Below, one piece after another: positions 1 through 64,000 of a stretch of 64,000 nt of DNA. The position numbers and the translations under genes are program-made. The first letter of the stretch is position 1, and the number at the start of each line of letters is the position of its first letter. The notes beneath the pieces are model-generated. The model saw only the letters and a program-made list of their open reading frames with translations. It did not search any database and was not told the origin of the DNA. This DNA is from an uncultured Planctomycetales bacterium (lineage in GTDB: Bacteria; Planctomycetota; Planctomycetia; Isosphaerales; Isosphaeraceae), in contig CAIYJE010000160.1 of NCBI GenBank assembly GCA_903926465.1, positions 62,001 to 126,000 of the forward strand. Reading direction: 5' to 3'.

Positions 1-663
1 GATCAGCAGGTCTGACTCATTCAAACGCTTCCCCATCCCAGCCTGCTTCATGGCATTGGCTTCTGCTTCAAGCAAGAAGGTGCGGCAGGGAGAGAGCTGG
101 TTCCGGAATGAATCTGGATCAACCGCAAGGCACCGGCTTTGTGAGCCGATGGGTGGTTGGTACTCAAGGTGATAAGCCAGGTGAAACCGATCATCATTGG
201 ATGGGAATGCCGTTACGCTGGCCGGACCATCACTGACGCACACAGGACGATTGATAATCAGGGTTTCGCGAGCACGGTTCTGAGCCGTGGTACCAGCCTC
301 GCTCAGAGCCTCGGTGAAGTTCAGGCTAGAGCCGTCGCAACCTGGGGTCTCACCCGCATCAATGTCAATAATGCAATTGTCGATCCGCAGGCCATAGAGG
401 GACGCCATCACGTGCTCGACCATTTCGATGGTCGCTCCCCCCTTCTGGAGGGCGGTGCGTCGCTGGCGTGGGACCACATTCTCGATAAGAGCGGGAACCT
501 CTGGAGAGCCTGGCAGATCGATCCGGCGAAAGATGATGCCGGTATCTGCTGGTGCCGGCCGGAATATCAGATTGACGTCAGTCTCACTGACGAATCCGAT
601 CCCGTGAACCCGGGTTTCGCGTGCCAGAGTTTGCTGGGCCCGCCCAGTCGTGGTGTGCGGCAT
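1..663 (-). CDS. lpxC: UDP-3-O-acyl-N-acetylglucosamine deacetylase LpxC, N-terminal part, cut by window edge
   Basis: LpxC removes the N-acetyl group of UDP-3-O-acyl-GlcNAc, the committed cytosolic step of lipid A synthesis, using Zn2+. Translating the minus strand from the ATG at 663 gives 221 open codons that run off the left edge. The start reads MPHTTTGRAQQTLARE. The first zinc-ligand region appears as VEHVMASLYG (family HLLSALAG-like), followed by CDGSS, close to the family's substrate-binding loop, and CRTFLLEAEA, matching the family's RTF motif. The C-terminal half, with the remaining zinc ligands and any FabZ fusion, lies outside the window. The OmpH/Skp-like gene lies upstream on the same strand, which fits an outer-membrane biogenesis operon. 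The family assignment is confident; completeness cannot be judged. Confidence 0.9.
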   Translation of the reverse strand, partial: MPHTTTGRAQQTLARETRVHGIGFVSETDVNLIFRPAPADTGIIFRRIDLPGSPEVPALIENVVPRQRRTALQKGGATIEMVEHVMASLYGLRIDNCIIDIDAGETPGCDGSSLNFTEALSEAGTTAQNRARETLIINRPVCVSDGPASVTAFPSNDDRFHLAYHLEYQPPIGSQSRCLAVDPDSFRNQLSPCRTFLLEAEANAMKQAGMGKRLNESDLLI

Positions 664-722
664 TGAGATCTTCCTTGATCGCTCAGGCTGTACTGAACCA
701 GGCTCGATGAGCAATACCGAAG

Positions 723-762
723 AAAGCACGGGTGGGCTCTCCACAAGCCGCACCCATGCTTT
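723..762 (-). terminator. Intercistronic hairpin between the OmpH-like gene and lpxC
   Basis: Arms 723-738 and 746-762 pair almost perfectly, with one mismatch and one bulge, around a 7-base loop. Read on the minus strand, the stem is followed by TTTCTT, a partial U tract. It sits between the OmpH-like stop (781) and the lpxC start (663), so it may attenuate transcription or protect the upstream message rather than fully terminate it. This is inferred from base pairing only. Confidence 0.5.
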
Positions 763-780
763 CCTGCGTAAACCGAGAGT

Positions 781-1545
781 TCAACGGGCGGCCTTGGGAT
801 TACCGGCGGCTCGGGCCGTTGGGGTTGGTGCTTCCGCACCAGCAGGCGCGGCGGTTGTTGTTGCCGAGGCTGGAGCCGTATCGGGATCCGTGGTTCCCTT
901 CACGCCGCTGGTTTCCTTGTATTTCTTGTTGAGCATTCGGACCACCACCTGGGTAACGTCGGTGGATGGGTCGGAATAGACCACAGACCGTGACATGGCG
1001 GCAAGCACGGAATTGGGATCACCACTGGTGATCGGCTCGCTGGAAATTCGAACCACATAGGTCATGTGGTTATACTTTGCCACGGCTTCCACCATGGCCT
1101 GAATCTCTTTGTGGATCGTACCAAGGGCTTCAGCTTCCCTGGACGCAAACTCCCGCTGGGCCTGTTCACGAGATCCATCCAGCTCAACCCGCATCTTGGT
1201 GAGCTTGGAGTCTCTTTCCTTGAAGTCAGGAGAGCCAGGCTGCAGGCTTTCCATTTCCTTGGCTATCTGCTGGGCCTGGGACATGATCTTCCCAAGTTCT
1301 CCCTTCTTCAAATTGGCCTCGGCTTCGATTTGCTTTCGGATGAAGTCAACCTTCTCATAGCCCTTGAACACGGCGTCCATATCGATGGAGCCAATGACGG
1401 CGGGTGCGAGCGCACGGGCTTGGCCCCCCTGCTGCCCCGACGTCTTCTGGACGGCGCCATCCTGACCGATCGAAACACTGGCCAGACCAGCGAATCCCGC
1501 CACACCTAGACTCAGAGCCATCACAGCCCTCGACGATACTCGCAT
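781..1545 (-). CDS. skp: OmpH/Skp-family periplasmic chaperone
   Basis: Skp/OmpH proteins hold unfolded outer-membrane proteins in the periplasm with long coiled-coil arms. The product is 254 aa from the ATG at 1545, chosen because GGAG lies just upstream and it places a clean signal peptide (MRVSSRAVMALSLGVAGFAG) at the N-terminus; an ATG at 1560 is the alternative. After the leader comes IGSIDMDAVFKGYEKV, the usual OmpH start of the mature domain, then a charged, helix-rich stretch (about residues 65-150) expected to form the coiled coil. The last 35 or so residues are low-complexity Ala/Thr/Pro. lpxC follows downstream on the same strand, a common outer-membrane neighbourhood. Confidence 0.82.
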   Translation of the reverse strand: MRVSSRAVMALSLGVAGFAGLASVSIGQDGAVQKTSGQQGGQARALAPAVIGSIDMDAVFKGYEKVDFIRKQIEAEANLKKGELGKIMSQAQQIAKEMESLQPGSPDFKERDSKLTKMRVELDGSREQAQREFASREAEALGTIHKEIQAMVEAVAKYNHMTYVVRISSEPITSGDPNSVLAAMSRSVVYSDPSTDVTQVVVRMLNKKYKETSGVKGTTDPDTAPASATTTAAPAGAEAPTPTARAAGNPKAAR

Positions 1546-2015
1546 CGCTCCATCTCCCATACGCCGGTCGACTTCAGACCGGAAGGCCCGCCTTGGCAAC
1601 CCGGGAACGGCTGGAGATCGCAATTGCTACCCGGTTCAAGGGAAAACCAGGGGACAGACATGACTGCTCTCATCCAGAGAGCGGAACATGCAACGATCTC
1701 GCCGGAGCGGCATTGTGCAAAGCATCGTCAGACTGGTCAAGATGAACCAGCGGTCTGACCGTGTAATGAGCTGGACAAGCTGTTTTCAGCGTCCATTTCG
1801 CAGGAAACGGCTCAAAAATTCAGAACCATTCTCGCCACCATGGCCTGGAAATTCCGCACTTTGTCGGAACTCATCCCAAATTGCATACGGGACGGTATTT
1901 GGCTGAACGATAGGCGGTTATGCGTGGCAATCAATACTCAATCGACACATCAGAACAGTTTTTTATGCGGCAACGTCCCTGGAGTATCAGGGACGTTGCC
2001 GCATAGATCAGTCCA
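1546..2015. other. 470-bp intergenic region upstream of the OmpH-like gene
   Basis: No credible gene was seen on either strand; short open frames here lack ribosome-binding sites and protein-like composition. It must hold the promoter of the OmpH-like gene. The one clear structure is the perfect hairpin at 1964-2005, listed separately. Confidence 0.6.
1964..2005 (-). terminator. Perfect 17-bp hairpin downstream of the ArsR-type gene
   Basis: The arms 1964-1980 and 1989-2005 are exact inverted repeats (TATGCGGCAACGTCCCT and its complement) with an 8-base loop. It begins about 10 bp after the ArsR-type stop codon, so a terminator role is likely. Read on the minus strand, the stem is followed by A residues, not T residues, so it is not a classical intrinsic terminator. 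It may be a Rho-assisted or processing signal. Confidence 0.55.
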
Positions 2016-2444
2016 TTAGCTGCCGGTATTGGTCAGCGTGAAGTGCTCAAGAGTGATCTTCTTGGGGATTGGGCCAAGCGCGGACAGCATATGAAGCAGA
2101 AGGCTGTCAAACGCTTCTGGTCGAACCGTATAGAAATTATGCTTGCCATCACGACGGGCAACAATGATCCCAGCCACGCGCAGCAGGGCAAGGTGGTGGC
2201 TCACGGCGGGTTGGCTCTGGTGCAATTCATTGCACAGCGCCGTCACGTTCAGTTGCTCGTTCGAGATCAGAAGATAAAGGATACGGAGTCGGGTCTCGTC
2301 GCTCAGGAGCTTAAATACCTGACCGAGTTCACGAATCGAGGTGTCGAGTTTGGCATTTTTGGAGCGATTACGAGTGGCTGGAGCAGCGGCCTTAGGAGCA
2401 GCGGCCTTAGGAGCAGCGGATTTCTTGGTTGAAACGCGAGCCAT
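2016..2444 (-). CDS. ArsR-family winged-helix transcriptional regulator with basic N-terminal tail
   Basis: 142 aa from the ATG at 2444; a TTG at 2468 is possible, but the ATG is preceded by GGTGA and is preferred. Residues from about 35 onwards are a typical ArsR/SmtB domain: an entry helix (FKLLSDETRLRILYLL), then the recognition helix region (QSQPAVSHHLALLRVAGIIV) and the wing (RRDGKHNFYTV). The family represses its targets as a dimer. Classical metal-sensing Cys pairs (CxC in helix 3) are absent; one Cys (ALCNEL) is present, so the signal is unknown. The first 35 or so residues are Lys/Ala/Pro-rich with AAPK repeats, encoded by a 15-bp tandem repeat, and resemble histone-H1-like tails. 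A palindrome at 2526-2554 upstream is a candidate operator. Confidence 0.85.
   Translation of the reverse strand: MARVSTKKSAAPKAAAPKAAAPATRNRSKNAKLDTSIRELGQVFKLLSDETRLRILYLLISNEQLNVTALCNELHQSQPAVSHHLALLRVAGIIVARRDGKHNFYTVRPEAFDSLLLHMLSALGPIPKKITLEHFTLTNTGS
2380..2420 (-). repeat. 15-bp tandem repeat inside the ArsR-type gene
   Basis: The unit GGAGCAGCGGCCTTA occurs twice in full (2380-2394, 2395-2409) and then in part (2410-2420). It keeps the reading frame and encodes repeated Lys-Ala-Ala-Ala-Pro units of the basic tail. Slippage would change tail length without a frameshift. Confidence 0.8.
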
Positions 2445-2525
2445 GGATTCACCGGGTATTGAGTACAAGAAAATTAGGATTCCCTGATCGAAAAAGGAGC
2501 TTCATCGACAACAGGGAAACTGCTC

Positions 2526-2554
2526 AATGGCTATGGAACCACTCCATAGCCATT
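2526..2554. promoter_or_regulatory. Perfect 12-bp palindrome between dapA and the ArsR-type gene
   Basis: AATGGCTATGGA (2526-2537) and its exact complement (2543-2554) flank a 5-base spacer. It lies about 80 bp upstream of the ArsR-type start and about 100 bp downstream of the dapA stop. ArsR-family operators are often imperfect 12-2-12 palindromes, so an autoregulatory operator is possible. A dapA terminator is the alternative, but no T tract follows on the minus strand. Confidence 0.45.
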
Positions 2555-2656
2555 TGGCAGTCCGTCGGCACCAGAGTCAGGCAATGCTGTCAGGGTGATC
2601 TATTGCCTGGGAGAGTTTGGTGATCTTTGGACTGAACAGATCATGAACGGAACCAG

Positions 2657-3550
2657 TTACGAAACCAGACCATACTGCTGGAGCGCATTGCGGAGTGCTA
2701 GAGTTCCTGAGGAATCTGCTTCGCACAGAGGAAGCCGCATTTCTCCGTTGCCCCGACCAACCAGATTCAACGCCATTTTGATCGGGATCGGATTGGGAGC
2801 AATTCCCATCAGATCCTTGCAAAGTGGAAACAGCCGTCGATGGATGGCCTGAGCATCCGCCAGCCGACACTGCTGAATTGCAGTGATCAGAGCCATGACA
2901 TCGGTGGGAACCAAATTGGCCACCACAGAGATCACCCCTGACGCACCTACTGCCATCATCGGCAGAATCAAGGTATCGTCACCCGAGAGGATCGTCAGGT
3001 CTGTTCGGGCGATAAGTTCACTAACCTGATCTAGCTGGCCTGAAGCTTCCTTCACCGCGACAATAGGCGCAAAACGAGCAAGACGCTCGACCGTTGCAGC
3101 GTCAACGTTCCGGCCGGTCCGACCAGGGACGTTGTAAAGTACAATCGGTATATCTCCACTCTCCGCGAGAGCGGCATAATGGCGATAGATACCTTCCTGG
3201 GACGGGCGATTGTAATAAGGAGCGACAACCAGGGCTGCGTCGGCCCCAGTTCTTTTTGCAAATTTTGTGAGCCGAAGCGCCTCGGCGGTTGCATTGGAAC
3301 CTGTGCCCGGCATTACCTTCACCCGACCGGCAACACGTTCGACAACGAAAGCAATGATTCGCTCGTGCTCTTCGTGTGAAAGCGTGGGAGACTCACCAGT
3401 TGTCCCGACAGGGCTGATGACGGGCGTTCCCTGCTTGATCTGCCATTCGATTTGTGCGCCCATTGCCTCGTAATCGACTTCACCCCCTCGAAAAGGGGTA
3501 ACCATGGCAACGGTGCAACCTGCAAACTCTTGACCACGTCGAGGGGACAT
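2657..3550 (-). CDS. dapA: 4-hydroxy-tetrahydrodipicolinate synthase
   Basis: DapA condenses pyruvate with aspartate semialdehyde, the first step specific to lysine and diaminopimelate synthesis in the cytosol. The product is 297 aa, normal for the family. Visible active-site elements are the GTTGE loop (Thr50, Thr51), LYNVPGRTG with Tyr139, and AVKEAS with Schiff-base Lys167. The ATG at 3550 has AAGGG upstream. The neighbouring genes do not encode lysine enzymes, so it seems to be expressed alone. DapA relatives such as N-acetylneuraminate lyase share the fold, but GTTGESPTL and the overall motif set favour DapA. Confidence 0.93.
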   Translation of the reverse strand: MSPRRGQEFAGCTVAMVTPFRGGEVDYEAMGAQIEWQIKQGTPVISPVGTTGESPTLSHEEHERIIAFVVERVAGRVKVMPGTGSNATAEALRLTKFAKRTGADAALVVAPYYNRPSQEGIYRHYAALAESGDIPIVLYNVPGRTGRNVDAATVERLARFAPIVAVKEASGQLDQVSELIARTDLTILSGDDTLILPMMAVGASGVISVVANLVPTDVMALITAIQQCRLADAQAIHRRLFPLCKDLMGIAPNPIPIKMALNLVGRGNGEMRLPLCEADSSGTLALRNALQQYGLVS

Positions 3551-4015
3551 TCGCGAACCCTTACCGTCGTGAATACATGGTGAATCCAGTGGTTATGAAA
3601 CTACATGATAATCACGAATTTGTCTGTTGGATACCCATAACCGACTTTTGTTCCTGCTTCATGTATTCGTAACCATTCAACCGAATTTCAGTCACAAGTT
3701 TTGGCAAGGATGGTCTAGAGCCCTGAAGGGGCGTTTCAAGATAGCCCTGGTCGAATAGCTGAAGTCTCAAACTTGGGGCTGAAATGTCGGAGCGCAGCAG
3801 GTACCACACACGCACTCGATCAGTGTCTGGCCTGAGTCCGGAACCCCGAAGGGGCGATTCAACGAGACTTGAATCGCCCTGAGAGGGCCAAGATTTGTTC
3901 GCAGGCAATCTGCATCCAAAATGTTGGGGCTGGGCTATCAAGAAACGAGCTTTCAGCCATTAAAACCAGACCTTTTCCTTGATACACGGAATTCGAATGA
4001 ATGGTTTCATGGATT
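3551..4015. other. 465-bp intergenic region upstream of dapA and downstream of pdxJ
   Basis: No supported gene: the minus-strand open frame of about 109 codons here has no recognisable domain, no ribosome-binding site and runs through the inverted repeats listed at 3721-3889. The region should include the dapA promoter. Confidence 0.6.
3721..3889. repeat. Three related short repeats, two forming a perfect hairpin
   Basis: Copies are at 3721-3740 (CCCTGAAGGGGCGTTTCAAG), 3844-3863 (CCCCGAAGGGGCGATTCAAC) and, inverted, 3868-3889 (complement GGCCCTCTCAGGGCGATTCAAG, first 20 bases GGCCCTCTCAGGGCGATTCA). Copies 2 and 3 pair as an 11-bp stem (3852-3862 with 3869-3879) around a 6-base loop. Each unit also has its own short internal palindrome. 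The 3' part resembles the ends of many CRISPR repeats, but there is no regular spacing and no cas gene. It may be a dispersed genomic repeat or an array remnant. Confidence 0.55.
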
Positions 4016-4744
4016 TTACTTGAGCAGTGCCAGTTCCATCGCTTGCTTCATTTCCCTGACGGCCCGATCAAACCCCACAAAAACCGCCCGGGCGACAATA
4101 CTGTGTCCGATGTTCAGCTCACGCATAGAAGGAATTGCCGCCACGTCCAAGACGTTTTGATAATTCAAACCATGTCCGGCATGGAGCAAAAGCCCAATTT
4201 CAACGGCCAAACGCCCTGCGCTGAAGAGTTGTTCCAGTTCAGACCGACGTTGAGCCTCGCTGCTGGCGTCTGCATACCGGCCCGTATGCAATTCAATTGC
4301 ATGGGCTCCCAGGTCGAGCGAAGCTTGAACCTGGTCCAGGTCTGGATCCACGAACAGGCTGACTTCCAGGCCCGCGTTCCGGCACCGTGAGATCGCTTCA
4401 CCCACACGGGCCCGATGCTTGATCACGTCCAGGCCCCCTTCGGTGGTTAACTCCTCACGCCGTTCGGGGACCAGGGTGATTTGATCGGGCTGAATTTCAA
4501 TCGCGAAATCGATGATCGGGGCATCGATCGCAGCTTCCAGGTTCAATCGGGTTCGAACCGTTTGCTTCAGGATCCGAACATCTCGCTCCTGGATATGTCG
4601 CCGGTCTTCCCGAAGATGCACGGTAATTCCGTCTGCGCCGGCCAGTTCGGCAAGGGCGGCCGCCCACACGGGGTCTGGCTCAACTCCGCCCCTGGCCTGA
4701 CGCAACGTGGCAACATGATCGATATTCACTCCGAGGCGAATCAT
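4016..4744 (-). CDS. pdxJ: Pyridoxine 5'-phosphate synthase
   Basis: PdxJ closes the pyridoxine ring from deoxyxylulose 5-phosphate and 3-amino-2-oxopropyl phosphate, the last ring-forming step of the DXP-dependent vitamin B6 pathway. The start at 4744 is chosen because [20 protein letters not shown] is the canonical PdxJ N-terminus and GGGAG lies upstream; the open frame extends further but that part is not conserved. The 242-aa length is typical. Other family motifs seen are [31 protein letters not shown] with [24 protein letters not shown] and [15 protein letters not shown]. It is preceded by the helicase gene on the same strand with a 64-bp gap, so the two may be cotranscribed. Confidence 0.94.
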
Positions 4745-4808
4745 TTCTGGATGCTCCCTGGCTGGAACGGATCTGATTTGGGCGAACCAGATCGACTTGG
4801 GGGGTATT

Positions 4809-7052
4809 TCAACCCCGACCGGAAAGTGGGCGGAGTGGTGTTTTTGAGAGCAAAAACGTTCGCTCGCCCCCCACCGTGAATGCAATCTTCGCCTTCCTGC
4901 CCTCGCCCATTCCGGCGAGCGCAGTAATTCTTCCAATCCCATACTCGGGATGGACCACCATCATTCCCGTAGTCCAGCTGGATCCTGTGGTGGAGGCGGG
5001 AGGCTGGGTGCCGGCCTTGCTACCGCCGCGGAGATCGGCCGCCGTGATCAGTTTGAATCCCGTCTGATTGGCGCCCGGGGTTGGTTCCAGGGCGCGTCGG
5101 ATTCTGGCGGTGGGGTAACCTCCGGAATCGGTCAAATCCAGGGCTTCAATCGATTCATCATCTGGGAGTTCGCTCAGGAAGATCGAAGGAATGGCAACCG
5201 ATCGCGAACCTCGGAAATCTCGAAGCTGGCAGTGGCTAATGTAAAGTTCTCGTCTTGCCCGAGTGATTCCCACGAAAAAGAGACGCCGCTCCTCTTCCAG
5301 TTGAGACTCGTGTTCGATCGATCGGGAGTGAGGAAGTAGCCCCTGCTCCAAACCAACGACAAACACCACCGGAAACTCAAGCCCTTTGGCCGCGTGCAGG
5401 GTCATGAGGGCCACCGAACCGCCGTCATCGTTCCAGCGGTCGACCGCCGACGAGAGCGTGACCTGTTCCAGGAAGTCTGAGAGGGTTGCTCCGGGGTTGG
5501 CTTCATCGAACTGGCGAGCGACGGAGATCATTTCGTCCACGTTGGCCCGTCGGTCGTCCTCGCCGCCAGCCGCTCGCTCATCCAGGTGCTTGCTCAATCC
5601 GCTCTGGACCAGGATCTGGCGGATGGCCTCCTCGGCCGTTTTATCACGCGCGGGAATGAGTTCGGCCATGAGCATCACGAAGTCACGAAGCGCTCGTGCC
5701 GGTCGGTCTTTGATTCCGCCAATGCTGGCGGCTTCCCGAGAGGCATCTAGCAAGGACAGACCAAGCCTCTGGGCGTGGGTTGCCAGTCGTTCAACCGTGG
5801 TTGCTCCGATGCCCCTGGGCGGCACATTCACAATTCTCTCAAACGCAACGTCGTCACGCGGGTTGACGACCAGGTTCAAGTACGCCAGCAGATCCTTGAT
5901 TTCCTGTCGTTCGTAAAACGACAACCCGCCCACAATTTGGTAGGGCACGCGTGCCATCCGAAATGCCGCTTCCACGGGCCTGGTCTGTGCACTCGTTCTG
6001 ACGAAAACGGCCATATCTCGGAAGCCGTATTCCCCTTCCCGCACCAAGCTCAAAATTTTGGTTGCAACGGCGTTGGCTTCTTCGACCTCGCTCGGATAAC
6101 GAGTCACTCGGACCGGCGAGCCGGTTGGATTGTCGGTTGAGAGTCCCTTGGGTTTGCGGCGCCGATTGCACCGGATCAAATGGTCGGCAACCTGCAGGAT
6201 GTTCTTCGTGCTTCGATAATTTTGTTCGAGCCGCACCACCTTACAGCCTGGAAAGTCCTGTTCAAACTCAAGGATGTTCCCGAGGTTGGCCCCACGCCAG
6301 CCGTAAATCGACTGGTCGGGGTCGCCGGTCACGCACAGGTTTTGAATGTCGACCGAGAGTCCACGAACAATGGCGTATTGCGCAAGGTTCGTGTCTTGAT
6401 ATTCGTCGACCAGAATGTACTTGAACCGAGCGTCCAGCATGGCTCTGAGGTCTGGATGGTGCCGGACGAGGGCCACCACGTGAACCAGCAGATCATCAAA
6501 ATCCACAGCAGAGCTTTTCAGTAGCCGTTTCTGGTACTCGCCATAAACCTTGGCCGTAATGCTTCCCACATGATCGCTGCGTCCGTCTCGGGAGTATTGC
6601 TCGGGGCCCATCATCTCGTTTTTGGCCCGACTAATTGCCCCTTCCACTTGCTCTGGGGTTACACCGCAGGCGTCCAGGCTAAGGGATTCCATGGTCCCGC
6701 GAACCGTCTTGAGCCGGTCAGACTGGTCATAGATTGAGAAGCCGCGATCCAGCCCAACTCGGTCGGCGTACTGACGCAGCAACCGCGCGCAGAGCCCGTG
6801 AAAGGTCCCAACCCACACGCCGGACCGAGGGGCGAGGTGCTCAATACGCTCACGCATTTCACCTGCTGCCTTGTTGGTGAATGTGAGCGCCAGAATGGAG
6901 GGGCCAGCCACGCCGTGCTGGAGCAAGTTCGCGACGCGGCGCGTGATGACGCGTGTTTTACCCGAACCTGCACCGGCCAGCACCAGTAACGGCCCGTCCT
7001 TATGACTCACGGCCTCGCGTTGTGGTTCGGTCAAATCCGAAAGTAAGTCCAT
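4809..7052 (-). CDS. pcrA: UvrD/PcrA-family ATP-dependent 3'-5' DNA helicase
   Basis: A superfamily 1A helicase of 747 aa that unwinds DNA in repair and clears replication blocks. Motifs in order: the Q motif region (LTEPQREAV), Walker A (AGAGSGKT, near residue 30), motif Ia ([11 protein letters not shown]), motif II ([10 protein letters not shown]), motif III ([14 protein letters not shown]), motif IV (LEQNYRST), motif V ([19 protein letters not shown]) and motif VI ([13 protein letters not shown]). The C-terminus ends in a Tudor-like module ([16 protein letters not shown]) typical of PcrA/UvrD. The ATG at 7052 is used. It is divergent from acpS across a 248-bp promoter region. Confidence 0.93.
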
Positions 7053-7300
7053 GAGAGACCTGTAGCTGGAGTCTGGCCAGAGCGACGGGAGCCCGGACCC
7101 GTAAGGTCGGCGGCGAAATCCGCGGGGAGCCCAGACCGTTAATATACCTAACCAAAGTCGGGCGGGCGAACGAAAGGGGTCAACACAAAGGCTGGCTCAA
7201 GCGATCTCCCTGCCGGTAAACTCTTCAGGGAAAAGTGATTGCAAAGGGCCCGATCGAGTGTGAAGGCCAAGCGAAAAGCGAAAACAAGACGAGTCGGGCC

Positions 7301-7714
7301 ATGGAAATTCGAGGCATCGGAACGGATATCGTGGAATGCCCACGAATCGGGCGCATGATCGAGCAGCACGGCGAGCAATTCTTGCGCAGGGTTTTCACGG
7401 ACCATGAGATCCGCTTCTGTCAGGACCGAACCCATGCCATTGGTCATTTCTCAGGCCGCTGGGCGGCCAAGGTGGCTCTGCTTCGAGCCCTGAGCATTTC
7501 CAGGACGGGTGGGATTGTCTGGACCGACATGGAGATCCGAAATCGTGCCGATGGACGGCCGGACGTGCGGTTTCGAGGTCGGGTCAGAGATGCCGTCGAA
7601 TCGCTTGGGGTCACCGAACTACTGCTAAGCATTTCCCATTGTCGGACGTATGCCACCGCTTCCGTATTGGCGGTGTCGTCGCCTGGGAAAACCCTCAACG
7701 AGCCACCGGCCTGA
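7301..7714 (+). CDS. acpS: Holo-[acyl-carrier-protein] synthase with an altered metal site
   Basis: AcpS transfers 4'-phosphopantetheine from CoA to the serine of acyl carrier protein. The ATG at 7301 gives 137 aa beginning MEIRGIGTDIVE, the family signature with Mg-binding Asp9. The second signature, normally AAKEA with Mg-binding Glu58, reads RWAAKVALLRAL: codon 58 is GTG (7472-7474), giving Val where Glu is expected. One base (GAG to GTG) separates the two. The C-terminal SISHCRTYATASVLA matches the family's SLSH motif. Either the enzyme tolerates the change, another residue supplies the ligand, or activity is weak. It is divergent from pcrA and convergent with topA. Confidence 0.85.
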   Translation: MEIRGIGTDIVECPRIGRMIEQHGEQFLRRVFTDHEIRFCQDRTHAIGHFSGRWAAKVALLRALSISRTGGIVWTDMEIRNRADGRPDVRFRGRVRDAVESLGVTELLLSISHCRTYATASVLAVSSPGKTLNEPPA

Positions 7715-7797
7715 ACGCATCGGCAATGCACTCAGGGCCGGTCGCCGGTATGAGATCAGGGCCCTTGGCAATTCCGCCGGCCCTGGTCTTCCATCAT

Positions 7798-10476
7798 TTA
7801 TTCCGCCGATTCCGCAACTGGGTCGGAGGTGGCGGCCTCAATTTTGGACAGTGTGGCTGGGCCTGGTTCCATGGTGCCCTTGCACTTGGGGTAGCCGGAG
7901 CAACCCAAGAAGAAACCGCGTCGGCCGCGCCGGACGGTCATGGCGCTTCCGCACTGCTCGCAGGTTTCCTCGACCTCGATCGTTTTGAGGTCGGGGCCGG
8001 TGGCGGCAGGCTTGGCGGGCTCCATGGAGGCCACCTGGTCCTTGAGCTCGTCTGGAATAGGGGCCGTGCTCCGGCATTTCGGGTAGGCCAAGCAACCCAA
8101 GAAGGCACCCCGGCGACCCGACTTTACCCCCATCGGACCTCCGCACTTGACGCATTTGACGTCAATCTGAAGTGCGGCGACGGGCTTACCCTGGTCATCA
8201 ACCTGGATCGTTGACCGGCACTTGGGGTATCCGGAGCAACCCAGGAACGCCCCTCTTGCGCCCTGACGCAGGATCATTGGCTTCTTGCACTTGGGGCAAG
8301 CATGCTCGGTGACTTCGGCCTTGGGCTTGGCCACGGGCTGGCCATCTGGGTCCAGTTCAAAGATTTCTTTGCACTTGGGATATCCCGAGCAGTACAGAAA
8401 TGGCCCCCGTTTGCTTTCCTTCTGCTTGAGTTTGTTTCCGCACGCCGGGCAAATATGATCGGTTTCAATCCCGCGTGCAGCGGAATCGCCACCCATCGGC
8501 TTCGTGTACTTGCATTCGGGGTACTTTGAGCAACCCGCAAATGCCCCCGTCCGGCCAAATTTCATGACCAGCGGTGCCTGGCAGTCTGGGCAGTTCTCGC
8601 CGGTTGCAATCTCCACGTGGCCAGGTTTTTCCTCGGCCACCTTCAGAGATTCTTGGAACGGGAAGTAAAACTCGTTGAGAACCCCAACAAGTTCTTCTTT
8701 CCCGGTCACAATCTCGTCAAGCTCGTTCTCCATGTGGCCCGTGAACTTCACGTCCATGATCTTGGGGAAGTTATCCACCAGATAGTCGGTGACGGCCATC
8801 CCCAGATCGGTCGCAAAGAATCGACGATCCTTCTGCTCGACGTATCCACGATCCTGAATCGTCTGAATGATCGGCGCGTAGGTGCTGGGCCGACCGATGT
8901 TCTCTTTTTCCAGCGCCTTGATCAGGCCGGCTTCCGAGAATCTTGGCGGTGGCTGCGTGAAGTGCTGGGTGGCCGCCAGATCCTGAAGATCGAGCGGTTG
9001 TGCGACGTTCAGGGGCGGAAGCAGGCTGTCTTCCTGCTTACCGGCGGGCGGCATCACACGCCGGTAACCATCGAAGCGCAAAATCTTGCCCTGCGACTTG
9101 AACAGGCCTGGGCCAGCCACAACCTCCACGTTCGTCACTTCGAACATGGCGGGAGTCATCTGGCTGGCCACAAACCGCCGGTAGATCATGCTGTAAAGTT
9201 TGTACTGGTCCTGCGTGAGCCGATCGCGAATGGCCTCCGGATCGAACTTGAGTTCCGTGGGTCGAATGGCTTCGTGTGCCTCTTGGGCCAGTTTGCCGGC
9301 CGCATAACGGTTCGGCTTGGCGGGGAGGTACCTGGGGCCAAAATTGTCCTCAATCTGGCGCCGGACGCTGGTGACCGCGTCATCGCTGACGCGTAAGCTA
9401 TCGGTACGCATGTAGGTAATAAGACCGACGGGGCCAGACCCATCGACCTCAATACCTTCGTACAGTTCCTGGGCAATTTTCATCGTCTTCTTGCCCGAGA
9501 ACCGCAGGCGAATGGTCGCTTGCTGCTGAAGCGTACTGGTTTTGAAAGGCGCATCCGGCCGGTCTGGCCGCTCAACGGTTTCGAGCCGATCGACCCGGTA
9601 CGACGCTTTGGCAAGCGTGTCGCGGATGTCCATGGCCTGCGTTTCATTGCCGGCCTCAAACGACTTACCTTGCCATTCCGAGAGTTCAGCCGTGAATCGT
9701 TCAGATTCTTCTTTAGATCCTACTGGGGAAAGAGTTGCGGTAACTTTCCAGTATTCCTCAGAGACGAAGGCGCGGATCTCTTTTTCCCGATCGACTATCA
9801 GCCTGACCGACACGGATTGGACACGGCCGGCGCTCAGATTTCGGGAGCGCATTTTGCGCCACAGCAAGGGGCTGAGTTGGTACCCCACAAACCGGTCGAG
9901 GAACCGGCGGGCTTGCTGGGCATTGACCTTATTGATGTCGATGGGCCCAACGTGGTTAAAAGCCTCTTTGACCGCACGTTCGGTGATTTCAAAGAAGAGT
10001 ACCCGTCTGACCCGTTCGTCTTCCAGGCCGAGTGCCTGCTGAAGGTGCCAGGCAATGGCTTCCCCTTCACGGTCCGGGTCAGTTGCCAGATAGACCATTC
10101 CGGCCCGATCGGCCTCTTTTCTCAGGTCGTTAATCGTCTCTTTTTTGCCGGGCATGATCTCGTAGTCGGGAGCATATCCGTTCTCAACATCCAGGCCGAG
10201 CTTCCGCTTGGGAAGGTCTCGGACGTGGCCCATGCTGGCTTTGACTACGAACGAGGGGCCCAGAAATTTATTGATCGATTTGGCTTTTTTGGGACTCTCA
10301 ACGATCACCAGAGATTTCCCGCCGCTCCGTGGCTCAGACGAAGTGGCTCGTTTGGGGCGGGCCGACTCGGTTTTTTTAGGTACCGATTTTTTAGTGGCGG
10401 CTTTCTTAGTAGCCGTTTTTGGGGTTTTGGGTGAACTCGTTTTGGGTGCGTCGGATTTTGCGGACTTACGTGCCAC
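7798..10476 (-). CDS. topA: DNA topoisomerase I with five C-terminal zinc fingers
   Basis: Type IA topoisomerase that relaxes negatively supercoiled DNA. It is 892 aa from a GTG at 10476, preceded by AGGATG; no ATG fits better. The first 50 or so residues are Lys/Ser/Thr/Pro-rich (a histone-H1-like tail). The Toprim domain follows (Glu60 in VIVESPKKAKSI, then DPDREGE at 133-139). Catalytic Tyr355 lies in GLITYMRTDS. From about residue 629 come five four-cysteine topoisomerase zinc modules, each ending GCSGYPKC-like; E. coli TopA has three. It is convergent with acpS (84-bp gap) and divergent from the SurA-like gene. Confidence 0.94.
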   Translation of the reverse strand: MARKSAKSDAPKTSSPKTPKTATKKAATKKSVPKKTESARPKRATSSEPRSGGKSLVIVESPKKAKSINKFLGPSFVVKASMGHVRDLPKRKLGLDVENGYAPDYEIMPGKKETINDLRKEADRAGMVYLATDPDREGEAIAWHLQQALGLEDERVRRVLFFEITERAVKEAFNHVGPIDINKVNAQQARRFLDRFVGYQLSPLLWRKMRSRNLSAGRVQSVSVRLIVDREKEIRAFVSEEYWKVTATLSPVGSKEESERFTAELSEWQGKSFEAGNETQAMDIRDTLAKASYRVDRLETVERPDRPDAPFKTSTLQQQATIRLRFSGKKTMKIAQELYEGIEVDGSGPVGLITYMRTDSLRVSDDAVTSVRRQIEDNFGPRYLPAKPNRYAAGKLAQEAHEAIRPTELKFDPEAIRDRLTQDQYKLYSMIYRRFVASQMTPAMFEVTNVEVVAGPGLFKSQGKILRFDGYRRVMPPAGKQEDSLLPPLNVAQPLDLQDLAATQHFTQPPPRFSEAGLIKALEKENIGRPSTYAPIIQTIQDRGYVEQKDRRFFATDLGMAVTDYLVDNFPKIMDVKFTGHMENELDEIVTGKEELVGVLNEFYFPFQESLKVAEEKPGHVEIATGENCPDCQAPLVMKFGRTGAFAGCSKYPECKYTKPMGGDSAARGIETDHICPACGNKLKQKESKRGPFLYCSGYPKCKEIFELDPDGQPVAKPKAEVTEHACPKCKKPMILRQGARGAFLGCSGYPKCRSTIQVDDQGKPVAALQIDVKCVKCGGPMGVKSGRRGAFLGCLAYPKCRSTAPIPDELKDQVASMEPAKPAATGPDLKTIEVEETCEQCGSAMTVRRGRRGFFLGCSGYPKCKGTMEPGPATLSKIEAATSDPVAESAE

Positions 10477-10859
10477 GTTGGCATCCTGTTCGTCGGTAGA
10501 AGGCTGTGGGGAGGTTCGACCAGGTCAACCACAAGCATAGAGCAGGGTTAAAATAGTCGTCTCAAAGGGGCAGACTCACTCTGCCGTGGGCCTTTCGGGT
10601 TGTCCCCCGGCCTGTTCCTGGTAAACTTCTAGAATCGCAGCGTTGCCATTCGCGAAATCATTACGCGGTCGATTCGCTTTCTGTCAAGAGGCGATTCACC
10701 CGAAAGGTCGACCCTAGACCCCCTCCGAGCCCTTGCCACGGAAGCGGTGGGTTGCCCTCCGACTCGCGAAATCAAGGATCACGCCACCTGGTTTTGAAAA
10801 TCGGGCCAGATTGAAGACCGCGAGACAGGTTGATCTCTCGCTCCGCATCAGGATGAGCC
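10477..10859. other. 383-bp divergent intergenic region between topA and the SurA-like gene
   Basis: No gene seen. It should carry the promoters of both flanking genes. I did not find a -35/-10 pair good enough to list. AGGATG close to each start serves as the probable ribosome-binding site. Confidence 0.55.
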
Positions 10860-12839
10860 ATGTTTGAATCATTTCGAAGACATCAGAAGAAGTTCTTGGC
10901 CGTACTCGCGTTGATGGCAATGCTTGCCTTCACGCTCGATTTGAGCTTGTTCCGGGGCAACGGCCCGACCTACCAGCAAAACCCCGTGGTTTTCAAAATG
11001 GGTGGTCGGGAAGTTCACGCCGGGGACCTTGAGGAAATGCGGCGTGAGCGGCTGCGTGCCAACCTGTTCATGCAGAACATGCGAGACCAGTACGGGCAGC
11101 CGATGTCGTTTGGCGGCACGAGCGATGAGGAGATGCGTCAGGCCATGGTCCTTGAGCGGGAGGCCGATCGGCTCGGGATTCCCGCCTCGGCGAACCTGGC
11201 GAACACCTGGCTCCGCCAATCGTTCCCCAATTTGACACCTGCCAAATTTGACCAGATTTATCGGACCCAGTTCACCGAAGGCCCCCTGAGCTGCACAGAC
11301 AGCCAACTGCTCCAGGATATTGGCAAGCAGCTTCGCCTGAGGTTCCTTTACAGCCTGGCCCTGGACCAGCAGCGAACCACCCCGCTGGACCTTTTCCGTG
11401 GGCACAAAGATCAGAGCGAACGGGTCTCTGCGCAGGTTGTTGCTTTTCCGGTTGAAAAGTACGTCGGCGACGTTGCGGCTCCCACGGATGCCGAGCTGAT
11501 CTCATTTTATGACAAATACAAGAACCGGCTGCCAAACCCGAACCTGGACACACCTGGATTTCAGGTTCCTCGTAGGGTTCAGGTTGAGTACGTTCAGGTT
11601 GACTCTAGTGATTTGCAACGCAAGTACCGAGATTCGATGACGGACGACGATCTCCGGGCGTACTTCAAGGAACATGAGAAGGATCTTCCTCCTCCGCCCC
11701 GAGAACTTCCTCTGAATCTCTTTGCTGGAGACCCAGAAGCCAAACTCACCCCGGTAATCACCGAGCCGTTTGTGGAGATGAAGCAGACGATCCGTACGGC
11801 CGCTTCCGAGGCCCGGGCCCTTGAAGAGGTTAATCGCAAGTTCGCCCTGATTCGCGACGAGGTCATGTCTCCGTTCCTGAGCCAGTATGACCAGGTTACG
11901 GCCGATAACGCCGACCTTGCCGAAGAGAAGGCCGCAGGGATCAAAACCACTGCCGAGACTAAGCCTGTTCCCAAGCCCGTAGATGCTGCCGGCCAGAGCC
12001 TGGTGGCCGCTGCCGCCCAGAAGGCAGGCTTGGAATATCAGATCACCCCACTCATGACCCTGGCCGACGCCGAGAAGCGGGTTCCGATTTCTGGCGCTTC
12101 TCTGGGAATGCGGCGGTTTGCAGCCGGTCGGAGCTTCGCAGACCAGCTCTTCAACTCACGGGGCGGAGTTTACGAACCGTTTGAACTCTCTGACCCACGC
12201 GGCCTACGTTTCCTTGCCTGGAAAACCGAAGACGTTGCTCCAGAGGTTCCTGCCTTTGCCACCATTCGCGAAGAGGTGACCCTGGCTTGGAAACGAGTCA
12301 AGGCACGAGCCCTTGCTCAGAAAGATGCCGATGCCCTGGCTCTGAAGGCACGTGAGGCCAAGGGAGACCTGAAATCTGTTGCTGGAGACCTGCCGCTGAT
12401 CAACACCAGCGAGGTTTCCAAACTGATTGTGGCCTTCGATCCTACCGGCCGACGCCCGATGGGATCGCCCCGGGCCAGTGATATTCCAGAACTTCCCAAC
12501 CCCAGTGAAGCTCTGAGGCAGGCGGTGTTCTCCCTCAAGCCCGGTGATGTGGTGGTGGAGCCAGATGCTTCCAAGTCCACCTATTATGTGATGGCTCTTG
12601 GGCACCGAACTCCCGCTGACCTTGCCATGCTGTTCAGTCCCGTGGGCTCTCGCTCGATGATTCAACCTCAGATCGAGTATGAAAAGGCCCGCGACGCTAG
12701 CACCGAATGGATCCAGAGACTGGAGACTCAGGCTGGTGCAGGCCCAATGATCGAAACCAGAAAGTCGCGGGCTAACCACAGCGCCGACGAACAGGACCAC
12801 GATCACGACCATGATCACGAAGACGAAATTCCCCAGTGA
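10860..12839 (+). CDS. Membrane-anchored SurA/PpiD-like periplasmic chaperone
   Basis: 659 aa. Residues 1-11 are basic, then one membrane segment (FLAVLALMAMLAFTLDLSLF) anchors the protein with the rest outside the cytoplasm, as in PpiD. The next 200 residues (FKMGGREVHAGDLEEMRRER onwards) look like a SurA/PpiD N-terminal helical domain. The middle is charged and helical, and a late segment (SEALRQAVFSLKPGDVVVEP...YYVMALGHR) resembles the end of a parvulin-type prolyl isomerase domain, though weakly. The C-terminus is His/Asp-rich (DHDHDHDHEDE) and might bind metal. The role in outer-membrane protein folding is inferred. It is convergent with the next gene. Confidence 0.65.
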   Translation: MFESFRRHQKKFLAVLALMAMLAFTLDLSLFRGNGPTYQQNPVVFKMGGREVHAGDLEEMRRERLRANLFMQNMRDQYGQPMSFGGTSDEEMRQAMVLEREADRLGIPASANLANTWLRQSFPNLTPAKFDQIYRTQFTEGPLSCTDSQLLQDIGKQLRLRFLYSLALDQQRTTPLDLFRGHKDQSERVSAQVVAFPVEKYVGDVAAPTDAELISFYDKYKNRLPNPNLDTPGFQVPRRVQVEYVQVDSSDLQRKYRDSMTDDDLRAYFKEHEKDLPPPPRELPLNLFAGDPEAKLTPVITEPFVEMKQTIRTAASEARALEEVNRKFALIRDEVMSPFLSQYDQVTADNADLAEEKAAGIKTTAETKPVPKPVDAAGQSLVAAAAQKAGLEYQITPLMTLADAEKRVPISGASLGMRRFAAGRSFADQLFNSRGGVYEPFELSDPRGLRFLAWKTEDVAPEVPAFATIREEVTLAWKRVKARALAQKDADALALKAREAKGDLKSVAGDLPLINTSEVSKLIVAFDPTGRRPMGSPRASDIPELPNPSEALRQAVFSLKPGDVVVEPDASKSTYYVMALGHRTPADLAMLFSPVGSRSMIQPQIEYEKARDASTEWIQRLETQAGAGPMIETRKSRANHSADEQDHDHDHDHEDEIPQ

Positions 12840-12854
12840 GCGACTGACGTTCAT

Positions 12855-13343
12855 TCAGGGAGATGCGAGAATCAGGTTCAAGGCAAGCTGGATGGGCCAA
12901 AGTCCTGTAAGGATCAGGCCGATCCAGCTTGTTAAACCATCTTCGGGTCTGCGATTCCCCTGCGGCTCTGCCTGGCTCAACCTGTATCCGAGTGCCACCA
13001 AGACCAGAGATGCCAGCAATGTTCCGGCCGTCAGCATCGCTTCATAGCTGACGAAAGGCTTGGTGAAATTTACGGTTGAGGTATGACTGCTGGTCCAGGG
13101 AACAGACACAAGCCAGGGGATCGAGACTGCCATCCAGTTCAGTCCCCAGGCGGGCAGTCTTCTGGTTGCGTAAACCAGGCTTGTGAGCGCAAACGGACCG
13201 GCTGAGCAAAGCGCCACGTAGGCGAAAATGACCCAGAACAGGCCTGGAGCCTCCTGCAAGAGTTTCTGGCCACGTTCCGACCGAAGGTGAGCGGCAGCTA
13301 CGGCCGAGCCGATCGTGCATCCCACCAGCATTCCGACGGGCAT
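12855..13343 (-). CDS. Small multi-pass membrane protein, function unknown
   Basis: 162 aa from an ATG at 13343; the upstream Shine-Dalgarno is weak. The sequence has about five hydrophobic segments, including LFWVIFAYVALCSAGPFAL, WMAVSIPWLVSVPW, MLTAGTLLASLVLVALGYRL and WIGLILTGLWPIQLALNLIL, so it is an inner-membrane protein. I recognise no family. It is convergent with the SurA-like gene (15-bp gap). The hydrophobic pattern supports a real gene. The 298 bp on its right, up to der, hold no other gene. Confidence 0.6.
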   Translation of the reverse strand: MPVGMLVGCTIGSAVAAAHLRSERGQKLLQEAPGLFWVIFAYVALCSAGPFALTSLVYATRRLPAWGLNWMAVSIPWLVSVPWTSSHTSTVNFTKPFVSYEAMLTAGTLLASLVLVALGYRLSQAEPQGNRRPEDGLTSWIGLILTGLWPIQLALNLILASP

Positions 13344-13641
13344 CCTGTACTGGAGATTCGGAATAATCGCGGCTCCGAGTCATGGTGGCAAAAGTGAGTA
13401 ACTGGGCAACCTTGAATCCGCGAAATAGGCCTTCTGGGTCTGAATTTTCAGCAATCCAGGAGCTGTTCTCTGGCGACCTTGGGCCACGTGCGTGAGTTTG
13501 CCTTATATCATGAGTTGCCAACTGTGCGTATGATGGTACATCAGAATTCGATCCCGGACCGCAGCATCGACCACTTCATTTGACGTCGTTGAACTCTGAA
13601 GTGACAGTAAGCACCGGGGACCACGCGAAAGGCGAGCGAGC

Positions 13642-15105
13642 ATGCCATTGCCGAAAGTTGTCATCGTTGGGAGACCCAACGTTGGCAAATCTTCTTTATT
13701 CAACTGGCTCGCGCAACGCAAGATTGCGATTGTCGACGATGTGTCGGGTGTGACCCGTGACCGCGTGGGAACCCTCGTGCAAATTGGCAACGAGGAATCT
13801 CACCGGTTTTTTGAACTGATCGACACCGGCGGTGTGGGGATGGTGGATCGGGACGACCTTGGTGAAGAGGTCGATAACCAGATCAAAGCCGCAATGCACG
13901 AAGCAGACTTGATTCTGTTCGTGGTGGATGTCCGTGATGGCATCATGCCGCTGGACGAGGAAGTTGCGCAGCGGCTCCGGTACCTCGACAAACCTGTGAT
14001 CCTGGTGATCAACAAGTCGGACGTGCCAGCGCTCGACGAATCTGCAACCGGGTTCCAGAAGCTCGGACGTGGGACCCCGGTCTTTATCTCGGTGCATCAG
14101 AATCGGAACAAGAGAGAACTGCTAAACCTGATTGATGATCGGCTTGCCGACACGGCTTGCGACAAGCCGCGTGATGCCGTGATGAAGGTGGCCGTGGTAG
14201 GACGCCCCAACACCGGCAAGTCCACGTTCATCAATATGCTGGCACAATCTGAGCGAATGATCGTTTCCGAGGTTGCAGGCACAACCCGAGACTCGGTCGA
14301 TGTGCGGTTCGATCTCGATGGGTTGCCGTTCACGGCCATCGACACGGCCGGTGTTCGTCGGAAGGCAAAGATTCGAGACGATCTGGACTTCTACTCGGTT
14401 CACCGGGCTGAACGCTCAATCCGAAGGGCCGACGTGGTTTTCCTTTTCCTGGACCCTATCCAGGGAATCTCCAGGCTTGATAAGCAGCTTGCCGACTACA
14501 TCGGCAAGCAATACAAGCCGTGCGTGTTTGTGGTCAATAAATGGGATCTGATGCGTGCTGAGGCCGATGAGCCTTCGGTCGAGCAGATGAACAAGTATGC
14601 CATCTCTATGCAGCATTCGTTCCGAACGATGACGTATGCGCCCATTGCGTTCATCACGGCCAAGACCGGAAAGAACGTGAAATCGCTGCTCAACTTGGCT
14701 CAGTCCATGTTCAAGCAGGCCAACAAGCGGATTGGCACCGGAGCCCTGAACCGGATCGTGCATGAAGCGATTCTGGCCCACGCACCGCCATCCAGAGAAA
14801 ACCGCGCCCCCAAAGTTTACTTTGGGACCCAGATCGATGTGGATCCACCGACGATCGTCCTCTTCGTCAACAAGCCATCCCTCTTTGATGTTCCCTACCA
14901 GCGGTACCTCCTCAAGGTCTTTCGGGAAAAGCTTCCGTTCCACGACATCCCCGTCAAACTTTATCTCCGGGCCCGCGTTCAAACCGATCCCTCCCAACGC
15001 AGGCGAGGGGCCCGCGACGAACCGCAAGGCCGGCTTGGTACCGTAGCGCTTGGCGGAGATCTTGACGAGGACGTGAACGAATTGCTTTCCGAACTCAATG
15101 ATTGA
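13642..15105 (+). CDS. der: Ribosome biogenesis GTPase Der (EngA)
   Basis: Der is an essential double-GTPase that acts in 50S ribosomal subunit assembly. The 487-aa product has two G domains: the first with GRPNVGKSS (G1), DTGG (G3) and NKSD (G4); the second with GRPNTGKST, DTAG and NKWD. A C-terminal KH-like domain follows (YFGTQIDVDPPTIVLFVNKP, then a basic tail). The ATG at 13642 is preceded by AAAGGCGAG. The gene stands apart from its neighbours apart from the isomerase-like gene 36 bp downstream, which may share its message. Confidence 0.95.
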   Translation: MPLPKVVIVGRPNVGKSSLFNWLAQRKIAIVDDVSGVTRDRVGTLVQIGNEESHRFFELIDTGGVGMVDRDDLGEEVDNQIKAAMHEADLILFVVDVRDGIMPLDEEVAQRLRYLDKPVILVINKSDVPALDESATGFQKLGRGTPVFISVHQNRNKRELLNLIDDRLADTACDKPRDAVMKVAVVGRPNTGKSTFINMLAQSERMIVSEVAGTTRDSVDVRFDLDGLPFTAIDTAGVRRKAKIRDDLDFYSVHRAERSIRRADVVFLFLDPIQGISRLDKQLADYIGKQYKPCVFVVNKWDLMRAEADEPSVEQMNKYAISMQHSFRTMTYAPIAFITAKTGKNVKSLLNLAQSMFKQANKRIGTGALNRIVHEAILAHAPPSRENRAPKVYFGTQIDVDPPTIVLFVNKPSLFDVPYQRYLLKVFREKLPFHDIPVKLYLRARVQTDPSQRRRGARDEPQGRLGTVALGGDLDEDVNELLSELND

Positions 15106-15141
15106 TCTCTGTTCCACCATGTCCTGATCCAGGTGAGACCG

Positions 15142-16050
15142 ATGAACCGTTTCAGCAGGCGTAGCCTTCTCAAATCTCTGGCTGTCACTCCCCTCGTGCT
15201 GGGGAGTGGCTCCCAGGCGTTTTGTGCCATCGATCCGATTGCTCGTAAACGACCCGGGCATCTGAAGCTCAGCCTGGCTGCCTATTCGCTCAGGCAACTG
15301 CTGGACTTCAAAGACCCAAAGATGGACATGTTTGGGTTTGTCGATTTTGCGGCCGACCAAGGGCTCGATGCCGTTGAGCCAACCAGTTACTGGTTTCCGC
15401 CAGACGCGGATGACAGCTATTTCCGCAAGCTCCAGCAGTATGCGTTTCTGGCCGGCTTGGATATCTCTGGCACGGCGATTGGTAACGATTTTTGTGTTCC
15501 AGAAGGGCCAAAGCGTGATCTGGAACTTGCCAAAGCCCGCGCATGGATTGATAAGGCCAGCGTGCTGGGTGCACCCGTGATTCGGATTTTTGCCGGCAAT
15601 GTTCCTTCGGGTGAAGCCGAGCCGGCAGCAGCGCAACGAGTGGTGTCTGCAATCGAAGAGCTCTTGCCGTATGCGGTCTCTAAAGGGGTGACACTGGCCC
15701 TGGAGAATCATGGCGGCATCACCGATACGCCGGAACAACTCCTGCGGCTGGTTCGTGCAGTCAAAGCGCCTCAGGGCGGCTTTGGGGTAAACCTGGACAC
15801 CGGGAACTTCCATGGCGTAGATCCCTATGCCGACCTGACGCAGTTGGCCCCATACGCGGTCAATGTGCAGGTGAAAACCGAGATCTCGACTCGCGGTCAG
15901 GCCAAGCATGATGCCGATCTGACCCGGTTTATCTCCATCCTCAAAGATGCGCGTTACTCTGGTTACGTGGTTCTGGAATACGAAGCGGCCGATGACCCGC
16001 TGACCGCCGTTCCGAAGGCTCTCAAGCAGCTCAGAAAGCTGATCCAGTAA
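15142..16050 (+). CDS. Tat-signal sugar phosphate isomerase/epimerase-like protein
   Basis: 302 aa. It starts at the ATG at 15142 with AGGTGAG seven bases upstream rather than the GTG at 15133. The N-terminus is a twin-arginine leader (MNRFSRRSLLKSLAVTPLVL), so export in folded form with a bound metal is likely. The body is an AP-endonuclease-2-like TIM barrel: GLDAVEPTSYWF, VIRIFAGNV, LALENHGG, NLDTGNF, VQVKTEI and VVLEYEA carry the Glu/Asp/His positions typical of xylose-isomerase-like enzymes. Planctomycetes have many such proteins, and the substrate cannot be read from sequence. Confidence 0.82.
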   Translation: MNRFSRRSLLKSLAVTPLVLGSGSQAFCAIDPIARKRPGHLKLSLAAYSLRQLLDFKDPKMDMFGFVDFAADQGLDAVEPTSYWFPPDADDSYFRKLQQYAFLAGLDISGTAIGNDFCVPEGPKRDLELAKARAWIDKASVLGAPVIRIFAGNVPSGEAEPAAAQRVVSAIEELLPYAVSKGVTLALENHGGITDTPEQLLRLVRAVKAPQGGFGVNLDTGNFHGVDPYADLTQLAPYAVNVQVKTEISTRGQAKHDADLTRFISILKDARYSGYVVLEYEAADDPLTAVPKALKQLRKLIQ

Positions 16051-16096
16051 GGCGCCGAGCGGGCACAGTAATCACAGATTAGCCTGGCCCTTGAAA

Positions 16097-18961
16097 TCAG
16101 GGTCGGGCCTTTTCCCCTGCCCCAGCGTTGCCAATTAACGCCTGAAGCTCACGCAGAGTAAACTGGGCAGCCGGGCCGGGTGCCGCTTGCGTCGCTTTTT
16201 GGGCGGCCTCATGGGCGGCCGCTCGATTGCTAGCGTCGGTCTCCAAAACGGCCAGACTATAAAGCGCTTCAAAAAATGCAGGCTCAGACTCAAGCGCTTG
16301 CTGGAACAGGGCGCGTGCCTCGACCTCATTCTCATCGAGGAGATAAGTCAGGGCGATGCGGGCATTCTTGAGCGCCTGGCGAGGCGCATCTGGTGCTTCT
16401 GCCCACACACGTCTGGCTCCCTCCGTATCGCCCAGGTGCAGGCGTAACGTGCCGATCCGGTTGCTCACTTCCCAGGGTCGTCCAGCCAGGGGATACGCAG
16501 ATTCGAGTAGGTTGGCAGCAGACTCAACTCGTCCGTGTTCAAGCAGGCCGTTCACCTGCTGATCCAGCTCACTGAGGTTTTTCCAGGAGCTAGCCGCCGG
16601 CGGCCCAAGTTGCGACTTCAGCCCGGTCACCAGCTGCGGGAGCCTGGCCTGGACATCCCGTTGGGTCGAGTTAATTGCCCAGAGCTTTGAAAGTTGCTCC
16701 AGAACTGGAATCGCGGCCTCGATCATCTTTCCGTCCTGGAACACCGTGGCCAGTGTGAAGAGCACGGAAAAGCCATCGGGGTTCTTGTTGAGCGATTTCC
16801 TGAGCGCGGCAATGGCACGCATCCGCTCCAGGTCCAGCAGTGGATCGTACGGTTTCCGGAACCGCGCAACCCCTTCGCTCGCCGAGCTGCCGTTCCGAAG
16901 GCTCGCAATCACTCCAAGCGCTTTCCAGGAGTTGGCCGAGCCACCATCAATCTTGAGGGCCCGATGAGCGAGTCCGTGTGCGTTCATGAGCAAGAGGGCT
17001 GCCAGATCGCGACGTGGAGCACGCGTGATTGTACGTTCAGAATCTACCACGGGGCCCAGGAGATTCATGGCCACGTCTTGGGTTGCCTTGGACTCGGCAA
17101 GCAAGGTCGCGGCAGAGCCTTTTCCTGTTTCAGAGTTGCTCTGGAAATGTCGGTCCGAAAAGTTGATGGCCTGAGCGGCGGCACTTGAGCTCTGAGGCAC
17201 AAAGACCGCAGCCATCGGATCAAACCACACGCAGCGCCAGTCTGGGTGGGCCAGCGCATTGGCGACCATCGGTGGTGAAGACTCCTGCACCAGGTCAATC
17301 AGCAGGCCCGGCCTGCCATTGCGTTGGAACCAAGAGTTCCAGTCTTTGTTCATCGCCAGGCGACCTTGAAGGTCCAGATACTCTCGATAGAGCTCGGGAC
17401 CAACCACCTCAAGTCGAGCATCGGTATAGGTCTGTTTTTGTGGGCCATTATGATAATCCCAAAGCGCAGCATGGCCGTTGTGGAAGCACACGAACCGATC
17501 GGGCATCTCTGCGCTCCCCGCCGCAATCACCGCTTCATGGGGAAACCAGAGCGGCTGTTCGCCAAGCCCAAACTTTCGGCCTTCGCCCAGCCAGCGGTAG
17601 AACCCTCCTGAAACCACCAGAAAGCCAACGGTGACCAGAATTCCAAGTGCCGTGAACTTTCCGATCATTCTTTCAGGCGGTGCCGTTAATCCCTGGGCGC
17701 TGTTGCGCACCCGAGTTCGGGTCCGTCGGAATGCCACCCATTCGCCCAGGTTCCACGCGGTCACCGCCAGGGCAACCGCCGCGAACTGCTGGCTGTTTCG
17801 GGTTGCCCGCCAGCTCAAAAGAGAGAAAATCATGAAGATCAGCAATCGAAAAACGCTTGGATGCCAGTCAGGTTCGGAGCTGGATCCGGACGTCGCCCCA
17901 CGCTTGGCCGGTTGCTTAGCTGTCGCCTTCCGAGTAGCACGGGTCCGGCTTGCCGGCTTTTCCGGTTCCGGCGTATCGCCAGCGGCCGGCGTTCGCCGGA
18001 TCGCTCTGAATGTATTGGCGCCGATGGGAATGAGAAAACTCAAGGCCCCCAGAATTTGAGTTCCCAGCAGCAGCAAGGCATTGGGGTTGTACCATCCGGC
18101 ACGGGTCAAAAAGTGCGGTACAGACTCTAATTCTGCGATCGTCTCGGCAAAGATCGGGTTCGCCATCGTTCCCAGGAGCTTGAGCGGGAACAAGGTTCCC
18201 TGAAGCCCGTAGGGATTGAGCAGGCAGGCAAATCCACTCAGGATGGCTCCCGCAACCACAATCTTCCACCACCGCTTCCGTTCGCCCGTCCATGCGCCTG
18301 GCTGCGTTGCGGCATCAACCAGGCCGCAGCCGATGATGATCAGCCCAAGTACGAAGAGTGCATGGGAATTGACCCAGAGAGCCATGACAAGCGGTAAAAG
18401 CAGGGAAAGCCAGGGTCGATTCCGCCAGTTTGAGATCAGAACAAAAGTGATTGAGAGATACATTAGGCTCAGAATTTCAGGGCGCACGTACATCCGGCCG
18501 CCGAGCAGCAAGAGTGCGGGCAGGCCGGCCAGAGTCATGACCTCCATGGGCCAGCGTCTCGGTCTGGCCAGAATCAAGACCGCAATGGCAAGAGTGATGA
18601 TGGCACATTTGCCCAGAGTGAGCAGGTCGATTCCGCCCAGTTCATGGCCAATGCTGATCAGGACCTGAAACCCCCAGTGGAGGTCAGTCCAGGGCTTCTC
18701 TTTCGGGCCACCAAAAAGAAAAGGATCGACTCGGGGAATCTGGCCGGACTGGCGAATGAGATCGCCGGTACGCAGATGCCACCAGAAGTCGGTGTCATTG
18801 ATTGGAAAGACACCGAGCAGAAAGGCGACCGTCAGAAAGGCCAGCAGTATCAACAGGTCCAGGCCCACGGTTGACCGTTGTGACGGGTCCCACTTGGGTT
18901 TGCTAGGAGCCAGGTTTGAACTGGCAGACGGTACGCGGTCCGCGCCTGGCGGTTTCGACAT
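16097..18961 (-). CDS. Large polytopic membrane protein with TPR-like C-terminal tail
   Basis: 954 aa. After a hydrophilic 30-residue N-terminus come about ten hydrophobic segments up to residue 450 or so. An acidic, aromatic motif (FPINDTDFWWHLRTGD) follows the first helix on the expected outer side. This resembles the acidic first loop of GT-C-type glycosyltransferases and related planctomycete membrane proteins. A Lys/Arg/Ala-rich loop sits between helices. The last 300 residues are helical with TPR-like repeats (LYSLAVLETDASNRAAAHEA, and several AxxxLExA stretches). The function is unknown, and the glycosyltransferase link is a guess from topology. Start ATG at 18961 without a clear Shine-Dalgarno. 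Confidence 0.7.
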   Translation of the reverse strand: MSKPPGADRVPSASSNLAPSKPKWDPSQRSTVGLDLLILLAFLTVAFLLGVFPINDTDFWWHLRTGDLIRQSGQIPRVDPFLFGGPKEKPWTDLHWGFQVLISIGHELGGIDLLTLGKCAIITLAIAVLILARPRRWPMEVMTLAGLPALLLLGGRMYVRPEILSLMYLSITFVLISNWRNRPWLSLLLPLVMALWVNSHALFVLGLIIIGCGLVDAATQPGAWTGERKRWWKIVVAGAILSGFACLLNPYGLQGTLFPLKLLGTMANPIFAETIAELESVPHFLTRAGWYNPNALLLLGTQILGALSFLIPIGANTFRAIRRTPAAGDTPEPEKPASRTRATRKATAKQPAKRGATSGSSSEPDWHPSVFRLLIFMIFSLLSWRATRNSQQFAAVALAVTAWNLGEWVAFRRTRTRVRNSAQGLTAPPERMIGKFTALGILVTVGFLVVSGGFYRWLGEGRKFGLGEQPLWFPHEAVIAAGSAEMPDRFVCFHNGHAALWDYHNGPQKQTYTDARLEVVGPELYREYLDLQGRLAMNKDWNSWFQRNGRPGLLIDLVQESSPPMVANALAHPDWRCVWFDPMAAVFVPQSSSAAAQAINFSDRHFQSNSETGKGSAATLLAESKATQDVAMNLLGPVVDSERTITRAPRRDLAALLLMNAHGLAHRALKIDGGSANSWKALGVIASLRNGSSASEGVARFRKPYDPLLDLERMRAIAALRKSLNKNPDGFSVLFTLATVFQDGKMIEAAIPVLEQLSKLWAINSTQRDVQARLPQLVTGLKSQLGPPAASSWKNLSELDQQVNGLLEHGRVESAANLLESAYPLAGRPWEVSNRIGTLRLHLGDTEGARRVWAEAPDAPRQALKNARIALTYLLDENEVEARALFQQALESEPAFFEALYSLAVLETDASNRAAAHEAAQKATQAAPGPAAQFTLRELQALIGNAGAGEKARP

Positions 18962-19018
18962 GAGGAGTTCGAGATCAAAGGGTTCAGCGGTGCGAACAGA
19001 TTCCGGTCAATACCAGCA

Positions 19019-19690
19019 TCATACGGGGTCACCCTCTGGCGGGAACAGGGAGGCTGGCTCATCTGTTGGGTCCAGAGCTTCGGATTCGAAAAACTCGGTT
19101 TCCTCAACCTCGATTTGCAGCGAGAAGCTCTGGCCTCTTTGGCTCTTTTCCCAGCGTTGCTTCAACTCGCTGAGGATCCGCCAGAAGAGCGGGCTATGCA
19201 TCTGGCCACGCTTGCGCTGGCAGGCACGAGCCTGGAACGAAGAGGGTTCGGTGTATTCGAGGTGGTGTGCAACCTCGTGGAGGAAGGTGTCAAATAGCTC
19301 TTCGAGGGGCCTGCGGCCGGTCTCTCGATCATGGGAGTAGACCCGAACCAAGCGGCGGCGGCGGTAATAACCGCCAAGCACTCTGGATGTTGCCCGGGTG
19401 GCAATATCGAGTGAAAATTCCACCCTGCAGTTAAAAATCTGTTCGAGCCGATTCCGGAACAGCGGGCCAACCGCCTGAATCGGGGGCTCGAATGCTTGTC
19501 GGACGGCTGCGTCTGGTAAAACGAGGCGACGGTCCGCGGTTTCGCCTGGAACCTCGGCAACCAGTGAGCCACCAAGCCTGCGGGCCCGCACCGCCATGGC
19601 AGCAAGGTCGAACCTCGTCGGATCGATAAGCTGCTGTGAGCCGTTTGGTAAGACAAGCCAGTATCGTGCGTTCATACCGGGTTCGCTCAC
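19019..19690 (-). CDS. SprT-like zinc metalloprotein
   Basis: 223 aa. A GTG at 19690 is preferred because a strong GGGAGGGCGG precedes it; the ATG at 19675 lacks one. Residues 138-143 read HEVAHH, an HExxH zinc site with Glu139 as the likely catalytic base, and a later His165 in GQMHSPLFW fits the third ligand of SprT/Spartan-type peptidases. The surrounding text (LFDTFLHEVAHHLEYTE) is typical of the SprT-like clan. No signal peptide is seen, so it is probably cytosolic. Proteolytic activity is inferred from the motif only. It lies divergently from the WD40 gene. Confidence 0.75.
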   Translation of the reverse strand: MSEPGMNARYWLVLPNGSQQLIDPTRFDLAAMAVRARRLGGSLVAEVPGETADRRLVLPDAAVRQAFEPPIQAVGPLFRNRLEQIFNCRVEFSLDIATRATSRVLGGYYRRRRLVRVYSHDRETGRRPLEELFDTFLHEVAHHLEYTEPSSFQARACQRKRGQMHSPLFWRILSELKQRWEKSQRGQSFSLQIEVEETEFFESEALDPTDEPASLFPPEGDPV

Positions 19691-19977
19691 CGAACCGCCC
19701 TCCCTGTTGTGGAATCAAAACACCATACCATGCGGAACCTCAAAAAGGTCAACTTCTCAGGTTCAATCGGTCCGCAAAAGCGTTGCGCTTCGGGCAAATT
19801 GTTCGTCCTGGAGAGTTTTTGTGGGTGGGTAAGGCGTTGCAACGGCGGCGAATCGCGTCTATGGTCAAAAATCTCACAAGCTTCGCGCATCGACTCTCTC
19901 ACTCCCTCTCCCCTCCTTCCTTACCTCACCCCGCCGACTGTGAACTGGCATCGCACGGGATCCCGGAGACAGACACC

Positions 19978-22713
19978 ATGAATTACCGCCCGAGACTCTG
20001 GCCCAAGGCACTGGCATTGTTTGCAAGCCTGGGCCTGGTGATTGGCTTGGCCACGGCCCAGCAAGCTTCGCTTATTGGCACGCTTGAAGGGCATACCGAG
20101 CCTGTTTACTCGGTTGCCTGGACCCCGGATGGGCAAACCCTGGTTTCCGTGGGGTTCGATAACACGGTTCGGCTCTGGGATCCGGTTGCACGCAAAGAGC
20201 AGCATAAATTCGAAGGACACGGAAGCCTGGTCCTGACCGTGGCCCCCAGTCCGGACGGGAAACAATTTCTAACCGGCAGTCTCGATAAGTCAGCGCGAAT
20301 TTGGGCCCGGCCGGTGGCCGCCCCAACCCAGGAGCTGGCTGGTCAGCCAGCCGGCTTGCATGCCCTGGCGGCAAGCCCAGATGGCAAGTTGATCGGGTTT
20401 GCCACCGGTAACCTTGTCCGACTTTGGGATGGTGCCTCCCCTGCCCCTCGTGATCTGGCCGGACATGGCTCTGAGGTGGAATCACTTGCCTGGCGCGCGG
20501 ATAACGCCCAGATTGCTAGCGGAGACAAGAGCCGCACGATCCGGTTCTGGAATCCGGCCGATGGCACGGCTCAGGGGGTCATCGAGACTCCTTCGGATTC
20601 GGTGCTCGCTCTGGCTTACACCCCCAATAATCAGCAGCTAGTTTCTGCCGGTTCAGACGGGCTCGCCCGGCTCTGGCAACTTCCGCTGGTCGACCCTCGA
20701 ATCATTGATCCCAAGGGACCCATAGCGCAGTTCGCATTGAGCGGAGATGGGAACCGGGCCGCAACCACCGGCGACGACAAAGTGGTCCGAATCTGGAACC
20801 TCGCCGATGGAGCCTTGATCAAGGAAATTCCGATCGGTGAATCGCCGGCCGTGGCGCTCAGCCTTTCTAACGACGGCGGGCGGGTGCTTTTGGCCACAGG
20901 CGCAAAGCAGGCAAACGTCTACAACGTGGCCGATGGGGCCGAGGTCAAGAAATGGGAAAACCTTCCCACGCCCATCACCTCCCTGGCTCTTCAGCCCGAT
21001 GGCAACCGAATTGCCCTGGGCTTTGAAGATCACCAAATTCGCGTTTACAACGTGGCCGATGGGGCCGAAGTGAAGGCCCTGGCCGGTCATGGCGCTCGCA
21101 TCAACGCCCTGGCATTTGCCCCCAATGACTCCAACTTGCTCCTCTCTGGGTCGGCCGATAAGCTCGCAAAACTCTGGAATATCAACGAAGGCAAGAGCGT
21201 TCGTGATTTTGGAGGCCACGGCGAAGCAGTGACGGCCTTGAATGTCGGCCAAGACGGCCAGAAACTGGTCACCGGTTCCGCGGACAAGACCTTCAAGATC
21301 TGGACCGTGGCCGACGGCATGAACGTGGCGACTGGCAGCGGAAACGCGGGTGCGGTCACCTCGGTTTACCTCTCAAACGACGGAAATCGGGTGGCAACTG
21401 GTGGCGCAGATAACACGGTACGGTTCTGGGATGCGGCCAGTGGCCGGGAACTTCAGCTCCACTCAGCGCATGGAGCACCGGTGCTGGGCGTGGGCACCCT
21501 GCCCGACAATGCCCAGGTCGTTTCCGTTGGGGCAGACCACAAGGTTCGCGTTTGGAAACCGGCCGCCGTGCGACTTTTTGCAGGCCACACCGGGCCGATT
21601 CACTCGGTTGCCATTCATCCCAACGGATCTCAGGTGGTCACAGGTTCGGCCGACAAGTCTGCCAAAGTCTTTGACATCAACAACGGAACGGAAGTCCGAA
21701 CCCTGGCCGGCCACACGGAAGCCATTCGCTCGGTACTCTTCTCTCCTGATCAGCAGAAGCTCCTGACCGGCTCAGACGATAAGTCGATCCGCGTCTGGAA
21801 TCCAGCCAGTGGTGCACCGGTTGTGGCCTATCCGCCCCTGCCGGCGGCCGTCCTGAGCCTTTCCGTGGGCCCCGATAACAAGACTCTGGCGGCCGGCCTC
21901 GCCGATCATACCGTTCGGATTCTCGACCTTTCCCAGCCAGATCCAGCCAAGGCCGTGGTCCAGACCCTGGGACCCTACGGCGGCCCGATCCGCGGTGTGC
22001 TGATGAAGGCCGATAACATGTCAACCATTGCCGCATGTGAAGATAAAACGCTGAGGGTGATCCCGCTCACCAACGTAGGCGCCGTGGCCACTCTTAACGG
22101 CCACGGAGCCCAGGTTTACAGCGTGGCCTGGATTCCAGGCGTGGCCAAGGCCGTAACCGGCGGTGCCGATAAGAGCGTACGGATTTGGGACCTCACGAAA
22201 TCGGCCCAGGAAAAGGCCATTGAGAAAGCCCATGAAAATGTGGTTTATGCCGTGACCGTGGTCCCCAAGGGAGACGTGATCATCTCGGCCGGCGATGACA
22301 AACTGATCAAGTACTGGAACCCAGCCGACGGTGCCGAGCTGCGCAAAAGTGAAGGCCATACCGCGGCCATTTACTGCCTGGCAGTTCGTCCTCCAGACGC
22401 CGCCCAGGTGGCCAGCGGTTCGGTGGATAAGACAATCAAGATCTGGAACATCGCCGACGGCAAGGAAGTTAAAACCCTGACCGGTCACCCAGACGATGTT
22501 TATGGTCTGAGCTGGAGCCCAGACGGCAAGCGGCTGGCGTCTATTGGGTATGCAGGCACACTGATCGTGTGGGACGTGGATGCCGGTACGCAGGTCCTGC
22601 AGCAAAAGGTGGGAACCAATACCCCATCCTATGGCCTGAGCTGGAGCCCAGACGGCAAACAGATTGCCGTGGCTTCCGCAGATTCCAAGATCTACCTGTT
22701 CGCCGCTCCCTGA
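19978..22713 (+). CDS. Secreted WD40 protein with 21 blades (three predicted propellers)
   Basis: 911 aa from the ATG at 19978, chosen for the signal peptide (RLWPKALALFASLGLVIGLA, cleavage near TAQQ) and an upstream GGAG; the open frame extends further left without a leader. The mature part is made entirely of WD40 repeats of about 41 residues, each with a GH near the start, an SPDG-like turn and a final W/F/Y-D/N. Counting by eye gives 21 repeats, enough for three seven-bladed propellers. No enzyme domain is attached. It is probably a protein-interaction scaffold in the periplasm or outside the cell. A strong terminator follows. Confidence 0.88.
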   Translation: MNYRPRLWPKALALFASLGLVIGLATAQQASLIGTLEGHTEPVYSVAWTPDGQTLVSVGFDNTVRLWDPVARKEQHKFEGHGSLVLTVAPSPDGKQFLTGSLDKSARIWARPVAAPTQELAGQPAGLHALAASPDGKLIGFATGNLVRLWDGASPAPRDLAGHGSEVESLAWRADNAQIASGDKSRTIRFWNPADGTAQGVIETPSDSVLALAYTPNNQQLVSAGSDGLARLWQLPLVDPRIIDPKGPIAQFALSGDGNRAATTGDDKVVRIWNLADGALIKEIPIGESPAVALSLSNDGGRVLLATGAKQANVYNVADGAEVKKWENLPTPITSLALQPDGNRIALGFEDHQIRVYNVADGAEVKALAGHGARINALAFAPNDSNLLLSGSADKLAKLWNINEGKSVRDFGGHGEAVTALNVGQDGQKLVTGSADKTFKIWTVADGMNVATGSGNAGAVTSVYLSNDGNRVATGGADNTVRFWDAASGRELQLHSAHGAPVLGVGTLPDNAQVVSVGADHKVRVWKPAAVRLFAGHTGPIHSVAIHPNGSQVVTGSADKSAKVFDINNGTEVRTLAGHTEAIRSVLFSPDQQKLLTGSDDKSIRVWNPASGAPVVAYPPLPAAVLSLSVGPDNKTLAAGLADHTVRILDLSQPDPAKAVVQTLGPYGGPIRGVLMKADNMSTIAACEDKTLRVIPLTNVGAVATLNGHGAQVYSVAWIPGVAKAVTGGADKSVRIWDLTKSAQEKAIEKAHENVVYAVTVVPKGDVIISAGDDKLIKYWNPADGAELRKSEGHTAAIYCLAVRPPDAAQVASGSVDKTIKIWNIADGKEVKTLTGHPDDVYGLSWSPDGKRLASIGYAGTLIVWDVDAGTQVLQQKVGTNTPSYGLSWSPDGKQIAVASADSKIYLFAAP

Positions 22714-22746
22714 GCTTGGAACAGCTTGGAATCAGGTCAAGATTCA

Positions 22747-22791
22747 GGCCCTTGCCAGCTTCCCGATGGAAGCTGGCAAGGGCCTTTTTTT
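22747..22791 (+). terminator. Intrinsic terminator after the WD40 gene
   Basis: A perfect 17-bp stem (22747-22763 with 22768-22784), loop CGAT, followed by seven T residues (22785-22791). This is a textbook Rho-independent terminator 33 bp past the stop codon. Confidence 0.95.
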
Positions 22792-22950
22792 ACAGTGGTT
22801 CACTATTGGGTTTCACAAAAAAAGAGACAGCCGGGGGTGGCTGTCCTGCATCGGCAACCCAAACATGAACCACTACAAAGTCGAAATCAAAAGCTGGAAC
22901 AGGCAACTCGCGGACTTGGAGCCAGTCCCAGTTTTGATACAGCGGCTGAA

Positions 22951-23388
22951 TCAAGACTCTGCGCGGTGCTTTTGCTTGGTCTCGTAATCGGTGAGAAGCG
23001 TGCGAGCCCGCTCAAAATCGGGAGCCCGGCAATAGACGCGTGGGTTGCCGTCCCAGGTTCCCAGGCTGTCCTGGAAATCCGAGGTATCACAGACGGCCGG
23101 CAAGCCTGCTTCTACCAGTAGATCTGCCAGAAACTTGGCTTCGGGCAGGCTACCAGCCTGGTAGCAGGGAACCAGTTCGTCTTGGGGCTCACCGTGCACG
23201 GTGGTCCACTTGGCCTTGATGGAAGGGTCTGGGGTGGCGATGGGATCGTACCTGGGGTCCTTGATTGGAGGCACTTCGTCCGCCGATCGGAACTCAGGAT
23301 CTTCGACCCCGTCGCGGGTGGTCCCGCACTTCCAGCAAACGTCAAAGCCTGAGTCAACCTTGGTCTCGCACTTGGGACAGTTCCACAT
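22951..23388 (-). CDS. Zinc-ribbon protein with a DUF2007-like C-terminal domain
   Basis: 145 aa, start ATG at 23388 with AAAGGAG upstream. The N-terminus is a zinc ribbon (MWNCPKCETKVDSGFDVCWK then CG: two CxxC pairs). The C-terminal part (ELVPCYQAGSLPEAKFLADL...GLPAVCDTSDF...RVYCRAPDFERARTLL) matches the small domain known as DUF2007, described as a putative signal-transducing or PII-like module. The middle linker is Pro/Asp-rich. Its role is unknown. It lies 101 bp upstream of the hemQ stop on the opposite side of hemQ's 3' end, on the same strand but downstream of hemQ. Confidence 0.8.
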   Translation of the reverse strand: MWNCPKCETKVDSGFDVCWKCGTTRDGVEDPEFRSADEVPPIKDPRYDPIATPDPSIKAKWTTVHGEPQDELVPCYQAGSLPEAKFLADLLVEAGLPAVCDTSDFQDSLGTWDGNPRVYCRAPDFERARTLLTDYETKQKHRAES

Positions 23389-23489
23389 CGGCAGACTCCT
23401 TTACTCAAGAATCAAAAAAGAGACGTACTTTGAGAACACGATTCCACACGGAGCAGACATGGTTTAACCGGTAGTCCGAACCGTCAAAA

Positions 23490-24365
23490 TCAAAGCCGAA
23501 TCTGCGTGACCAGTTCCTCGGGTGACAGCAAGTAGCCCGGGTAAAACGGTCCAAATTCCGCATATTGTGCCGAGGCGCGGTCAAAGCGCATGGTATAAAC
23601 AATCTCTTTGAGGAAGAGTGGGTTCTTGGCCCAAAGGGTCACGCCCCATTCCCAGTCATCCAGCCCGGTGGAGGCGGTGATGACCTGGCTGACCTTGCCG
23701 CCGAATTTCATGCCACTTTTCCCGTGATCGGCCATCATTTCCATCCGTTCTTCGAATGGAATGAGGTACCAGTTCTGGTCTGGGCCAACTCTCATCTTGT
23801 TCATAGGGTAGAAGCAGACGCAGGGCCAGTCCGGGAATTCTGGATATAGCCGCTGGCGATTCATGGCCTCAAGCCGGCTGGCGTACTGAGTCATTCGTGT
23901 TTTGTAGATCGAACCTTCGGGATCCATCTTTTCACGATCGCGCAGAATTCGGCCGTATGCCTCAACGTCCGGTACGTATTCGGAGATCTCGGTGATGGAG
24001 TAAAACGAATAGGTGCAATTCAGGATTGGGGCCAGAACATCGGACTGTAGGTCCAGTTGAACGCGGTGAAGTGCGGTCAGATCTGGACCTGCCATCATGA
24101 TTCCAAGGTCGGCCTTGTGACCCACCATCGCAAAGCATTGAATTTGTGCGGGTGATGTTTCGCCAGAGGGACGGAGTGCTTCCACGAACCGCTGGCGAAC
24201 AAGACCGCGTTCCTGGGAGCTAAGCCGAGCCAGGGCCACGCGGTCGACCCGAAAAAACAGGTGCAGGAAATGCCACCCGACCTGTGGAATCAGGGTGGCT
24301 TCCTGGTCGGCGGCTCCAACGGCGTGAGAAGGTCTGGCGGGTGCGCCGGAAGATGAGTTCTGCAT
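23490..24365 (-). CDS. hemQ: HemQ-type coproheme decarboxylase (chlorite dismutase fold)
   Basis: HemQ converts Fe-coproporphyrin III to heme b by two decarboxylations in the coproporphyrin-dependent route. The ATG at 24365 gives 291 aa; the open frame upstream of it is not conserved. The fold's landmarks are WHFLHLFFRVDR near the start, SFYSITEISEY in the middle, CFYPMNKMR (Tyr186 probably matches the catalytic Tyr of Firmicute HemQ) and WYLIPFEERMEMMADHG with His214 as probable proximal heme ligand. The C-terminus (DDWEWGVTLWAKNPLFLKEI) is also family-like. A true chlorite dismutase would have a distal Arg and usually a signal peptide; neither is evident. Confidence 0.87.
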   Translation of the reverse strand: MQNSSSGAPARPSHAVGAADQEATLIPQVGWHFLHLFFRVDRVALARLSSQERGLVRQRFVEALRPSGETSPAQIQCFAMVGHKADLGIMMAGPDLTALHRVQLDLQSDVLAPILNCTYSFYSITEISEYVPDVEAYGRILRDREKMDPEGSIYKTRMTQYASRLEAMNRQRLYPEFPDWPCVCFYPMNKMRVGPDQNWYLIPFEERMEMMADHGKSGMKFGGKVSQVITASTGLDDWEWGVTLWAKNPLFLKEIVYTMRFDRASAQYAEFGPFYPGYLLSPEELVTQIRL

Positions 24366-24687
24366 GGGTAACCTGAGCTGAATAATCTGTATAATGAAGA
24401 GGATTGAGGGTAGGAGTCTGGTTCCTCTGGTTGCTACCCTGGATCTTACGCCGGTGTGAGCCTGATGCCCATGGGCAAGGGTGTTGTAAATTGTTGGTTC
24501 AGGTTGAACCTGGGCCCCCGAGATCGCCGTGGAGGCACCCACGAGATTTCCTGCCTTGACTGTGGCGGGAAGGCCTGACTTGCTTCCCCTTCGCGTTCCG
24601 TGAAGTCTCTGGTATTATCATGGCCGATATCAAAGGACTGGCTTGCAGGAAATTCGCGGAATTTCCGGGTTTTGCTAGGAGCGAAGC

Positions 24688-25002
24688 ATGAATCGGTTTT
24701 ACCAGGCCTTGACCTGTCTGCTTTTGGGGATGGTGGTTTTGGTACCATCTCGTTCTCATGCGCATGGCGGTGGCGGTGGGCAGTCTTATACATCGGTTGG
24801 GGCAGCCCAGGCGGCCTTTGATCCCCCAACCCAATTTGTGGGTGGGTTTGCTCAGATGTATCAGCCGTACTCCGTGCCGCTGACCCCAGTTGCACCCGCA
24901 CCGGCCGTTGCCAGTGCTCCAGCCCAGTTCATCTGTGTGCCTGCTGTTGCAGCCCCCATGCAAAGCCCGCATCCCATCCGCTGGGTCCGTCGCGTACGCT
25001 AA
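24688..25002 (+). CDS. Small secreted Gly/Ala/Pro-rich protein
   Basis: 104 aa, ATG at 24688 with AGGAG six bases upstream. It has a signal peptide (MNRFYQALTCLLLGMVVLVP, probable cleavage after SRSHA). The mature part begins HGGGGG and is rich in Ala, Pro and Val, ending in a basic RWVRRVR. No domain is recognised. It may be a surface or cell-wall-associated protein. Stop-to-cysK spacing is 103 bp on the same strand. Confidence 0.65.
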   Translation: MNRFYQALTCLLLGMVVLVPSRSHAHGGGGGQSYTSVGAAQAAFDPPTQFVGGFAQMYQPYSVPLTPVAPAPAVASAPAQFICVPAVAAPMQSPHPIRWVRRVR

Positions 25003-25105
25003 ACAGCGTTAACCATTCACGAACCTGGCCGGGCGGCATGAGGCCTGGCTTTTTGATCCAGTTGAGTCCGTTGACATCCCCGGGATCGAATGAGGAGTTG
25101 AGAGC

Positions 25106-26077
25106 ATGGCCCCGGCCGACGACCTACGAGTGCGCGGAAGAATTTACGACGATATTACCCAGTGTGTTGGCAACACGCCGCTCATCCGGTTGCGTCGTGT
25201 ATCGTCTGAGTGTACCGCGACCGTGGCGGCCAAGCTCGAAAACTTCAATCCGCTCTGGTCCGTGAAGGACCGGATCGGCGTGTCGATGGTCGATTCCGCC
25301 GAGGCGGCGGGACTCATCGGTCCAGAAACGACTATTGTAGAGCCAACCAGCGGCAATACCGGAATCGGCCTGGCGTTCACCTGTGCGGCTCGCGGCTACC
25401 GTTTGCTGGTGACCATGCCGGAGAGCATGAGCCTGGAACGCCGTCGGTTGCTCAAGGCGTTTGGGGCCGAGATTGTGCTGACCCCGGCCAACGAAGGGAT
25501 GCCAGGGGCCGTGCGGCGAGCCGAAGAGCTGGTACGCACTTTGCCAAACGCGTTCATGCCCCAGCAGTTCAAGAATCCCGCCAACCCAGAAATCCATCGT
25601 CGGACAACTGCCGAGGAGATCTGGCGAGATACCGCGGGTGAGATTGATATCTTGGTGTGTGGAGTGGGAACCGGTGGAACAATCACCGGGTGCGGTGAGG
25701 CCCTGAAGCACAAGAAGCCTTCCGTGCAAGTTATTGCCGTGGAACCGGCAACGTCTCCAGTGATTACCCAGAAGCGAAATGGCCAACCTCTGCACCCCGG
25801 CCAGCACAAAATCCAAGGAATTGGCGCGGGCTTCATTCCCGATGTCTTGAACCTGGACATCATTGACGAAGTGTTGCTGGTCAAGGATGACGAATCCTTT
25901 GAGATGACGCGCCGGCTGGCCAAGGAAGAGGGAATGCTCTGTGGTATTTCCTGTGGTGCCGCGGCAGCGGCCGCGATTCGGGTGGGGTGTCGGCCGGAAA
26001 ATGCAGGAAAGCTGATCGTTGTGCTGCTTCCTGACCTCGGAGAGCGCTATCTTTCTACTCCGCTTTTCCCGGAGTGA
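25106..26077 (+). CDS. cysK: Cysteine synthase A (O-acetylserine sulfhydrylase)
   Basis: A PLP enzyme that makes cysteine from O-acetylserine and sulfide in the cytosol. 323 aa, normal length. Motifs: SVKDRI with PLP-binding Lys54, the substrate loop PTSGNTG, the phosphate-binding GTGGTITG, and SCGAA near the C-terminus. Cystathionine beta-synthase shares the fold but usually carries extra domains, absent here. It stands between a small secreted protein and comM; a hairpin follows it. Confidence 0.93.
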
Positions 26078-26102
26078 TCTGCTTTCTTGCGGAGACCGTG
26101 GT

Positions 26103-26140
26103 GGCCGGTTACAAATGTAGTCCAAGACCTGTAACCGGCC
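26103..26140 (+). terminator. Hairpin between cysK and comM
   Basis: An 11-bp perfect inverted repeat (GGCCGGTTACA at 26103-26113, complement at 26130-26140) with a 16-base loop, 25 bp after the cysK stop. No T tract follows, so it is a weak or Rho-assisted terminator, or an mRNA 3'-end stabiliser. Confidence 0.5.
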
Positions 26141-26194
26141 CATTCCCGCTATGCCTTGAGCGTGGGCCAACTCTTGTCGTTGGCGCCACCGCTC

Positions 26195-27733
<1,539 letters not shown>

Positions 27734-27911
27734 AACTGCTGCTATTTCATTCCGGTTCCAGCCCCCAAACCGTTGCAACCGGTTTGCTCCCTCAAGAATC
27801 TCAACGGTCTTCCCTCGGCGCAACCTGGGAGCTTTGGGGTAAGATATTCCTAACTAGAGTTCTTCACCCACGGTACTGGTGGGCAGATGGCGGCCGCAGG
27901 AGCACAACCCG

Positions 27912-29321
27912 ATGTGGACCTTGGTTCTCTTGCTTTCACTCGCCGGCCAGCAGGGAGATCCCTCGCAGCTTGTTGAGCAACTGGGTTCTCCTCGGTTCAA
28001 CGAGCGTGAGGCTGCTACCGAGGCCTTGAAGCGGATGGGGGCTCAGGCACTTACCGCCCTGCGCGAGGCGACGCGTAACGAAGATATCGAGCGCCGGACT
28101 CGGGCCACGAATCTCCTCTCGGAGATCGAAGCCAGGATCATGGTTGAACCAACCCTGGTGAAATTGGGGTATCGGAATCGTTCCATTCTGGAGGTGGTGA
28201 GCGACCTGGGTGAACAGGCGAGTGTGAATATTGCTCTGTTCCCAGAGAACGCTCAGGTTTGGAACGAAAAGCGAATCACCCTGGAAACCGCGGAGCCGGT
28301 CCCATTCTGGGAGGCAATTGACCGGCTGTGTCGCGAATCGGGACTCATGGTTTCCAACGCAAATCAAATGATGCAGGTTGCGGGCAATGCTCCCCAGGCC
28401 AGGAAGCGTGGCGCCAGCCTGCAACTGCTTATGAATAATGGCCTGCCGGGGCCCTCCAGTGTTGCCGGCCCGGTCCGAAGTATTGCCACGAATGTGCTTC
28501 ATCACCGTGACCGAGTGTTCAATCAAAATGGGGCCCCTGGTGTTGTTGTCCAACCCGGCGCGGGGAACCTGAAGGTTGATGGAGAGCAGGCCAAGGTCGC
28601 ACAGGCTGGTGTTATGACCGAAACCTTTGGCGTGGGAATTCAGATCATTCCCGAGCCAAGATTGACCATGGTTCAGAATGGGAACATGAAAATTGTGGAG
28701 GCGATGGATGACACCGGTCGCTCGCTGGCCCCACCTTCAGACCCATCTGCCGTGAACCGATTCCAGGGTTTCAATGGGATGGCTGGCGGCTCCATGCTTC
28801 AGCTTCAGGTCATGCTCAGTCCGCCCAGCCCCACGGCCAAAACGATCAAGCAACTCAAGCTGGTGGTGCCCGTGGTCTTGATGTCGCGCCGCAACGAACC
28901 GTTTGTGATCCAGCTTGCGAACGCGAAAGGGAAGACCTTTGAGAGCAGTGAGATGACGCTTCAGGTCCACGACATCAAAGATGAACCGAACCAGCAATTC
29001 ACCACCATTGAACTCACGGTGAAGATGAAGAAGCCTGAACCCTCTGGGAACCCGAACCAGGGCCCTTTTGGCCAAGAATTCACGGCATTCCGATTCACAC
29101 CGGGCCAATCCCAAAGCCAGGTAGAGATTGTGGATGCCCAAGGCCGGCTGTTCACGCAGTGGTTCCCCTTCAATCCGCAGCCTGGGAACGACGGACTTCG
29201 CATGGGCCTGCGTTTGATGCCGAACGAAGGAATTGGCCCCCCCGCAGAGATCCGGCTTTACGATCTCGGTCGGGCCGAGTCGGAAGCGGTAGTGGAATTG
29301 CATGACGTTCCGCTTCCCTGA
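27912..29321 (+). CDS. Secreted HEAT-like protein, tandem paralogue A
   Basis: 469 aa from the ATG at 27912 (MWTLVLLLSLAGQQGDPSQL), which gives a short signal peptide. The first 110 residues hold a helical repeat (LVEQLGSPRFNEREAATEAL, then RTRATNLLSEIEARI) shared with the next two genes. The remainder is predicted beta-rich and ends VELHDVPLP, again shared. The middle has a Gly/Asn/Pro-rich patch. No known domain beyond the HEAT-like start is recognised. Spacing to paralogue B is 138 bp. It is probably exported; its role is unknown. Confidence 0.72.
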   Translation: MWTLVLLLSLAGQQGDPSQLVEQLGSPRFNEREAATEALKRMGAQALTALREATRNEDIERRTRATNLLSEIEARIMVEPTLVKLGYRNRSILEVVSDLGEQASVNIALFPENAQVWNEKRITLETAEPVPFWEAIDRLCRESGLMVSNANQMMQVAGNAPQARKRGASLQLLMNNGLPGPSSVAGPVRSIATNVLHHRDRVFNQNGAPGVVVQPGAGNLKVDGEQAKVAQAGVMTETFGVGIQIIPEPRLTMVQNGNMKIVEAMDDTGRSLAPPSDPSAVNRFQGFNGMAGGSMLQLQVMLSPPSPTAKTIKQLKLVVPVVLMSRRNEPFVIQLANAKGKTFESSEMTLQVHDIKDEPNQQFTTIELTVKMKKPEPSGNPNQGPFGQEFTAFRFTPGQSQSQVEIVDAQGRLFTQWFPFNPQPGNDGLRMGLRLMPNEGIGPPAEIRLYDLGRAESEAVVELHDVPLP

Positions 29322-29459
29322 CCATGCTCCAAATCCAGCCAGTTTCAAATGCATGCGAATGTTGATGAACTTTCTGGAACGACCTGACCTCGCCTCTTGC
29401 CGACCACTTGATTTTTGCACCCTTTAGACTCACAACCTGACGACGGGAGATCGACTCTC

Positions 29460-30809
29460 GTGCCTTATACCTGCTTCTTACTGGCCGCGCTCCTCGTACC
29501 GGTGTTGCTCGACGATGATCTGTCGACCCTGATCGATCAGCTCGGCTCACCGCGATTCAGCACCCGTGAGAGCGCACAACAATCGCTCCTGGAGCTGGGT
29601 GCGCGTGTTATCCCGCTGCTCCATACCGCACAAGAGCATCGAGACCTGGAGGTCAAGGCGCGTGCGACAACCATCTTGCACGAGGTGGAAAGTCGTCTTG
29701 TGCTAGAGCCGGTACGTATCGAACGCTGGACTCATCCCATCTCTTTGGGTGCGGTAGTTGAGGCTCTGAGCCAGAGTGGTGGGCGACCGATTCGATTGGA
29801 TCAGGTCAAAGGCCTGGAGCATGCCCAGGTCGCTCCATTGCCCCTCGACGTGGAGCCGAGCTACTGGAATGTGGTCCGGCATCTGGAACAATCCTGTGGG
29901 GTTCGGGCTGTCAGCGTGATGGAAGGCGAAGATGATGAGACCACGGTCTCTGCCTGTCTGACGCTGGTGGCAAGCCGAAGGTCGGCACCAGGCTTTGTCA
30001 AAGATCAGGGGCCGTTCCGGACCAAACTTCTGAGCGCCAACGTTCATAAGAACCAGAACTTTGAGCCAACCCTTGGTGAAATGGAGGAGCCTGAAGCCTT
30101 CCGAGTCTTCACCTTGCAGCTTCAAGTCATGAGTGAGCCCAGGCTCATTCTTTTTGCAACCTCTGGGGTTCGCCTTGAGCTTGCCTCGGACGAACTCGGT
30201 CATTCCTTGATCAAGCGGGAACATGCTCCTGGCGAACTGGCGGGGCAGTTGCCAATTTTTGAGTCGCCTTTGATGTTGCTCGACGGTGGTTCCGGGCCGT
30301 GCCTGACCACCACCATGGAACTGGCCCTGCCCGAACAGCCCGGTCGCCTGGTTCAGAAGCTCAAGGGGACGATTCCTCTGACCGTCCTCCAGCGCAGGTC
30401 GACTCCGCTGCAGATTACGCTAAACGAGAGCGCGGGTCGTTCTTACGAGAATGGATCGTTTCGCCTCGCCATCAAATCGGTGGAACTGGCTCCGGTTGAC
30501 GCTCAACCCAGTGTCGAAATCGAGCTTTCGACACGAGAAAATACCGACTCTGCCCTGGCCAGCCTGGTGCATGGGCCGGGCATGAACCTTGCTCAGTTGC
30601 TGGAACATCTTTGTGAAGTGGTCGACAGCCAGGGAAAACCGATGACCGTTGTGCCGATCGAGATTGACGAAGAAAGCGGCTCGATCCGGATGCGGCTAGC
30701 GATTCTGCCCTCCGACCCCTCTCGGAAGCCGGTCCGGCTGGCCTTTTATGATGCCATCGTGGCATCTCAAGATATTCCCTTCGAGTTCCAGGACGTTCCG
30801 ATTCCGTGA
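29460..30809 (+). CDS. Secreted HEAT-like protein, tandem paralogue B
   Basis: 449 aa from the GTG at 29460, preceded by GGGAG and giving a leader VPYTCFLLAALLVPVLLDDD; earlier starts lack both. It shares the N-terminal repeat (LIDQLGSPRFSTRESAQQSL...KARATTILHEVESRL) and the C-terminal ending FEFQDVPIP with its neighbours. The middle differs and lacks the Gly/Asn patch. Only about 50 bp separate its stop from the start of paralogue C, so B and C are probably one transcript. Confidence 0.7.
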   Translation: MPYTCFLLAALLVPVLLDDDLSTLIDQLGSPRFSTRESAQQSLLELGARVIPLLHTAQEHRDLEVKARATTILHEVESRLVLEPVRIERWTHPISLGAVVEALSQSGGRPIRLDQVKGLEHAQVAPLPLDVEPSYWNVVRHLEQSCGVRAVSVMEGEDDETTVSACLTLVASRRSAPGFVKDQGPFRTKLLSANVHKNQNFEPTLGEMEEPEAFRVFTLQLQVMSEPRLILFATSGVRLELASDELGHSLIKREHAPGELAGQLPIFESPLMLLDGGSGPCLTTTMELALPEQPGRLVQKLKGTIPLTVLQRRSTPLQITLNESAGRSYENGSFRLAIKSVELAPVDAQPSVEIELSTRENTDSALASLVHGPGMNLAQLLEHLCEVVDSQGKPMTVVPIEIDEESGSIRMRLAILPSDPSRKPVRLAFYDAIVASQDIPFEFQDVPIP

Positions 30810-30860
30810 GTGATTCCGGAAGGAACGAGTACCAGATCGCCCACGCTGGAGGTTGACGGT

Positions 30861-32234
30861 ATGCCTGGATTGCTTCTGTTGGTTGGCAGCTTGTTGGTGT
30901 TCGGTCCTCAAAAAGAGGCCGATTCCGCCGACGCCACCACCGCGCTGGTTGCCACGCTTGGCTCCACGAAGTATTCGGAGCGAGAGTCTGCCAGCAAGGC
31001 CCTTGTTGAGCAGGGTCGAACGTCCCTCCGCGCGCTCAGTCTGGCACGCAAGGCCAATGATCCCGAGGTTCAGGCCCGCGCGGAATACCTGCTGGAACGA
31101 ATCGAACGGTCGTTGCTGGTCCGCCCCACTTTGGTGAAACTTCCGCCTGGCGAACAGCCGATTGCCGATGTCCTGCGAACGATTCGAGAGCAGACGGGGT
31201 TTCGCTTTGAAATTGACCCTGGGGCAGATCCAACCTGGATCCAGAACCGGGTCCAGCTTGAAAACCGCGAGCCTGAGAATTTCTGGGACTTGCTAACCAC
31301 CCTGAAACTCGCGGGAAACTGGGTTCAAGATCATGAATCGCCCGTTTTCGGCGTGCGGGGCGAGCCGGTTTTCCACTTAGGGCCTGTCCCGAAGCAGGCC
31401 CCCCTGGATCGAACCACCAGTGGACCACTTTGCCTGGTGGTGAAGTCTTACGAAGGCGAAAATGCACCCCGGCGGCGGGCTGGTGGAAATGCCTTTCCAA
31501 CCGATCCACCGCCCACGATCCGCCTGGAAATCCTGACTGAGCCCCGAATTGTGCTCCGGTCAATCACCGACGTTCGAATTCTGGAGGCGGTCGATAGTAC
31601 GGGCGCGAATTTGGTCCAGGCCGATCAGGCGGTGTTCATTGACGGTCCACCTTCGAACTTTGCCATGCCTGGAACGGCAAACGTGGTCTGGCCGTTCGGT
31701 CTTGCGCTCAAGCGACCAGCCGGCACGAATCCCATGATCCGCAGCCTGGTTCTTGAACTCGATGCGGAAATTGAGAGCCGACGCTATGAGCCTTATGAAC
31801 TGATCATGAACCGTGCCGACGGCAACATGGAATTTCCCACCCCTGCCCAGTGTGGCGAACTCTCCATCCAGCGCGCAAGTCTGATCAAGAATCCTGGAGA
31901 GAACGGTCTCTCGCTCGACCTGGTCGCTCGCACCGAAGGATGGTCGGAGATGGCGGTCTTCCGCCGCGGGAATCGCCGACGCGTAGACCTTATGAACACG
32001 GAACTCGAACGGATTGTGGCGAACCTGGAAGTTGCCGATTCCAAGGGACGACCGTTCCGCTTCAGCACCAACCAATCCAAGCGATTCGATCCACTTGAGT
32101 TCCGGGTAACTCTGGGGCTGGTCGACTCCGCAGAGAATGACGCCCCAACCACCTTGCGGTTCTATGGGAACATTCGAGACACCGCCCATTTTCGGTTCGA
32201 ATTCCACGATCTCGTGTTGCCGGTCCGGGAATGA
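30861..32234 (+). CDS. Secreted HEAT-like protein, tandem paralogue C
   Basis: 457 aa from the ATG at 30861 (MPGLLLLVGSLLVFG leader), with GGAGG ten bases upstream. The N-terminal repeat (LVATLGSTKYSERESASKAL...VQARAEYLLERIERSLL) and final FEFHDLVLP place it in the same family as A and B. The central part has TEPRIVLRSITDVRILEAVD, which parallels EPRLTMVQNGNMKIVEAMDD of A. The family arose by duplication. Convergent with proB (26-bp gap). Confidence 0.7.
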   Translation: MPGLLLLVGSLLVFGPQKEADSADATTALVATLGSTKYSERESASKALVEQGRTSLRALSLARKANDPEVQARAEYLLERIERSLLVRPTLVKLPPGEQPIADVLRTIREQTGFRFEIDPGADPTWIQNRVQLENREPENFWDLLTTLKLAGNWVQDHESPVFGVRGEPVFHLGPVPKQAPLDRTTSGPLCLVVKSYEGENAPRRRAGGNAFPTDPPPTIRLEILTEPRIVLRSITDVRILEAVDSTGANLVQADQAVFIDGPPSNFAMPGTANVVWPFGLALKRPAGTNPMIRSLVLELDAEIESRRYEPYELIMNRADGNMEFPTPAQCGELSIQRASLIKNPGENGLSLDLVARTEGWSEMAVFRRGNRRRVDLMNTELERIVANLEVADSKGRPFRFSTNQSKRFDPLEFRVTLGLVDSAENDAPTTLRFYGNIRDTAHFRFEFHDLVLPVRE

Positions 32235-32260
32235 TGATCTCGTGTTGCGCTGCGTCTGGC

Positions 32261-33394
32261 TCAGGTTAGAACCAGATTGTCTCGATGAACCACCTCGTCG
32301 TATTGCGTGCCCAGAATTTGCCGAACCTGCTCATTCCGCAGCCCTCGAATCTTCAGAGCTTCAGCCGTGGAATAATTGGTGAGTCCGCGAGCGAATTCGT
32401 TCCCTTCCGGATCTTGAATCCCCACCACGTCTCCCTTCTCGAATTCGCCCACCACATCCACCATCCCAATCGCGAGCAGGCTCCCATTGCCTGACTCAAG
32501 CGCAATCCTGGCCCCGGCGTCCACCAGGATCTGCCCCTTCGGCCGTGCGGTCAAACCGATCCAGCGATGCCTGGCGGTTCTAGACTTGCCAGTGCCCAGG
32601 AAGAGGGTGCCAACCTGCTCACCGCGTTGAATCGCCCTGAGCGTTTCCTTGCCCCGGCCCGATGCAATGATGACCGAACCGCCCGCACAGGTGACCAGTC
32701 GTGCGGACTGGAGCTTGCTTCGCATCCCGCCGGTGCCCAGCGTACTCTTGCTAGAACGAGCCAGGCCGAGCACCTCTTCATCGAGATCAGAAACAACCCG
32801 GATCGGTTCGCCTGCATTGGGGGCATGGGGATCTCCCTCATAAAGCCCATCCACCACGCTCAAAATGACGAGCAGCGGTGCTTGCAGTAAGTTTGCCACC
32901 ATGGCGGCAAGCCGGTCATTATCTCCAAACTTGATTTCATCAATACTAATTGTGTCGTTCTCATTAATGATCGGCACGGCCTTCGCATCAAAAAGTGCAG
33001 ATAGCGTATTTCTCATATTGAGATAGCGCACCCGGTGATCGAAGTCTTCGTGAGTCAGCAGCAACTGGGCCGCGTGCCACCCATGGTGCCGGAACCTCTC
33101 ATTGTAGGCGCGCATGAGGTAGGCCTGCCCCACGGCCGCCGCCGCCTGCAACTGGGGCAAAGACTCGGGCCTGGTCTTCCAGCCGAGCTGGCCCATGCCC
33201 GCGCCAACCGCGCCAGAACTGACCAGCGCCACGCGGGTCCCTGTAGAGGCGATCGCCACAATTTGCTCGGCAAGTTGGTCAATTCGATCATGGTCAAGGG
33301 TGCCATCGGCGGCGGCCAAGACGTTGGTCCCCACCTTCACAACCCAAGTATGCGCCGAGGCGACTACGTCTTGCCTGACAGGATCTGGACCCAT
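32261..33394 (-). CDS. proB: Glutamate 5-kinase
   Basis: ProB phosphorylates glutamate in the first step of proline synthesis. The ATG at 33394 is used because GGGAGG lies nine bases upstream; longer starts lack this. 377 aa. The kinase domain has VVKVGTNVL, LVSSGAVGAGM, NENDTISIDEIKFGDNDRL and GTGGMRSKL, all typical of the amino-acid kinase family. A C-terminal PUA domain follows (from about residue 270, GQILVDAGARIALESGNGSL). proA is not next to it in the window. It is divergent from purF. Confidence 0.94.
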   Translation of the reverse strand: MGPDPVRQDVVASAHTWVVKVGTNVLAAADGTLDHDRIDQLAEQIVAIASTGTRVALVSSGAVGAGMGQLGWKTRPESLPQLQAAAAVGQAYLMRAYNERFRHHGWHAAQLLLTHEDFDHRVRYLNMRNTLSALFDAKAVPIINENDTISIDEIKFGDNDRLAAMVANLLQAPLLVILSVVDGLYEGDPHAPNAGEPIRVVSDLDEEVLGLARSSKSTLGTGGMRSKLQSARLVTCAGGSVIIASGRGKETLRAIQRGEQVGTLFLGTGKSRTARHRWIGLTARPKGQILVDAGARIALESGNGSLLAIGMVDVVGEFEKGDVVGIQDPEGNEFARGLTNYSTAEALKIRGLRNEQVRQILGTQYDEVVHRDNLVLT

Positions 33395-33705
33395 TCCGAC
33401 CTCCCTGACCACAGCTTTTTCAAAAATCCGCGACCGTCTGGTTTGGCCTAACCAAAGTGGTTCTGGATTAAAGCCAGACAATTCCGGTGAGTCCTGATGG
33501 CCGATTCACCGTAACTTGCAACGATTACGCAAAAGCAGACCAAAAAACCGGAGACTTCCCGACCTCAGTTCAAATCCCTGAACCGACGGAAAGGTTGATG
33601 AAGATTGTGAAGTCCCGGGTTCGACATTATAATCATGAAATTGAGCTGGCCAAGGCAGATTACTGCCAGGGCCGAGGTAGCGTCCTTCCGCTGTCGAGGC
33701 CCTCG
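33395..33705. other. 311-bp divergent region between proB and purF
   Basis: No separate gene is seen. Although the purF frame stays open leftward to 33487, a good sigma70-type promoter at 33605-33633 places the transcript start inside this stretch, so the upstream open frame is probably untranslated. No proB promoter good enough to list was found. Confidence 0.6.
33605..33633 (+). promoter_or_regulatory. Sigma70-type promoter of purF
   Basis: -35 TTGTGA (33605-33610), 17-bp spacer, -10 TATAAT (33628-33633). A transcript would begin near 33640, about 65 bases before the chosen purF start. The consensus match and spacing are read directly from sequence; activity is inferred. Confidence 0.75.
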
Positions 33706-35379
33706 ATGATGAATGATGGGATCAGTCTGGAAACCTTGCAACACGAATGTGGCGTTGTTGCGGTCTATCACCTGCCGAACCGGCCGGTTTCTCCTCTGGT
33801 TCCCATCAAGGGCGATATCAACAGTGTGGCACGCCTGGTGCCCCGCATGTTGCTGGATATCCAGAACCGTGGACAGCTGGCTGCTGGGATGACCAGTTTC
33901 AACCCGCACCGCCAAGCCCTTCTTGAAACTTACAAGGAACTGGGGACGGTTGCTGAAGCTTTTCGGGTCAATCAGAGAAACAAGCTAGAAGCCATTCTCC
34001 AGAAGCAACAGGGGCCGGCCGCCATTGGCCACGTGCGCTATGCCACCTGTGGCAAAGACGATAAAAGCTACGCACAGCCCTTTGAACGCTCGCATGGGCG
34101 TAAAGCCAAGTGGTTCGCTTTTGCCTTTAATGGCCAACTCGCCAATTATCAGGATCTCAAGCAAGAGCTTCTTGAGAAGGGGGATTACCACCTCAAGCGC
34201 GATACAGATACTGAGATCATCATGCATTCGATCTCGTATGAGTTGCAGCATGAGGGAGTCGATCCAGACTGGCGAGGCGTGTTCGCACGCATGGCCGAGA
34301 AGTTTGATGGTGCGTACAACGTGGTTCTGCTCACCGCTCGTGGTGAAATGGTGATTGCCAGAGATCCACTGGGTATCCGGCCTCTTTGTATTGCGAACGA
34401 TGTGGTTGAGACCGTTGATGCCGATGGCAATCGTCAGGAAGTGCCGGGGCCACTTTTTGCGGCCGCCAGTGAAAGTGTGCCACTGGTAAACCTGGGTTTC
34501 CGGAACATTCGATCGCTCGAACCCGGAACTCTAGCCGTGATCGGTCCAGAGGGTATCCGGTACGAACGATTCGCGGCCCGCAAGGGGACTGCTCACTGCT
34601 TCTTTGAGTGGGTGTACTTTGCCAATGTGGCAAGCACGCTCGACGATCGTTCGGTTTACCTCAGCCGCGCCTCGCTGGGCCGAGAACTGGCCTCGCTGGA
34701 AGATGTTCCGCCCGGTGAGGACCTGATTGTGGTTCCCGTGCCAGACACGGCCAAAGCCGCGGCAGACGCCATGGCCTTTGCTCTTGGGGTGCCTTCCGTC
34801 GAAGGGCTGATGCGCAATCGTTATGTCGGGCGCACCTTTATCGAAGGAAATTCTGATCGGGCTGACAAGGTTCGGGTCAAATATACGCCCCTTCCCGAGG
34901 TGTTGAAGGGGAAGCGCGTGCTACTGGTTGAAGATAGTATTGTTCGCTCAACCACACTGCGAGCCTTGGTGGGTGAAATTCGAGAGCGAGGCGGTGCGCG
35001 AGAAATTCATCTTCGCGTGGCCTGTCCTCCAATCATCGCCCCGTGCTTCTACGGAATCGACATGTCTTCAAAAGACCAGTTGATTGCCCCTCGATTTGCG
35101 GATATGCCCAATGGCAGTCTGTCTGAAGAAGCTCAGCAACGGCTTGCGACCGAGCTGGGGGCCGACAGCCTACGCTACCTTCCAGTAGAGTCGCTCTCTC
35201 GCTCGGTTGGTCTGCCAGATGATCGACTTTGCCAAGCCTGCGTTACGGGGCGATATCCTACAGAAACCGGTCAGCGGCTTTATCAGATCGACGGTATGAA
35301 TGTGGCCGCAGCCGACTGTGGCAAGCAGCCCGGCACTCGCACCTATGAGAAATTGCACCCCACGGTTCAGGGTGCCTGA
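33706..35379 (+). CDS. purF: Amidophosphoribosyltransferase (first step of purine synthesis)
   Basis: PurF makes phosphoribosylamine from PRPP and glutamine. The start at 33706 (MMNDGISLETLQHECGVV) leaves a 14-residue propeptide before the N-terminal nucleophile Cys15, and the promoter lies just upstream; alternatives at 33598 or 33487 would precede or overlap the promoter. 557 aa. The glutaminase half contains GHVRYAT and FNGQLANY. The PRTase half has the PRPP loop VLLVEDSIVRSTT. HCFFEWVYFA and CQACVTGRYP match the Cys positions that bind an Fe-S cluster in Bacillus-type PurF. RGQLAAG and SYAQPF differ from the common RGQEGAG and NAQP, so this is a divergent branch. A bidirectional terminator follows. 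Confidence 0.88.
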   Translation: MMNDGISLETLQHECGVVAVYHLPNRPVSPLVPIKGDINSVARLVPRMLLDIQNRGQLAAGMTSFNPHRQALLETYKELGTVAEAFRVNQRNKLEAILQKQQGPAAIGHVRYATCGKDDKSYAQPFERSHGRKAKWFAFAFNGQLANYQDLKQELLEKGDYHLKRDTDTEIIMHSISYELQHEGVDPDWRGVFARMAEKFDGAYNVVLLTARGEMVIARDPLGIRPLCIANDVVETVDADGNRQEVPGPLFAAASESVPLVNLGFRNIRSLEPGTLAVIGPEGIRYERFAARKGTAHCFFEWVYFANVASTLDDRSVYLSRASLGRELASLEDVPPGEDLIVVPVPDTAKAAADAMAFALGVPSVEGLMRNRYVGRTFIEGNSDRADKVRVKYTPLPEVLKGKRVLLVEDSIVRSTTLRALVGEIRERGGAREIHLRVACPPIIAPCFYGIDMSSKDQLIAPRFADMPNGSLSEEAQQRLATELGADSLRYLPVESLSRSVGLPDDRLCQACVTGRYPTETGQRLYQIDGMNVAAADCGKQPGTRTYEKLHPTVQGA

Positions 35380-35414
35380 GGTGCTTACCCCTTTCAGAGC
35401 TTGATGACAAAGTC

Positions 35415-35459
35415 AAAAAAGGTTCCGGTCTCTTTTGTGAAGAGACCGGAACCTTTTTT
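35415..35459. terminator. Bidirectional intrinsic terminator
   Basis: A perfect 20-bp stem (35415-35434 with 35440-35459), loop TTGTG. It has A6 on the left and T6 on the right, so it can stop purF from the left and the esterase gene (minus strand, stop at 35492) from the right. Confidence 0.95.
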
Positions 35460-35491
35460 ATTGTCTGTCGTCAGTCATCGGTTACCCGAGT

Positions 35492-37939
35492 TTATTTGGG
35501 CCAGTCCGATTGATCGAGCCACCGCACAACTTCATCATGGAAGGGTGGGGCATCGTCAATTCGTAGAAGGTAACGGGCCCCTTCCAACTGATAAGCAGAC
35601 TCTGCCCAATCTTTGAGGTCTTTGCTTCCAGGGCGGCTTACCCAGAGCAGTTTTGGAGCGGCAAGTGCTGCGGCAGCCGGTAGCCCACCAAACTGAAGAA
35701 CGCCTGGCAGATCCAGCGCCGAGGGAATTTCCGCAGTGCCGTCTCCATAGTCGAATCCTTCAAGATCGATATAGCTATGGGCAATCCCCTCAACCAGCGG
35801 CAGGCTGAGCAAGGCGATTGGGCCGAATCCTTCAACTGCGGCGAGGTTCACCTGATGGATACCTGGTAACTGACGGGTCCAGCCGAGTACGGTCGCAAGA
35901 TCTTGCGCGTGGTCGGCCGCAAGCACCTTGTTGTAGGTTTCATAATGAACGGTGGCTGGGCGCTTTGCGTGTGGGTTTGCCACGTCGGCCGATTCGCCAA
36001 CCAGCAGCGGATCGAATCCAACCACGGTTTGACCGGAATCCAGCAACGCCTTGATCAGCGGCCGGAACGTTCCATCGGCATGTACCAGGCCTGCTTTTCC
36101 ATGCTTGGAAGCAATCACAGTGAGCCGCCCGGTTGCATGGGTGGGAATAAGCATGACCGTGGGGATCTGGCCACCATCGGTATCTCGTTCAATTCGTGAG
36201 TGGGCAATTCTCACCCCGTCCCGATCAATTCTGCGAACCTCGAAAGCGCGAGCTTCAGCCGCCGATACCGTTCGAAGTCCAAGTCGGACCCTGAGTGTTT
36301 TCAGCAAGGCTTGCCGATCCATAGCCCAGAACTTTGAACCAGCCTGGGGCTGCATCTTCTGAATTTCTGCCCCGAGCCAGTGCGTGAGGTCGGACTCAAT
36401 TTCGAGCGCAGACTTTCGGTCAGACGGGGCCAGGGTCTGGTCATTGAACGTCCAGAGGACCTCGGGTTTTTCAACAGTCTGATCTCCTTCCCGAGTTCGC
36501 TCCAGGTCATCGAATCCCAGAAATTCCCGGGTCAAGAACGGATAGATCGCATTCCGACTGGTCTGATTGTAGTTATGCGGAAATGTGAATGTCTCTGCCT
36601 CCACGCGTTCGCCAAAACCGAGCAGGCGATAAACCTCTCGCAGAATTGGAAGCGTGTGGCTGGTGGTATGCACGGTCCAGTCTCCGGTGGCTCCAACCAG
36701 CTTCATGGGCCGTGGGGCGGCCAGCGCGGCAATTTCCACATTGTCGGTGCCGTGCCTGAGGCCGGCTGCGTTTTCACAAACGCAACCACCCTGGAATCCC
36801 TCGGAGACCATGACCACCGGGGCCGACACCGCCAGACGTGAATCGAGCGCAGCCAGTAAGAACGTTTGTGTGCCGCCCCCAGATTCTCCCGTACAGCCGA
36901 TCCGAGCGGGATCCACATCGGGCCGCTCACAGAGCCAGTCCATGACGCGAAGACTGTTCCATGTCTGGAGCGATGGCAGGCTATATCCCCACCGATTCAG
37001 GTGCGGGTTCAGGAACTCGTGCTTGAAGTACTTGCTGTCGTTGTAGCCCACCATGTCGTACATCACCACAAAGAAACCGAGCTTCGCCAGCCTGATACAG
37101 CGAGGCTGGACCTCGGGATTCACTCGGCCATCTTCCCAGTGCCCATGCGGGCAAAGGATCGCAGGAAGCCGGCCGCTCGATGTTTTGGGCTTGTAGATAT
37201 TGCCTGAGAGGTAAAACCCGGGCAGGGTCTTCAGAACGAACTTCTCAATGGTGTAATCGCCCCGGTCTACCAGGCCATAAACACGTGGCTCAAGCGGCTC
37301 TTTTGGTGGCTGAGGCCATAGCCCCAAGGTCACCTGCAACTGGTCTCTGAGTGCGGAGGCTCGCTCTTTCCACGCTTCGGCGGATGCTGGAGCCACGAAA
37401 TCGGCACCCTCTTGGTTCGTGCGAATCCCTTCGCGTCTTGCGTCGGGGGCAGGATCAATTGCGTCCAGCGGGCCACGAATGACATCGAGAACGTCGGAGA
37501 ACGGGATCCCCTTCTGACGAATCCAGACCACCGGTGGAACCGATCGATCAACTTCGGCCTCAGGAGTTCCAGCCTGCTTGGAGTCGGTACTGCGACTGAG
37601 AGTGAGAGAATCCTCAGCAGCCATTGTGATCTCGCCCAGCGTTCTCCAGCGGGGCAGCCCCTCGGGAAGATCTGTTTGCTTTGCGAACCTGAGCGACGTG
37701 CCCTCACGTTCCATGGTCCAGCGATCAGCCGCCGTTTCCCAGACCAAGACCTCATAAGGCCCAGCATGGAACGGGCCCGCCTTGGGCGTGCTTGCGGTAG
37801 ACCAGTCACTGGCCTGAATCAGGAATGCCGGTTCACCGGCTTGGCCCGGAAGCGGGACGCCGAATAACAGCACTGAAGCAATCAGGCCGGCCAGAAATGG
37901 ACAGCCATTCAACAACGGCAAATGCGAACGCAGACGCAT
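35492..37939 (-). CDS. Large secreted alpha/beta hydrolase, acetyl-esterase-like
   Basis: 815 aa, ATG at 37939 with GAGGG upstream. A hydrophobic leader (FLAGLIASVLLFGVPLPGQA) directs export. From about residue 240 lies an alpha/beta-hydrolase domain: LPAILCPHGHWEDGR (oxyanion region), VVMYDMVGYNDS, and the nucleophile elbow GCTGESGGGTQ (G-x-S-x-G type). A possible His is in FPHNYNQ. The C-terminal 300 residues look like a second, degenerate hydrolase-like domain (TVIASKHGKAG, VVGFDPLLVG) without a clear nucleophile. Planctomycetes have many such acetyl-xylan-esterase relatives acting on polysaccharides; the substrate here is unknown. It terminates at the shared terminator. Confidence 0.75.
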   Translation of the reverse strand: MRLRSHLPLLNGCPFLAGLIASVLLFGVPLPGQAGEPAFLIQASDWSTASTPKAGPFHAGPYEVLVWETAADRWTMEREGTSLRFAKQTDLPEGLPRWRTLGEITMAAEDSLTLSRSTDSKQAGTPEAEVDRSVPPVVWIRQKGIPFSDVLDVIRGPLDAIDPAPDARREGIRTNQEGADFVAPASAEAWKERASALRDQLQVTLGLWPQPPKEPLEPRVYGLVDRGDYTIEKFVLKTLPGFYLSGNIYKPKTSSGRLPAILCPHGHWEDGRVNPEVQPRCIRLAKLGFFVVMYDMVGYNDSKYFKHEFLNPHLNRWGYSLPSLQTWNSLRVMDWLCERPDVDPARIGCTGESGGGTQTFLLAALDSRLAVSAPVVMVSEGFQGGCVCENAAGLRHGTDNVEIAALAAPRPMKLVGATGDWTVHTTSHTLPILREVYRLLGFGERVEAETFTFPHNYNQTSRNAIYPFLTREFLGFDDLERTREGDQTVEKPEVLWTFNDQTLAPSDRKSALEIESDLTHWLGAEIQKMQPQAGSKFWAMDRQALLKTLRVRLGLRTVSAAEARAFEVRRIDRDGVRIAHSRIERDTDGGQIPTVMLIPTHATGRLTVIASKHGKAGLVHADGTFRPLIKALLDSGQTVVGFDPLLVGESADVANPHAKRPATVHYETYNKVLAADHAQDLATVLGWTRQLPGIHQVNLAAVEGFGPIALLSLPLVEGIAHSYIDLEGFDYGDGTAEIPSALDLPGVLQFGGLPAAAALAAPKLLWVSRPGSKDLKDWAESAYQLEGARYLLRIDDAPPFHDEVVRWLDQSDWPK

Positions 37940-38037
37940 GGGTGGGCCCTCGGTTTCAAGGTGGGATTGCCATGATACATGGCCCGGGCCCCATGCGCAA
38001 CAGTCTTGTGAAAGTCTCAGCGCAATCGACTTCTGAT

Positions 38038-38712
38038 TTACTGGCCAGCTTCCATCGGCTTGGCTGGCTCCGGAATTGCCAGTGATTGGTCCAACCGATA
38101 GGCGGTCCGGTAAATCGGTCGTCCTTCAATCCGATACTTGCGCTCAAAGTTGGTGAGGTACTCAGACTCTCCAACCACGCTGGGAATTTCGTGCAGTCTC
38201 ACGAATTCAGGCCGAGGCGCAACCTCGGCACACATGGTGTGGAAGTACTCCTCTACATCCGTGGCAATATGCAGTTCGCCGCCATCCCTGAGCACGGTCG
38301 ATACGCGGGCCACGAAATCGGCATCAAACACCCTGCGCTTCTTGTGCCGCTTCTTCCACCAAGGGTCCGGAAAGTAAATGTGGACCGCAGCCAGCTCGAC
38401 AAGCCCATCAAGGGTCAGCCAGAGTTGTCGTACATCGGCCTTCATCATGGCCACGTTAGGAAGTTTTGCCTTGGCAATACGCTCGGCACCCCGTTTGGCG
38501 TACTTCTTGATGACCTCAACGCCCAGAATGTTATGTGCGGGCCTGGCCACGCCGGCGCTGGTCAGGAACAAGCCTTTACCAGAGCCCACCTCCAGTTCCA
38601 GGGGTGCCGGATGCGCAAACAAGCTTTGCACAGCCAACCGTCCAGGAGGCTTCGGTAGTTCGTAAAGTGGGAGGCCCGGCAAAAGTGGAGCTGGCGCTTC
38701 AGGCTGAGTCAT
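38038..38712 (-). CDS. trmB: tRNA (guanine-N7-)-methyltransferase
   Basis: TrmB methylates G46 of tRNAs with SAM. 224 aa. Motifs: SAM loop LELEVGSGKG, GVEVIKKYAKRGAERI, and the family signature IYFPDPWWKKRHKKRR; the tail TNFERKYRIEGRPIYRTAY is also conserved. The ATG at 38712 lies only 4 bp after the stop of the FabZ-like gene, so the two genes are translated from one message with coupling. The Shine-Dalgarno of trmB is weak, consistent with coupling. Confidence 0.93.
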   Translation of the reverse strand: MTQPEAPAPLLPGLPLYELPKPPGRLAVQSLFAHPAPLELEVGSGKGLFLTSAGVARPAHNILGVEVIKKYAKRGAERIAKAKLPNVAMMKADVRQLWLTLDGLVELAAVHIYFPDPWWKKRHKKRRVFDADFVARVSTVLRDGGELHIATDVEEYFHTMCAEVAPRPEFVRLHEIPSVVGESEYLTNFERKYRIEGRPIYRTAYRLDQSLAIPEPAKPMEAGQ

Positions 38713-38716
38713 GAGT

Positions 38717-39205
38717 TCAAGCGTTATTCGTGAGGGCCACGCCTATGATCTGAGCCTGGAACACCATGTTGCGCCCAACAAATCCCTGGGTGGCAAACGT
38801 CATCTGCCGGCGGTGAACCTTGACCGCCTTGGCCACCACAAGAAGTCGGTCGCCAGGGCGCACGGTCCCTCGGAAGCGGACATCTTCCATACCCCCAAAG
38901 CCCAGAAATCCATCGCGAATAATTCCGACTTTGTGGCAATAGAAGCTGCAAAGCTGTGCAGCCGCTTCGCACATGATGACACCCGGCATCAAGGGGTAGC
39001 CGGGCATGTGACCGCGAACCCAGAACTCGTCAGGGCTCAGGTCCTTGTAACCGACGATCAGAGATTCTTCTGGAGAGTAATGCACAATCGCCGAGAGTTG
39101 TTCCATCTCAAAGCGTTGAGGGTTACCCTTCCTGATCTCATCAAGTCCAAAGAGCACCTGAGACGTATCAATCGAGTCGGGGTCTATGAGGGCAGCGGGC
39201 GGCAT
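38717..39205 (-). CDS. fabZ: FabZ-like 3-hydroxyacyl-ACP dehydratase
   Basis: Hot-dog-fold dehydratase that removes water from 3-hydroxyacyl-ACP in fatty acid synthesis. The ATG at 39205 is chosen over the GTG at 39211 because of GAGGAAA upstream. 162 aa. The active-site stretch is GHMPGYPLMPGVIMCEAAAQ with His66 and Glu80, as in FabZ (GHFPxxPxxPGV). SPDEFWVRGH precedes it. It could be the housekeeping FabZ or a paralogue; planctomycetes often also carry FabZ fused to LpxC. trmB follows 4 bp downstream. Confidence 0.88.
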   Translation of the reverse strand: MPPAALIDPDSIDTSQVLFGLDEIRKGNPQRFEMEQLSAIVHYSPEESLIVGYKDLSPDEFWVRGHMPGYPLMPGVIMCEAAAQLCSFYCHKVGIIRDGFLGFGGMEDVRFRGTVRPGDRLLVVAKAVKVHRRQMTFATQGFVGRNMVFQAQIIGVALTNNA

Positions 39206-39374
39206 GGACACATTTCCTCAGGCTCGGCAAAACCACAGCTTCCCGCAAAAACGATCACAATCGCACTTGAGAGGCCGCGCTAGGCACTTTCCTGGCCCGG
39301 TTGTTATGAATCGATTTATGATGACGAGGGTGGGCGATCCAGGCAAGAGGGCCATGCTTCAAGAGAGTTGATAC

Positions 39375-40223
39375 ATGACGGAATCTACGGAAGATCCGGA
39401 ACTTCAGGTGCGACCGACAGGCAGCATGGTAACCTACGGCTACCCCAGAGACCATCTCCAAAAGGACCTAGCAATTGCCGCCTGGCTGAACGCAAGCCGG
39501 GTCGAAATTCTTCCAGACTGGACGGCGCGACCAGACCCAGGCCCGGCCCAAAAAATTTGTGACGATGCTGGAATCGTCGTCCATAGCGTGCACGCATGCT
39601 GGGGTGGTGTCAGCCCGTTCGCTGTCCGGGTCGATCTCGGTTCCACCAGTTCTGCCATTCGCTTCGCCAGCCTGGATGCGGTGAAATACTGCCTGGACTG
39701 GGCGGTGAAGGTGGGTGCCACTCACCTGGTGGTTCATCCGGGTGGGCTTTCAGACCGCTCAGAGCAGGACGCCAGGACCAGCGCACTGCTTGAGAGTTTG
39801 GAAGTACTGGCTGACGCTGTGGGTGATGCAGAGATCCGGATCTGCGTGGAGAACATGCCTCCAGGCGTTTTTCCAGGCCACAGAATGAACGACCTTCGCC
39901 AGATTGTGGACCAGATGGATCGGCCCCAAATTGGACTCGCCCTGGATACCGGTCACGCCCATATCAGTTCCACGATCCAAATGGAAACCCTGGCGGCCGG
40001 CTGTCGCTTGTTCACAACCCACGTGCACGACAACAACGGACGAAACGATGCTCACCTCCCGCCGGGCCGTGGAACCCTGAACTGGGAGGCCTGGCCCGAG
40101 GCTCTGAATGAGATCGGTTACCAAGGCAGCATCATGCTTGAATGTATCCGGTTTCTCAGGGAGCACCCAGAGTCATTAACAGACGAGTTGCGAAAGCGGA
40201 TCCAGCTCATGACTGGCCCATGA
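39375..40223 (+). CDS. Sugar phosphate isomerase/epimerase-like TIM-barrel protein
   Basis: 282 aa, ATG at 39375. The AP-endonuclease-2-like barrel is indicated by VEILPDW, HSVHACWGG, THLVVHPGG, RICVENMPPG, IGLALDTGHAH, FTTHVHDNNGRNDAHLPPGR and IMLECI. These supply the Glu, Asp and His ligands of a divalent metal site. HVHDNxGxxDxHxPxG is a common motif of this superfamily. No signal peptide, so cytosolic. The substrate is unknown. It is divergent from fabZ-trmB. Confidence 0.82.
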   Translation: MTESTEDPELQVRPTGSMVTYGYPRDHLQKDLAIAAWLNASRVEILPDWTARPDPGPAQKICDDAGIVVHSVHACWGGVSPFAVRVDLGSTSSAIRFASLDAVKYCLDWAVKVGATHLVVHPGGLSDRSEQDARTSALLESLEVLADAVGDAEIRICVENMPPGVFPGHRMNDLRQIVDQMDRPQIGLALDTGHAHISSTIQMETLAAGCRLFTTHVHDNNGRNDAHLPPGRGTLNWEAWPEALNEIGYQGSIMLECIRFLREHPESLTDELRKRIQLMTGP

Positions 40224-40441
40224 GTTCGGTTTGCAGTGACCTGGAAAGGGGAATCTGGCCTGAAAAGTCAGCCTGACTGGTACAGGTGTTACGCCCGACG
40301 CGCTGTTTTCGCAGGTTGTGCGAGCTGGACTGGCGATTTTTTTTGGGGCGTCCGATAGCAAACCCATGGTCTTGGATACTGGCCGTTCTTCGGCCAACCG
40401 GATCTGACTCTCGATGAGTACCGTCCAGGAGGGACGGCCCC

Positions 40442-42346
40442 ATGGGCATCAATCGACGAAATCTCCTGGAGTCACTTGGCATGGCAGGAGCCACCGCCCT
40501 GCTGGCCACCAATGCCCCTGCCCAGTCGCCAGACCTGCCAGCAGCCACCCTGCCTGGGCCCGTTCCGGCCGGTTCAGCCCCTTCGCAATTCCTGGGTGGG
40601 CATCGCGGCCTCTTTGGACGCATGACCGGGGCTCAGGCCGCGGTCGCCGCGCTCCAGTCTCATGGGGTGCGTTGCGTGTTTGGCGTTCCTGGGGCTCAGA
40701 ACAATGAACTCTGGGACTGTATGAAGTCTCAGCAACTCCCTTACTTTCTGGTGACGAACGAGTATTCCGCCAGCATCATGGCCGACGCCTCGGCCAGAGT
40801 TACCGGCGGGGTTGGCGTGTTCGCAATCGTGCCGGGGCCAGGTGTAACCAACGCCTTGACCGGAATTGGCGAGGCGCTCTACGACAGCGTACCGATCGTG
40901 GGCATTGTGACCGACATCCGACGCGAGGCAGACGCTCCCGTGGGTCAGGTTCACGGACTTGCCAATGCCGCCATCCTTCGCACCGTCTCCAAGGCGGTGT
41001 TTGAAGTGCGTCACGTGGCAGAGATCCCTCAGGCCATTCACCAGGCCTTCGCCATCGCACGCTCGGGCGAGCCAGGCCCCACCGCCGTGGTCATCCCTTA
41101 CAACTATTACGCAGAAGTTTGGGACTTTGATGTTCCACCTCCTCCGCCAATGCCCCTGCCGCTGGATGAAACGGCTTACCGCAAAGCCGTTCAGCTCTTG
41201 TCCGATCGCAAGTTGAGGGTTGGAATTTACGCAGGCATGGGCTGCGTCAATGCCACCGAGCCACTTCAGCAACTGGCAGAAATTTTGCAGGCTCCCGTGG
41301 CCACGTCCGTGAGCGGCAAGGGCGTGATCTCAGAAGCTCACCCGCTTTCCGTGGGCTGGGGATACGGCCCATACGGCACCCGAACCGCGGAAAAAACCTT
41401 TGAGAACGTCGATCTGGTGCTGGCTGTTGGCGTCAAGTTCAGCGAGGTTTCTACGGCCAATTACTCCGTGCCAGAAACCAAGCACCTCATTCACGTCGAC
41501 GCAAACCCCAGCAATCTCGGTCGAAATGTGAAGACCTGCGTGAGTGTGCACGCCGACGCCCAGGTCTTTCTCAGTCGGCTTGTCTCAGATGCCGCCGCAA
41601 TCCAGCGCCCCCCCTGCCCGCCACTCCAAGCCAGCATCCGCAGCCTTCGTTCTCAGGAAAAGCGGGTCAATTACCAGGTCGAGGTCAAAAACGGCGTCGA
41701 TCCCATGCTCATGCTGCTGGAGATGCAGCGGATCCTCAATCCCGAAGACCTGGTCTTCGTAGACGTGACCGCGGCGGTTCACTGGGCCTCCGAAGTTATT
41801 GAGGTCCACGGACCCCGCCGTTACTTCACGCCCACCAATAACCAAAGCATGGGCTGGGCGGTTCCGGCCGCCATCGGTGCCCAGCGAACCTGTCCAGGGC
41901 AGCGGGTGGTCTCGGTGGTTGGCGATGGCTGCTTTCTGATGACCGGACTGGAAGCCTCTACGGCCGCTCGTACCGGACTGCCGGTCAAATTCTTCCTCCT
42001 GGACGATGGCGCTTATCACTACATGCAAATGCTCCAGGAGCCGGTCTACGGACGGACCACGGCCACGGAACTGGCACCAATCGACTACGCCGCACTTTCC
42101 AAAGGTCTCGGCCTGGCCTACCACTGCATTCACGCGAACGAAGACCTGGGAGCGGGGATCTTGCGAACCCTGGCCACTCCAGGCCCCGTGCTATGCAGGG
42201 TGACCATTGGCTATCGAGGGCGTGATATCCGATGGCTTGAAGCGCTCAAAGGCTCTTACATTGATCGAATGTCCACCGGTGATAAGTTTCGGCTGGCCCG
42301 GCGAGCGGCCGTACGCACCGCCAATCCGCTGTTAAGGGATGACTGA
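40442..42346 (+). CDS. Thiamine-diphosphate enzyme with twin-arginine leader (acetolactate-synthase-like)
   Basis: 634 aa, ATG at 40442 with AGGAGGG 11 bases upstream. The first 28 residues read as a Tat leader (INRRNLLESLGMAGATALLA, then ATNAPAQ), unusual for this family. Then come three ThDP-enzyme domains: PYR (QAAVAALQSHGVRCVFGVPG; the catalytic Glu is Glu107 in TNEYSASIMADASAR), a central domain, and PP (VVGDGCFLMTGLEA followed by FFLLDDGAYHYM, where the usual Asn-Asn is Asp-Asp). Substrate specificity (acetolactate, oxalyl-CoA, benzoylformate, etc.) cannot be assigned. Whether it is really exported needs testing. Confidence 0.8.
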   Translation: MGINRRNLLESLGMAGATALLATNAPAQSPDLPAATLPGPVPAGSAPSQFLGGHRGLFGRMTGAQAAVAALQSHGVRCVFGVPGAQNNELWDCMKSQQLPYFLVTNEYSASIMADASARVTGGVGVFAIVPGPGVTNALTGIGEALYDSVPIVGIVTDIRREADAPVGQVHGLANAAILRTVSKAVFEVRHVAEIPQAIHQAFAIARSGEPGPTAVVIPYNYYAEVWDFDVPPPPPMPLPLDETAYRKAVQLLSDRKLRVGIYAGMGCVNATEPLQQLAEILQAPVATSVSGKGVISEAHPLSVGWGYGPYGTRTAEKTFENVDLVLAVGVKFSEVSTANYSVPETKHLIHVDANPSNLGRNVKTCVSVHADAQVFLSRLVSDAAAIQRPPCPPLQASIRSLRSQEKRVNYQVEVKNGVDPMLMLLEMQRILNPEDLVFVDVTAAVHWASEVIEVHGPRRYFTPTNNQSMGWAVPAAIGAQRTCPGQRVVSVVGDGCFLMTGLEASTAARTGLPVKFFLLDDGAYHYMQMLQEPVYGRTTATELAPIDYAALSKGLGLAYHCIHANEDLGAGILRTLATPGPVLCRVTIGYRGRDIRWLEALKGSYIDRMSTGDKFRLARRAAVRTANPLLRDD

Positions 42347-42530
42347 TCAGGCCCATGAGAGGGCTCTTGGTCCGATCTGCCCTTTCAAGGATTGAATCGA
42401 GTCCGTATAGTTCGGCCGCTACGATGGAAAACGCTTTCTCTGGCCAACGGTCACGGACGACCGAAACTGGCCGAGTTTGCATGAAACGTTCCGCCGGTTG
42501 CGGTGAAAGACAGGGAAAGTCAGCCGCATT

Positions 42531-43394
42531 ATGAATACACGGACGAACTCGACGCCGCCACATGCCGAGTTCTTTCCACCCGCAACGCCGCCACCGCGGC
42601 GAAGCGTACCGTGGGTGAGACTCCGGAACGACCTGCTTGAACTTGGTCGCGTCTGGCCTGTAATTCACAACATGGTTTCTCAGGAACTCCGGGTTCGCTA
42701 CCAGAGGTCATTCCTTGGCTTTCTCTGGTCGCTGCTGAATCCGATCCTGATGATGATCACCATGACCGCGGTCTTCTCCAAAATTCTGGGTCGGAACGAA
42801 CCGGCCTACGCTCTGTACCTCTTCTCGGGCTTGGTCCCCTGGCTGTTCCTTTCTGGCAGCCTGACCGATGCAGCGTATTGCATTATTCAGAACGAGGGAC
42901 TGATCCGCAAAATCTATATTCCCAAGCTGGTTTTTCCGGTCAGCCGAATTCTGTTCAACCTGGTGAACTTTTTGCTCACCCTGCTGGCGTTGTTCGTGCT
43001 GCTGGTTCCGCTGGGGGCAAAGTTTTCATTGGCCATGCTTTTTCTGCCGGTGTCCATTGCGCTTTTCACCGTGTTTGTGCTTGGACTCGGTATTGGACTG
43101 GCCGTTCTCAACACGTTTTATCGGGACTGTGGGCACCTGGTTGGGGTGTTTTTGCAGGCTTGGTACTTCATGACGCCAATTCTCTACTCGACCAGGGATT
43201 TGGAAACAATTCCGCTGTTCGTGAAGCTGAATCCGGCGTATCCGTTCATCGCGCAATTCCAGGCGATTATCCGGTATGGCCAGATGCCATCCGGATCCAT
43301 GATTTTTGCGTCGTTTGTACTCGCATTTGTTTGCTTAGGGGTCGGCTATGCCGCCTTCAAATCTCATGAAGACAAGCTTGTCTTCCGCCTTTAG
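42531..43394 (+). CDS. ABC-2-type exporter permease (Wzm-like)
   Basis: 287 aa membrane subunit of a polysaccharide- or glycoconjugate-exporting ABC transporter. After a Pro-rich N-terminus the family start VISQELRVRYQRSFLG-like stretch appears as NMVSQELRVRYQRSFLGFLW, then LLNPILMMITMTAVFSKIL. About six membrane helices follow, including YLFSGLVPWLFLSGSL and LVNFLLTLLALFVLLVPLGA. LNPAYPFIAQFQAII is another Wzm signature. The ATPase gene overlaps its 3' end by 47 bp, so the subunits are cotranslated. No glycosyltransferase lies next to it. Confidence 0.88.
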   Translation: MNTRTNSTPPHAEFFPPATPPPRRSVPWVRLRNDLLELGRVWPVIHNMVSQELRVRYQRSFLGFLWSLLNPILMMITMTAVFSKILGRNEPAYALYLFSGLVPWLFLSGSLTDAAYCIIQNEGLIRKIYIPKLVFPVSRILFNLVNFLLTLLALFVLLVPLGAKFSLAMLFLPVSIALFTVFVLGLGIGLAVLNTFYRDCGHLVGVFLQAWYFMTPILYSTRDLETIPLFVKLNPAYPFIAQFQAIIRYGQMPSGSMIFASFVLAFVCLGVGYAAFKSHEDKLVFRL

Positions 43395-44181
43395 AACGAA
43401 ATACACCCGCCATGACCGACGGTCGGCAACCGAGGCTCTGATCGAGCTTGAGAATGTGGCGCTGCGCTTTGTTAGTTACCACGACAAGCAGTACTCGATC
43501 AAACGGGCAGTCTTGAATTTACTGCTCCAGCGTGAAGAGCCGAAGCCGGTATCGGAATTCTGGGCGCTCCAAGGCGTGAACCTGCGCATTGGCTTGGGCG
43601 AGCGTGTTGGCATTCTGGGCCATAACGGGGCCGGCAAAAGTACGTTACTCCGTTTGATGGCAAGAATTTACCCACCCACCCACGGGTCACTGGAAATTCG
43701 TGGAATTGTGGCCCCGCTGATCGAGATGGGGGCTGGGTTCAATCCCGAACTTTCCGGGCGTGACAATATCTTTCTGAACGGCGCACTGCTTGGCTTCAAC
43801 CGCCGAGAGATGAACGAGCGTCTTGAGGGGATCTGGGCATTTACCGGGCTCGAAGAGTTTGCCGATATGCCCCTCAAGTATTACTCAAGCGGGATGTATG
43901 TCCGGCTGGCGTTCGCCATTGCCACCGAAGTTGAGCCTGAAATCTTGCTGATTGACGAGTCTCTGGGGGTTGGAGACGCCAGCTTTGTAGACAAGGCCAA
44001 AACCCGTCTCAAACGGGTCATGGAGAAGAGCAATGCCGTGGTGATCGTCTCCCACGACATGGATTCGCTTCGTGAACTCTGTACGCGTGGGATCTGGATG
44101 GACCATGGCCGGGTGGTTGATGACGGCCCGATTGATCGAATCGTCGACGAATACATCGAAAAAGTCAGGAACGCCGGCTGA
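43348..44181 (+). CDS. ABC exporter ATPase (Wzt-like)
   Basis: 277 aa ATPase partner of the upstream permease. The ATG at 43348 is supported by AGGGG just upstream; an ATG at 43366 is possible. Walker A GHNGAGKST, Q-loop region VAPLIEMGAGFNPELSGRDN, ABC signature YSSGMYVRLAF, Walker B ILLIDESLGVGD (catalytic Glu present) and switch His (VSHDMD) are all there. The family exports O-antigen or teichoic-acid-like polymers. It has no C-terminal carbohydrate-binding extension as in some Wzt proteins, being short. Confidence 0.92.
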   Translation: MPPSNLMKTSLSSAFRTKYTRHDRRSATEALIELENVALRFVSYHDKQYSIKRAVLNLLLQREEPKPVSEFWALQGVNLRIGLGERVGILGHNGAGKSTLLRLMARIYPPTHGSLEIRGIVAPLIEMGAGFNPELSGRDNIFLNGALLGFNRREMNERLEGIWAFTGLEEFADMPLKYYSSGMYVRLAFAIATEVEPEILLIDESLGVGDASFVDKAKTRLKRVMEKSNAVVIVSHDMDSLRELCTRGIWMDHGRVVDDGPIDRIVDEYIEKVRNAG

Positions 44182-44333
44182 TCGATACCGAACCGGGCCA
44201 GCGCCTGGTTCTTGGCGACGGACATGCCGCGTGTGACCTTGACCGAGTTTCCGGTGATCGCGATGATACGCGTCGGATGAAGACATACGCTCATCTCGGC
44301 TGATTGCGGACACTCACAAGGAGTGCGACTCCC

Positions 44334-46262
44334 ATGTCTCTGGCCACGCTCGGGGTCGTCGCAGCCTGCTTACTGATGGCAGGTGACGAAATATCGCTCC
44401 AGCCCAACCGTGGTGACCGGATTCACGCGGCTTGGCAGGTGAGCGCTGGTGAAATGAACCGGCCGAGTGCTCGAACCGACGAGACACTTAAACGGTATGA
44501 CGTGGCAACGCTCTACCGCAAGAACTCAGCGCTTGCGCTGGAAACGCTTGAAAAGGTTGCTCGGCGCGAGCCAGAACCCGAACTGATTTATGCGCTGGCG
44601 GAGCTGTCGTGGATTGAGGGACGGCGTGCGGAATCTCGCCGCAAGGGGGGCGCATCGGCCCTGGCCCATTACACAGATACCGTGGCTTACGCCTTCGACT
44701 TTCTGTTTGATCCGGCCCTCTCCAATGGCCGTTCACCCACCGATCCCCGGTACCGGATTGCGTGCGACCTCTATAACGCGGCCCTGGATCGCCTGATTCG
44801 TGCCGCGAAGGTCAAGGATCACCTTCAGCCAGGCCACTCGATCCGTCTGACCATTCATGGCAGCGATCTTGAAATGCAACTCGCTCTCTGGGACGAGTCG
44901 CCCTGGAAAAGTGAAGACATCGACGAACTGTTGCTGGCGTCGGATTTTGAGGTCACGGGACTCGATAGCCGCAGCCAGGTTCGGTACGGGCTGGGTGTGC
45001 CCCTGATCGCAATCCGGAGAACGCCCGAAAACCCGGAGGGAACCGAACGGTTCTACCCTCCCGAGATGGCCTTTCCGCTGACTGCGGTTCTCCGCCCAGA
45101 TCGCCCTTTGAGAGACGCCTCGAACGCCAACGTCGAAGAAGTCCGACAGTGCACCATCGACCTGGTCGATCCCGTCCAAAAGCGAACGGTGGGCACGGGT
45201 GCCGACTCGATACCAATCGAGGCCGATATCACCACGCCGGTTGCGTACATGTGGTCTCGTTCAGACATGGACGCCTATCGCTGGAGCGGCTTGCTTCGCC
45301 CGGGTAAAGCGCATCCCCACACTGGCCTGATGCTGGTCAGGCCCTACGAACCGGGCAAGATTCCCGTGGTTATGGTGCACGGGCTACTCTCGTCTCCACT
45401 GGCCTGGATTCCCATGCTCAACGAACTGCTGCGGGATCCAGCCATCCAAGACCGCTACCAGTTCATGCTGTACATGTATCCCACGGGCATGCCTGTACCC
45501 ATTGCAGCCTCTGGGCTAAGAGACTCACTCGAAGAAGCTAGAACTCAGCTCGCTTCAGGCGCAGAGGGGACCGGCTTTGACCAGATGGTCTTGCTCGGCC
45601 ATAGCATGGGTGGGCTTTTAAGCCATGCCATGGCAGTTCGAAGCGAAGACCACTTCTGGCAGATCAATTCCGATGTTCCCTTCGATGAGATCATCGGGCC
45701 GGCCAATATCCTGACCGAGATCCGTCATTACACATTCTTTGACTGGTGCCCGTACGTGAAGCAGGTGGTGTTTCTGGGTACCCCACACCGCGGGTCGGAA
45801 TACAGCCGAAAGATTGTGGGCAGACTCGGTTCCAACCTGATCGCAGAGCCCGACCAGTACACTCGCTTGCTCTCTCAGTTGGTGAAGCAGAATCCAGACA
45901 AGTTCCCAGCCAGGTTCCGTAGGCTGCCTACCTCCATCGAGACGCTGGAGCCAGACTCGCCGGTCTTGAACGCTTTGCTGCAGATGCCCAAGAACCCGGA
46001 TGCCAAATTCCACTCAATCATCGGTTCCCTGAAACCAGACGGCCTCGCCAGCACCACCGATGGTGTGGTCCCCTACCGATCGGCACACCTGGACGGAGTG
46101 CCAGAGCGGATCGTTCGCTCTGATCACGCCGTGCAGAAGGACCCAGAGGCTATCCGCGAAGTCAAACGGATCTTGCTTGAGCACGCGAAGGCGGTTCCAC
46201 AAACTGGTCCGTCAACGGACACCGGCGTTTTGCCGGTTTCCGGGGAACGGCTCCGTCGCTGA
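44334..46262 (+). CDS. Lipase-like alpha/beta hydrolase with helical N-terminal region
   Basis: 642 aa from the ATG at 44334 (AAGGAG upstream); the TTG at 44304 is less likely. A hydrophobic start (MSLATLGVVAACLLMAG) suggests a signal peptide. Residues 30-350 form a helical, poorly known region. The hydrolase begins near residue 350: IPVVMVHGLLSSPLAW (oxyanion), then GHSMGGLLSHAMA with the nucleophile Ser. FLGTPHRGSEYS is typical of PGAP1/lipase-type enzymes, and TTDGVVPYRSA plus SDHAVQ supply likely Asp and His. The substrate is probably an ester lipid, but this is inferred. It sits 152 bp after the exporter ATPase on the same strand. Confidence 0.78.
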   Translation: MSLATLGVVAACLLMAGDEISLQPNRGDRIHAAWQVSAGEMNRPSARTDETLKRYDVATLYRKNSALALETLEKVARREPEPELIYALAELSWIEGRRAESRRKGGASALAHYTDTVAYAFDFLFDPALSNGRSPTDPRYRIACDLYNAALDRLIRAAKVKDHLQPGHSIRLTIHGSDLEMQLALWDESPWKSEDIDELLLASDFEVTGLDSRSQVRYGLGVPLIAIRRTPENPEGTERFYPPEMAFPLTAVLRPDRPLRDASNANVEEVRQCTIDLVDPVQKRTVGTGADSIPIEADITTPVAYMWSRSDMDAYRWSGLLRPGKAHPHTGLMLVRPYEPGKIPVVMVHGLLSSPLAWIPMLNELLRDPAIQDRYQFMLYMYPTGMPVPIAASGLRDSLEEARTQLASGAEGTGFDQMVLLGHSMGGLLSHAMAVRSEDHFWQINSDVPFDEIIGPANILTEIRHYTFFDWCPYVKQVVFLGTPHRGSEYSRKIVGRLGSNLIAEPDQYTRLLSQLVKQNPDKFPARFRRLPTSIETLEPDSPVLNALLQMPKNPDAKFHSIIGSLKPDGLASTTDGVVPYRSAHLDGVPERIVRSDHAVQKDPEAIREVKRILLEHAKAVPQTGPSTDTGVLPVSGERLRR

Positions 46263-47323
46263 TCTTTGCCAGACTGAAGTCCCTCGCTTTGAAGGGCGAC
46301 ATTCGGGCAAGCAACGCAGATGGGAACCAAGAGAAGTTCACCCTTGCGTCCCTGGTACTGAACCAACTTGCAGTCGGTAACCCGAATATGGGCCACCCAA
46401 TTATTCAAACAGACCTGACTCCCCAGTCATTAAAAACCCCGCAACCCCTTTTCCACGGGATTCAGGGTCCGCCAAGACATCTTGCTTCGAGCCAGTAAGA
46501 ACGAACTGCGAACGAGACTTTGAACGCCGCAGACAGAGCCAGGCATCCGGCACCTCCGTTTCCCAAAATGAGCCAGAGATCAACCTCCAAGAAAGGCTCC
46601 TTGGAGGAGACCGGGGAATTGAAACCGGCATTTGATCTGTTACGATCAAAGCCCTTGAGGTTTTGCTTGACTCCCTTTGCAAGGCTTCTTGAGAACGATT
46701 GGCCCCTTCCCTCCCGGGCGTGGGCTATTGTTCTGTTACAGATCGCTTGAGATTGTTCTGCTCTACAGCACGGCTTTGTTCCTGCGAACCCTGGATCCGA
46801 CACCAGGCGGTTTCGCGGTCTCATGGCTGTGGTGCATAAGCCAGTAATCCTCGGTTTTAACGCGACCCATGCCACACATCGTTACGATTCTTCTGCTCAC
46901 ACTCGGCCTGGTGCTTCAGGTGGCTATCCATTGCCATGCTGAACGCTCGATTGGTCGTTTTCCGGGTTTGTCAGAATCGCTCAGGGTGGCATTTTCGATT
47001 TTTACCGCTGGAATTCACGCCGATTGTTGTGGTTGGACCCTATCCAGGGTGTCAAGAATTCGCCAAGAAACCGTGATTCGGCGGTTTCTGAGGCAAACTC
47101 CTTGCATTCTGTTGGAGAATTCCACCCGATCGTTCGCCGCCATCTCGAATCTTGCCGCATCTGCGCAAGCAACTGGCTGGCGTTCCGCGTCCTGACTTAT
47201 CGACTCCGGACCGAGGTCACTCCTCCGGTGTAGGGCTTTGCTCTCTGCGACTGCCTGACTGCGCGAGTCGGTGCGCCTGGAGTTGATGCTCCTGTATTTG
47301 CATTCGCGAGACGAAGGCCGGAC
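46263..47323. other. 1,061-bp region without a confident gene
   Basis: No ORF here has clear homology or codon bias. Noted structures: inverted repeats at 46584-46607 (8-bp stem), 46631-46650 (7-bp stem) and a bulged hairpin at 46784-46816. A short open frame at 47024-47233 has a zinc-finger-like motif and is listed separately with low confidence. The region includes the rny promoter. It could contain a non-coding RNA, but nothing matches a known RNA family that I can recognise. Confidence 0.5.
47024..47233 (+). CDS. Possible small zinc-finger (anti-sigma-like) protein, uncertain
   Basis: A 69-codon frame from a TTG at 47024; the start is uncertain and no good ribosome-binding site is seen. 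The motif RRHLESCRICASNWLAF matches the H-x3-C-x2-C pattern of short anti-sigma-factor zinc fingers (zf-HC2). The N-terminal part is not recognisable, and the frame is closed upstream by a stop at 46940-46942. It could be a remnant or a false ORF. It ends 90 bp before rny. Confidence 0.3.
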   Translation: MLWLDPIQGVKNSPRNRDSAVSEANSLHSVGEFHPIVRRHLESCRICASNWLAFRVLTYRLRTEVTPPV

Positions 47324-48892
47324 GTGGAACCCCAGACTGTTTCGTTGTTGATCGGTTTGTTCGTGGGCTTACTCCTGGGACTTGGAGGTGCCGGCGCGAG
47401 TTATTTCGTTCTTCGCGCACTTGGAATTCAGGGGGCCAGGGCCAAGGCTCAAGAGCTCACAAACACGGTTCGGCTTCAACTGGAAGCCGAGAAGCGGGAA
47501 GCCGAACTCCGCAACAAAACCGAGTTCCTGGAGCGTCGGGAGCTTAACGAACGAGAGATGGATGAGGGGCGGCGTGAACTTCGAGAGCACGAAGCACGTT
47601 TGGAAAAGCGAGAAGACGCCCTGGTTGAGCGGCTGGACTTCATCTCCAGAAAAGAGCGAGATGTTGAAAACGTCCAGCGATTCCTGGCTGAGCAACAAGA
47701 CGAAGTCTCTCGCCGTCATGCCGAGGTGAAGCAAGTCATTGCCGAACAGCGGGACCAGCTTCTGAAAGTGAGTCGGCTCAGCGTTGAAGATGCGAAAAGC
47801 CAGGTATTTGCCAGGCTTGACCAGGAACTGGCCCGTGAACTGGGCGAGCGAGTGATCCAGCATGAGCAGACGCTGAAAGAAACGTCACAACAAAAAGCCC
47901 GCGAGATTCTGGCGACTTCGATCCAGCGTTATGCTGCCGGCCATACCGCGGAAACGACCGTCAGCACCATTGATATTCCCTCGGATGACATCAAGGGCCG
48001 GATTATTGGCCGGGAGGGCCGAAATATCCGGGCGTTTGAGCGGGCAACCGGAGTGGATGTGATTGTCGATGACACTCCTGGAATTGTTGTCGTTTCGGGG
48101 TTCGACGGCATCCGTCGAGAGGTGGCAAAGCTGGCGCTGGAAAAATTGATTCAGGACGGTCGAATTCACCCCAGCCGTATTGAAGAAGTGGTAACGGAAA
48201 CGCAGTCGGAGATGGATGCTCACATTCTGAAATGTGGTAAAGAAGCGAGCTTGGAAGCGGGCGTGGTGGGTCTTCATGAGAAGCTCTGTAGTTATCTGGG
48301 CCGGCTTCGTTACCGCACAAGTTACACTCAGAACGTACTCCGCCACTCGATTGAGGTTGCCTTTCTTACCGGCATGCTTGCCGAAGAAATTGGACTCAAT
48401 GGCGATATCGGGCGCCGTTGTGGGTTACTTCATGATATTGGTAAGGCCGCCGATCATGAAATGGAAGGTGGGCATCCCAAGATTGGTGCCGATCTTTGCA
48501 AGCGATTTGGCGAATCACAGGCGGTGATTCATGCCGCACTTGGACATCATGATGATCTGCGGGTGGAGTTCCCTTACACCGTGCTGGTGGCCGCCGCTGA
48601 TGCCATCAGTGCGTCGCGTCCTGGGGCTCGCAGAGATACACTTGAGAAGTATGTTCGTCGCCTTGAAGACCTGGAAACCCTCGCCTCTAGTTTTCCAGGT
48701 GTTGAGCAGGTCTACGCCATCCAGGCGGGTCGAGAAATTCGGGTCATCGTGGATAGTCAGATCCTTGATGATGCGGCCTCGGCGAAGCTCAGTCATGAGA
48801 TTGCGCAAGCCATTCAGAAAGAACTGACTTACCCCGGCGAGGTTCGTGTCACGGTTCTGCGTGAGATTCGAGCAACCTCCATTGCTCGCTAA
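47324..48892 (+). CDS. rny: Ribonuclease Y
   Basis: RNase Y is a membrane-anchored endoribonuclease that starts mRNA decay. It is 522 aa from a GTG at 47324 with GAAGG upstream. Layout: an N-terminal membrane helix ([20 protein letters not shown]), a long charged coiled coil (about residues 40-190), a KH domain ([19 protein letters not shown]), and an HD domain with [11 protein letters not shown] and [13 protein letters not shown], followed by HHDD. All catalytic His-Asp residues are present. ymdB follows 63 bp downstream, the same order as in Bacillus. Confidence 0.95.
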
Positions 48893-48955
48893 TATTGCCG
48901 TTTCCGTTTACCTTTCCAGATTGTCCTCCGCTTCGTCACTGGAACTCTTCCTGTC

Positions 48956-49840
48956 ATGCCCTTGAAAATTCTCTTCATTGGTGACGTCGTCGGCTCGCCT
49001 GGACGCAAGGTTGTGGTTCAATCCCTACCCCACCTGCGTGCGCGGCTCGGGCTCGATCTGGTCATTTGCAATGCGGAAAACGCAGCGGGCGGCTCTGGAG
49101 TTACCCTGAGCTGCTATGACGATCTGCGGGATGCGGGCGTGGATGTGTTCACGCTGGGTGACCATGCTTACCGCAAGGATGATATCCACGACCTCTTCGG
49201 GCGTTCGGATCGGCTTTGTCGCCCTGCGAATTTTCCCCCGGATGCTCCTGGTCCAGAAATTGTGCGAATCAAGACCACCGGTGGAGTGCCCGTTGCCGTT
49301 TTCACGGTACTGGGTCGTGTATTCATGAACCCGGTAGACTGCCCGCTCCGGGCCAGCGATCGTATCCTTGGACCACTGGCAGAATCCTACAAAGTGATCG
49401 TCTGTGATATTCATGCGGAAGCGACCAGTGAAAAGCAACTGCTCGCCAGATATCTCGACGGCCGGGTTTCCGCTGCGCTTGGTACGCACACGCATGTGGC
49501 AACCGCCGACGAACAAATTCTTTCAGGCGGTACCGCTTTTCAGACAGATGTAGGCATGACCGGTCCTTACGACTCGGTCATTGGCCGTCGCTTCGACCGG
49601 GTGCTGACAAGTAATCAGACGGCCCTTCCGCAACACTTTGATGTTGCCACGGGTGACCCCCGGCTCTCGTCCACGCTGCTTGAGATCGATCCAGAATCTG
49701 GTCGCGCCTTGTCAATTCGCAGAGTCATGCTGGATAAGCATCAGATTGATCGCATTGTTCGTCAGGCCGACTGGATCCCAGAGCTTCCTTGCCCATCGTT
49801 CGAATCTGCAACATCGCCTTCAAACCGTCGAGAGTCTTGA
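48956..49840 (+). CDS. ymdB: YmdB-family metallophosphoesterase
   Basis: 294 aa of the TIGR00282/YmdB family, which in Bacillus hydrolyses 2',3'-cyclic nucleotides and affects RNA turnover and biofilm choice. Metal motifs: FIGDVVGSPGR (Asp), NAENAAGG (Asn-Glu), TLGDHAYRKDD (family usually TxGNHxWD, so Asn is Asp here), HAEATSEK and GTHTHVATADE, then GTAFQTDVGMTGPYDSVIG. Its pairing with rny is conserved across phyla and supports a joint role in RNA metabolism. The 3' end overlaps the convergent phosphotransferase gene by 21 bp. Confidence 0.88.
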   Translation: MPLKILFIGDVVGSPGRKVVVQSLPHLRARLGLDLVICNAENAAGGSGVTLSCYDDLRDAGVDVFTLGDHAYRKDDIHDLFGRSDRLCRPANFPPDAPGPEIVRIKTTGGVPVAVFTVLGRVFMNPVDCPLRASDRILGPLAESYKVIVCDIHAEATSEKQLLARYLDGRVSAALGTHTHVATADEQILSGGTAFQTDVGMTGPYDSVIGRRFDRVLTSNQTALPQHFDVATGDPRLSSTLLEIDPESGRALSIRRVMLDKHQIDRIVRQADWIPELPCPSFESATSPSNRRES

Positions 49841-50818
49841 CCGCATCCAGCGAAGACTACGCCCAAGGCCCGAAGCCACGGTCTCGCTCGATTCAAAAAC
49901 TCGATGTTCAGCAAACGCCCAGCGCGTCCAGTTGGCTCCGGCAAGTAACGCGGTGGATTGTTCGAGAACTGGAATCAACTCCAGGGCCGAATCTGGCAAG
50001 CGATAGCTCTGGCAATAGGCTTGGGTCAGCGCGAATCCAGCTTCTTGGCTATCGGGCCACCAATCAAGTTGTAACCTTGCCAGGTCAAAGGCCACCGATT
50101 CCAGATCCATAGCCCCGAAATCGATCAGACCCTGAAGCTGCTCGTCCTGAAACAGCCAGTGATCCGCGCGACAATCTCGCAAACAAGGCTGGAGCACGCG
50201 AGGCACCAGAACGTGCGGTGCCAGCCTGGCAAGGATCGCTTCGAGCACACCCCTGGCCCACAAGATCCATTCTCTGGCCAGTTCGGCGGTGGTAGCACCT
50301 TCGCTGGCGTTGATCGCCATTGCTAGTTGATCCAGGCCACCATCCCTGAGGGATCTGAGCAATTTCATCCGGTGCGCCAGGCTTGGGCTAACGCCTACAC
50401 TCTGCAGTCGGTCGAGTGTTCGATGAACCGAGGCCAGGGTGGAAGCCGCTACCTCAACCTGAATTGGGCCTGGGTTTGTGGAAATTGCCCGGCCAGGTTT
50501 CCAGGGTTCGAGCTGGTGCAACCGCCCCGCGTGGGCCGTGAACGTGGTCAAGAGTTGAGATTTGAGCGGAGCTGCAACAGGTTGAATGTGGTTTGCGAGT
50601 TCGAGGACCCAGGTATGAATTTGCTGGAGGCGGCTCTGCGGCATATCGGCAGGCCAGGAGCGGAGCAACAGTCGACCACAAGGCGCGTCATAGGCAATCA
50701 GGCGGGCTCCGCTCAGGCCGCCGGCATTACCCAGGTGTTGCAGTGGCCCCAAAGGCTGACAATGCGCCGGGTATTCGCTGATGATTTGCGTGGATTGTTC
50801 CAGCGATTCGAATTGCAT
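49820..50818 (-). CDS. Aminoglycoside-phosphotransferase-fold kinase, divergent
   Basis: 332 aa from the ATG at 50818 with AGGGAGTGGAG upstream; a GTG at 50824 is less likely. The C-terminal half shows the APH/choline-kinase active site in altered form: LRDCRADHWLF stands where HGDxxxxNxLF is usual (catalytic Asp present, the Asn replaced by His) and GLIDFGAMDLESVAFDLARL matches the metal-binding DFG-like motif. The N-terminal lobe is poorly conserved. A small-molecule kinase is likely, but the substrate is unknown. Its 3' end overlaps that of ymdB by 21 bp. plsC lies upstream on the same strand (48-bp gap). Confidence 0.72.
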   Translation of the reverse strand: MQFESLEQSTQIISEYPAHCQPLGPLQHLGNAGGLSGARLIAYDAPCGRLLLRSWPADMPQSRLQQIHTWVLELANHIQPVAAPLKSQLLTTFTAHAGRLHQLEPWKPGRAISTNPGPIQVEVAASTLASVHRTLDRLQSVGVSPSLAHRMKLLRSLRDGGLDQLAMAINASEGATTAELAREWILWARGVLEAILARLAPHVLVPRVLQPCLRDCRADHWLFQDEQLQGLIDFGAMDLESVAFDLARLQLDWWPDSQEAGFALTQAYCQSYRLPDSALELIPVLEQSTALLAGANWTRWAFAEHRVFESSETVASGLGRSLRWMRSRLSTV

Positions 50819-50866
50819 CTCCACTCCCTGCGAGAGAGAAATGCCACGAGCTTGATGTGTCGTGGT

Positions 50867-51604
50867 TCAGGAATGGGATTCCGCGGCGTGCTTCAACTTC
50901 AAATCGCTGATTGCCTTCATAATCCGGAGCGAGGCTTGCTCTAGGATCTCGGGATCTCTTAGGGCTGCTGAGCCTCGAAATTCTTCGAGCTCGATGGGCG
51001 GGCCAAACACAACTTTTGCCGCCGAGGGAGTCCACAGCGAACGAGGGATTTCATTGGTCTCTGGTGTGCCCGCGATGTAGGCGGGGATCACGGGAACCTT
51101 CTTCTTGAGAGCAACCCAGGCAGCACCGGGGCGGGCCGGTAAGAACTCACGGCCAGCCGCTGGGTTAATGCGCCCTTCTGGGAAAATCGGAACCACATGG
51201 CCAGATTCGAGGGCTCGCAAAACGGCCCGGGTAGCACCCAGGTCTCGTCCATCACGTTTGACCGGAATGCAGCCTACCGCTTTGCAGAACCAATGAATGA
51301 CAGGCAAGTCATAATATTCTTGTGCAATGACAAAGCCGAGCGGACGGCGGGTGGCGGACTGCAAGACCAGGTGGTCAATGCCGCACGTGTGGTTGGCCAC
51401 CAGCAATACTGGGCCTTCCGGTGGCAGCGGGTCACCGGCCGGAACTTCCAGTTTGTGGAAGAGTCCGCAGTAGAACCGGTTCAGATACCAGACGAGCCGA
51501 AGGTACCATGGAACCTCTAGCGGCTTCATCTCGGCTCGAGGTCCCAGTAGCCAGGGAGACAGGAGCAAAACCGCACTACTGAAAACGCCAAAGGCAAGGG
51601 ACAT
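50867..51604 (-). CDS. plsC: 1-acyl-sn-glycerol-3-phosphate acyltransferase-like (PlsC)
   Basis: PlsC-type enzymes add the second acyl chain to lysophosphatidic acid at the inner membrane. 245 aa from the ATG at 51604 (a TTG at 51613 is less likely). A hydrophobic N-terminal segment (FGVFSSAVLLLSPWLLG) anchors it. Motif I is NHTCGID with His72 and Asp77 (HX4D); motif III is FPEGRI. KKKVPVIPAYIAG gives the fourth block. All catalytic elements are present. The kinase-like gene follows on the same strand, so they may be an operon; plsC could also act on other lysolipids. Confidence 0.87.
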   Translation of the reverse strand: MSLAFGVFSSAVLLLSPWLLGPRAEMKPLEVPWYLRLVWYLNRFYCGLFHKLEVPAGDPLPPEGPVLLVANHTCGIDHLVLQSATRRPLGFVIAQEYYDLPVIHWFCKAVGCIPVKRDGRDLGATRAVLRALESGHVVPIFPEGRINPAAGREFLPARPGAAWVALKKKVPVIPAYIAGTPETNEIPRSLWTPSAAKVVFGPPIELEEFRGSAALRDPEILEQASLRIMKAISDLKLKHAAESHS

Positions 51605-51758
51605 GGTGCTCAATCGCTCAAGATTCTGAATCGCGATGGGCTACTTTGTATCTCTGGAATCGAGACGATCCTGGAGAGCCCGTGATTGATTTCTATTTTT
51701 GAATTCTAGTCTGCCGCTCTCTCAGGCGTCGATGGATTGACCCTTCGAACGTCCAAGA

Positions 51759-52955
51759 TCAGGACAGGACCACAGCCTGGGCTTTGCGATTCTTGCGAGC
51801 CCATGCACCAATCCCGAACGCAGCCAAGGCCCAAGTCAGATAGGTTGCAGGCTCGGGAACCGAGGCGGCGCTGGTTGCGTTCAGGGCGAGTTCCTGGGCA
51901 GCAACACTTGAGCTGGTCAGGTTGGTCCCGAAGTTGGTGGATTTGAGGCTGCTGATCACGCCTGGACTGAGTGTGGCACTGGGGTCGATCAGGGTGGACC
52001 AGGGGGTAATGGCCGCATCCAGGTAATTTCCGGTCGGATCATGGCCATCAATTCCGAACGCGTGGGTGAGTTCGTGGGCCACGTTGTGAGCCACGGCCCA
52101 CTCCAGCTGATCGACACTGGTTGCATAAGACAGCTTATCAATGAATGAGAAGCCGTTCTGGCCAACCGTTGTCATACCGATGGCCGAGGGATCGACCGGG
52201 CTGGAGGTCCCAGAAACTACGCTCAGAGTGTGTTGAGCATTGCCACTTGGGCTTGTGGTCAGGTTCACATCCAGTCCACTGTTGTGATAGGTGGACTCTA
52301 CGCGAGCCAGGACCGTTTGGGTGAATTGAAGCTGCTGGTCTGGGGTTGGGACACCGCCATAGAGCTTTGCAACGGCAGGGCTCAGGTACCAGGGCTGAGC
52401 ACCTCCGCTGGTAACCGACTTCGCGGAAGCGTATGTTCCTGCACCCATATTGAGGTAGGCATTGTAGGTTGGCCCGCCGTTCGAGTTTGCACCCGACATC
52501 ACGGTGGCCAAGCTTGTAAAAGTGGTCCCGTAGTTCCATTGAACTCCGGTCCCGGCGGGACTTCCATATCCCGGGGAAGCACTTGCTGCGGCAGGCAATG
52601 AGTAGCTGATTGGTGCGGCAACGGCGGGGGTTGGAGTCGGAACGACCGCCGGTGAAACAACCCGTACGACTGGCGACGCTACGGGAGAAGCTTGAGACTC
52701 GGCTTCGGGGCGAGTGTAGATTGCGGTCGGAGTGACCGTTGGTGCTGGAATGTTCCAGGCAGCAGGCGAAGGCGGCGTGTACGGAACGCTGGAAAGCAAC
52801 GAATAAGGAAGACTGAAGCCGTTGGAACCTGACCGGGCCGACTGGTTCCAGCCATTCCAGCGCCAGGAGACCGAGTCGTAGGCGTCGGCGAAACAGACCC
52901 CTGCCATGGCGGTCTGGATCAGCACTACAGTAAGAAGTTTTCGACCTACGGCCAT
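51759..52955 (-). CDS. PEP-CTERM protein with a metzincin-type zinc motif
   Basis: 398 aa from the ATG at 52955 with AGGAGG upstream. A signal peptide (VGRKLLTVVLIQTAMAGVCF) starts the protein. Residues 50-140 are Pro/Ala/Ser/Thr-rich. Residues 294-305 read HELTHAFGIDGH, an exact HExxHxxGxxH metzincin zinc motif. The C-terminus is a PEP-CTERM sorting signal (VPEPATYLTWALAAFGIGAW then ARKNRK), which targets proteins for exosortase processing. The combination suggests an exported, surface-processed metalloprotease. A Met-turn is not obvious, so activity is not certain. Confidence 0.83.
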   Translation of the reverse strand: MAVGRKLLTVVLIQTAMAGVCFADAYDSVSWRWNGWNQSARSGSNGFSLPYSLLSSVPYTPPSPAAWNIPAPTVTPTAIYTRPEAESQASPVASPVVRVVSPAVVPTPTPAVAAPISYSLPAAASASPGYGSPAGTGVQWNYGTTFTSLATVMSGANSNGGPTYNAYLNMGAGTYASAKSVTSGGAQPWYLSPAVAKLYGGVPTPDQQLQFTQTVLARVESTYHNSGLDVNLTTSPSGNAQHTLSVVSGTSSPVDPSAIGMTTVGQNGFSFIDKLSYATSVDQLEWAVAHNVAHELTHAFGIDGHDPTGNYLDAAITPWSTLIDPSATLSPGVISSLKSTNFGTNLTSSSVAAQELALNATSAASVPEPATYLTWALAAFGIGAWARKNRKAQAVVLS

Positions 52956-53454
52956 CACGAACCTCCTGTTCGTCGCCTGCGGACATCCAGTCGAACTGTC
53001 CGAACCGAAAAAGATCAGTCCCGGGCCGAACGCTGGTTGCTTCTCTGGTAGTTCAAGTGGGTGGCTTCGTAGGTGTTCGAGAGAGGCATCATAGACAGAG
53101 CATTTTGTGTGCCGGGGTCTGGCCAATTCCTGGCAACCACGAGCGCACAGCACAAACCTACTTACGAAACCGCCACTTAAGTTAAAACTCAAGTCCAGAC
53201 CTATCTTTTGCCGGACCAGGATTGGCGTGATAATCGCTTCAAAACGTGTTTGCGATTTTTACAAACGATCTGTTCGATTCGACAAAAACCCGGAAGGCCA
53301 CAAACGAGAAGCAAGTCCTACCAAGGCGCGCGAAACGGGAACCTGGAGGGCTAGCAGCCAGAGTACATTTGGCCAGTAGAAAAGGAAGGCTTGCGAACTC
53401 GCCTCAGAATCTGCGATCTTGCAGCTTCCCCAATATCCGCCTGGAGTTTTTTGA
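52956..53454. other. 499-bp intergenic region between divergent genes
   Basis: No gene seen. It lies between the PEP-CTERM gene (minus) and the small lipoprotein gene (plus) and should hold both promoters. No convincing -35/-10 pair was found. CTGGAG at 53441 is the probable ribosome-binding site of the lipoprotein. Confidence 0.55.
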
Positions 53455-53649
53455 ATGACACAGATTTTGAAACGCGGCGGCTGGCTATTCCTGCTCGGCT
53501 GCGCATTGGCTGGTTGCCAAACTGAAGAAGTTGAGCCACCTGTCAAACCCAACGAATCGTTTGAGAAAATGATGCTTGGGTCGGATCAGTCGCGTCAAGA
53601 AAATCTTCATGGTCAAGACTCCACGCAGAAATCGACCCCGGTTCAATAA
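53455..53649 (+). CDS. Small putative lipoprotein
   Basis: 64 aa, ATG at 53455 with GGAG ten bases upstream. The N-terminus is a lipoprotein signal (ILKRGGWLFLLGCALAGC; lipobox LAGC with the lipidated Cys). The mature part is 43 or so residues, Glu/Gln/Ser-rich and unstructured-looking, ending TQKSTPVQ. No family recognised. The lipobox and Shine-Dalgarno support it as a real gene. Confidence 0.65.
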   Translation: MTQILKRGGWLFLLGCALAGCQTEEVEPPVKPNESFEKMMLGSDQSRQENLHGQDSTQKSTPVQ

Positions 53650-53842
53650 TTCCCCAAGTTCGCACCTGGAACCGGCCCAGTGGGCCATCGCCCAGGCCTG
53701 AGAACCCGATTCGCGACTCGCTTGCAGGTGTAGGACAGCCACGCTCGGGTGGCGGTTGAGCTTGTTTTTATGGGCAATCCTATCGTGAGCCGTGCCAAAC
53801 CTTGCTGCAATCAATGCGCAGGCGTGGAACTCTTGAACCGGA

Positions 53843-53876
53843 CCCAACGACCAGAGACCTGCCTCTGATCGTTGGG
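53843..53876. terminator. Hairpin between the lipoprotein and FAH-family genes
   Basis: Outer stem CCCAACGA (53843-53850) with TCGTTGGG (53869-53876), then, after a small mismatch, CAGAG (53852-53856) with CTCTG (53863-53867). It lies 20 bp beyond the FAH-family stop on the minus strand and about 190 bp beyond the lipoprotein stop. No T tract follows, so the terminator role is tentative. Confidence 0.5.
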
Positions 53877-53895
53877 CCCTGGCAATACCAAGAAG

Positions 53896-54768
53896 TTATG
53901 CCGAGGCCCCAGTACCGATGACCACCGGATTGCGGAGTACTCCCAGTCCTGGGCATTCGATCTCGACGATGTCCCCTTGCTCAAGCGTGAAATTATCTGG
54001 GGGAACAATCCCGGTGCCTGTCAGAAGGATCACACCGGAAGGGAAACTGCTATCACGACCTAGCCAATCGACAAGTTCGCTCAGTTTTCGCTTCATCTGG
54101 CCGACAGACGTAGAACTCTGAACGATTGTCTGGCCGCCTCGCAGGATCTTGAGATGGAGCTCAAGCGCTTCAAGACCCTGGTAATTGTCGGTCAGCACGA
54201 TCACCGGCCCCAGGCCACAGCATGCGTCGTAAACCTTGGCCTGTGGAAGATAGAGAGGATTTCTGCCCTCGATATCGCGTGCACTGACATCGTTCCCAAT
54301 GGTGTAGCCGACCAGAGAAAGTGACGAGTTCAGAACCAGGGCAAGTTCAGGTTCGGGAACAGTCCAGCGTGAATCGGAGCGAGCGCGAATGGGGGTCTCT
54401 GGCCCAACCACGCGATTGGGAGTCGCTTTGAAGAAGAGTTCGGGCCGGTCGGCCACGTAGATCTGGTCATAGAATGTGGCGGCACGCTCGGATTCCTCTT
54501 CACGCGCCTGCTTACTACGTAAGTAGGTAACGCCCGCACCCCAGACCTCCTGTCCGTCAATTGGAGCCAAGACGGTCAGGCTCGAAACCGCCACCGAAGC
54601 TCCCTTCAAAGCCGCTTCGCAGAGCTTGCGAGATTCCTCGCTGGTCTTTTCCAGCAACGATGTTAAAGAAATAGCAGTACCCGATTCACGAATCGGGTAG
54701 ACCTGATCTTCAACCTGGACTCCAGTCCATGTCTGATGGTTGGCATCCTGGAACTTGCCAATTTTCAT
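53896..54768 (-). CDS. Fumarylacetoacetate-hydrolase-family protein
   Basis: 290 aa. Family members hydrolyse or decarboxylate acyl-pyruvates and related 2-keto acids with a divalent metal. Visible motifs: VWGAGVTYLRSK, PEPELALVLN (the metal-binding E-x-E), GYTIGNDVSARDIEG, LPQAKVYDACCGLGP and LLTGTGIVPP, in the usual order. The N-terminal 70 residues form the common FAH-family cap. Start ATG at 54768 with a weak Shine-Dalgarno. It is divergent from the ketosynthase gene across 198 bp; whether it belongs to that cluster is unclear. Confidence 0.85.
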   Translation of the reverse strand: MKIGKFQDANHQTWTGVQVEDQVYPIRESGTAISLTSLLEKTSEESRKLCEAALKGASVAVSSLTVLAPIDGQEVWGAGVTYLRSKQAREEESERAATFYDQIYVADRPELFFKATPNRVVGPETPIRARSDSRWTVPEPELALVLNSSLSLVGYTIGNDVSARDIEGRNPLYLPQAKVYDACCGLGPVIVLTDNYQGLEALELHLKILRGGQTIVQSSTSVGQMKRKLSELVDWLGRDSSFPSGVILLTGTGIVPPDNFTLEQGDIVEIECPGLGVLRNPVVIGTGASA

Positions 54769-54966
54769 GAAATATCTCTGTTGTGGAAAAAGAATGTTGT
54801 GACCAATCTACCCGCGATCGGAACCGTGTTTGGAACGCCTACGGAGGTGCGGTTGTCAGGCGTCTGATGATTTTATCGAGTTTCGCAAGGAATGGGACCG
54901 ATAATTTATTGTTGAGCGATGTCCTGGCAGGATGCCCGGATCAAGCAGTCCGAAAGGAGGCGGAGA

Positions 54967-56226
54967 ATGACCAGTCGAGTTTATATTATTGGTCATTCGG
55001 CCATCACCTGCCTGGGCGCGGACGCACGGAGCACGTTTGAGGGACTGGTCGCCGGCCGCTCGGGAATTCAGGCTCACGAAAATTTACCGGCGGATCGCTT
55101 CCTCCAGAACATTGCCGGCCGGGTGGCAGAACTTCCGGCCCTGCCTGAAGGCTCAGACTCAAGCCTGAGTCGACTGAACGCCCGCTTTCTGCATCTCGCC
55201 GTGGCAGCCGCACGAGCGGCCATGGCCAGCGCCGGTCTAGACTCCCTGCCCGATTCTTTCCGCGAGCGATTTGCCGTGGTGGTCGGTTCGGCCTTTGGTG
55301 GCCTCGACCTTTTGGAAACCGAACGCGAGGCAGCGCAGAAGCGAAAAAATCTCGCAACCAGCCCGTTCCTGATCCCAGGCATGATCATCAATCAGGCGGC
55401 CGGTCAAATTGCCCAGCAACTCCAGGTTTTTGGGCCAAGTCTGGCTCCGGCTAATGCCTGCGCCACCGGGGGATATGCCGTGGCCGCCGGCGCTGAGATG
55501 ATTCGCTCCGGAACGGTCGATCTGGCGATCTGCGGCGCCTCTGAGAGCGCCTTTACACCTGAAATCGTGAACGGTTTTGCAACGATGCGTGCCCTGTTAG
55601 GACGAAAGGCTGGTGATCGTTCCCTGACAGATCCTGCTCAAGCCAGCAGGCCATTCAGTGTGGATCGGGCCGGCTTTGTTATGTCGGAAGGGGCAGCCAT
55701 GCTCGTGCTCGCGAGCGAGCCGACCGTTCGAGCGCTCCACCTCGTTCCCCAGGCGGAACTGATTGGCTGGGCGTCCAACTCTGACGGATTCCACATGGCG
55801 ATGCCCGATACGAAACGGATCAGCCGTTGTCTGCAACTGGCCATGACTCATGCCGGCATTCGCCCTGAAGAAGTCGACTACTACAATGCTCATGGCACCA
55901 GCACCACGGTGAACGACCGGACAGAAACAGAGGCGATCCGGGAAGCCTTTGGGCCTGCGGCTGAATCTCTGGCCATTAGCTCCATCAAGGGCGCACTCGG
56001 CCATAGCCTGGGTGCGGCCTCGGCCATCGAAGCTGCGTGCTGCGTGCGGTCTCTGCTTGAACAAACCGCCCCACCAACCATTAACCATATTCCCGATCCT
56101 GAATTGACTCTCGATTACATTCCGAACGAAGCTCGTTGCATGCCGCTGAATGTTGCCATGTCCGCCGCTTTTGGATTTGGTGGAACCAATAATGTCCTTC
56201 TCTTCCGGAGAGTTGGAAATGAGTGA
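54967..56226 (+). CDS. Beta-ketoacyl-ACP synthase (FabF-like)
   Basis: Condenses acyl groups with malonyl-ACP to extend a chain. The ATG at 54967 is chosen for the strong AAGGAGG upstream; it gives 419 aa. Catalytic residues are present: Cys165 (ANACATGG), His309 (NAHGTSTTVND), Lys341 and His346 (IKGALGHSLGAA), matching FabF spacing. A GFGGTN end motif is also present. Being followed directly by its own ACP (8-bp overlap) and two acyltransferases suggests a special chain rather than general fatty acid synthesis. It could be a polyketide-like or very-long-chain ketosynthase; the sequence alone cannot decide. Confidence 0.9.
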   Translation: MTSRVYIIGHSAITCLGADARSTFEGLVAGRSGIQAHENLPADRFLQNIAGRVAELPALPEGSDSSLSRLNARFLHLAVAAARAAMASAGLDSLPDSFRERFAVVVGSAFGGLDLLETEREAAQKRKNLATSPFLIPGMIINQAAGQIAQQLQVFGPSLAPANACATGGYAVAAGAEMIRSGTVDLAICGASESAFTPEIVNGFATMRALLGRKAGDRSLTDPAQASRPFSVDRAGFVMSEGAAMLVLASEPTVRALHLVPQAELIGWASNSDGFHMAMPDTKRISRCLQLAMTHAGIRPEEVDYYNAHGTSTTVNDRTETEAIREAFGPAAESLAISSIKGALGHSLGAASAIEAACCVRSLLEQTAPPTINHIPDPELTLDYIPNEARCMPLNVAMSAAFGFGGTNNVLLFRRVGNE

Positions 56227-56476
56227 TCCTCGTTTGCTTGCCTCGGTCATTGAACAGGTGAGACTCGTCTGCAAAGTCTCTCCCACGGTGTTGATCACGG
56301 AAGATAGTCAGTTCGTCGATGACCTTGGAATCGACTCGCTCGACCTTGTCAGCCTGTTTCTCACGATTCAGGATGAATTCTCGGTTGAGTTAGACGATGC
56401 CGAACTCACGACAATCAAGACGGTTGGTACGCTTTGTTCGGCAATCTCTAGCAGCCACGGAGTGGCTGCAGCCTGA
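56219..56476 (+). CDS. Dedicated acyl carrier protein
   Basis: 85 aa from the ATG at 56219, which overlaps the ketosynthase 3' end by 8 bp (translational coupling; GGAGAG upstream). The DDLGIDSLDLVSL motif carries Ser40, the phosphopantetheine attachment site. Helix-rich and acidic, as ACPs are, with a slightly longer, Ala-rich C-terminus. It differs from the usual housekeeping ACP (DLGADSLDTVEL), so it is probably specific to this cluster. Confidence 0.9.
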   Translation: MSDPRLLASVIEQVRLVCKVSPTVLITEDSQFVDDLGIDSLDLVSLFLTIQDEFSVELDDAELTTIKTVGTLCSAISSSHGVAAA

Positions 56477-56515
56477 TACCCGTCCAACCCTGTCCGGCGA
56501 GGAGGTTTTGATTCA

Positions 56516-57505
56516 ATGCATCGTCGGGCCCTCAAATATCGTCGTTTAATGCTCCAGCTTCTGTTCCCGGTTTTAAAACAACTGCCGGCGGATGCCGCCG
56601 CACGCATGGTCTCCAGGATCGGCGAAATTGAGTACTCGCTTGTGCCAACCTTGAGGCACAGATTTCAAGAGACGCTGAACCGAGCGGCCGATCACCTCGA
56701 TGCGAGCTGGGATGCCAACCTTGTTGGTCGTCAGCTTGCGGGTAATCAGGTTCGGTGGCGGGCTCGTGACTTGCTAGTGGATGGCCGATCTGAGGCCGAT
56801 TTTGAACGAGTTGTCCGCGTGGACGGTGCGGAACATCTTCAAAATGCCCACGCGCTCAATAAGGGTGTGATCTTGCTCGGGAACCATTTTGGTGCGCATC
56901 TTATGCCCGCGCACTGGGCGGCTCGCAAGGGATACCCCTTACGGTTGTTCATGGAGCGACCTCACCATGTGTCTCGGATTCTCTCCAGGGAATTCGATAC
57001 CGTGGGCCCGCTCGGCCAGAAAGAGTTGTTCATTTCCCGACGTTCAGACCCGGCAGACTCGGCTCGTTCGGTTTTGCGTGCGGCCCGCGTTTTGAAGTCG
57101 GGATACGTGATCTTCATTGCCGGCGATGTTCGGTGGAACGACAAGCACACCGCCTCGGTCGAATTCCTGGGCCGTCCTTGCCGGATCTCCACCACCTGGG
57201 TCACCCTGGCTGCGCTGAGCGGTGCGGCTGTGGTGCCAACCTTCTGCCACATGGATGTGAACGGGACCCATGAACTGAGTTTTCTGCCGGCGTTCCATGT
57301 GGCTTCCAAGGCCATGGCTCAAGGGCTGGCGGAACCGCTGGTACGGAACTTTCTGGCGGAAATTGAACGGCGGATCAAGATTGACCCGGCCAACAGTAAT
57401 GACTATCTGTTCTGGTCAGAGCGAGATGACCCAGCATACGCCAAGCAACGGCTGACGGACGTACCACTTACGGCTCCACCACAGAGAGGTAGGTCGGCGG
57501 CATGA
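56516..57505 (+). CDS. LpxL/HtrB-like lipid acyltransferase, copy 1
   Basis: 329 aa, ATG at 56516 with GGAGG ten bases upstream. The fold is the LpxL/HtrB (pfam03279-type) acyltransferase, which transfers acyl chains from ACP to lipid A or related lipids at the inner membrane. The key motif, normally HFGNWE, reads NHFGAHLMPAHW: His124 is kept, but the acidic residue five places on is Leu129. Other landmarks are GVILLGNHFG, RLFMERPHHVSRI, GYVIFIAGDVRWND and AALSGAAVVPTF. Copy 2 overlaps its stop by ATGA, so the two are coupled. The product is unknown. Confidence 0.8.
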   Translation: MHRRALKYRRLMLQLLFPVLKQLPADAAARMVSRIGEIEYSLVPTLRHRFQETLNRAADHLDASWDANLVGRQLAGNQVRWRARDLLVDGRSEADFERVVRVDGAEHLQNAHALNKGVILLGNHFGAHLMPAHWAARKGYPLRLFMERPHHVSRILSREFDTVGPLGQKELFISRRSDPADSARSVLRAARVLKSGYVIFIAGDVRWNDKHTASVEFLGRPCRISTTWVTLAALSGAAVVPTFCHMDVNGTHELSFLPAFHVASKAMAQGLAEPLVRNFLAEIERRIKIDPANSNDYLFWSERDDPAYAKQRLTDVPLTAPPQRGRSAA

Positions 57506-58461
57506 GGCCCTGGTCGGCTCCCTTTCGCAAACGTACGGTGAGATTCTTACTCCCGCTGCTCACGCGCATGGAGCCGGACCGCGCATCTCGAATGATTTCA
57601 ACCTTGGGTGTCTGGGAAACGAATTTGCACCCAGCACGCCGAAAATCATTCCAACGGGCGTTCTCTGACCTACGCGATCGCCTGGGGTGCGACTGGAATA
57701 TTGAATCTTTGGTTCCCAAGGTCATCAGTAATCTCTGGCGCTGGGACGCTCGCGATTTTCTTCTGGAAAAATGTGACGAGGCAACTCTGGGTCGAACCCT
57801 GGAACTTGTCGGGACGAACTATCTGGATGAAGCGTTGGCACAAAAGCGGGGCGTCCTGCTTCTCTTCAACCACTTCGGCCCCTTTCTGATTCCCGCGCAC
57901 TGGATTGTTCGTCAGGGCCATACCCTACGATGGTTCACAGAGCGGCCCAGGAACATTTCTCCAACGGTTGCCAAGACATTTCAGACTGAGGGTCCACTCG
58001 GGCAAAAAGGCCTGTTTCTGACCCGGCAGATGAATTCTTCACAAGGTGGCGCAGCCCTCAGACGCGCCATTCGAATGCTTCAGTCTGGCATCATTGTGCA
58101 GGCCGCCGGCGATGTTCGCTGGGAGGGTCCACGATGTGTCAACGCTCACTTTCTTGGGCACGATTTCTCGTTCGCAACCAACTGGGTAAGCCTGGCGGCA
58201 CTCTCTGGGGCCGCGGTGCTACCTGTTCAATCCGTATTGCTGCCAGGCGGAAGGTACCGCGTGAAGTTTGAACCCCATGAACTGGTACCCCGAACCGCTG
58301 CCTCTGATCCTGAGCAAGCTCGATACTGGATTGCGCGAAATCTGGCTCGCGTGGAAAAGTGCATTCGACAATACCCAGACAATTGTGGCGAGTACGCCTT
58401 CTGGCAACCCACTCAAGCCAAACACGAGGATCGTTTGCAATATCAGCCGCAGCCGGCCTGA
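57502..58461 (+). CDS. LpxL/HtrB-like lipid acyltransferase, copy 2
   Basis: 319 aa, starting in the ATGA overlap with copy 1. It shares the same landmarks: GVLLLFNHFGPFLIPAHW (His124, with Leu129 instead of the acid), RWFTERPRNISP, GPLGQKGLF, IVQAAGDVRWEGP and AALSGAAVLPVQ. The two copies clearly arose by duplication, and both keep PAHW with a second His. Two coupled copies imply two acylations or a heterodimer. It follows the KAS and ACP genes and precedes the membrane phosphatase-like gene by 54 bp. Confidence 0.8.
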   Translation: MRPWSAPFRKRTVRFLLPLLTRMEPDRASRMISTLGVWETNLHPARRKSFQRAFSDLRDRLGCDWNIESLVPKVISNLWRWDARDFLLEKCDEATLGRTLELVGTNYLDEALAQKRGVLLLFNHFGPFLIPAHWIVRQGHTLRWFTERPRNISPTVAKTFQTEGPLGQKGLFLTRQMNSSQGGAALRRAIRMLQSGIIVQAAGDVRWEGPRCVNAHFLGHDFSFATNWVSLAALSGAAVLPVQSVLLPGGRYRVKFEPHELVPRTAASDPEQARYWIARNLARVEKCIRQYPDNCGEYAFWQPTQAKHEDRLQYQPQPA

Positions 58462-58515
58462 TATCGCCTTCCTTGTCTGACTCAACGCTTTCAATCGACC
58501 TGATCTGGAGTGCTG

Positions 58516-59973
58516 ATGCCGTTCCTACCTTCAAGCGAACCGCAACCGGCCGCCCTCCAGAACCGCTGGCTTCAGCGCTTCTGGCCCTGGCTGATTCTCT
58601 TTTGCCTTCTCATAACGGCCGTGTGGGAATACCGGGTGTTTGATCGAGGGTTCGACTCCGAGTACCCAACCCTGGTCCGGAATACCTATAACCCGCTGCC
58701 GCCCGCCGTTTATCGCCTGGCCGAACCCGGAGATACCCTGGACCGAGCTGCACTTTATGCCGCCGCAGCCGGATTTGTAGCCTCGCTCAACGGCTGGTGG
58801 ATGAGCTGGAAGAAGAACCGCTCCTCGGCCCTGTGGCCTGTGGCCGCTGCTCTGTTGCTGGCCGCTGGTTGGCACGCCGCCACCCCCTGGCCTACCTTTG
58901 ATGGCTGGTACGGCTGGAACTGGTACTCACTCTCCGATCCCGCGCTTCCCACATCCACTCGCCTGACTCTGAGTGCTTTTCTGTTCGCCCTCATCGCCTG
59001 GTCTCTCGGCTGGATCTTTGCCGCGCGGAAGAATTTGAGGCGTTACCTCGCAACGGCCTGGCGCCATCGCTCCCTTGGCTTGATGGTTATTGGCGGTATC
59101 GGAATCTTCTGGCGTATGGCTCACCTGCCCGATGGTGAGCCTACCGGATACTGGTCTGGCTGGGGATTTGGAATGGGCCTGATTGCCATTGGCATTGGCC
59201 TGCTTCGCGTGGTTCCCGCCTGGCCAGAAACCAGCTGGGGACGGATTGCACTGACAGGCAGCTGGATTGCCGCTTCCCTGGCGCTCTGCGTGGCGGGTCG
59301 AGCCGTGATCTGGTACCACCGCCCACTCGAACGGCTGCGGCCCATCGTCCCAGGCAAGATCTACCTCAGCGCCATGCCAAGATATCGGGGTCTTGAAATC
59401 GCCCATGAGCGACATGGATTCCGCACAATCATTGATGTGTTCAATGAAAACACTGATCAGCGTTCCCCTTATCTGGAAGACGAGATCCGGTTTGCCAGAG
59501 AGCACCAGATCCGGTTTCTGGCTGCGCCTGGAGACACCGCTCAGTCCAATGCGTTTCTTGACGAGACCTTGCGGGTGGCCCAAGATCCGAACGCCTGGCC
59601 AATTTTGGTTCATTGCCATGGCAGCATGGACCGCTCTCCCGCCTGGATGGGGATCTATCGCTTCTTGGTCCAGAAGCGTCCGTTACGTGAGATCCTGATG
59701 GAGATCGAGAGACATCGAGGCTCAAGACCCAAGGCGCTCGTCACGCTGCTCTACAATCGCGTGCTTCCAGCGCGTGCTCCAGAGCAATTCCAGGCCGATC
59801 CCACGGCCCAGGAATTGCGGCGTAATGCCCAGGGAAGTGATGACCCGTTTGTCGCCGAGTACCTACCCGAGCCCCCCGGTGCCAGCCACCCGCCGAACAG
59901 TTTTACGCTAGAGACAACCGCCCCAGGCCAAGCCCGAGAGTCGGGGTCGACCTTGACAGAGACGGCCAGATAG
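58516..59973 (+). CDS. Seven-helix membrane protein with a Cys-based phosphatase domain
   Basis: 485 aa from the ATG at 58516 (GGAG eight bases upstream). About seven hydrophobic segments (near residues 25-37, 80-93, 107-120, 152-170, 188-200, 215-232, 247-265) precede a C-terminal domain. That domain carries VHCHGSMDRSPAWMGIYRFL, a Cys-X5-Arg phosphatase loop (Cys367, Arg373), and an upstream Asp-rich stretch (TIIDVFNENTDQ). It resembles dual-specificity or PTEN-like lipid phosphatases. The substrate is unknown; a lipid phosphate is plausible given the neighbours. The tail is Pro/Glu-rich. Confidence 0.75.
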   Translation: MPFLPSSEPQPAALQNRWLQRFWPWLILFCLLITAVWEYRVFDRGFDSEYPTLVRNTYNPLPPAVYRLAEPGDTLDRAALYAAAAGFVASLNGWWMSWKKNRSSALWPVAAALLLAAGWHAATPWPTFDGWYGWNWYSLSDPALPTSTRLTLSAFLFALIAWSLGWIFAARKNLRRYLATAWRHRSLGLMVIGGIGIFWRMAHLPDGEPTGYWSGWGFGMGLIAIGIGLLRVVPAWPETSWGRIALTGSWIAASLALCVAGRAVIWYHRPLERLRPIVPGKIYLSAMPRYRGLEIAHERHGFRTIIDVFNENTDQRSPYLEDEIRFAREHQIRFLAAPGDTAQSNAFLDETLRVAQDPNAWPILVHCHGSMDRSPAWMGIYRFLVQKRPLREILMEIERHRGSRPKALVTLLYNRVLPARAPEQFQADPTAQELRRNAQGSDDPFVAEYLPEPPGASHPPNSFTLETTAPGQARESGSTLTETAR

Positions 59974-60019
59974 ATACATTCAGCGGCCTTATCGGCCTGC
60001 TTTGACAGATCGAGGTCCC

Positions 60020-61312
60020 ATGGCCATTCCCGTTACGCTCAGTGCTGCCGGAAAGCGTGTTGGACATTCGCCCATCAGCGACCTGATGGCGCGTGCGCTT
60101 GCGAATCCATCGCTGATTTCGCTGGCAGCCGGATTTGTCGATCACGGTTCGCTGCCCGTGGAAGCCACCGCCTGTGTCACCTCTGACATGTTGAGCGAGC
60201 CCGCCGAGGGGCGAAGGGCGTTGCAGTACGGAACCACGCGCGGCGATAAATCGCTCAGACGTCAGTTGCTGGCATTCCTGGAACGGGAAGACGGGCTCCC
60301 GCGTGGTCAATTCGACTCGCTGTTTGATCAGATGATTGTGACCACCGGTTCTCAGCAACTTCTGTATCTGATTGCCGAAGCGTTGCTGGACCCAGGCGAT
60401 ATCGTTCTGGTTGAATCACCAACTTACTTCGTTTTTCTGGGTGTTCTTGAAACTTTTGGCGCCAGGGTTATCGGTATCGAGATCGACGAAGGCGGCCTTC
60501 GAGTCGATGCGCTGGAAGACACGCTTAGAGAACTGGATTCACGCGGCGAACTGGGACGGGTCAAGCTCATCTACACGGTGAGCGAGCACAGCAACCCCAC
60601 CGGGCTCAGCCTGGCAGCAGACCGGCGCCAGAAACTTGTGGAAGTTGCCAGAGCGTGGTCTCGGTCTCATCAGATTTTTATTCTGGAAGACGCAGCCTAT
60701 CGGGGCCTGACGTATGAGGGAACAGAATCGCCGAGCGTATGGTCTTACGACCAGGCGAAAGACACCGTGATTCTGGCCCGCACGTTCAGCAAAACCTTCA
60801 GTCCTGGCCTGAAGTGCGGCTTCGGACTCTTGCCGGCCTCGCTCTCGGAAACCATTCATTCACTGAAAGGGAACCACGATTTTGGTTCTTCTCATTTTAC
60901 CCAGCAAATCCTTGGACGCGTGGTGAGCGAGGGGTACTACGAGACCCAGATCGAGCGGCTCCGCACCATTTACTCACGGAAACTCAAGGCCACCCTTGAT
61001 GCGCTCGACGAGCACCTTGGCAAGTATGGTGCGGAAGTGCGATGGACCAAGCCGCGTGGTGGGCTTTACGTATGGCTGGGTCTGCCGGCCGGCATCGATA
61101 CCAGCCGCAATGGTCCATTCTTCGCTCAGTGTCTTGAAGAAGGGGTGCTTTATGTTCCAGGAGATTATGCATACGCCAGTGAACCTGGGCCTGTATGCCG
61201 CTCGGATGCTCGGCTCTCATTTGGCGTAACGGGCGAGGACGGAATTCGCGAGGGGGTTCGCCGGTTGGCAACCGCCCTGAAAACCGTGTCTGCACGTTCC
61301 GGACTTGGATGA
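60020..61312 (+). CDS. PLP-dependent aminotransferase, fold type I
   Basis: 430 aa from the ATG at 60020 with GAGG upstream. It resembles the class I/2-aminoadipate-aminotransferase group: LAAGFVDHGSLP at the start, QYGTTRGDKSLRRQLL, TTGSQQLLYLIAEALLDPGD, SPTYFVF, YTVSEHSNPTGLSL, ILEDAAYRGL and ARTFSKTFSPGLKCGF with the PLP Lys (TFSKTFS). Arg-binding RLSFG appears near the end. It lacks the N-terminal DNA-binding domain of MocR regulators, so it is an enzyme. The substrate is unknown. It lies between the membrane phosphatase-like gene and LptF/G-like genes, all on the plus strand. Confidence 0.88.
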   Translation: MAIPVTLSAAGKRVGHSPISDLMARALANPSLISLAAGFVDHGSLPVEATACVTSDMLSEPAEGRRALQYGTTRGDKSLRRQLLAFLEREDGLPRGQFDSLFDQMIVTTGSQQLLYLIAEALLDPGDIVLVESPTYFVFLGVLETFGARVIGIEIDEGGLRVDALEDTLRELDSRGELGRVKLIYTVSEHSNPTGLSLAADRRQKLVEVARAWSRSHQIFILEDAAYRGLTYEGTESPSVWSYDQAKDTVILARTFSKTFSPGLKCGFGLLPASLSETIHSLKGNHDFGSSHFTQQILGRVVSEGYYETQIERLRTIYSRKLKATLDALDEHLGKYGAEVRWTKPRGGLYVWLGLPAGIDTSRNGPFFAQCLEEGVLYVPGDYAYASEPGPVCRSDARLSFGVTGEDGIREGVRRLATALKTVSARSGLG

Positions 61313-61440
61313 TGACCAGGTCCAACGCTCGACAGGATGACACAAGTTCGCGGTTGGTTGGGTGAGGTCATGGCGGATATTGGGAGGCCGGGAGTGCCGG
61401 CAGCCCAGGGGTGACCTGCAAGGAAGCGGGAGGCACGCCG

Positions 61441-62658
61441 GTGCGGTTCGGGATCCTCGAACGCTACGTCATGGGCCAGCTTTTCCGCACGTTTATGCTT
61501 GCGCTGGTAACCGTTACGACCATTTTTTCGTTGTTCGTCATCATGGCCGAGGCCACTCGGCAGGGGCTGGCACCCCAAGAAGTGATGAGGGTTCTCCCGT
61601 ACCTTGTGCCAGGGAGCTTGCCATACACCATTCCGGTAGCCATGCTCTTTGCCGTCTCCGTTGTTTACGGGCGCATTGGCGCAGATAACGAGGTGATGGC
61701 AATCAAGGCGGCCGGGCAGAGTGTGTGGACGGTTTTAAATCCGGCCTTGATCATGGGTGCTGTGCTCAGCCTGGTCTTGTTTGGCTTGAGCAGTCAGGTC
61801 ATACCCCGGGCGAATAACATTTTCACGCAACTCATCTTTGGGTCGATTGAGGATGGGTTCTACCGGATCTTGAAAAAAGAGCGTGAAATCAGCGATCCAG
61901 GGCTAGATTTCTTCATTCAGGTTCGTGATGTGAAAGATCGAACGCTTGTCGATCCTGTGATCAAACACCGTGCCCCTTCTCCGCCCAACCCACCGAACAC
62001 CTATGACCTTACGGTCAGAGCCAGTTCGGCGCGGATCCGGTTTGATATGACCAAGCTCATGGTCACCATTGAACTAGAGGACCCAGAGACCACGGGGCAA
62101 TCTGATAAGCCGTTCCTGTTCTGGATCAATGGCCAGCAAGCACTCCAGTACCCATTGCCCAAGGCGCCTCGTGCCCCTGAACGCCGGGTGCAGCAACTGA
62201 CGAATACCGAGATCAACGAAAACCAGGTCGAGTTCAAAAGAAAGATCGCGGTCGAGCGTAAAAAACAGGCCGCCAAGGCAGCCATGTCGATTGCCGCAGG
62301 CCAAATTCAAGCGGTGGAGTGGCCGGCCGTTCGAAACTCGAGCCTGGAATACCCCTACCTTCACCAGAAATACCGCGAACTTGAGACCGAGAAGTACTTG
62401 CGAATTGCACTCGCGGGTGGAGCATTCTTCTTCACACTGCTGGGAGCTCCCGTTGGCATCCTTCTGGCCAAGCGAGACTTTTTGAGCGCGTTTATCAGCT
62501 GCTTCATCCCGATCATCCTCGTCTATTACCCAGTGGTGCTGATGGGCATCAACCTGGGCAAAGAGGGGGTGGTTCCCCCGATGATCGTCTTCGGCGGCAA
62601 CGCACTGCTCGGCCTGATCGCCGTCTTCTTCGTGCTCCCGCCTGTCAGAAAACACTAA
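61441..62658 (+). CDS. LptF/LptG-family permease, copy 1
   Basis: LptF and LptG are the membrane subunits that, with LptB, extract lipopolysaccharide from the inner membrane. The GTG at 61441 is chosen because GGGAGG lies nine bases upstream; it gives 405 aa starting VRFGILERYVMGQLFRTFML, as expected. Helices: about residues 18-40, 55-75, 95-120 and three near the C-terminus (FFFTLLGAPVGILLA and neighbours). Between them is the large periplasmic beta-jellyroll region. LPYTIPVAMLFAVSVVYGRI and DNEVMAIKAAGQS are YjgP/YjgQ signatures. The second copy follows 43 bp downstream. Confidence 0.87.
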   Translation: MRFGILERYVMGQLFRTFMLALVTVTTIFSLFVIMAEATRQGLAPQEVMRVLPYLVPGSLPYTIPVAMLFAVSVVYGRIGADNEVMAIKAAGQSVWTVLNPALIMGAVLSLVLFGLSSQVIPRANNIFTQLIFGSIEDGFYRILKKEREISDPGLDFFIQVRDVKDRTLVDPVIKHRAPSPPNPPNTYDLTVRASSARIRFDMTKLMVTIELEDPETTGQSDKPFLFWINGQQALQYPLPKAPRAPERRVQQLTNTEINENQVEFKRKIAVERKKQAAKAAMSIAAGQIQAVEWPAVRNSSLEYPYLHQKYRELETEKYLRIALAGGAFFFTLLGAPVGILLAKRDFLSAFISCFIPIILVYYPVVLMGINLGKEGVVPPMIVFGGNALLGLIAVFFVLPPVRKH

Positions 62659-62701
62659 TGACCCATTTTCAGATTCCGGCCCTGCACCACGGAGGCGGCC
62701 C

Positions 62702-63916
62702 ATGGTCATGACCATCCTCGATCGCCAGCGTTACTGGGCTTTCCTCAAGGCCTATGTCGTTTGCTTCGTCTCGCTTGTGGGACTGTACATCGTCATTGAC
62801 GCGTTCACCCAGCTTGATGAGTTCTTGAAGATCAGCGACGGCACGGGCAGCCTGCTGAAATTGATGGGCCGCTACTATCTGGTGCGGATCAGCCGCTTCT
62901 ATGACCAGCTCTGCGGTGTGATCACCCTGCTGGCCGCCATCTTCACCGTTACCTGGATGCAGCGCAACAACGAACATATTGCCATGATGGCTGCCGGAAT
63001 CAGCACGCACCGAGCGATTGTTCCCGTCATTGTCTCTTCGTGCCTGATCAGCCTGGTGGCCATCGTGAACCAGGAATGCGTCATTCCCCAGGTGGCCGAA
63101 GAACTTCAGCGCACCCCCGATGACGACGGTAACCGCAAGGTCAAGACCTATAGCCGACGAGACGTCAACGACATTCTCATCCACAGTTCATTCGCATATC
63201 GCAGTGATCTCTCGATCGAGCCATTCAACGCCACCTTCCCGACCAATCGTTACGGGCTCATGCTCCACGTATCGGCCCGCACCGCCCAGTACATTCCCCA
63301 TGACGCCACCGGTACCCCTTTTCGGGGTGGTTGGCTCATTCGTGCGGCGCAGCTTTCTCCCGCCGATGCGCCCGTGGATGGCACCGTCATTACCAGAATC
63401 GATCCCCAGCCCACCGCAAACCTGCTGAGCCTTGGCATGGGCAAAACTCTGGCCGATGCTCTGGTCGAAGCTTTTCCTGAGCCTCGAAATCATTCGGCTG
63501 GCCAGGATACGGGCACCTATTTCTTGCGCACCAATCTCACGTTCCTGACGTTGATTCAAAGCCTTCAGTGGTACCAGTATGCTGCCACTTCCGATCTGGT
63601 CAGGGCCACCCAAGATCCTACCTTCACGGCGGAACGGCAGGAAATCTCGGTGTTCTTGCACTTCAGGAACCTGCGTCCACTCCTTTCGCTGGTCATGCTC
63701 GGGCTGAGCCTACCCCTGGTTTTGGGCGGCTATGGTCGGAACATGTTCATCAATCTTGGTTTCTCGCTCGGTACATCCGCCATCTTCTACACGGCCATCT
63801 TCATCACCCAGTGGTTGGGGAACAACCGGATGCTCAGCCCAGAACTGGCAGCCTGGGCTCCGTTGATCGGCTTCGGTAGTCTGGCCGCCTCGCGCTGGGA
63901 TCGTATTCGTACCTGA
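62702..63916 (+). CDS. LptF/LptG-family permease, copy 2
   Basis: 404 aa, ATG at 62702 with GGAGG ten bases upstream. The same layout as copy 1: N-terminal helices (YVVCFVSLVGLYIVIDAF), the signature NEHIAMMAAGISTHR, a large extracytoplasmic domain, and three C-terminal helices. It would form the LptF-LptG pair with copy 1. lptB, lptC and lptA are not in the window. It may belong to the cluster beginning at the ketosynthase, or be a separate LPS-transport operon. Confidence 0.85.
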   Translation: MVMTILDRQRYWAFLKAYVVCFVSLVGLYIVIDAFTQLDEFLKISDGTGSLLKLMGRYYLVRISRFYDQLCGVITLLAAIFTVTWMQRNNEHIAMMAAGISTHRAIVPVIVSSCLISLVAIVNQECVIPQVAEELQRTPDDDGNRKVKTYSRRDVNDILIHSSFAYRSDLSIEPFNATFPTNRYGLMLHVSARTAQYIPHDATGTPFRGGWLIRAAQLSPADAPVDGTVITRIDPQPTANLLSLGMGKTLADALVEAFPEPRNHSAGQDTGTYFLRTNLTFLTLIQSLQWYQYAATSDLVRATQDPTFTAERQEISVFLHFRNLRPLLSLVMLGLSLPLVLGGYGRNMFINLGFSLGTSAIFYTAIFITQWLGNNRMLSPELAAWAPLIGFGSLAASRWDRIRT

Positions 63917-64000
63917 GCTGAGCCAGGGCAAATGAACGAGGCTGCTTCGATCAGGCGTGTACCTCAAGCGATTGGACTTTGAGCGGTGCACGATTGGGTG
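63917..64000. other. Right-hand edge, no feature
   Basis: The last 84 bases hold no supported gene or signal; any gene starting near the edge cannot be judged. Confidence 0.6.

What the first reader, a model, noticed from the sequence alone, without database searches (positions are those of the whole stretch)
7472..7474. AcpS has Val58 in place of the metal-binding Glu58
The numbering aligns exactly with E. coli AcpS: Asp9 is kept in GTDIVE, but AAKEA reads AAKVA because codon 58 is GTG. In the known mechanism Asp9 and Glu58 hold Mg2+. A one-base difference could be a sequencing error, a rare natural variant or a lineage-specific change with a compensating ligand. The window also holds a specialised ACP that must be modified.
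Basis: partly seen in the sequence, partly recalled or inferred. Interest (0 to 1): 0.55.

Follow-up and report, generated by a model that had tools for sequence, protein, structure and literature searches.

The report
Holo-ACP synthase missing its metal ligand
A planctomycete bacterium carries a normally essential fatty-acid-synthesis enzyme whose metal-holding amino acid is gone, and related bacteria have repeatedly changed the same metal site, nearly always when a second enzyme of the same trade is present, so the old enzyme has probably handed over its job and may now do something else.

Summary
Confirmed: acpS (7301-7714, +) has GTG = Val at codon 58 (7472-7474), opposite Glu58 of E. coli AcpS in a gap-free alignment. 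Other family-conserved positions (Glu48, Ala51, Lys62, Gly65) are changed too, so a sequencing error is unlikely. Val58 is in no other of 165 planctomycete AcpS read, but Asp9 or Glu58 is changed in 49 of 165. In an evenly drawn class sample: 45 of 102 genomes with a stand-alone Sfp-type transferase against 2 of 43 without; by one parsimony reconstruction all 10 losses fall on Sfp-bearing branches (p about 0.01). Changed proteins also lose other CoA contacts but keep Arg15, Glu36, Trp54 and Lys57 in 49 of 49; of six close pairs without a carboxylate at position 9, five show strong purifying selection (omega 0.02-0.06). The window's genome has an Sfp-type transferase with intact ligands. Most likely that enzyme primes the carrier proteins and this AcpS is a retained pseudoenzyme. 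Inactivity, handover and the new role are inferred, not shown.

The parts
7301..7714 (+). acpS-like gene, 137 aa (group I phosphopantetheinyl transferase fold)
7472..7474 (+). codon 58 GTG = Val in place of the metal ligand Glu58
7325..7327 (+). codon 9 GAT = Asp9, first metal ligand, kept
7442..7444 (+). codon 48 GGT = Gly where 43 of 43 family orthologues have Glu
7484..7486 (+). codon 62 CGA = Arg in place of Lys62, which contacts the CoA phosphate in solved AcpS
7493..7495 (+). codon 65 AGC = Ser where 43 of 43 family orthologues have Gly (adenine contact in the B. anthracis structure paper)
4809..7052 (-). pcrA/uvrD-type helicase, neighbour, used as rate control (name by my reading)
7798..10476 (-). 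topA, neighbour, used as rate control (name by my reading)
56150..56476 (+). small ACP with LGIDSLDL serine motif, a possible substrate that needs a transferase

Best explanation
This AcpS has lost its catalytic metal/CoA site (Val58, Arg62, Ser65) and most likely no longer makes holo-ACP. Priming of the FAS II ACP and the other carrier proteins is done by the genome's Sfp-type transferase on another contig. Where Planctomycetia carry a stand-alone Sfp-type enzyme, AcpS is freed from its essential job, and its metal site changes again and again (Asp9 to Gln, Glu, His, Asn, Ser, Gly, Val or Ala; Glu58 to Gln, Asp or Val); in three Sfp-bearing genomes of the sample no AcpS was found. Where the gene is kept, the fold and a set of residues including Arg15 stay fixed, which suggests a non-catalytic role, perhaps holding ACP as a scaffold or regulator. 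Shown: the residue changes, intact ligands in the second transferase of Isosphaeraceae, the association, the purifying selection in several changed clades. Inferred: loss of activity, the handover, the new role.
For: Val58 and linked changes. In 49 changed against 116 intact proteins other CoA contacts are changed 2.12 against 0.08 of 5 on average. Own Sfp-type gene over the Pfam cut-offs with Asp-x-Glu and Lys-Glu ligands; all 35 family proteins that matched it at E 1e-3 keep these ligands. Association in the class sample: 45 of 102 against 2 of 43, Fisher 6e-7; without family f3, 20 of 76 against 0 of 40, p 8e-5; one parsimony reconstruction puts 10 of 10 (any change) and 13 of 13 (non-carboxylate) losses on Sfp-bearing branches, p 0.011 and 0.018. 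No AcpS found in three Sfp-bearing genomes, G141, G158, G184. A genome with exactly the chromosome length of Isosphaera pallida has Ser9, no SHC motif, and only one other PF01648 hit, an Sfp-type gene with intact ligands. AcpS evolves faster where the site is changed, ratio to PcrA+TopA median 2.71 (7) against 0.76 (30), p 7e-4, yet in close pairs without a carboxylate at position 9 omega is 0.021-0.055 in 5 of 6. Mutating the first or third Mg ligand abolished activity in group II enzymes (PMC4103896, abstract and passages).
Against: No assay. Two genomes, G153 and G182, have a changed AcpS (His9, Gln9) and no Sfp-type hit by PF01648 or PF22624; they are fragmented assemblies (380 and 1190 contigs), but a changed AcpS that still works fits too. 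f3 proteins keep Glu58 in 27 of 29 and Lys57 is kept in 49 of 49, which could mean residual catalysis. 57 of 102 Sfp-bearing genomes keep both ligands, so an Sfp-type gene does not force the loss. E. coli FabG mutants stay active without their assigned triad (PMC7973133, abstract), so residue loss is not proof. In Isosphaeraceae alone 7 of 32 against 0 of 12 is not significant (p 0.088). Independent-pairs tests had too few informative pairs (1.4 for, 0.0 against), and the fewest state changes on that tree, 13 and 14, exceed the 10 and 13 losses, so the reconstruction also needs regains. For the window's own gene the codon test is a branch average with saturated synonymous change and may predate the loss. 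Sfp status was typed by hand from frame length and Pfam hits; active sites outside Isosphaeraceae were not read.
Confidence: 0.6

Rival explanations
1. The changed AcpS is still a working transferase with an altered metal site (in the window Asp9, CoA phosphates and water would hold Mg2+), perhaps slower or with another specificity.
For: Asp9, Lys57, Arg53, Ser112 and His113 are kept in the window protein; f3 proteins keep Glu58 in 27 of 29; purifying selection in changed clades; two genomes without a detected Sfp-type gene have a changed AcpS.
Against: First and third ligands essential in group II enzymes (PMC4103896); Lys62 and Gly65 changed too; no acid at position 11; losses map to Sfp-bearing branches in the reconstruction.
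Confidence: 0.21
2. The gene is a relic in slow decay: Sfp made it dispensable, it has no function now, and it will be lost.
For: Window AcpS changes about twice as fast as its neighbours (ratio 1.93); its branch omega is raised in one tree (0.134 against 0.050, p 1e-6); no AcpS found in three Sfp-bearing genomes.
Against: Open frame; omega = 1 rejected for its branch in both trees, p 1e-11 and 4e-8, though synonymous sites are saturated, and in the second tree its omega is lower than the background (0.074 against 0.144); in clades where both members lack a carboxylate at position 9 the gene is still constrained (5 of 6 pairs).
Confidence: 0.16
3. Assembly or sequencing error at codon 58 in an otherwise normal AcpS.
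For: GAG to GTG is one base; raw reads could not be seen.
Against: Five family-conserved positions in residues 48-65 differ in the same gene; the three weakest PF01648 scores among the family's syntenic AcpS are G004, G011 and this one, all with a changed site; a similar loss is in a genome matching finished Isosphaera pallida.
Confidence: 0.03

Closest known systems
AcpS (group I holo-ACP synthase), e.g. E. coli 5vbx, V. cholerae 3qmn
   Same: Fold (VIA Z 21.1 to 3qmn_A, rmsd 1.4 over 126; Z 20.6 to 5vbx_A, rmsd 1.7 over 125), length, gap-free alignment to residue 124 of E. coli AcpS, above the TIGR00516 cut-off (77.6 against 59.8)
   Different: Glu58, Lys62 and Gly65 of the metal/CoA site are replaced
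E. coli AcpS D9A laboratory mutant, PDB 5xuh
   Same: AcpS fold with one metal ligand removed; solved with CoA (entry title only)
   Different: Engineered and the other ligand; here natural, with further CoA-site changes
Cyanobacterial Sfp-type transferases serving primary metabolism (Sppt; HetI)
   Same: The genome's second transferase scores best with NCBIfam HetI (202.6 bits, under that model's cut-off of 370); Synechocystis Sppt is a single Sfp-type enzyme that primes FAS II ACP (PMC4103896, PMC5605751, passages)
   Different: Here an AcpS-type gene is still present but altered; priming of FAS ACP by this Sfp-type gene is inferred
Pseudoenzymes in general (PMC10211241, PMC5106787: search listing only)
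   Same: Catalytic site lost, fold and a residue set kept under selection
   Different: No non-catalytic role has been shown for this one

Membership tests
AcpS (holo-ACP synthase, TIGR00516) | Score above curated cut-off | tested here: met
   77.6 bits against 59.8
AcpS (holo-ACP synthase, TIGR00516) | Group I fold, about 120 residues | tested here: met
   pLDDT 92.9; Z 21.1 to 3qmn_A
AcpS (holo-ACP synthase, TIGR00516) | Metal ligands Asp9 and Glu58 | tested here: not met
   Asp9 kept, Glu58 is Val
AcpS (holo-ACP synthase, TIGR00516) | Transfers phosphopantetheine to apo-ACP; trimer | not testable with these tools
   needs assay; only a monomer was predicted
Sfp-type (group II) transferase, second gene of the genome at C63 | Over 220 aa, PF01648 and PF22624 over cut-off | tested here: met
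   295 aa, 72.1 and 37.5 bits
Sfp-type (group II) transferase, second gene of the genome at C63 | Asp-x-Glu and Lys-Glu ligands | tested here: met
   GIDIE and RKEAYLKA
Sfp-type (group II) transferase, second gene of the genome at C63 | Primes the FAS II ACP in this organism | not testable with these tools
   inferred: the only other PF01648 hit of the genome

The most novel reading that the evidence does not exclude
In Planctomycetia AcpS has been turned again and again into a selected, non-catalytic ACP-binding protein after an Sfp-type enzyme took over carrier-protein priming; one family (f3, Gemmataceae-like) has fixed a recognisable form with Gln9 and Phe113, and the window shows a separate route that loses Glu58.
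Probability: 0.4. Interest if true: 0.75.

Novelty: new variant of a known kind. Interest (0 to 1): 0.58.

Why it matters
AcpS is described as highly conserved and essential and is pursued as an antibiotic target (PMC11436758, passages). A bacterial class in which its metal site changes many times while the gene stays under selection gives a natural system to ask what AcpS does besides catalysis and how a central enzyme is replaced. It also warns annotation: the window protein and 4 of 6 other site-changed proteins tested score above the NCBIfam holo-ACP synthase cut-off, the other two (the I. pallida match and one f3 protein) just below it.

Tried and rejected
Compensating ligand: no acid at positions 10, 11, 13, 54, 55, 59, 61 or 62 in any of 49 site-changed proteins; Glu12 is acidic in 49 of 49 and in 115 of 116 intact ones, so it is no compensation. 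Second AcpS in the own genome: none by PF01648 or by protein search. Independent-pairs test: uninformative. Codon test on the window's branch: omega = 1 rejected but branches ran into the length bound (saturated); omega raised in one tree (0.134 against 0.050) and lowered in the other (0.074 against 0.144), so relaxation is not settled this way. Enrichment of the window's conserved-site changes in residues 48-66: 5 of 15 against 5 of 47, p 0.052, suggestive only; the conserved columns were chosen on the intact set, which favours calling changed rows eroded. Isosphaeraceae alone: 7 of 32 against 0 of 12, p 0.088. Fifty genomes of the named-contig scan (50 of 51; L157 left out): by hand count 26 with a stand-alone Sfp-type gene and 2 changed AcpS (L102 Asn9, L139 Glu9), 24 without and 0 changed, p 0.27; that scan selected on motifs HCRTYATA or I[LVI]GIG[TS]xI[VI]E and kept 80 of 522 relatives, so it under-samples proteins that lost those motifs and was not used for the class counts. 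Asp9-to-Glu rows count as changed in the 'any' tally and as kept in the 'strict' one. Close pairs not used as evidence: G138/G188 and G177/G183 (both Glu9) and G193/G203 (G193 has both ligands); the sixth valid pair, G132/G173, has 4 differing codons and p 0.087; G117/G173 shares G173 with it; G150/G170 is near saturation. PF22624 rang in only 2 of 14 control genomes, so its silence is weak support for absence. Two Isosphaeraceae frames with a PF01648 hit (G031 second, G020 second) did not match the own Sfp protein at E 1e-3, and their alignment was not read. Long AcpS branches (G011, G004, G176, G137, G152) attract each other in the trees, so event counts are rough. Literature: no paper on AcpS inactivity in planctomycetes was seen in the listings, which show only the top of their hits (open-licence PMC papers only).

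Full report
Observation. The frame from ATG 7301 to the stop at 7714 encodes a 137-residue AcpS. Codon 58 (7472-7474) is GTG. phmmer places it against E. coli AcpS residues 1-124 without gaps, Val opposite Glu58. The structure paper seen in passages (PMC3447402) lists Asp8, Glu57/58 and Lys61/62 with Ser/His (102/103 in B. anthracis) at the CoA phosphates and metal, Arg53 at the 3'-phosphate and Gly65 at the adenine; the mapping of Ser/His to 112/113 here is mine. In the window Asp9, Arg53, Ser112 and His113 are kept; Glu58, Lys62 and Gly65 are not. The predicted monomer (pLDDT 92.9) keeps the AcpS fold (Z 21.1 to 3qmn_A, 20.6 to 5vbx_A).

Own genome. The window is part of contig C160 of a 6.89 Mb, 207-contig genome. 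PF01648 finds two genes: this one (48.9 bits) and a 295-aa Sfp-type gene on C63 (73.5 bits) with GIDIE and RKEAYLKA, closest to the NCBIfam HetI model but under its cut-off. Twelve PP-binding matches exist, among them one on C168 in a 100-aa frame, between frames that I read as fabG and fabF and near plsX- and fabD-like frames, and the window's 108-aa ACP. So holo-ACP must be made, and the Sfp-type gene is the only other candidate found.

Same family. 45 genomes, the own one included, were searched; a syntenic or best-match AcpS was read in 44 (none in G022). 29 loci of the named-contig scan carry the same AcpS as family genomes, among them Singulisphaera acidiphila and Aquisphaera insulae, which NCBI places in Isosphaeraceae. 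Among the 43 other AcpS, position 58 is Glu in 42 and Gln in 1; position 9 is Asp in 38, with Asn, Glu, Ser, Gly and Val once each. Asn9 is in Aquisphaera insulae JC669 (L094). Ser9 is in a genome whose chromosome length, 5,472,964, equals that printed for Isosphaera pallida IS1B (PMC3072084, passages; family). On a PcrA+TopA tree of 37 taxa the AcpS end branches of the 7 changed lineages are long relative to the control (median ratio 2.71 against 0.76 for 30 intact, p 7e-4; window 1.93, A. insulae only 0.65). All 35 Sfp-type proteins that matched the own one at E 1e-3 (34 from other family genomes) keep their ligands.

Class sample. 149 genomes of the class, completeness at least 95%, were drawn evenly; 145 have an AcpS, and it was read in all 145 (24). 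A stand-alone Sfp-type gene was called by hand from a further PF01648 match over cut-off in a frame of about 200-540 aa. Asp9 or Glu58 is changed in 45 of 102 with, and 2 of 43 without, such a gene (Fisher 6e-7); counting only non-carboxylates, 34 of 102 against 2 of 43 (9e-5); leaving out family f3, 20 of 76 against 0 of 40 (8e-5). So 57 of 102 Sfp-bearing genomes keep both ligands. PF22624 found no N-terminal Sfp domain in any of 51 genomes scored as lacking Sfp (39 of the class sample outside Isosphaeraceae, 12 Isosphaeraceae) and found it in 5 of 5 Sfp-bearing genomes given, though it rang in only 2 of 14 control genomes. Four of the 149 lack a found AcpS: three have an Sfp-type gene (G141, G158, G184) and one (G171) no transferase at all. 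Fisher treats relatives as independent; on the AcpS tree built without columns 9 and 58, one reconstruction (midpoint root, ties to the kept state) puts 10 of 10 losses (any change) and 13 of 13 (strict) on Sfp-bearing branches (p 0.011 and 0.018 by branch length). The fewest changes on that tree are 13 and 14 and the independent-pairs test had no power.

Family f3. One locus (L111, titled Gemmataceae bacterium) lies in a genome whose AcpS hit has the same contig number, position and score as that of f3 genome G144, hence 'Gemmataceae-like'. AcpS is present in 29 of 31; position 9 is Gln 18, Glu 6, Asp 2, His 2, Ala 1; Glu58 is kept in 27; position 113 is Phe in 16. A pcrA match lies in 27 of the 29 loci, which supports orthology.

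Constraint. In 49 site-changed against 116 intact proteins, other CoA contacts (53, 62, 65, 112, 113; Ala at 112 not counted as a change) are changed 2.12 against 0.08 times on average, while Arg15, Phe27, Glu36, Trp54, Ala55, Lys57, Ala59 and Ala118 are unchanged in 49 of 49 (rows are not independent). Of nine close pairs, six have no carboxylate at position 9 in either member (states): omega is 0.021-0.055 with omega = 1 rejected (p 2e-9 or less) in G117/G173, G096/G111, G126/G147, G150/G170 and G137/G152; G132/G173 differs in 4 codons (omega 0.16, p 0.087). The other three pairs hold Glu9 or an intact member and are not used.

Reading. A site that cannot hold the metal in the known way, a second enzyme with intact ligands, recurrent change that follows that enzyme, and continued constraint on the rest point to handover and a non-catalytic remnant role. 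PDB holds AcpS-holo-ACP complexes (5vcb, 1f80; titles), so holding ACP is a natural guess, but nothing here shows it. Activity with an altered site remains possible, above all for the Gln9/Glu58 family.

Noticed in passing
window 54919-58461: A ketosynthase, a small ACP and two frames that look like lipid A-type acyltransferases (names by my reading) in a row: a possible lipid-making cluster.
   Followed up: partly
window 4016-10476: Gene order pdxJ-pcrA-acpS-topA is shared by many Isosphaeraceae loci, and a pcrA match lies in 27 of 29 f3 AcpS loci.
   Followed up: partly
L160, L196, L197: A second, 131-144 aa AcpS-like protein, 36-40% identical to the window AcpS, in G002, G017 and G009; two of them show an HGID motif. 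G002 is the Asn9 genome, so it may have a spare AcpS-type enzyme.
   Followed up: partly
Many planctomycetes have frames of 1000-2000 aa with a PF01648 match, perhaps polyketide synthases with a built-in transferase (my guess).
   Followed up: no
G171: A genome listed as 96% complete with no phosphopantetheinyl transferase found by three searches.
   Followed up: no
G153 and G182: Changed AcpS (His9, Gln9) and no Sfp-type gene found: either assembly gaps or a sign that such AcpS still work.
   Followed up: partly

Follow-up and report, generated by a model that had tools for sequence, protein, structure and literature searches.

Whether the histidine of lipid A acyltransferases is partnered by the glutamate of the HX4E motif or by an aspartate later in the protein is not fully settled. 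The later acid is favoured by PatA, by the LpxM structure and by VexE. In PatA, Glu200 lies 2.8 Å from His126, the E200A mutant is inactive and D131A retains 37% activity, and its authors inferred that HtrB and MsbB also use the block-3 acid (PMC4792965). In LpxM of A. baumannii, a bond of 2.6 Å joins His122 to Asp192, and Glu127, 7.6 Å off, forms an ion pair with Arg159 (PMC6286764); Asp131 of PatA is likewise paired with an arginine (Arg164), with Tyr83 contacting both (PMC4792965). VexE has a tyrosine at the position of the motif acid and is still active, its function depending on His466 and on Asp532, which corresponds to Glu200 of PatA (PMC9597891). The LpxL data, on the other hand, favour the HX4E glutamate. 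In the E. coli enzyme, E137A causes a ~3000-fold drop in activity and alteration of the conserved aspartate (D200A) one of only 15-fold; Glu127 is also critical in LpxM, and the E127A (LpxM) and E137A (LpxL) mutants are almost dead (PMC6286764). LpxJ is an active late lipid A acyltransferase in which the HX4D/E motif is absent across 2,842 homologues and for which a His61-Asp132 dyad has been proposed (PMC6148475).

Two overlapping genes and an aliphatic residue at position 129

The window, by which we mean the whole stretch of 64,000 nucleotides that was analysed, carries two adjacent open reading frames related to these enzymes, with the following features.

56516 to 57505, plus strand: copy 1, a group A LpxL-like acyltransferase of 329 aa (ORF, PF03279) with His124, Leu129 (HFGAHL), Glu147 and Asp204
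56885 to 56917, plus strand: copy 1 motif region, residues 124-134 (HFGAHLMPAHW), read directly and corresponding to PatA H126 to W136 by profile alignment
57125 to 57127, plus strand: copy 1 codon for Asp204, aligned by profile with PatA Glu200 and LpxM Asp192
57502 to 58461, plus strand: copy 2, a second, diverged group A LpxL-like acyltransferase of 319 aa (ORF, PF03279) with His124, Leu129 (HFGPFL) and Asp204
57871 to 57903, plus strand: copy 2 motif region, residues 124-134 (HFGPFLIPAHW), read directly
58111 to 58113, plus strand: copy 2 codon for Asp204, placed by alignment

The stop of copy 1 and the start of copy 2 overlap by four bases (ATGA), and AGGAGG lies 5' of the copy 1 ATG. Both proteins match PF03279 (Lip_A_acyltrans, the LpxL/LpxM/PatA superfamily) above its curated cut-off of 22.3 bits, copy 1 scoring 56.3 and copy 2 55.5 bits. 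Neither reached any of the NCBIfam LpxL/LpxM equivalog models, with at most 38 bits overall and at most 36.8 bits for the lipid A models, whose cut-offs are at least 281, and the PatA model (NF005919, PIM acyltransferase) gave 38.1 bits, below its cut-off of 209. AlphaFold2 models were confident for copy 1 (pLDDT 93.3, pTM 0.89) and copy 2 (pLDDT 93.6, pTM 0.90), and a Foldseek search with the former returned 14 significant PDB matches, every one LpxM or PatA, headed by LpxM 5knk (1.3e-9) and PatA 5f2z (2.9e-9).

The motif region is NHFGAHLMPAHW in copy 1 and NHFGPFLIPAHW in copy 2, and direct reading of both frames bears out the starting observation of the first-pass annotation, that His124 is kept and position 129 is leucine in each. 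The HX4E/D motif of canonical LpxL/LpxM is absent from both, Leu129 sitting opposite the motif glutamate of LpxM (5KN7) in a phmmer alignment. The same substitution runs through a subfamily of 80 proteins from Isosphaeraceae genomes, consisting of 46 members of group A (both copies and 44 more) and 34 paralogues at a different locus, group B. Aligning these relatives revealed no normal acid at position 129, which is L, M, V or I in 80/80; His124 and Gly126 are equally invariant. The annotation had also remarked on a PAHW segment common to both copies, and so it is, but across the 80 relatives only His133 (75/80) and Trp134 (79/80) are conserved, while Pro131 and Ala132 vary. Of the 94 canonical PF03279 proteins from the same bacterial family and phylum that have an aligned motif, 92 carry E or D at position 129. 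The ordinary LpxL of Isosphaeraceae has HFGNWE or HYGNWE, with glutamate in all 26 aligned sequences, and the source genome also encodes such a protein (C178, HFGNWE).

Elsewhere in the phylum there are two true acid-less cases, with lysine (L045) or arginine (L064) at the motif position and aspartate kept at the block-3 position. The latter (L064:1366-3441, minus strand), from another Planctomycetia family, combines an LpxL-like domain reading HFGAAR with an N-terminal stretch that is sulfotransferase-like by eye. A further candidate outside the subfamily, L049, was rejected as a regex artefact, its actual motif being HYSNWE.

Asp204 and the second polar centre

The first-pass annotation went on to conclude that the catalytic acid was missing or relocated, and here our alignments contradict it. 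The subfamily profile finds PatA as its best PDB profile match (E 3.4e-32) and also LpxM (E 1.1e-20). Aligned to PatA, H124 falls on H126, L129 on D131, W134 on W136, E147 on E149 and D204 on E200; aligned to LpxM, His124 falls on His122, L129 on E127 and D204 on D192. Asp204 is invariant in 125/125 aligned sequences, 80/80 from the subfamily and 45/45 canonical. By alignment, then, the catalytic acid is not missing: Asp204 of both copies corresponds to the acid that serves the histidine in the closest solved enzymes, and the PatA-type combination of a histidine and a block-3 acid is found in His124 and Asp204. Considered with the data from PatA, LpxM and VexE, this indicates that what has gone is the second acid, the one paired with an arginine.

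The arginine partner was probably lost along with the motif acid. In profile alignments its position falls on residues 163-164, and a conserved arginine is absent there; the loss is probable and not proven because one method, MAFFT, opens a gap of 12 residues and sets Arg175 opposite a conserved canonical arginine, and the methods disagree over residues 150-172. The canonical Glu-Arg centre appears instead to have been rebuilt, judging from a helix in which position 84 is arginine in 79/80 of the subfamily against glutamate in 43/45 canonical relatives, position 85 is aspartate in 80/80 against a hydrophobic residue in most canonical relatives, and position 81, just three residues away from 84, corresponds in the alignment to Tyr83 of PatA. 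We would tentatively go further, and suggest that in a subfamily perhaps confined to Isosphaeraceae the whole second centre (Glu84, the motif glutamate and the arginine) may have given way to Arg84-Asp85 and an aliphatic residue at 129, in enzymes that might attach to an envelope glycolipid an unusual acyl chain from their own beta-ketoacyl-ACP synthase (KAS) and acyl carrier protein (ACP), for export by a single LptF/LptG.

Another reading of these residues is that the acid function has itself moved to a subfamily-specific position, Asp85, Glu147 or Gln147, or His128 or His133 in an altered dyad, giving a mechanism unlike that of PatA or LpxM. The invariance of Asp85 and the exchange at position 84 speak for it, as do the conservation of His133, the alignment of position 81 with the PatA tyrosine that touches Asp131 and Arg164 (PMC4792965), and the fixed difference at position 147, which is Glu in 46/46 of group A and Gln in 34/34 of group B. 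We nevertheless think it unlikely, since the retained Asp204 suffices as an explanation, the changes at 84-85 could merely rebuild a second polar pair, and the aligned counterpart of Glu147 in PatA is Glu149, which has been proposed to bind the acceptor. His128 was rejected as a general substitute for the acid: copy 2 has Phe there, two members of group A have Asn and nine of group B have Tyr.

Gene neighbourhood, subfamily range and selection

The two copies stand within an operon, the other genes of which are these.

54919 to 56226, plus strand: FabF-like KAS, the first gene of the operon (PF00109/PF02801; TIGR03150, 377 bits; Cys, His, His motifs), syntenic in relatives
56219 to 56476, plus strand: ACP with a DSL attachment site (PF00550); the listed ORF starts at 56150, and the likely start at 56219 overlaps the KAS stop
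58510 to 59973, plus strand: protein with a hydrophobic N-terminal half and a weak tyrosine-phosphatase-like C-terminal domain (PF03162 match below cut-off)
60002 to 61312, plus strand: PLP-dependent class I/II aminotransferase (PF00155), syntenic
61411 to 62658, plus strand: LptF-like LPS export permease (PF03739, 147 bits)
62702 to 63916, plus strand: LptG-like LPS export permease (PF03739, 103.5 bits)

The order KAS, ACP, acyltransferase(s), phosphatase-like membrane protein, aminotransferase, LptF and LptG is kept with minor losses at most group A loci. At most of them an ACP adjoins the acyltransferase, these ACPs bearing the DSL site, and the phosphatase-like protein (58510-59973) is beside the acyltransferase in many, not all, genomes. 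Through the operon both acyltransferases are linked with an ACP and a KAS of their own and with the only LptF/LptG pair of the genome (its sole PF03739 pair); lpxB is also present in the genome. Upstream in the window, 50867-51613 and 49820-50824 (both minus strand) encode a PlsC-type acyltransferase and an aminoglycoside-phosphotransferase-like kinase, and many relatives keep these genes in synteny with the operon.

Group B genes (loci L136-L174) occur in a different setting: at 27/27 compared loci they follow genes for a multi-pass membrane protein, a pair of SGNH/GDSL-type proteins and a DltA-like adenylating enzyme (AMP-ligase); the acid-less group B paralogue of the source genome is at G000:C8:5952-6887. 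The membrane protein, of ~480 aa, has no Pfam match and is MBOAT-like only by eye. The gene set as a whole resembles a Dlt-type export-acylation cassette and is not yet characterised.

Together, the gene contexts of groups A and B favour active acyl chemistry. That the proteins are instead pseudoenzymes, binding acyl-ACP or lipid but not catalysing transfer, might be supposed from the disappearance of the motif acid in all of them and from the fate of the LpxM E127A and LpxL E137A mutants (PMC6286764). This seems decidedly improbable when His124 and Asp204 persist in every copy, and the acyl-pocket Trp134 is also kept, in a subfamily diverging down to about 24% identity, when gene order with ACP and KAS is conserved, and when VexE and LpxJ work without the motif acid (PMC9597891, PMC6148475).

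Searching with copy 1 found relatives in 36/59 related genomes, every one in its own family, and searching with copy 2 found them in 44/45 genomes of Isosphaeraceae; against named genomes copy 1 had only two relatives. Aquisphaera insulae was a named match, which points to Isosphaeraceae as the family. A 298-genome sample of the class, with 44 family genomes set aside, yielded matches in just 7 genomes, all of them weak and partial, and our literature searches did not find a description of an acid-less Isosphaeraceae subfamily. Phylogenetically, groups A and B together split from canonical LpxL (support 100/100) and group A is a clade (100/100), while group B was not recovered as a clade of its own. 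Close pairs have dN/dS of about 0.06-0.4, and close relatives are under purifying selection. Conservation in 80/80, the separate canonical LpxL, these dN/dS values and the tree lead us to conclude that the substitution is old, fixed and maintained. The earlier supposition that it is not decay was sound, given purifying selection, confident folds and an aliphatic residue throughout the subfamily; that constancy also puts Leu129 beyond chance.

Copy 2 falls inside group A but is not sister to copy 1, and its placement is uncertain because its branch, at 1.94, is longer than any other in the tree. Among 45 family genomes, only the source genome was seen to have two group A genes in tandem; recent tandem duplication was considered as the origin of this pair and rejected on the tree position of copy 2, subject to the same uncertainty. 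Lineage-specific decay, or a sequencing or annotation artefact of two redundant copies, could appeal to that long branch and to the absence of an orthologous tandem neighbour from other genomes, but is most improbable given a change common to 80/80 relatives, the low dN/dS and the intact frames and confident folds of both copies, and for the subfamily dN/dS, invariance and folds rule out a decay or pseudogene reading. One group A frame (L155, G036:C1:4950779-4951746) is broken into two overlapping pieces in a genome that is 100% complete, which is a frameshift or sequencing error.

Proposed mechanism and comparison with known systems

We consider that both copies are probably active, ACP-fed PatA-like enzymes that use a His124-Asp204 dyad and have lost the second, Arg-paired acid; conservation of the two residues, together with the precedents of VexE, LpxJ and PatA, is best read as pointing to an active His-Asp enzyme. 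His124 and Asp204 would lie close together, with Asp204 orienting His124, and His124 would deprotonate an acceptor hydroxyl that then attacks the thioester. From the neighbouring genes we infer that the acyl chain is probably taken from the ACP encoded just upstream, possibly after extension by the adjacent ketosynthase; it would enter a hydrophobic tunnel lined by Trp134 (PatA Trp136). The same genes suggest as the probable acceptor an envelope lipid that contains sugar; it might be LPS/lipid A or a glycolipid related to it, and LptF/LptG of the same operon perhaps export it. As a counterpoint, E. coli LpxL depends more on its HX4E acid than on D200 (PMC6286764), and if this pattern is general one would expect the subfamily proteins to work slowly or to rely on a substitute acid.

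Calling a catalytic acid missing from HX4E/D alone is thus unsafe in the PF03279 family. Because this natural set is large, under selection and equipped with the His-Asp pair alone, the two acids can be tested apart, and if the second centre has indeed been rebuilt, the two dyads proposed for LpxM would here be naturally separated. The basic chemistry is ordinary, but the subfamily provides a starting point for tracing an envelope acylation pathway in Isosphaeraceae that has yet to be characterised; the outer-membrane glycolipids of this bacterial family seem to have received little attention.

PatA, the phosphatidylinositol mannoside acyltransferase of Mycobacterium (PDB 5F2T), shares with the copies its fold, catalytic histidine and later acid (Glu200 for Asp204), as well as the proposed acceptor-binding Glu149 (Glu147) and acyl-pocket Trp136 (Trp134). 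It differs in keeping Asp131, paired with Tyr83 and Arg164, where both copies have Leu129 and no aligned conserved arginine, and its donor is CoA, whereas copies 1 and 2 have an ACP gene alongside. LpxL/HtrB and LpxM/MsbB (PDB 5KN7) are alike in PF03279 membership, fold and the His122-Asp192 pair, but have the HX4E motif that the copies lack, and a counterpart of the LpxM Glu127-Arg159 pair is not seen in the profile alignments. VexE, the Vi-antigen UDP-GlcNAc C-6 acyltransferase, parallels the copies in that its motif acid is replaced while the histidine and block-3 aspartate are kept (PMC9597891), although it includes a TPR domain at its N terminus, is part of a capsule locus and carries an aromatic rather than an aliphatic residue at the motif position. 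LpxJ resembles them in lacking the HX4D/E motif (PMC6148475), but is a DUF374 protein and not a member of PF03279.
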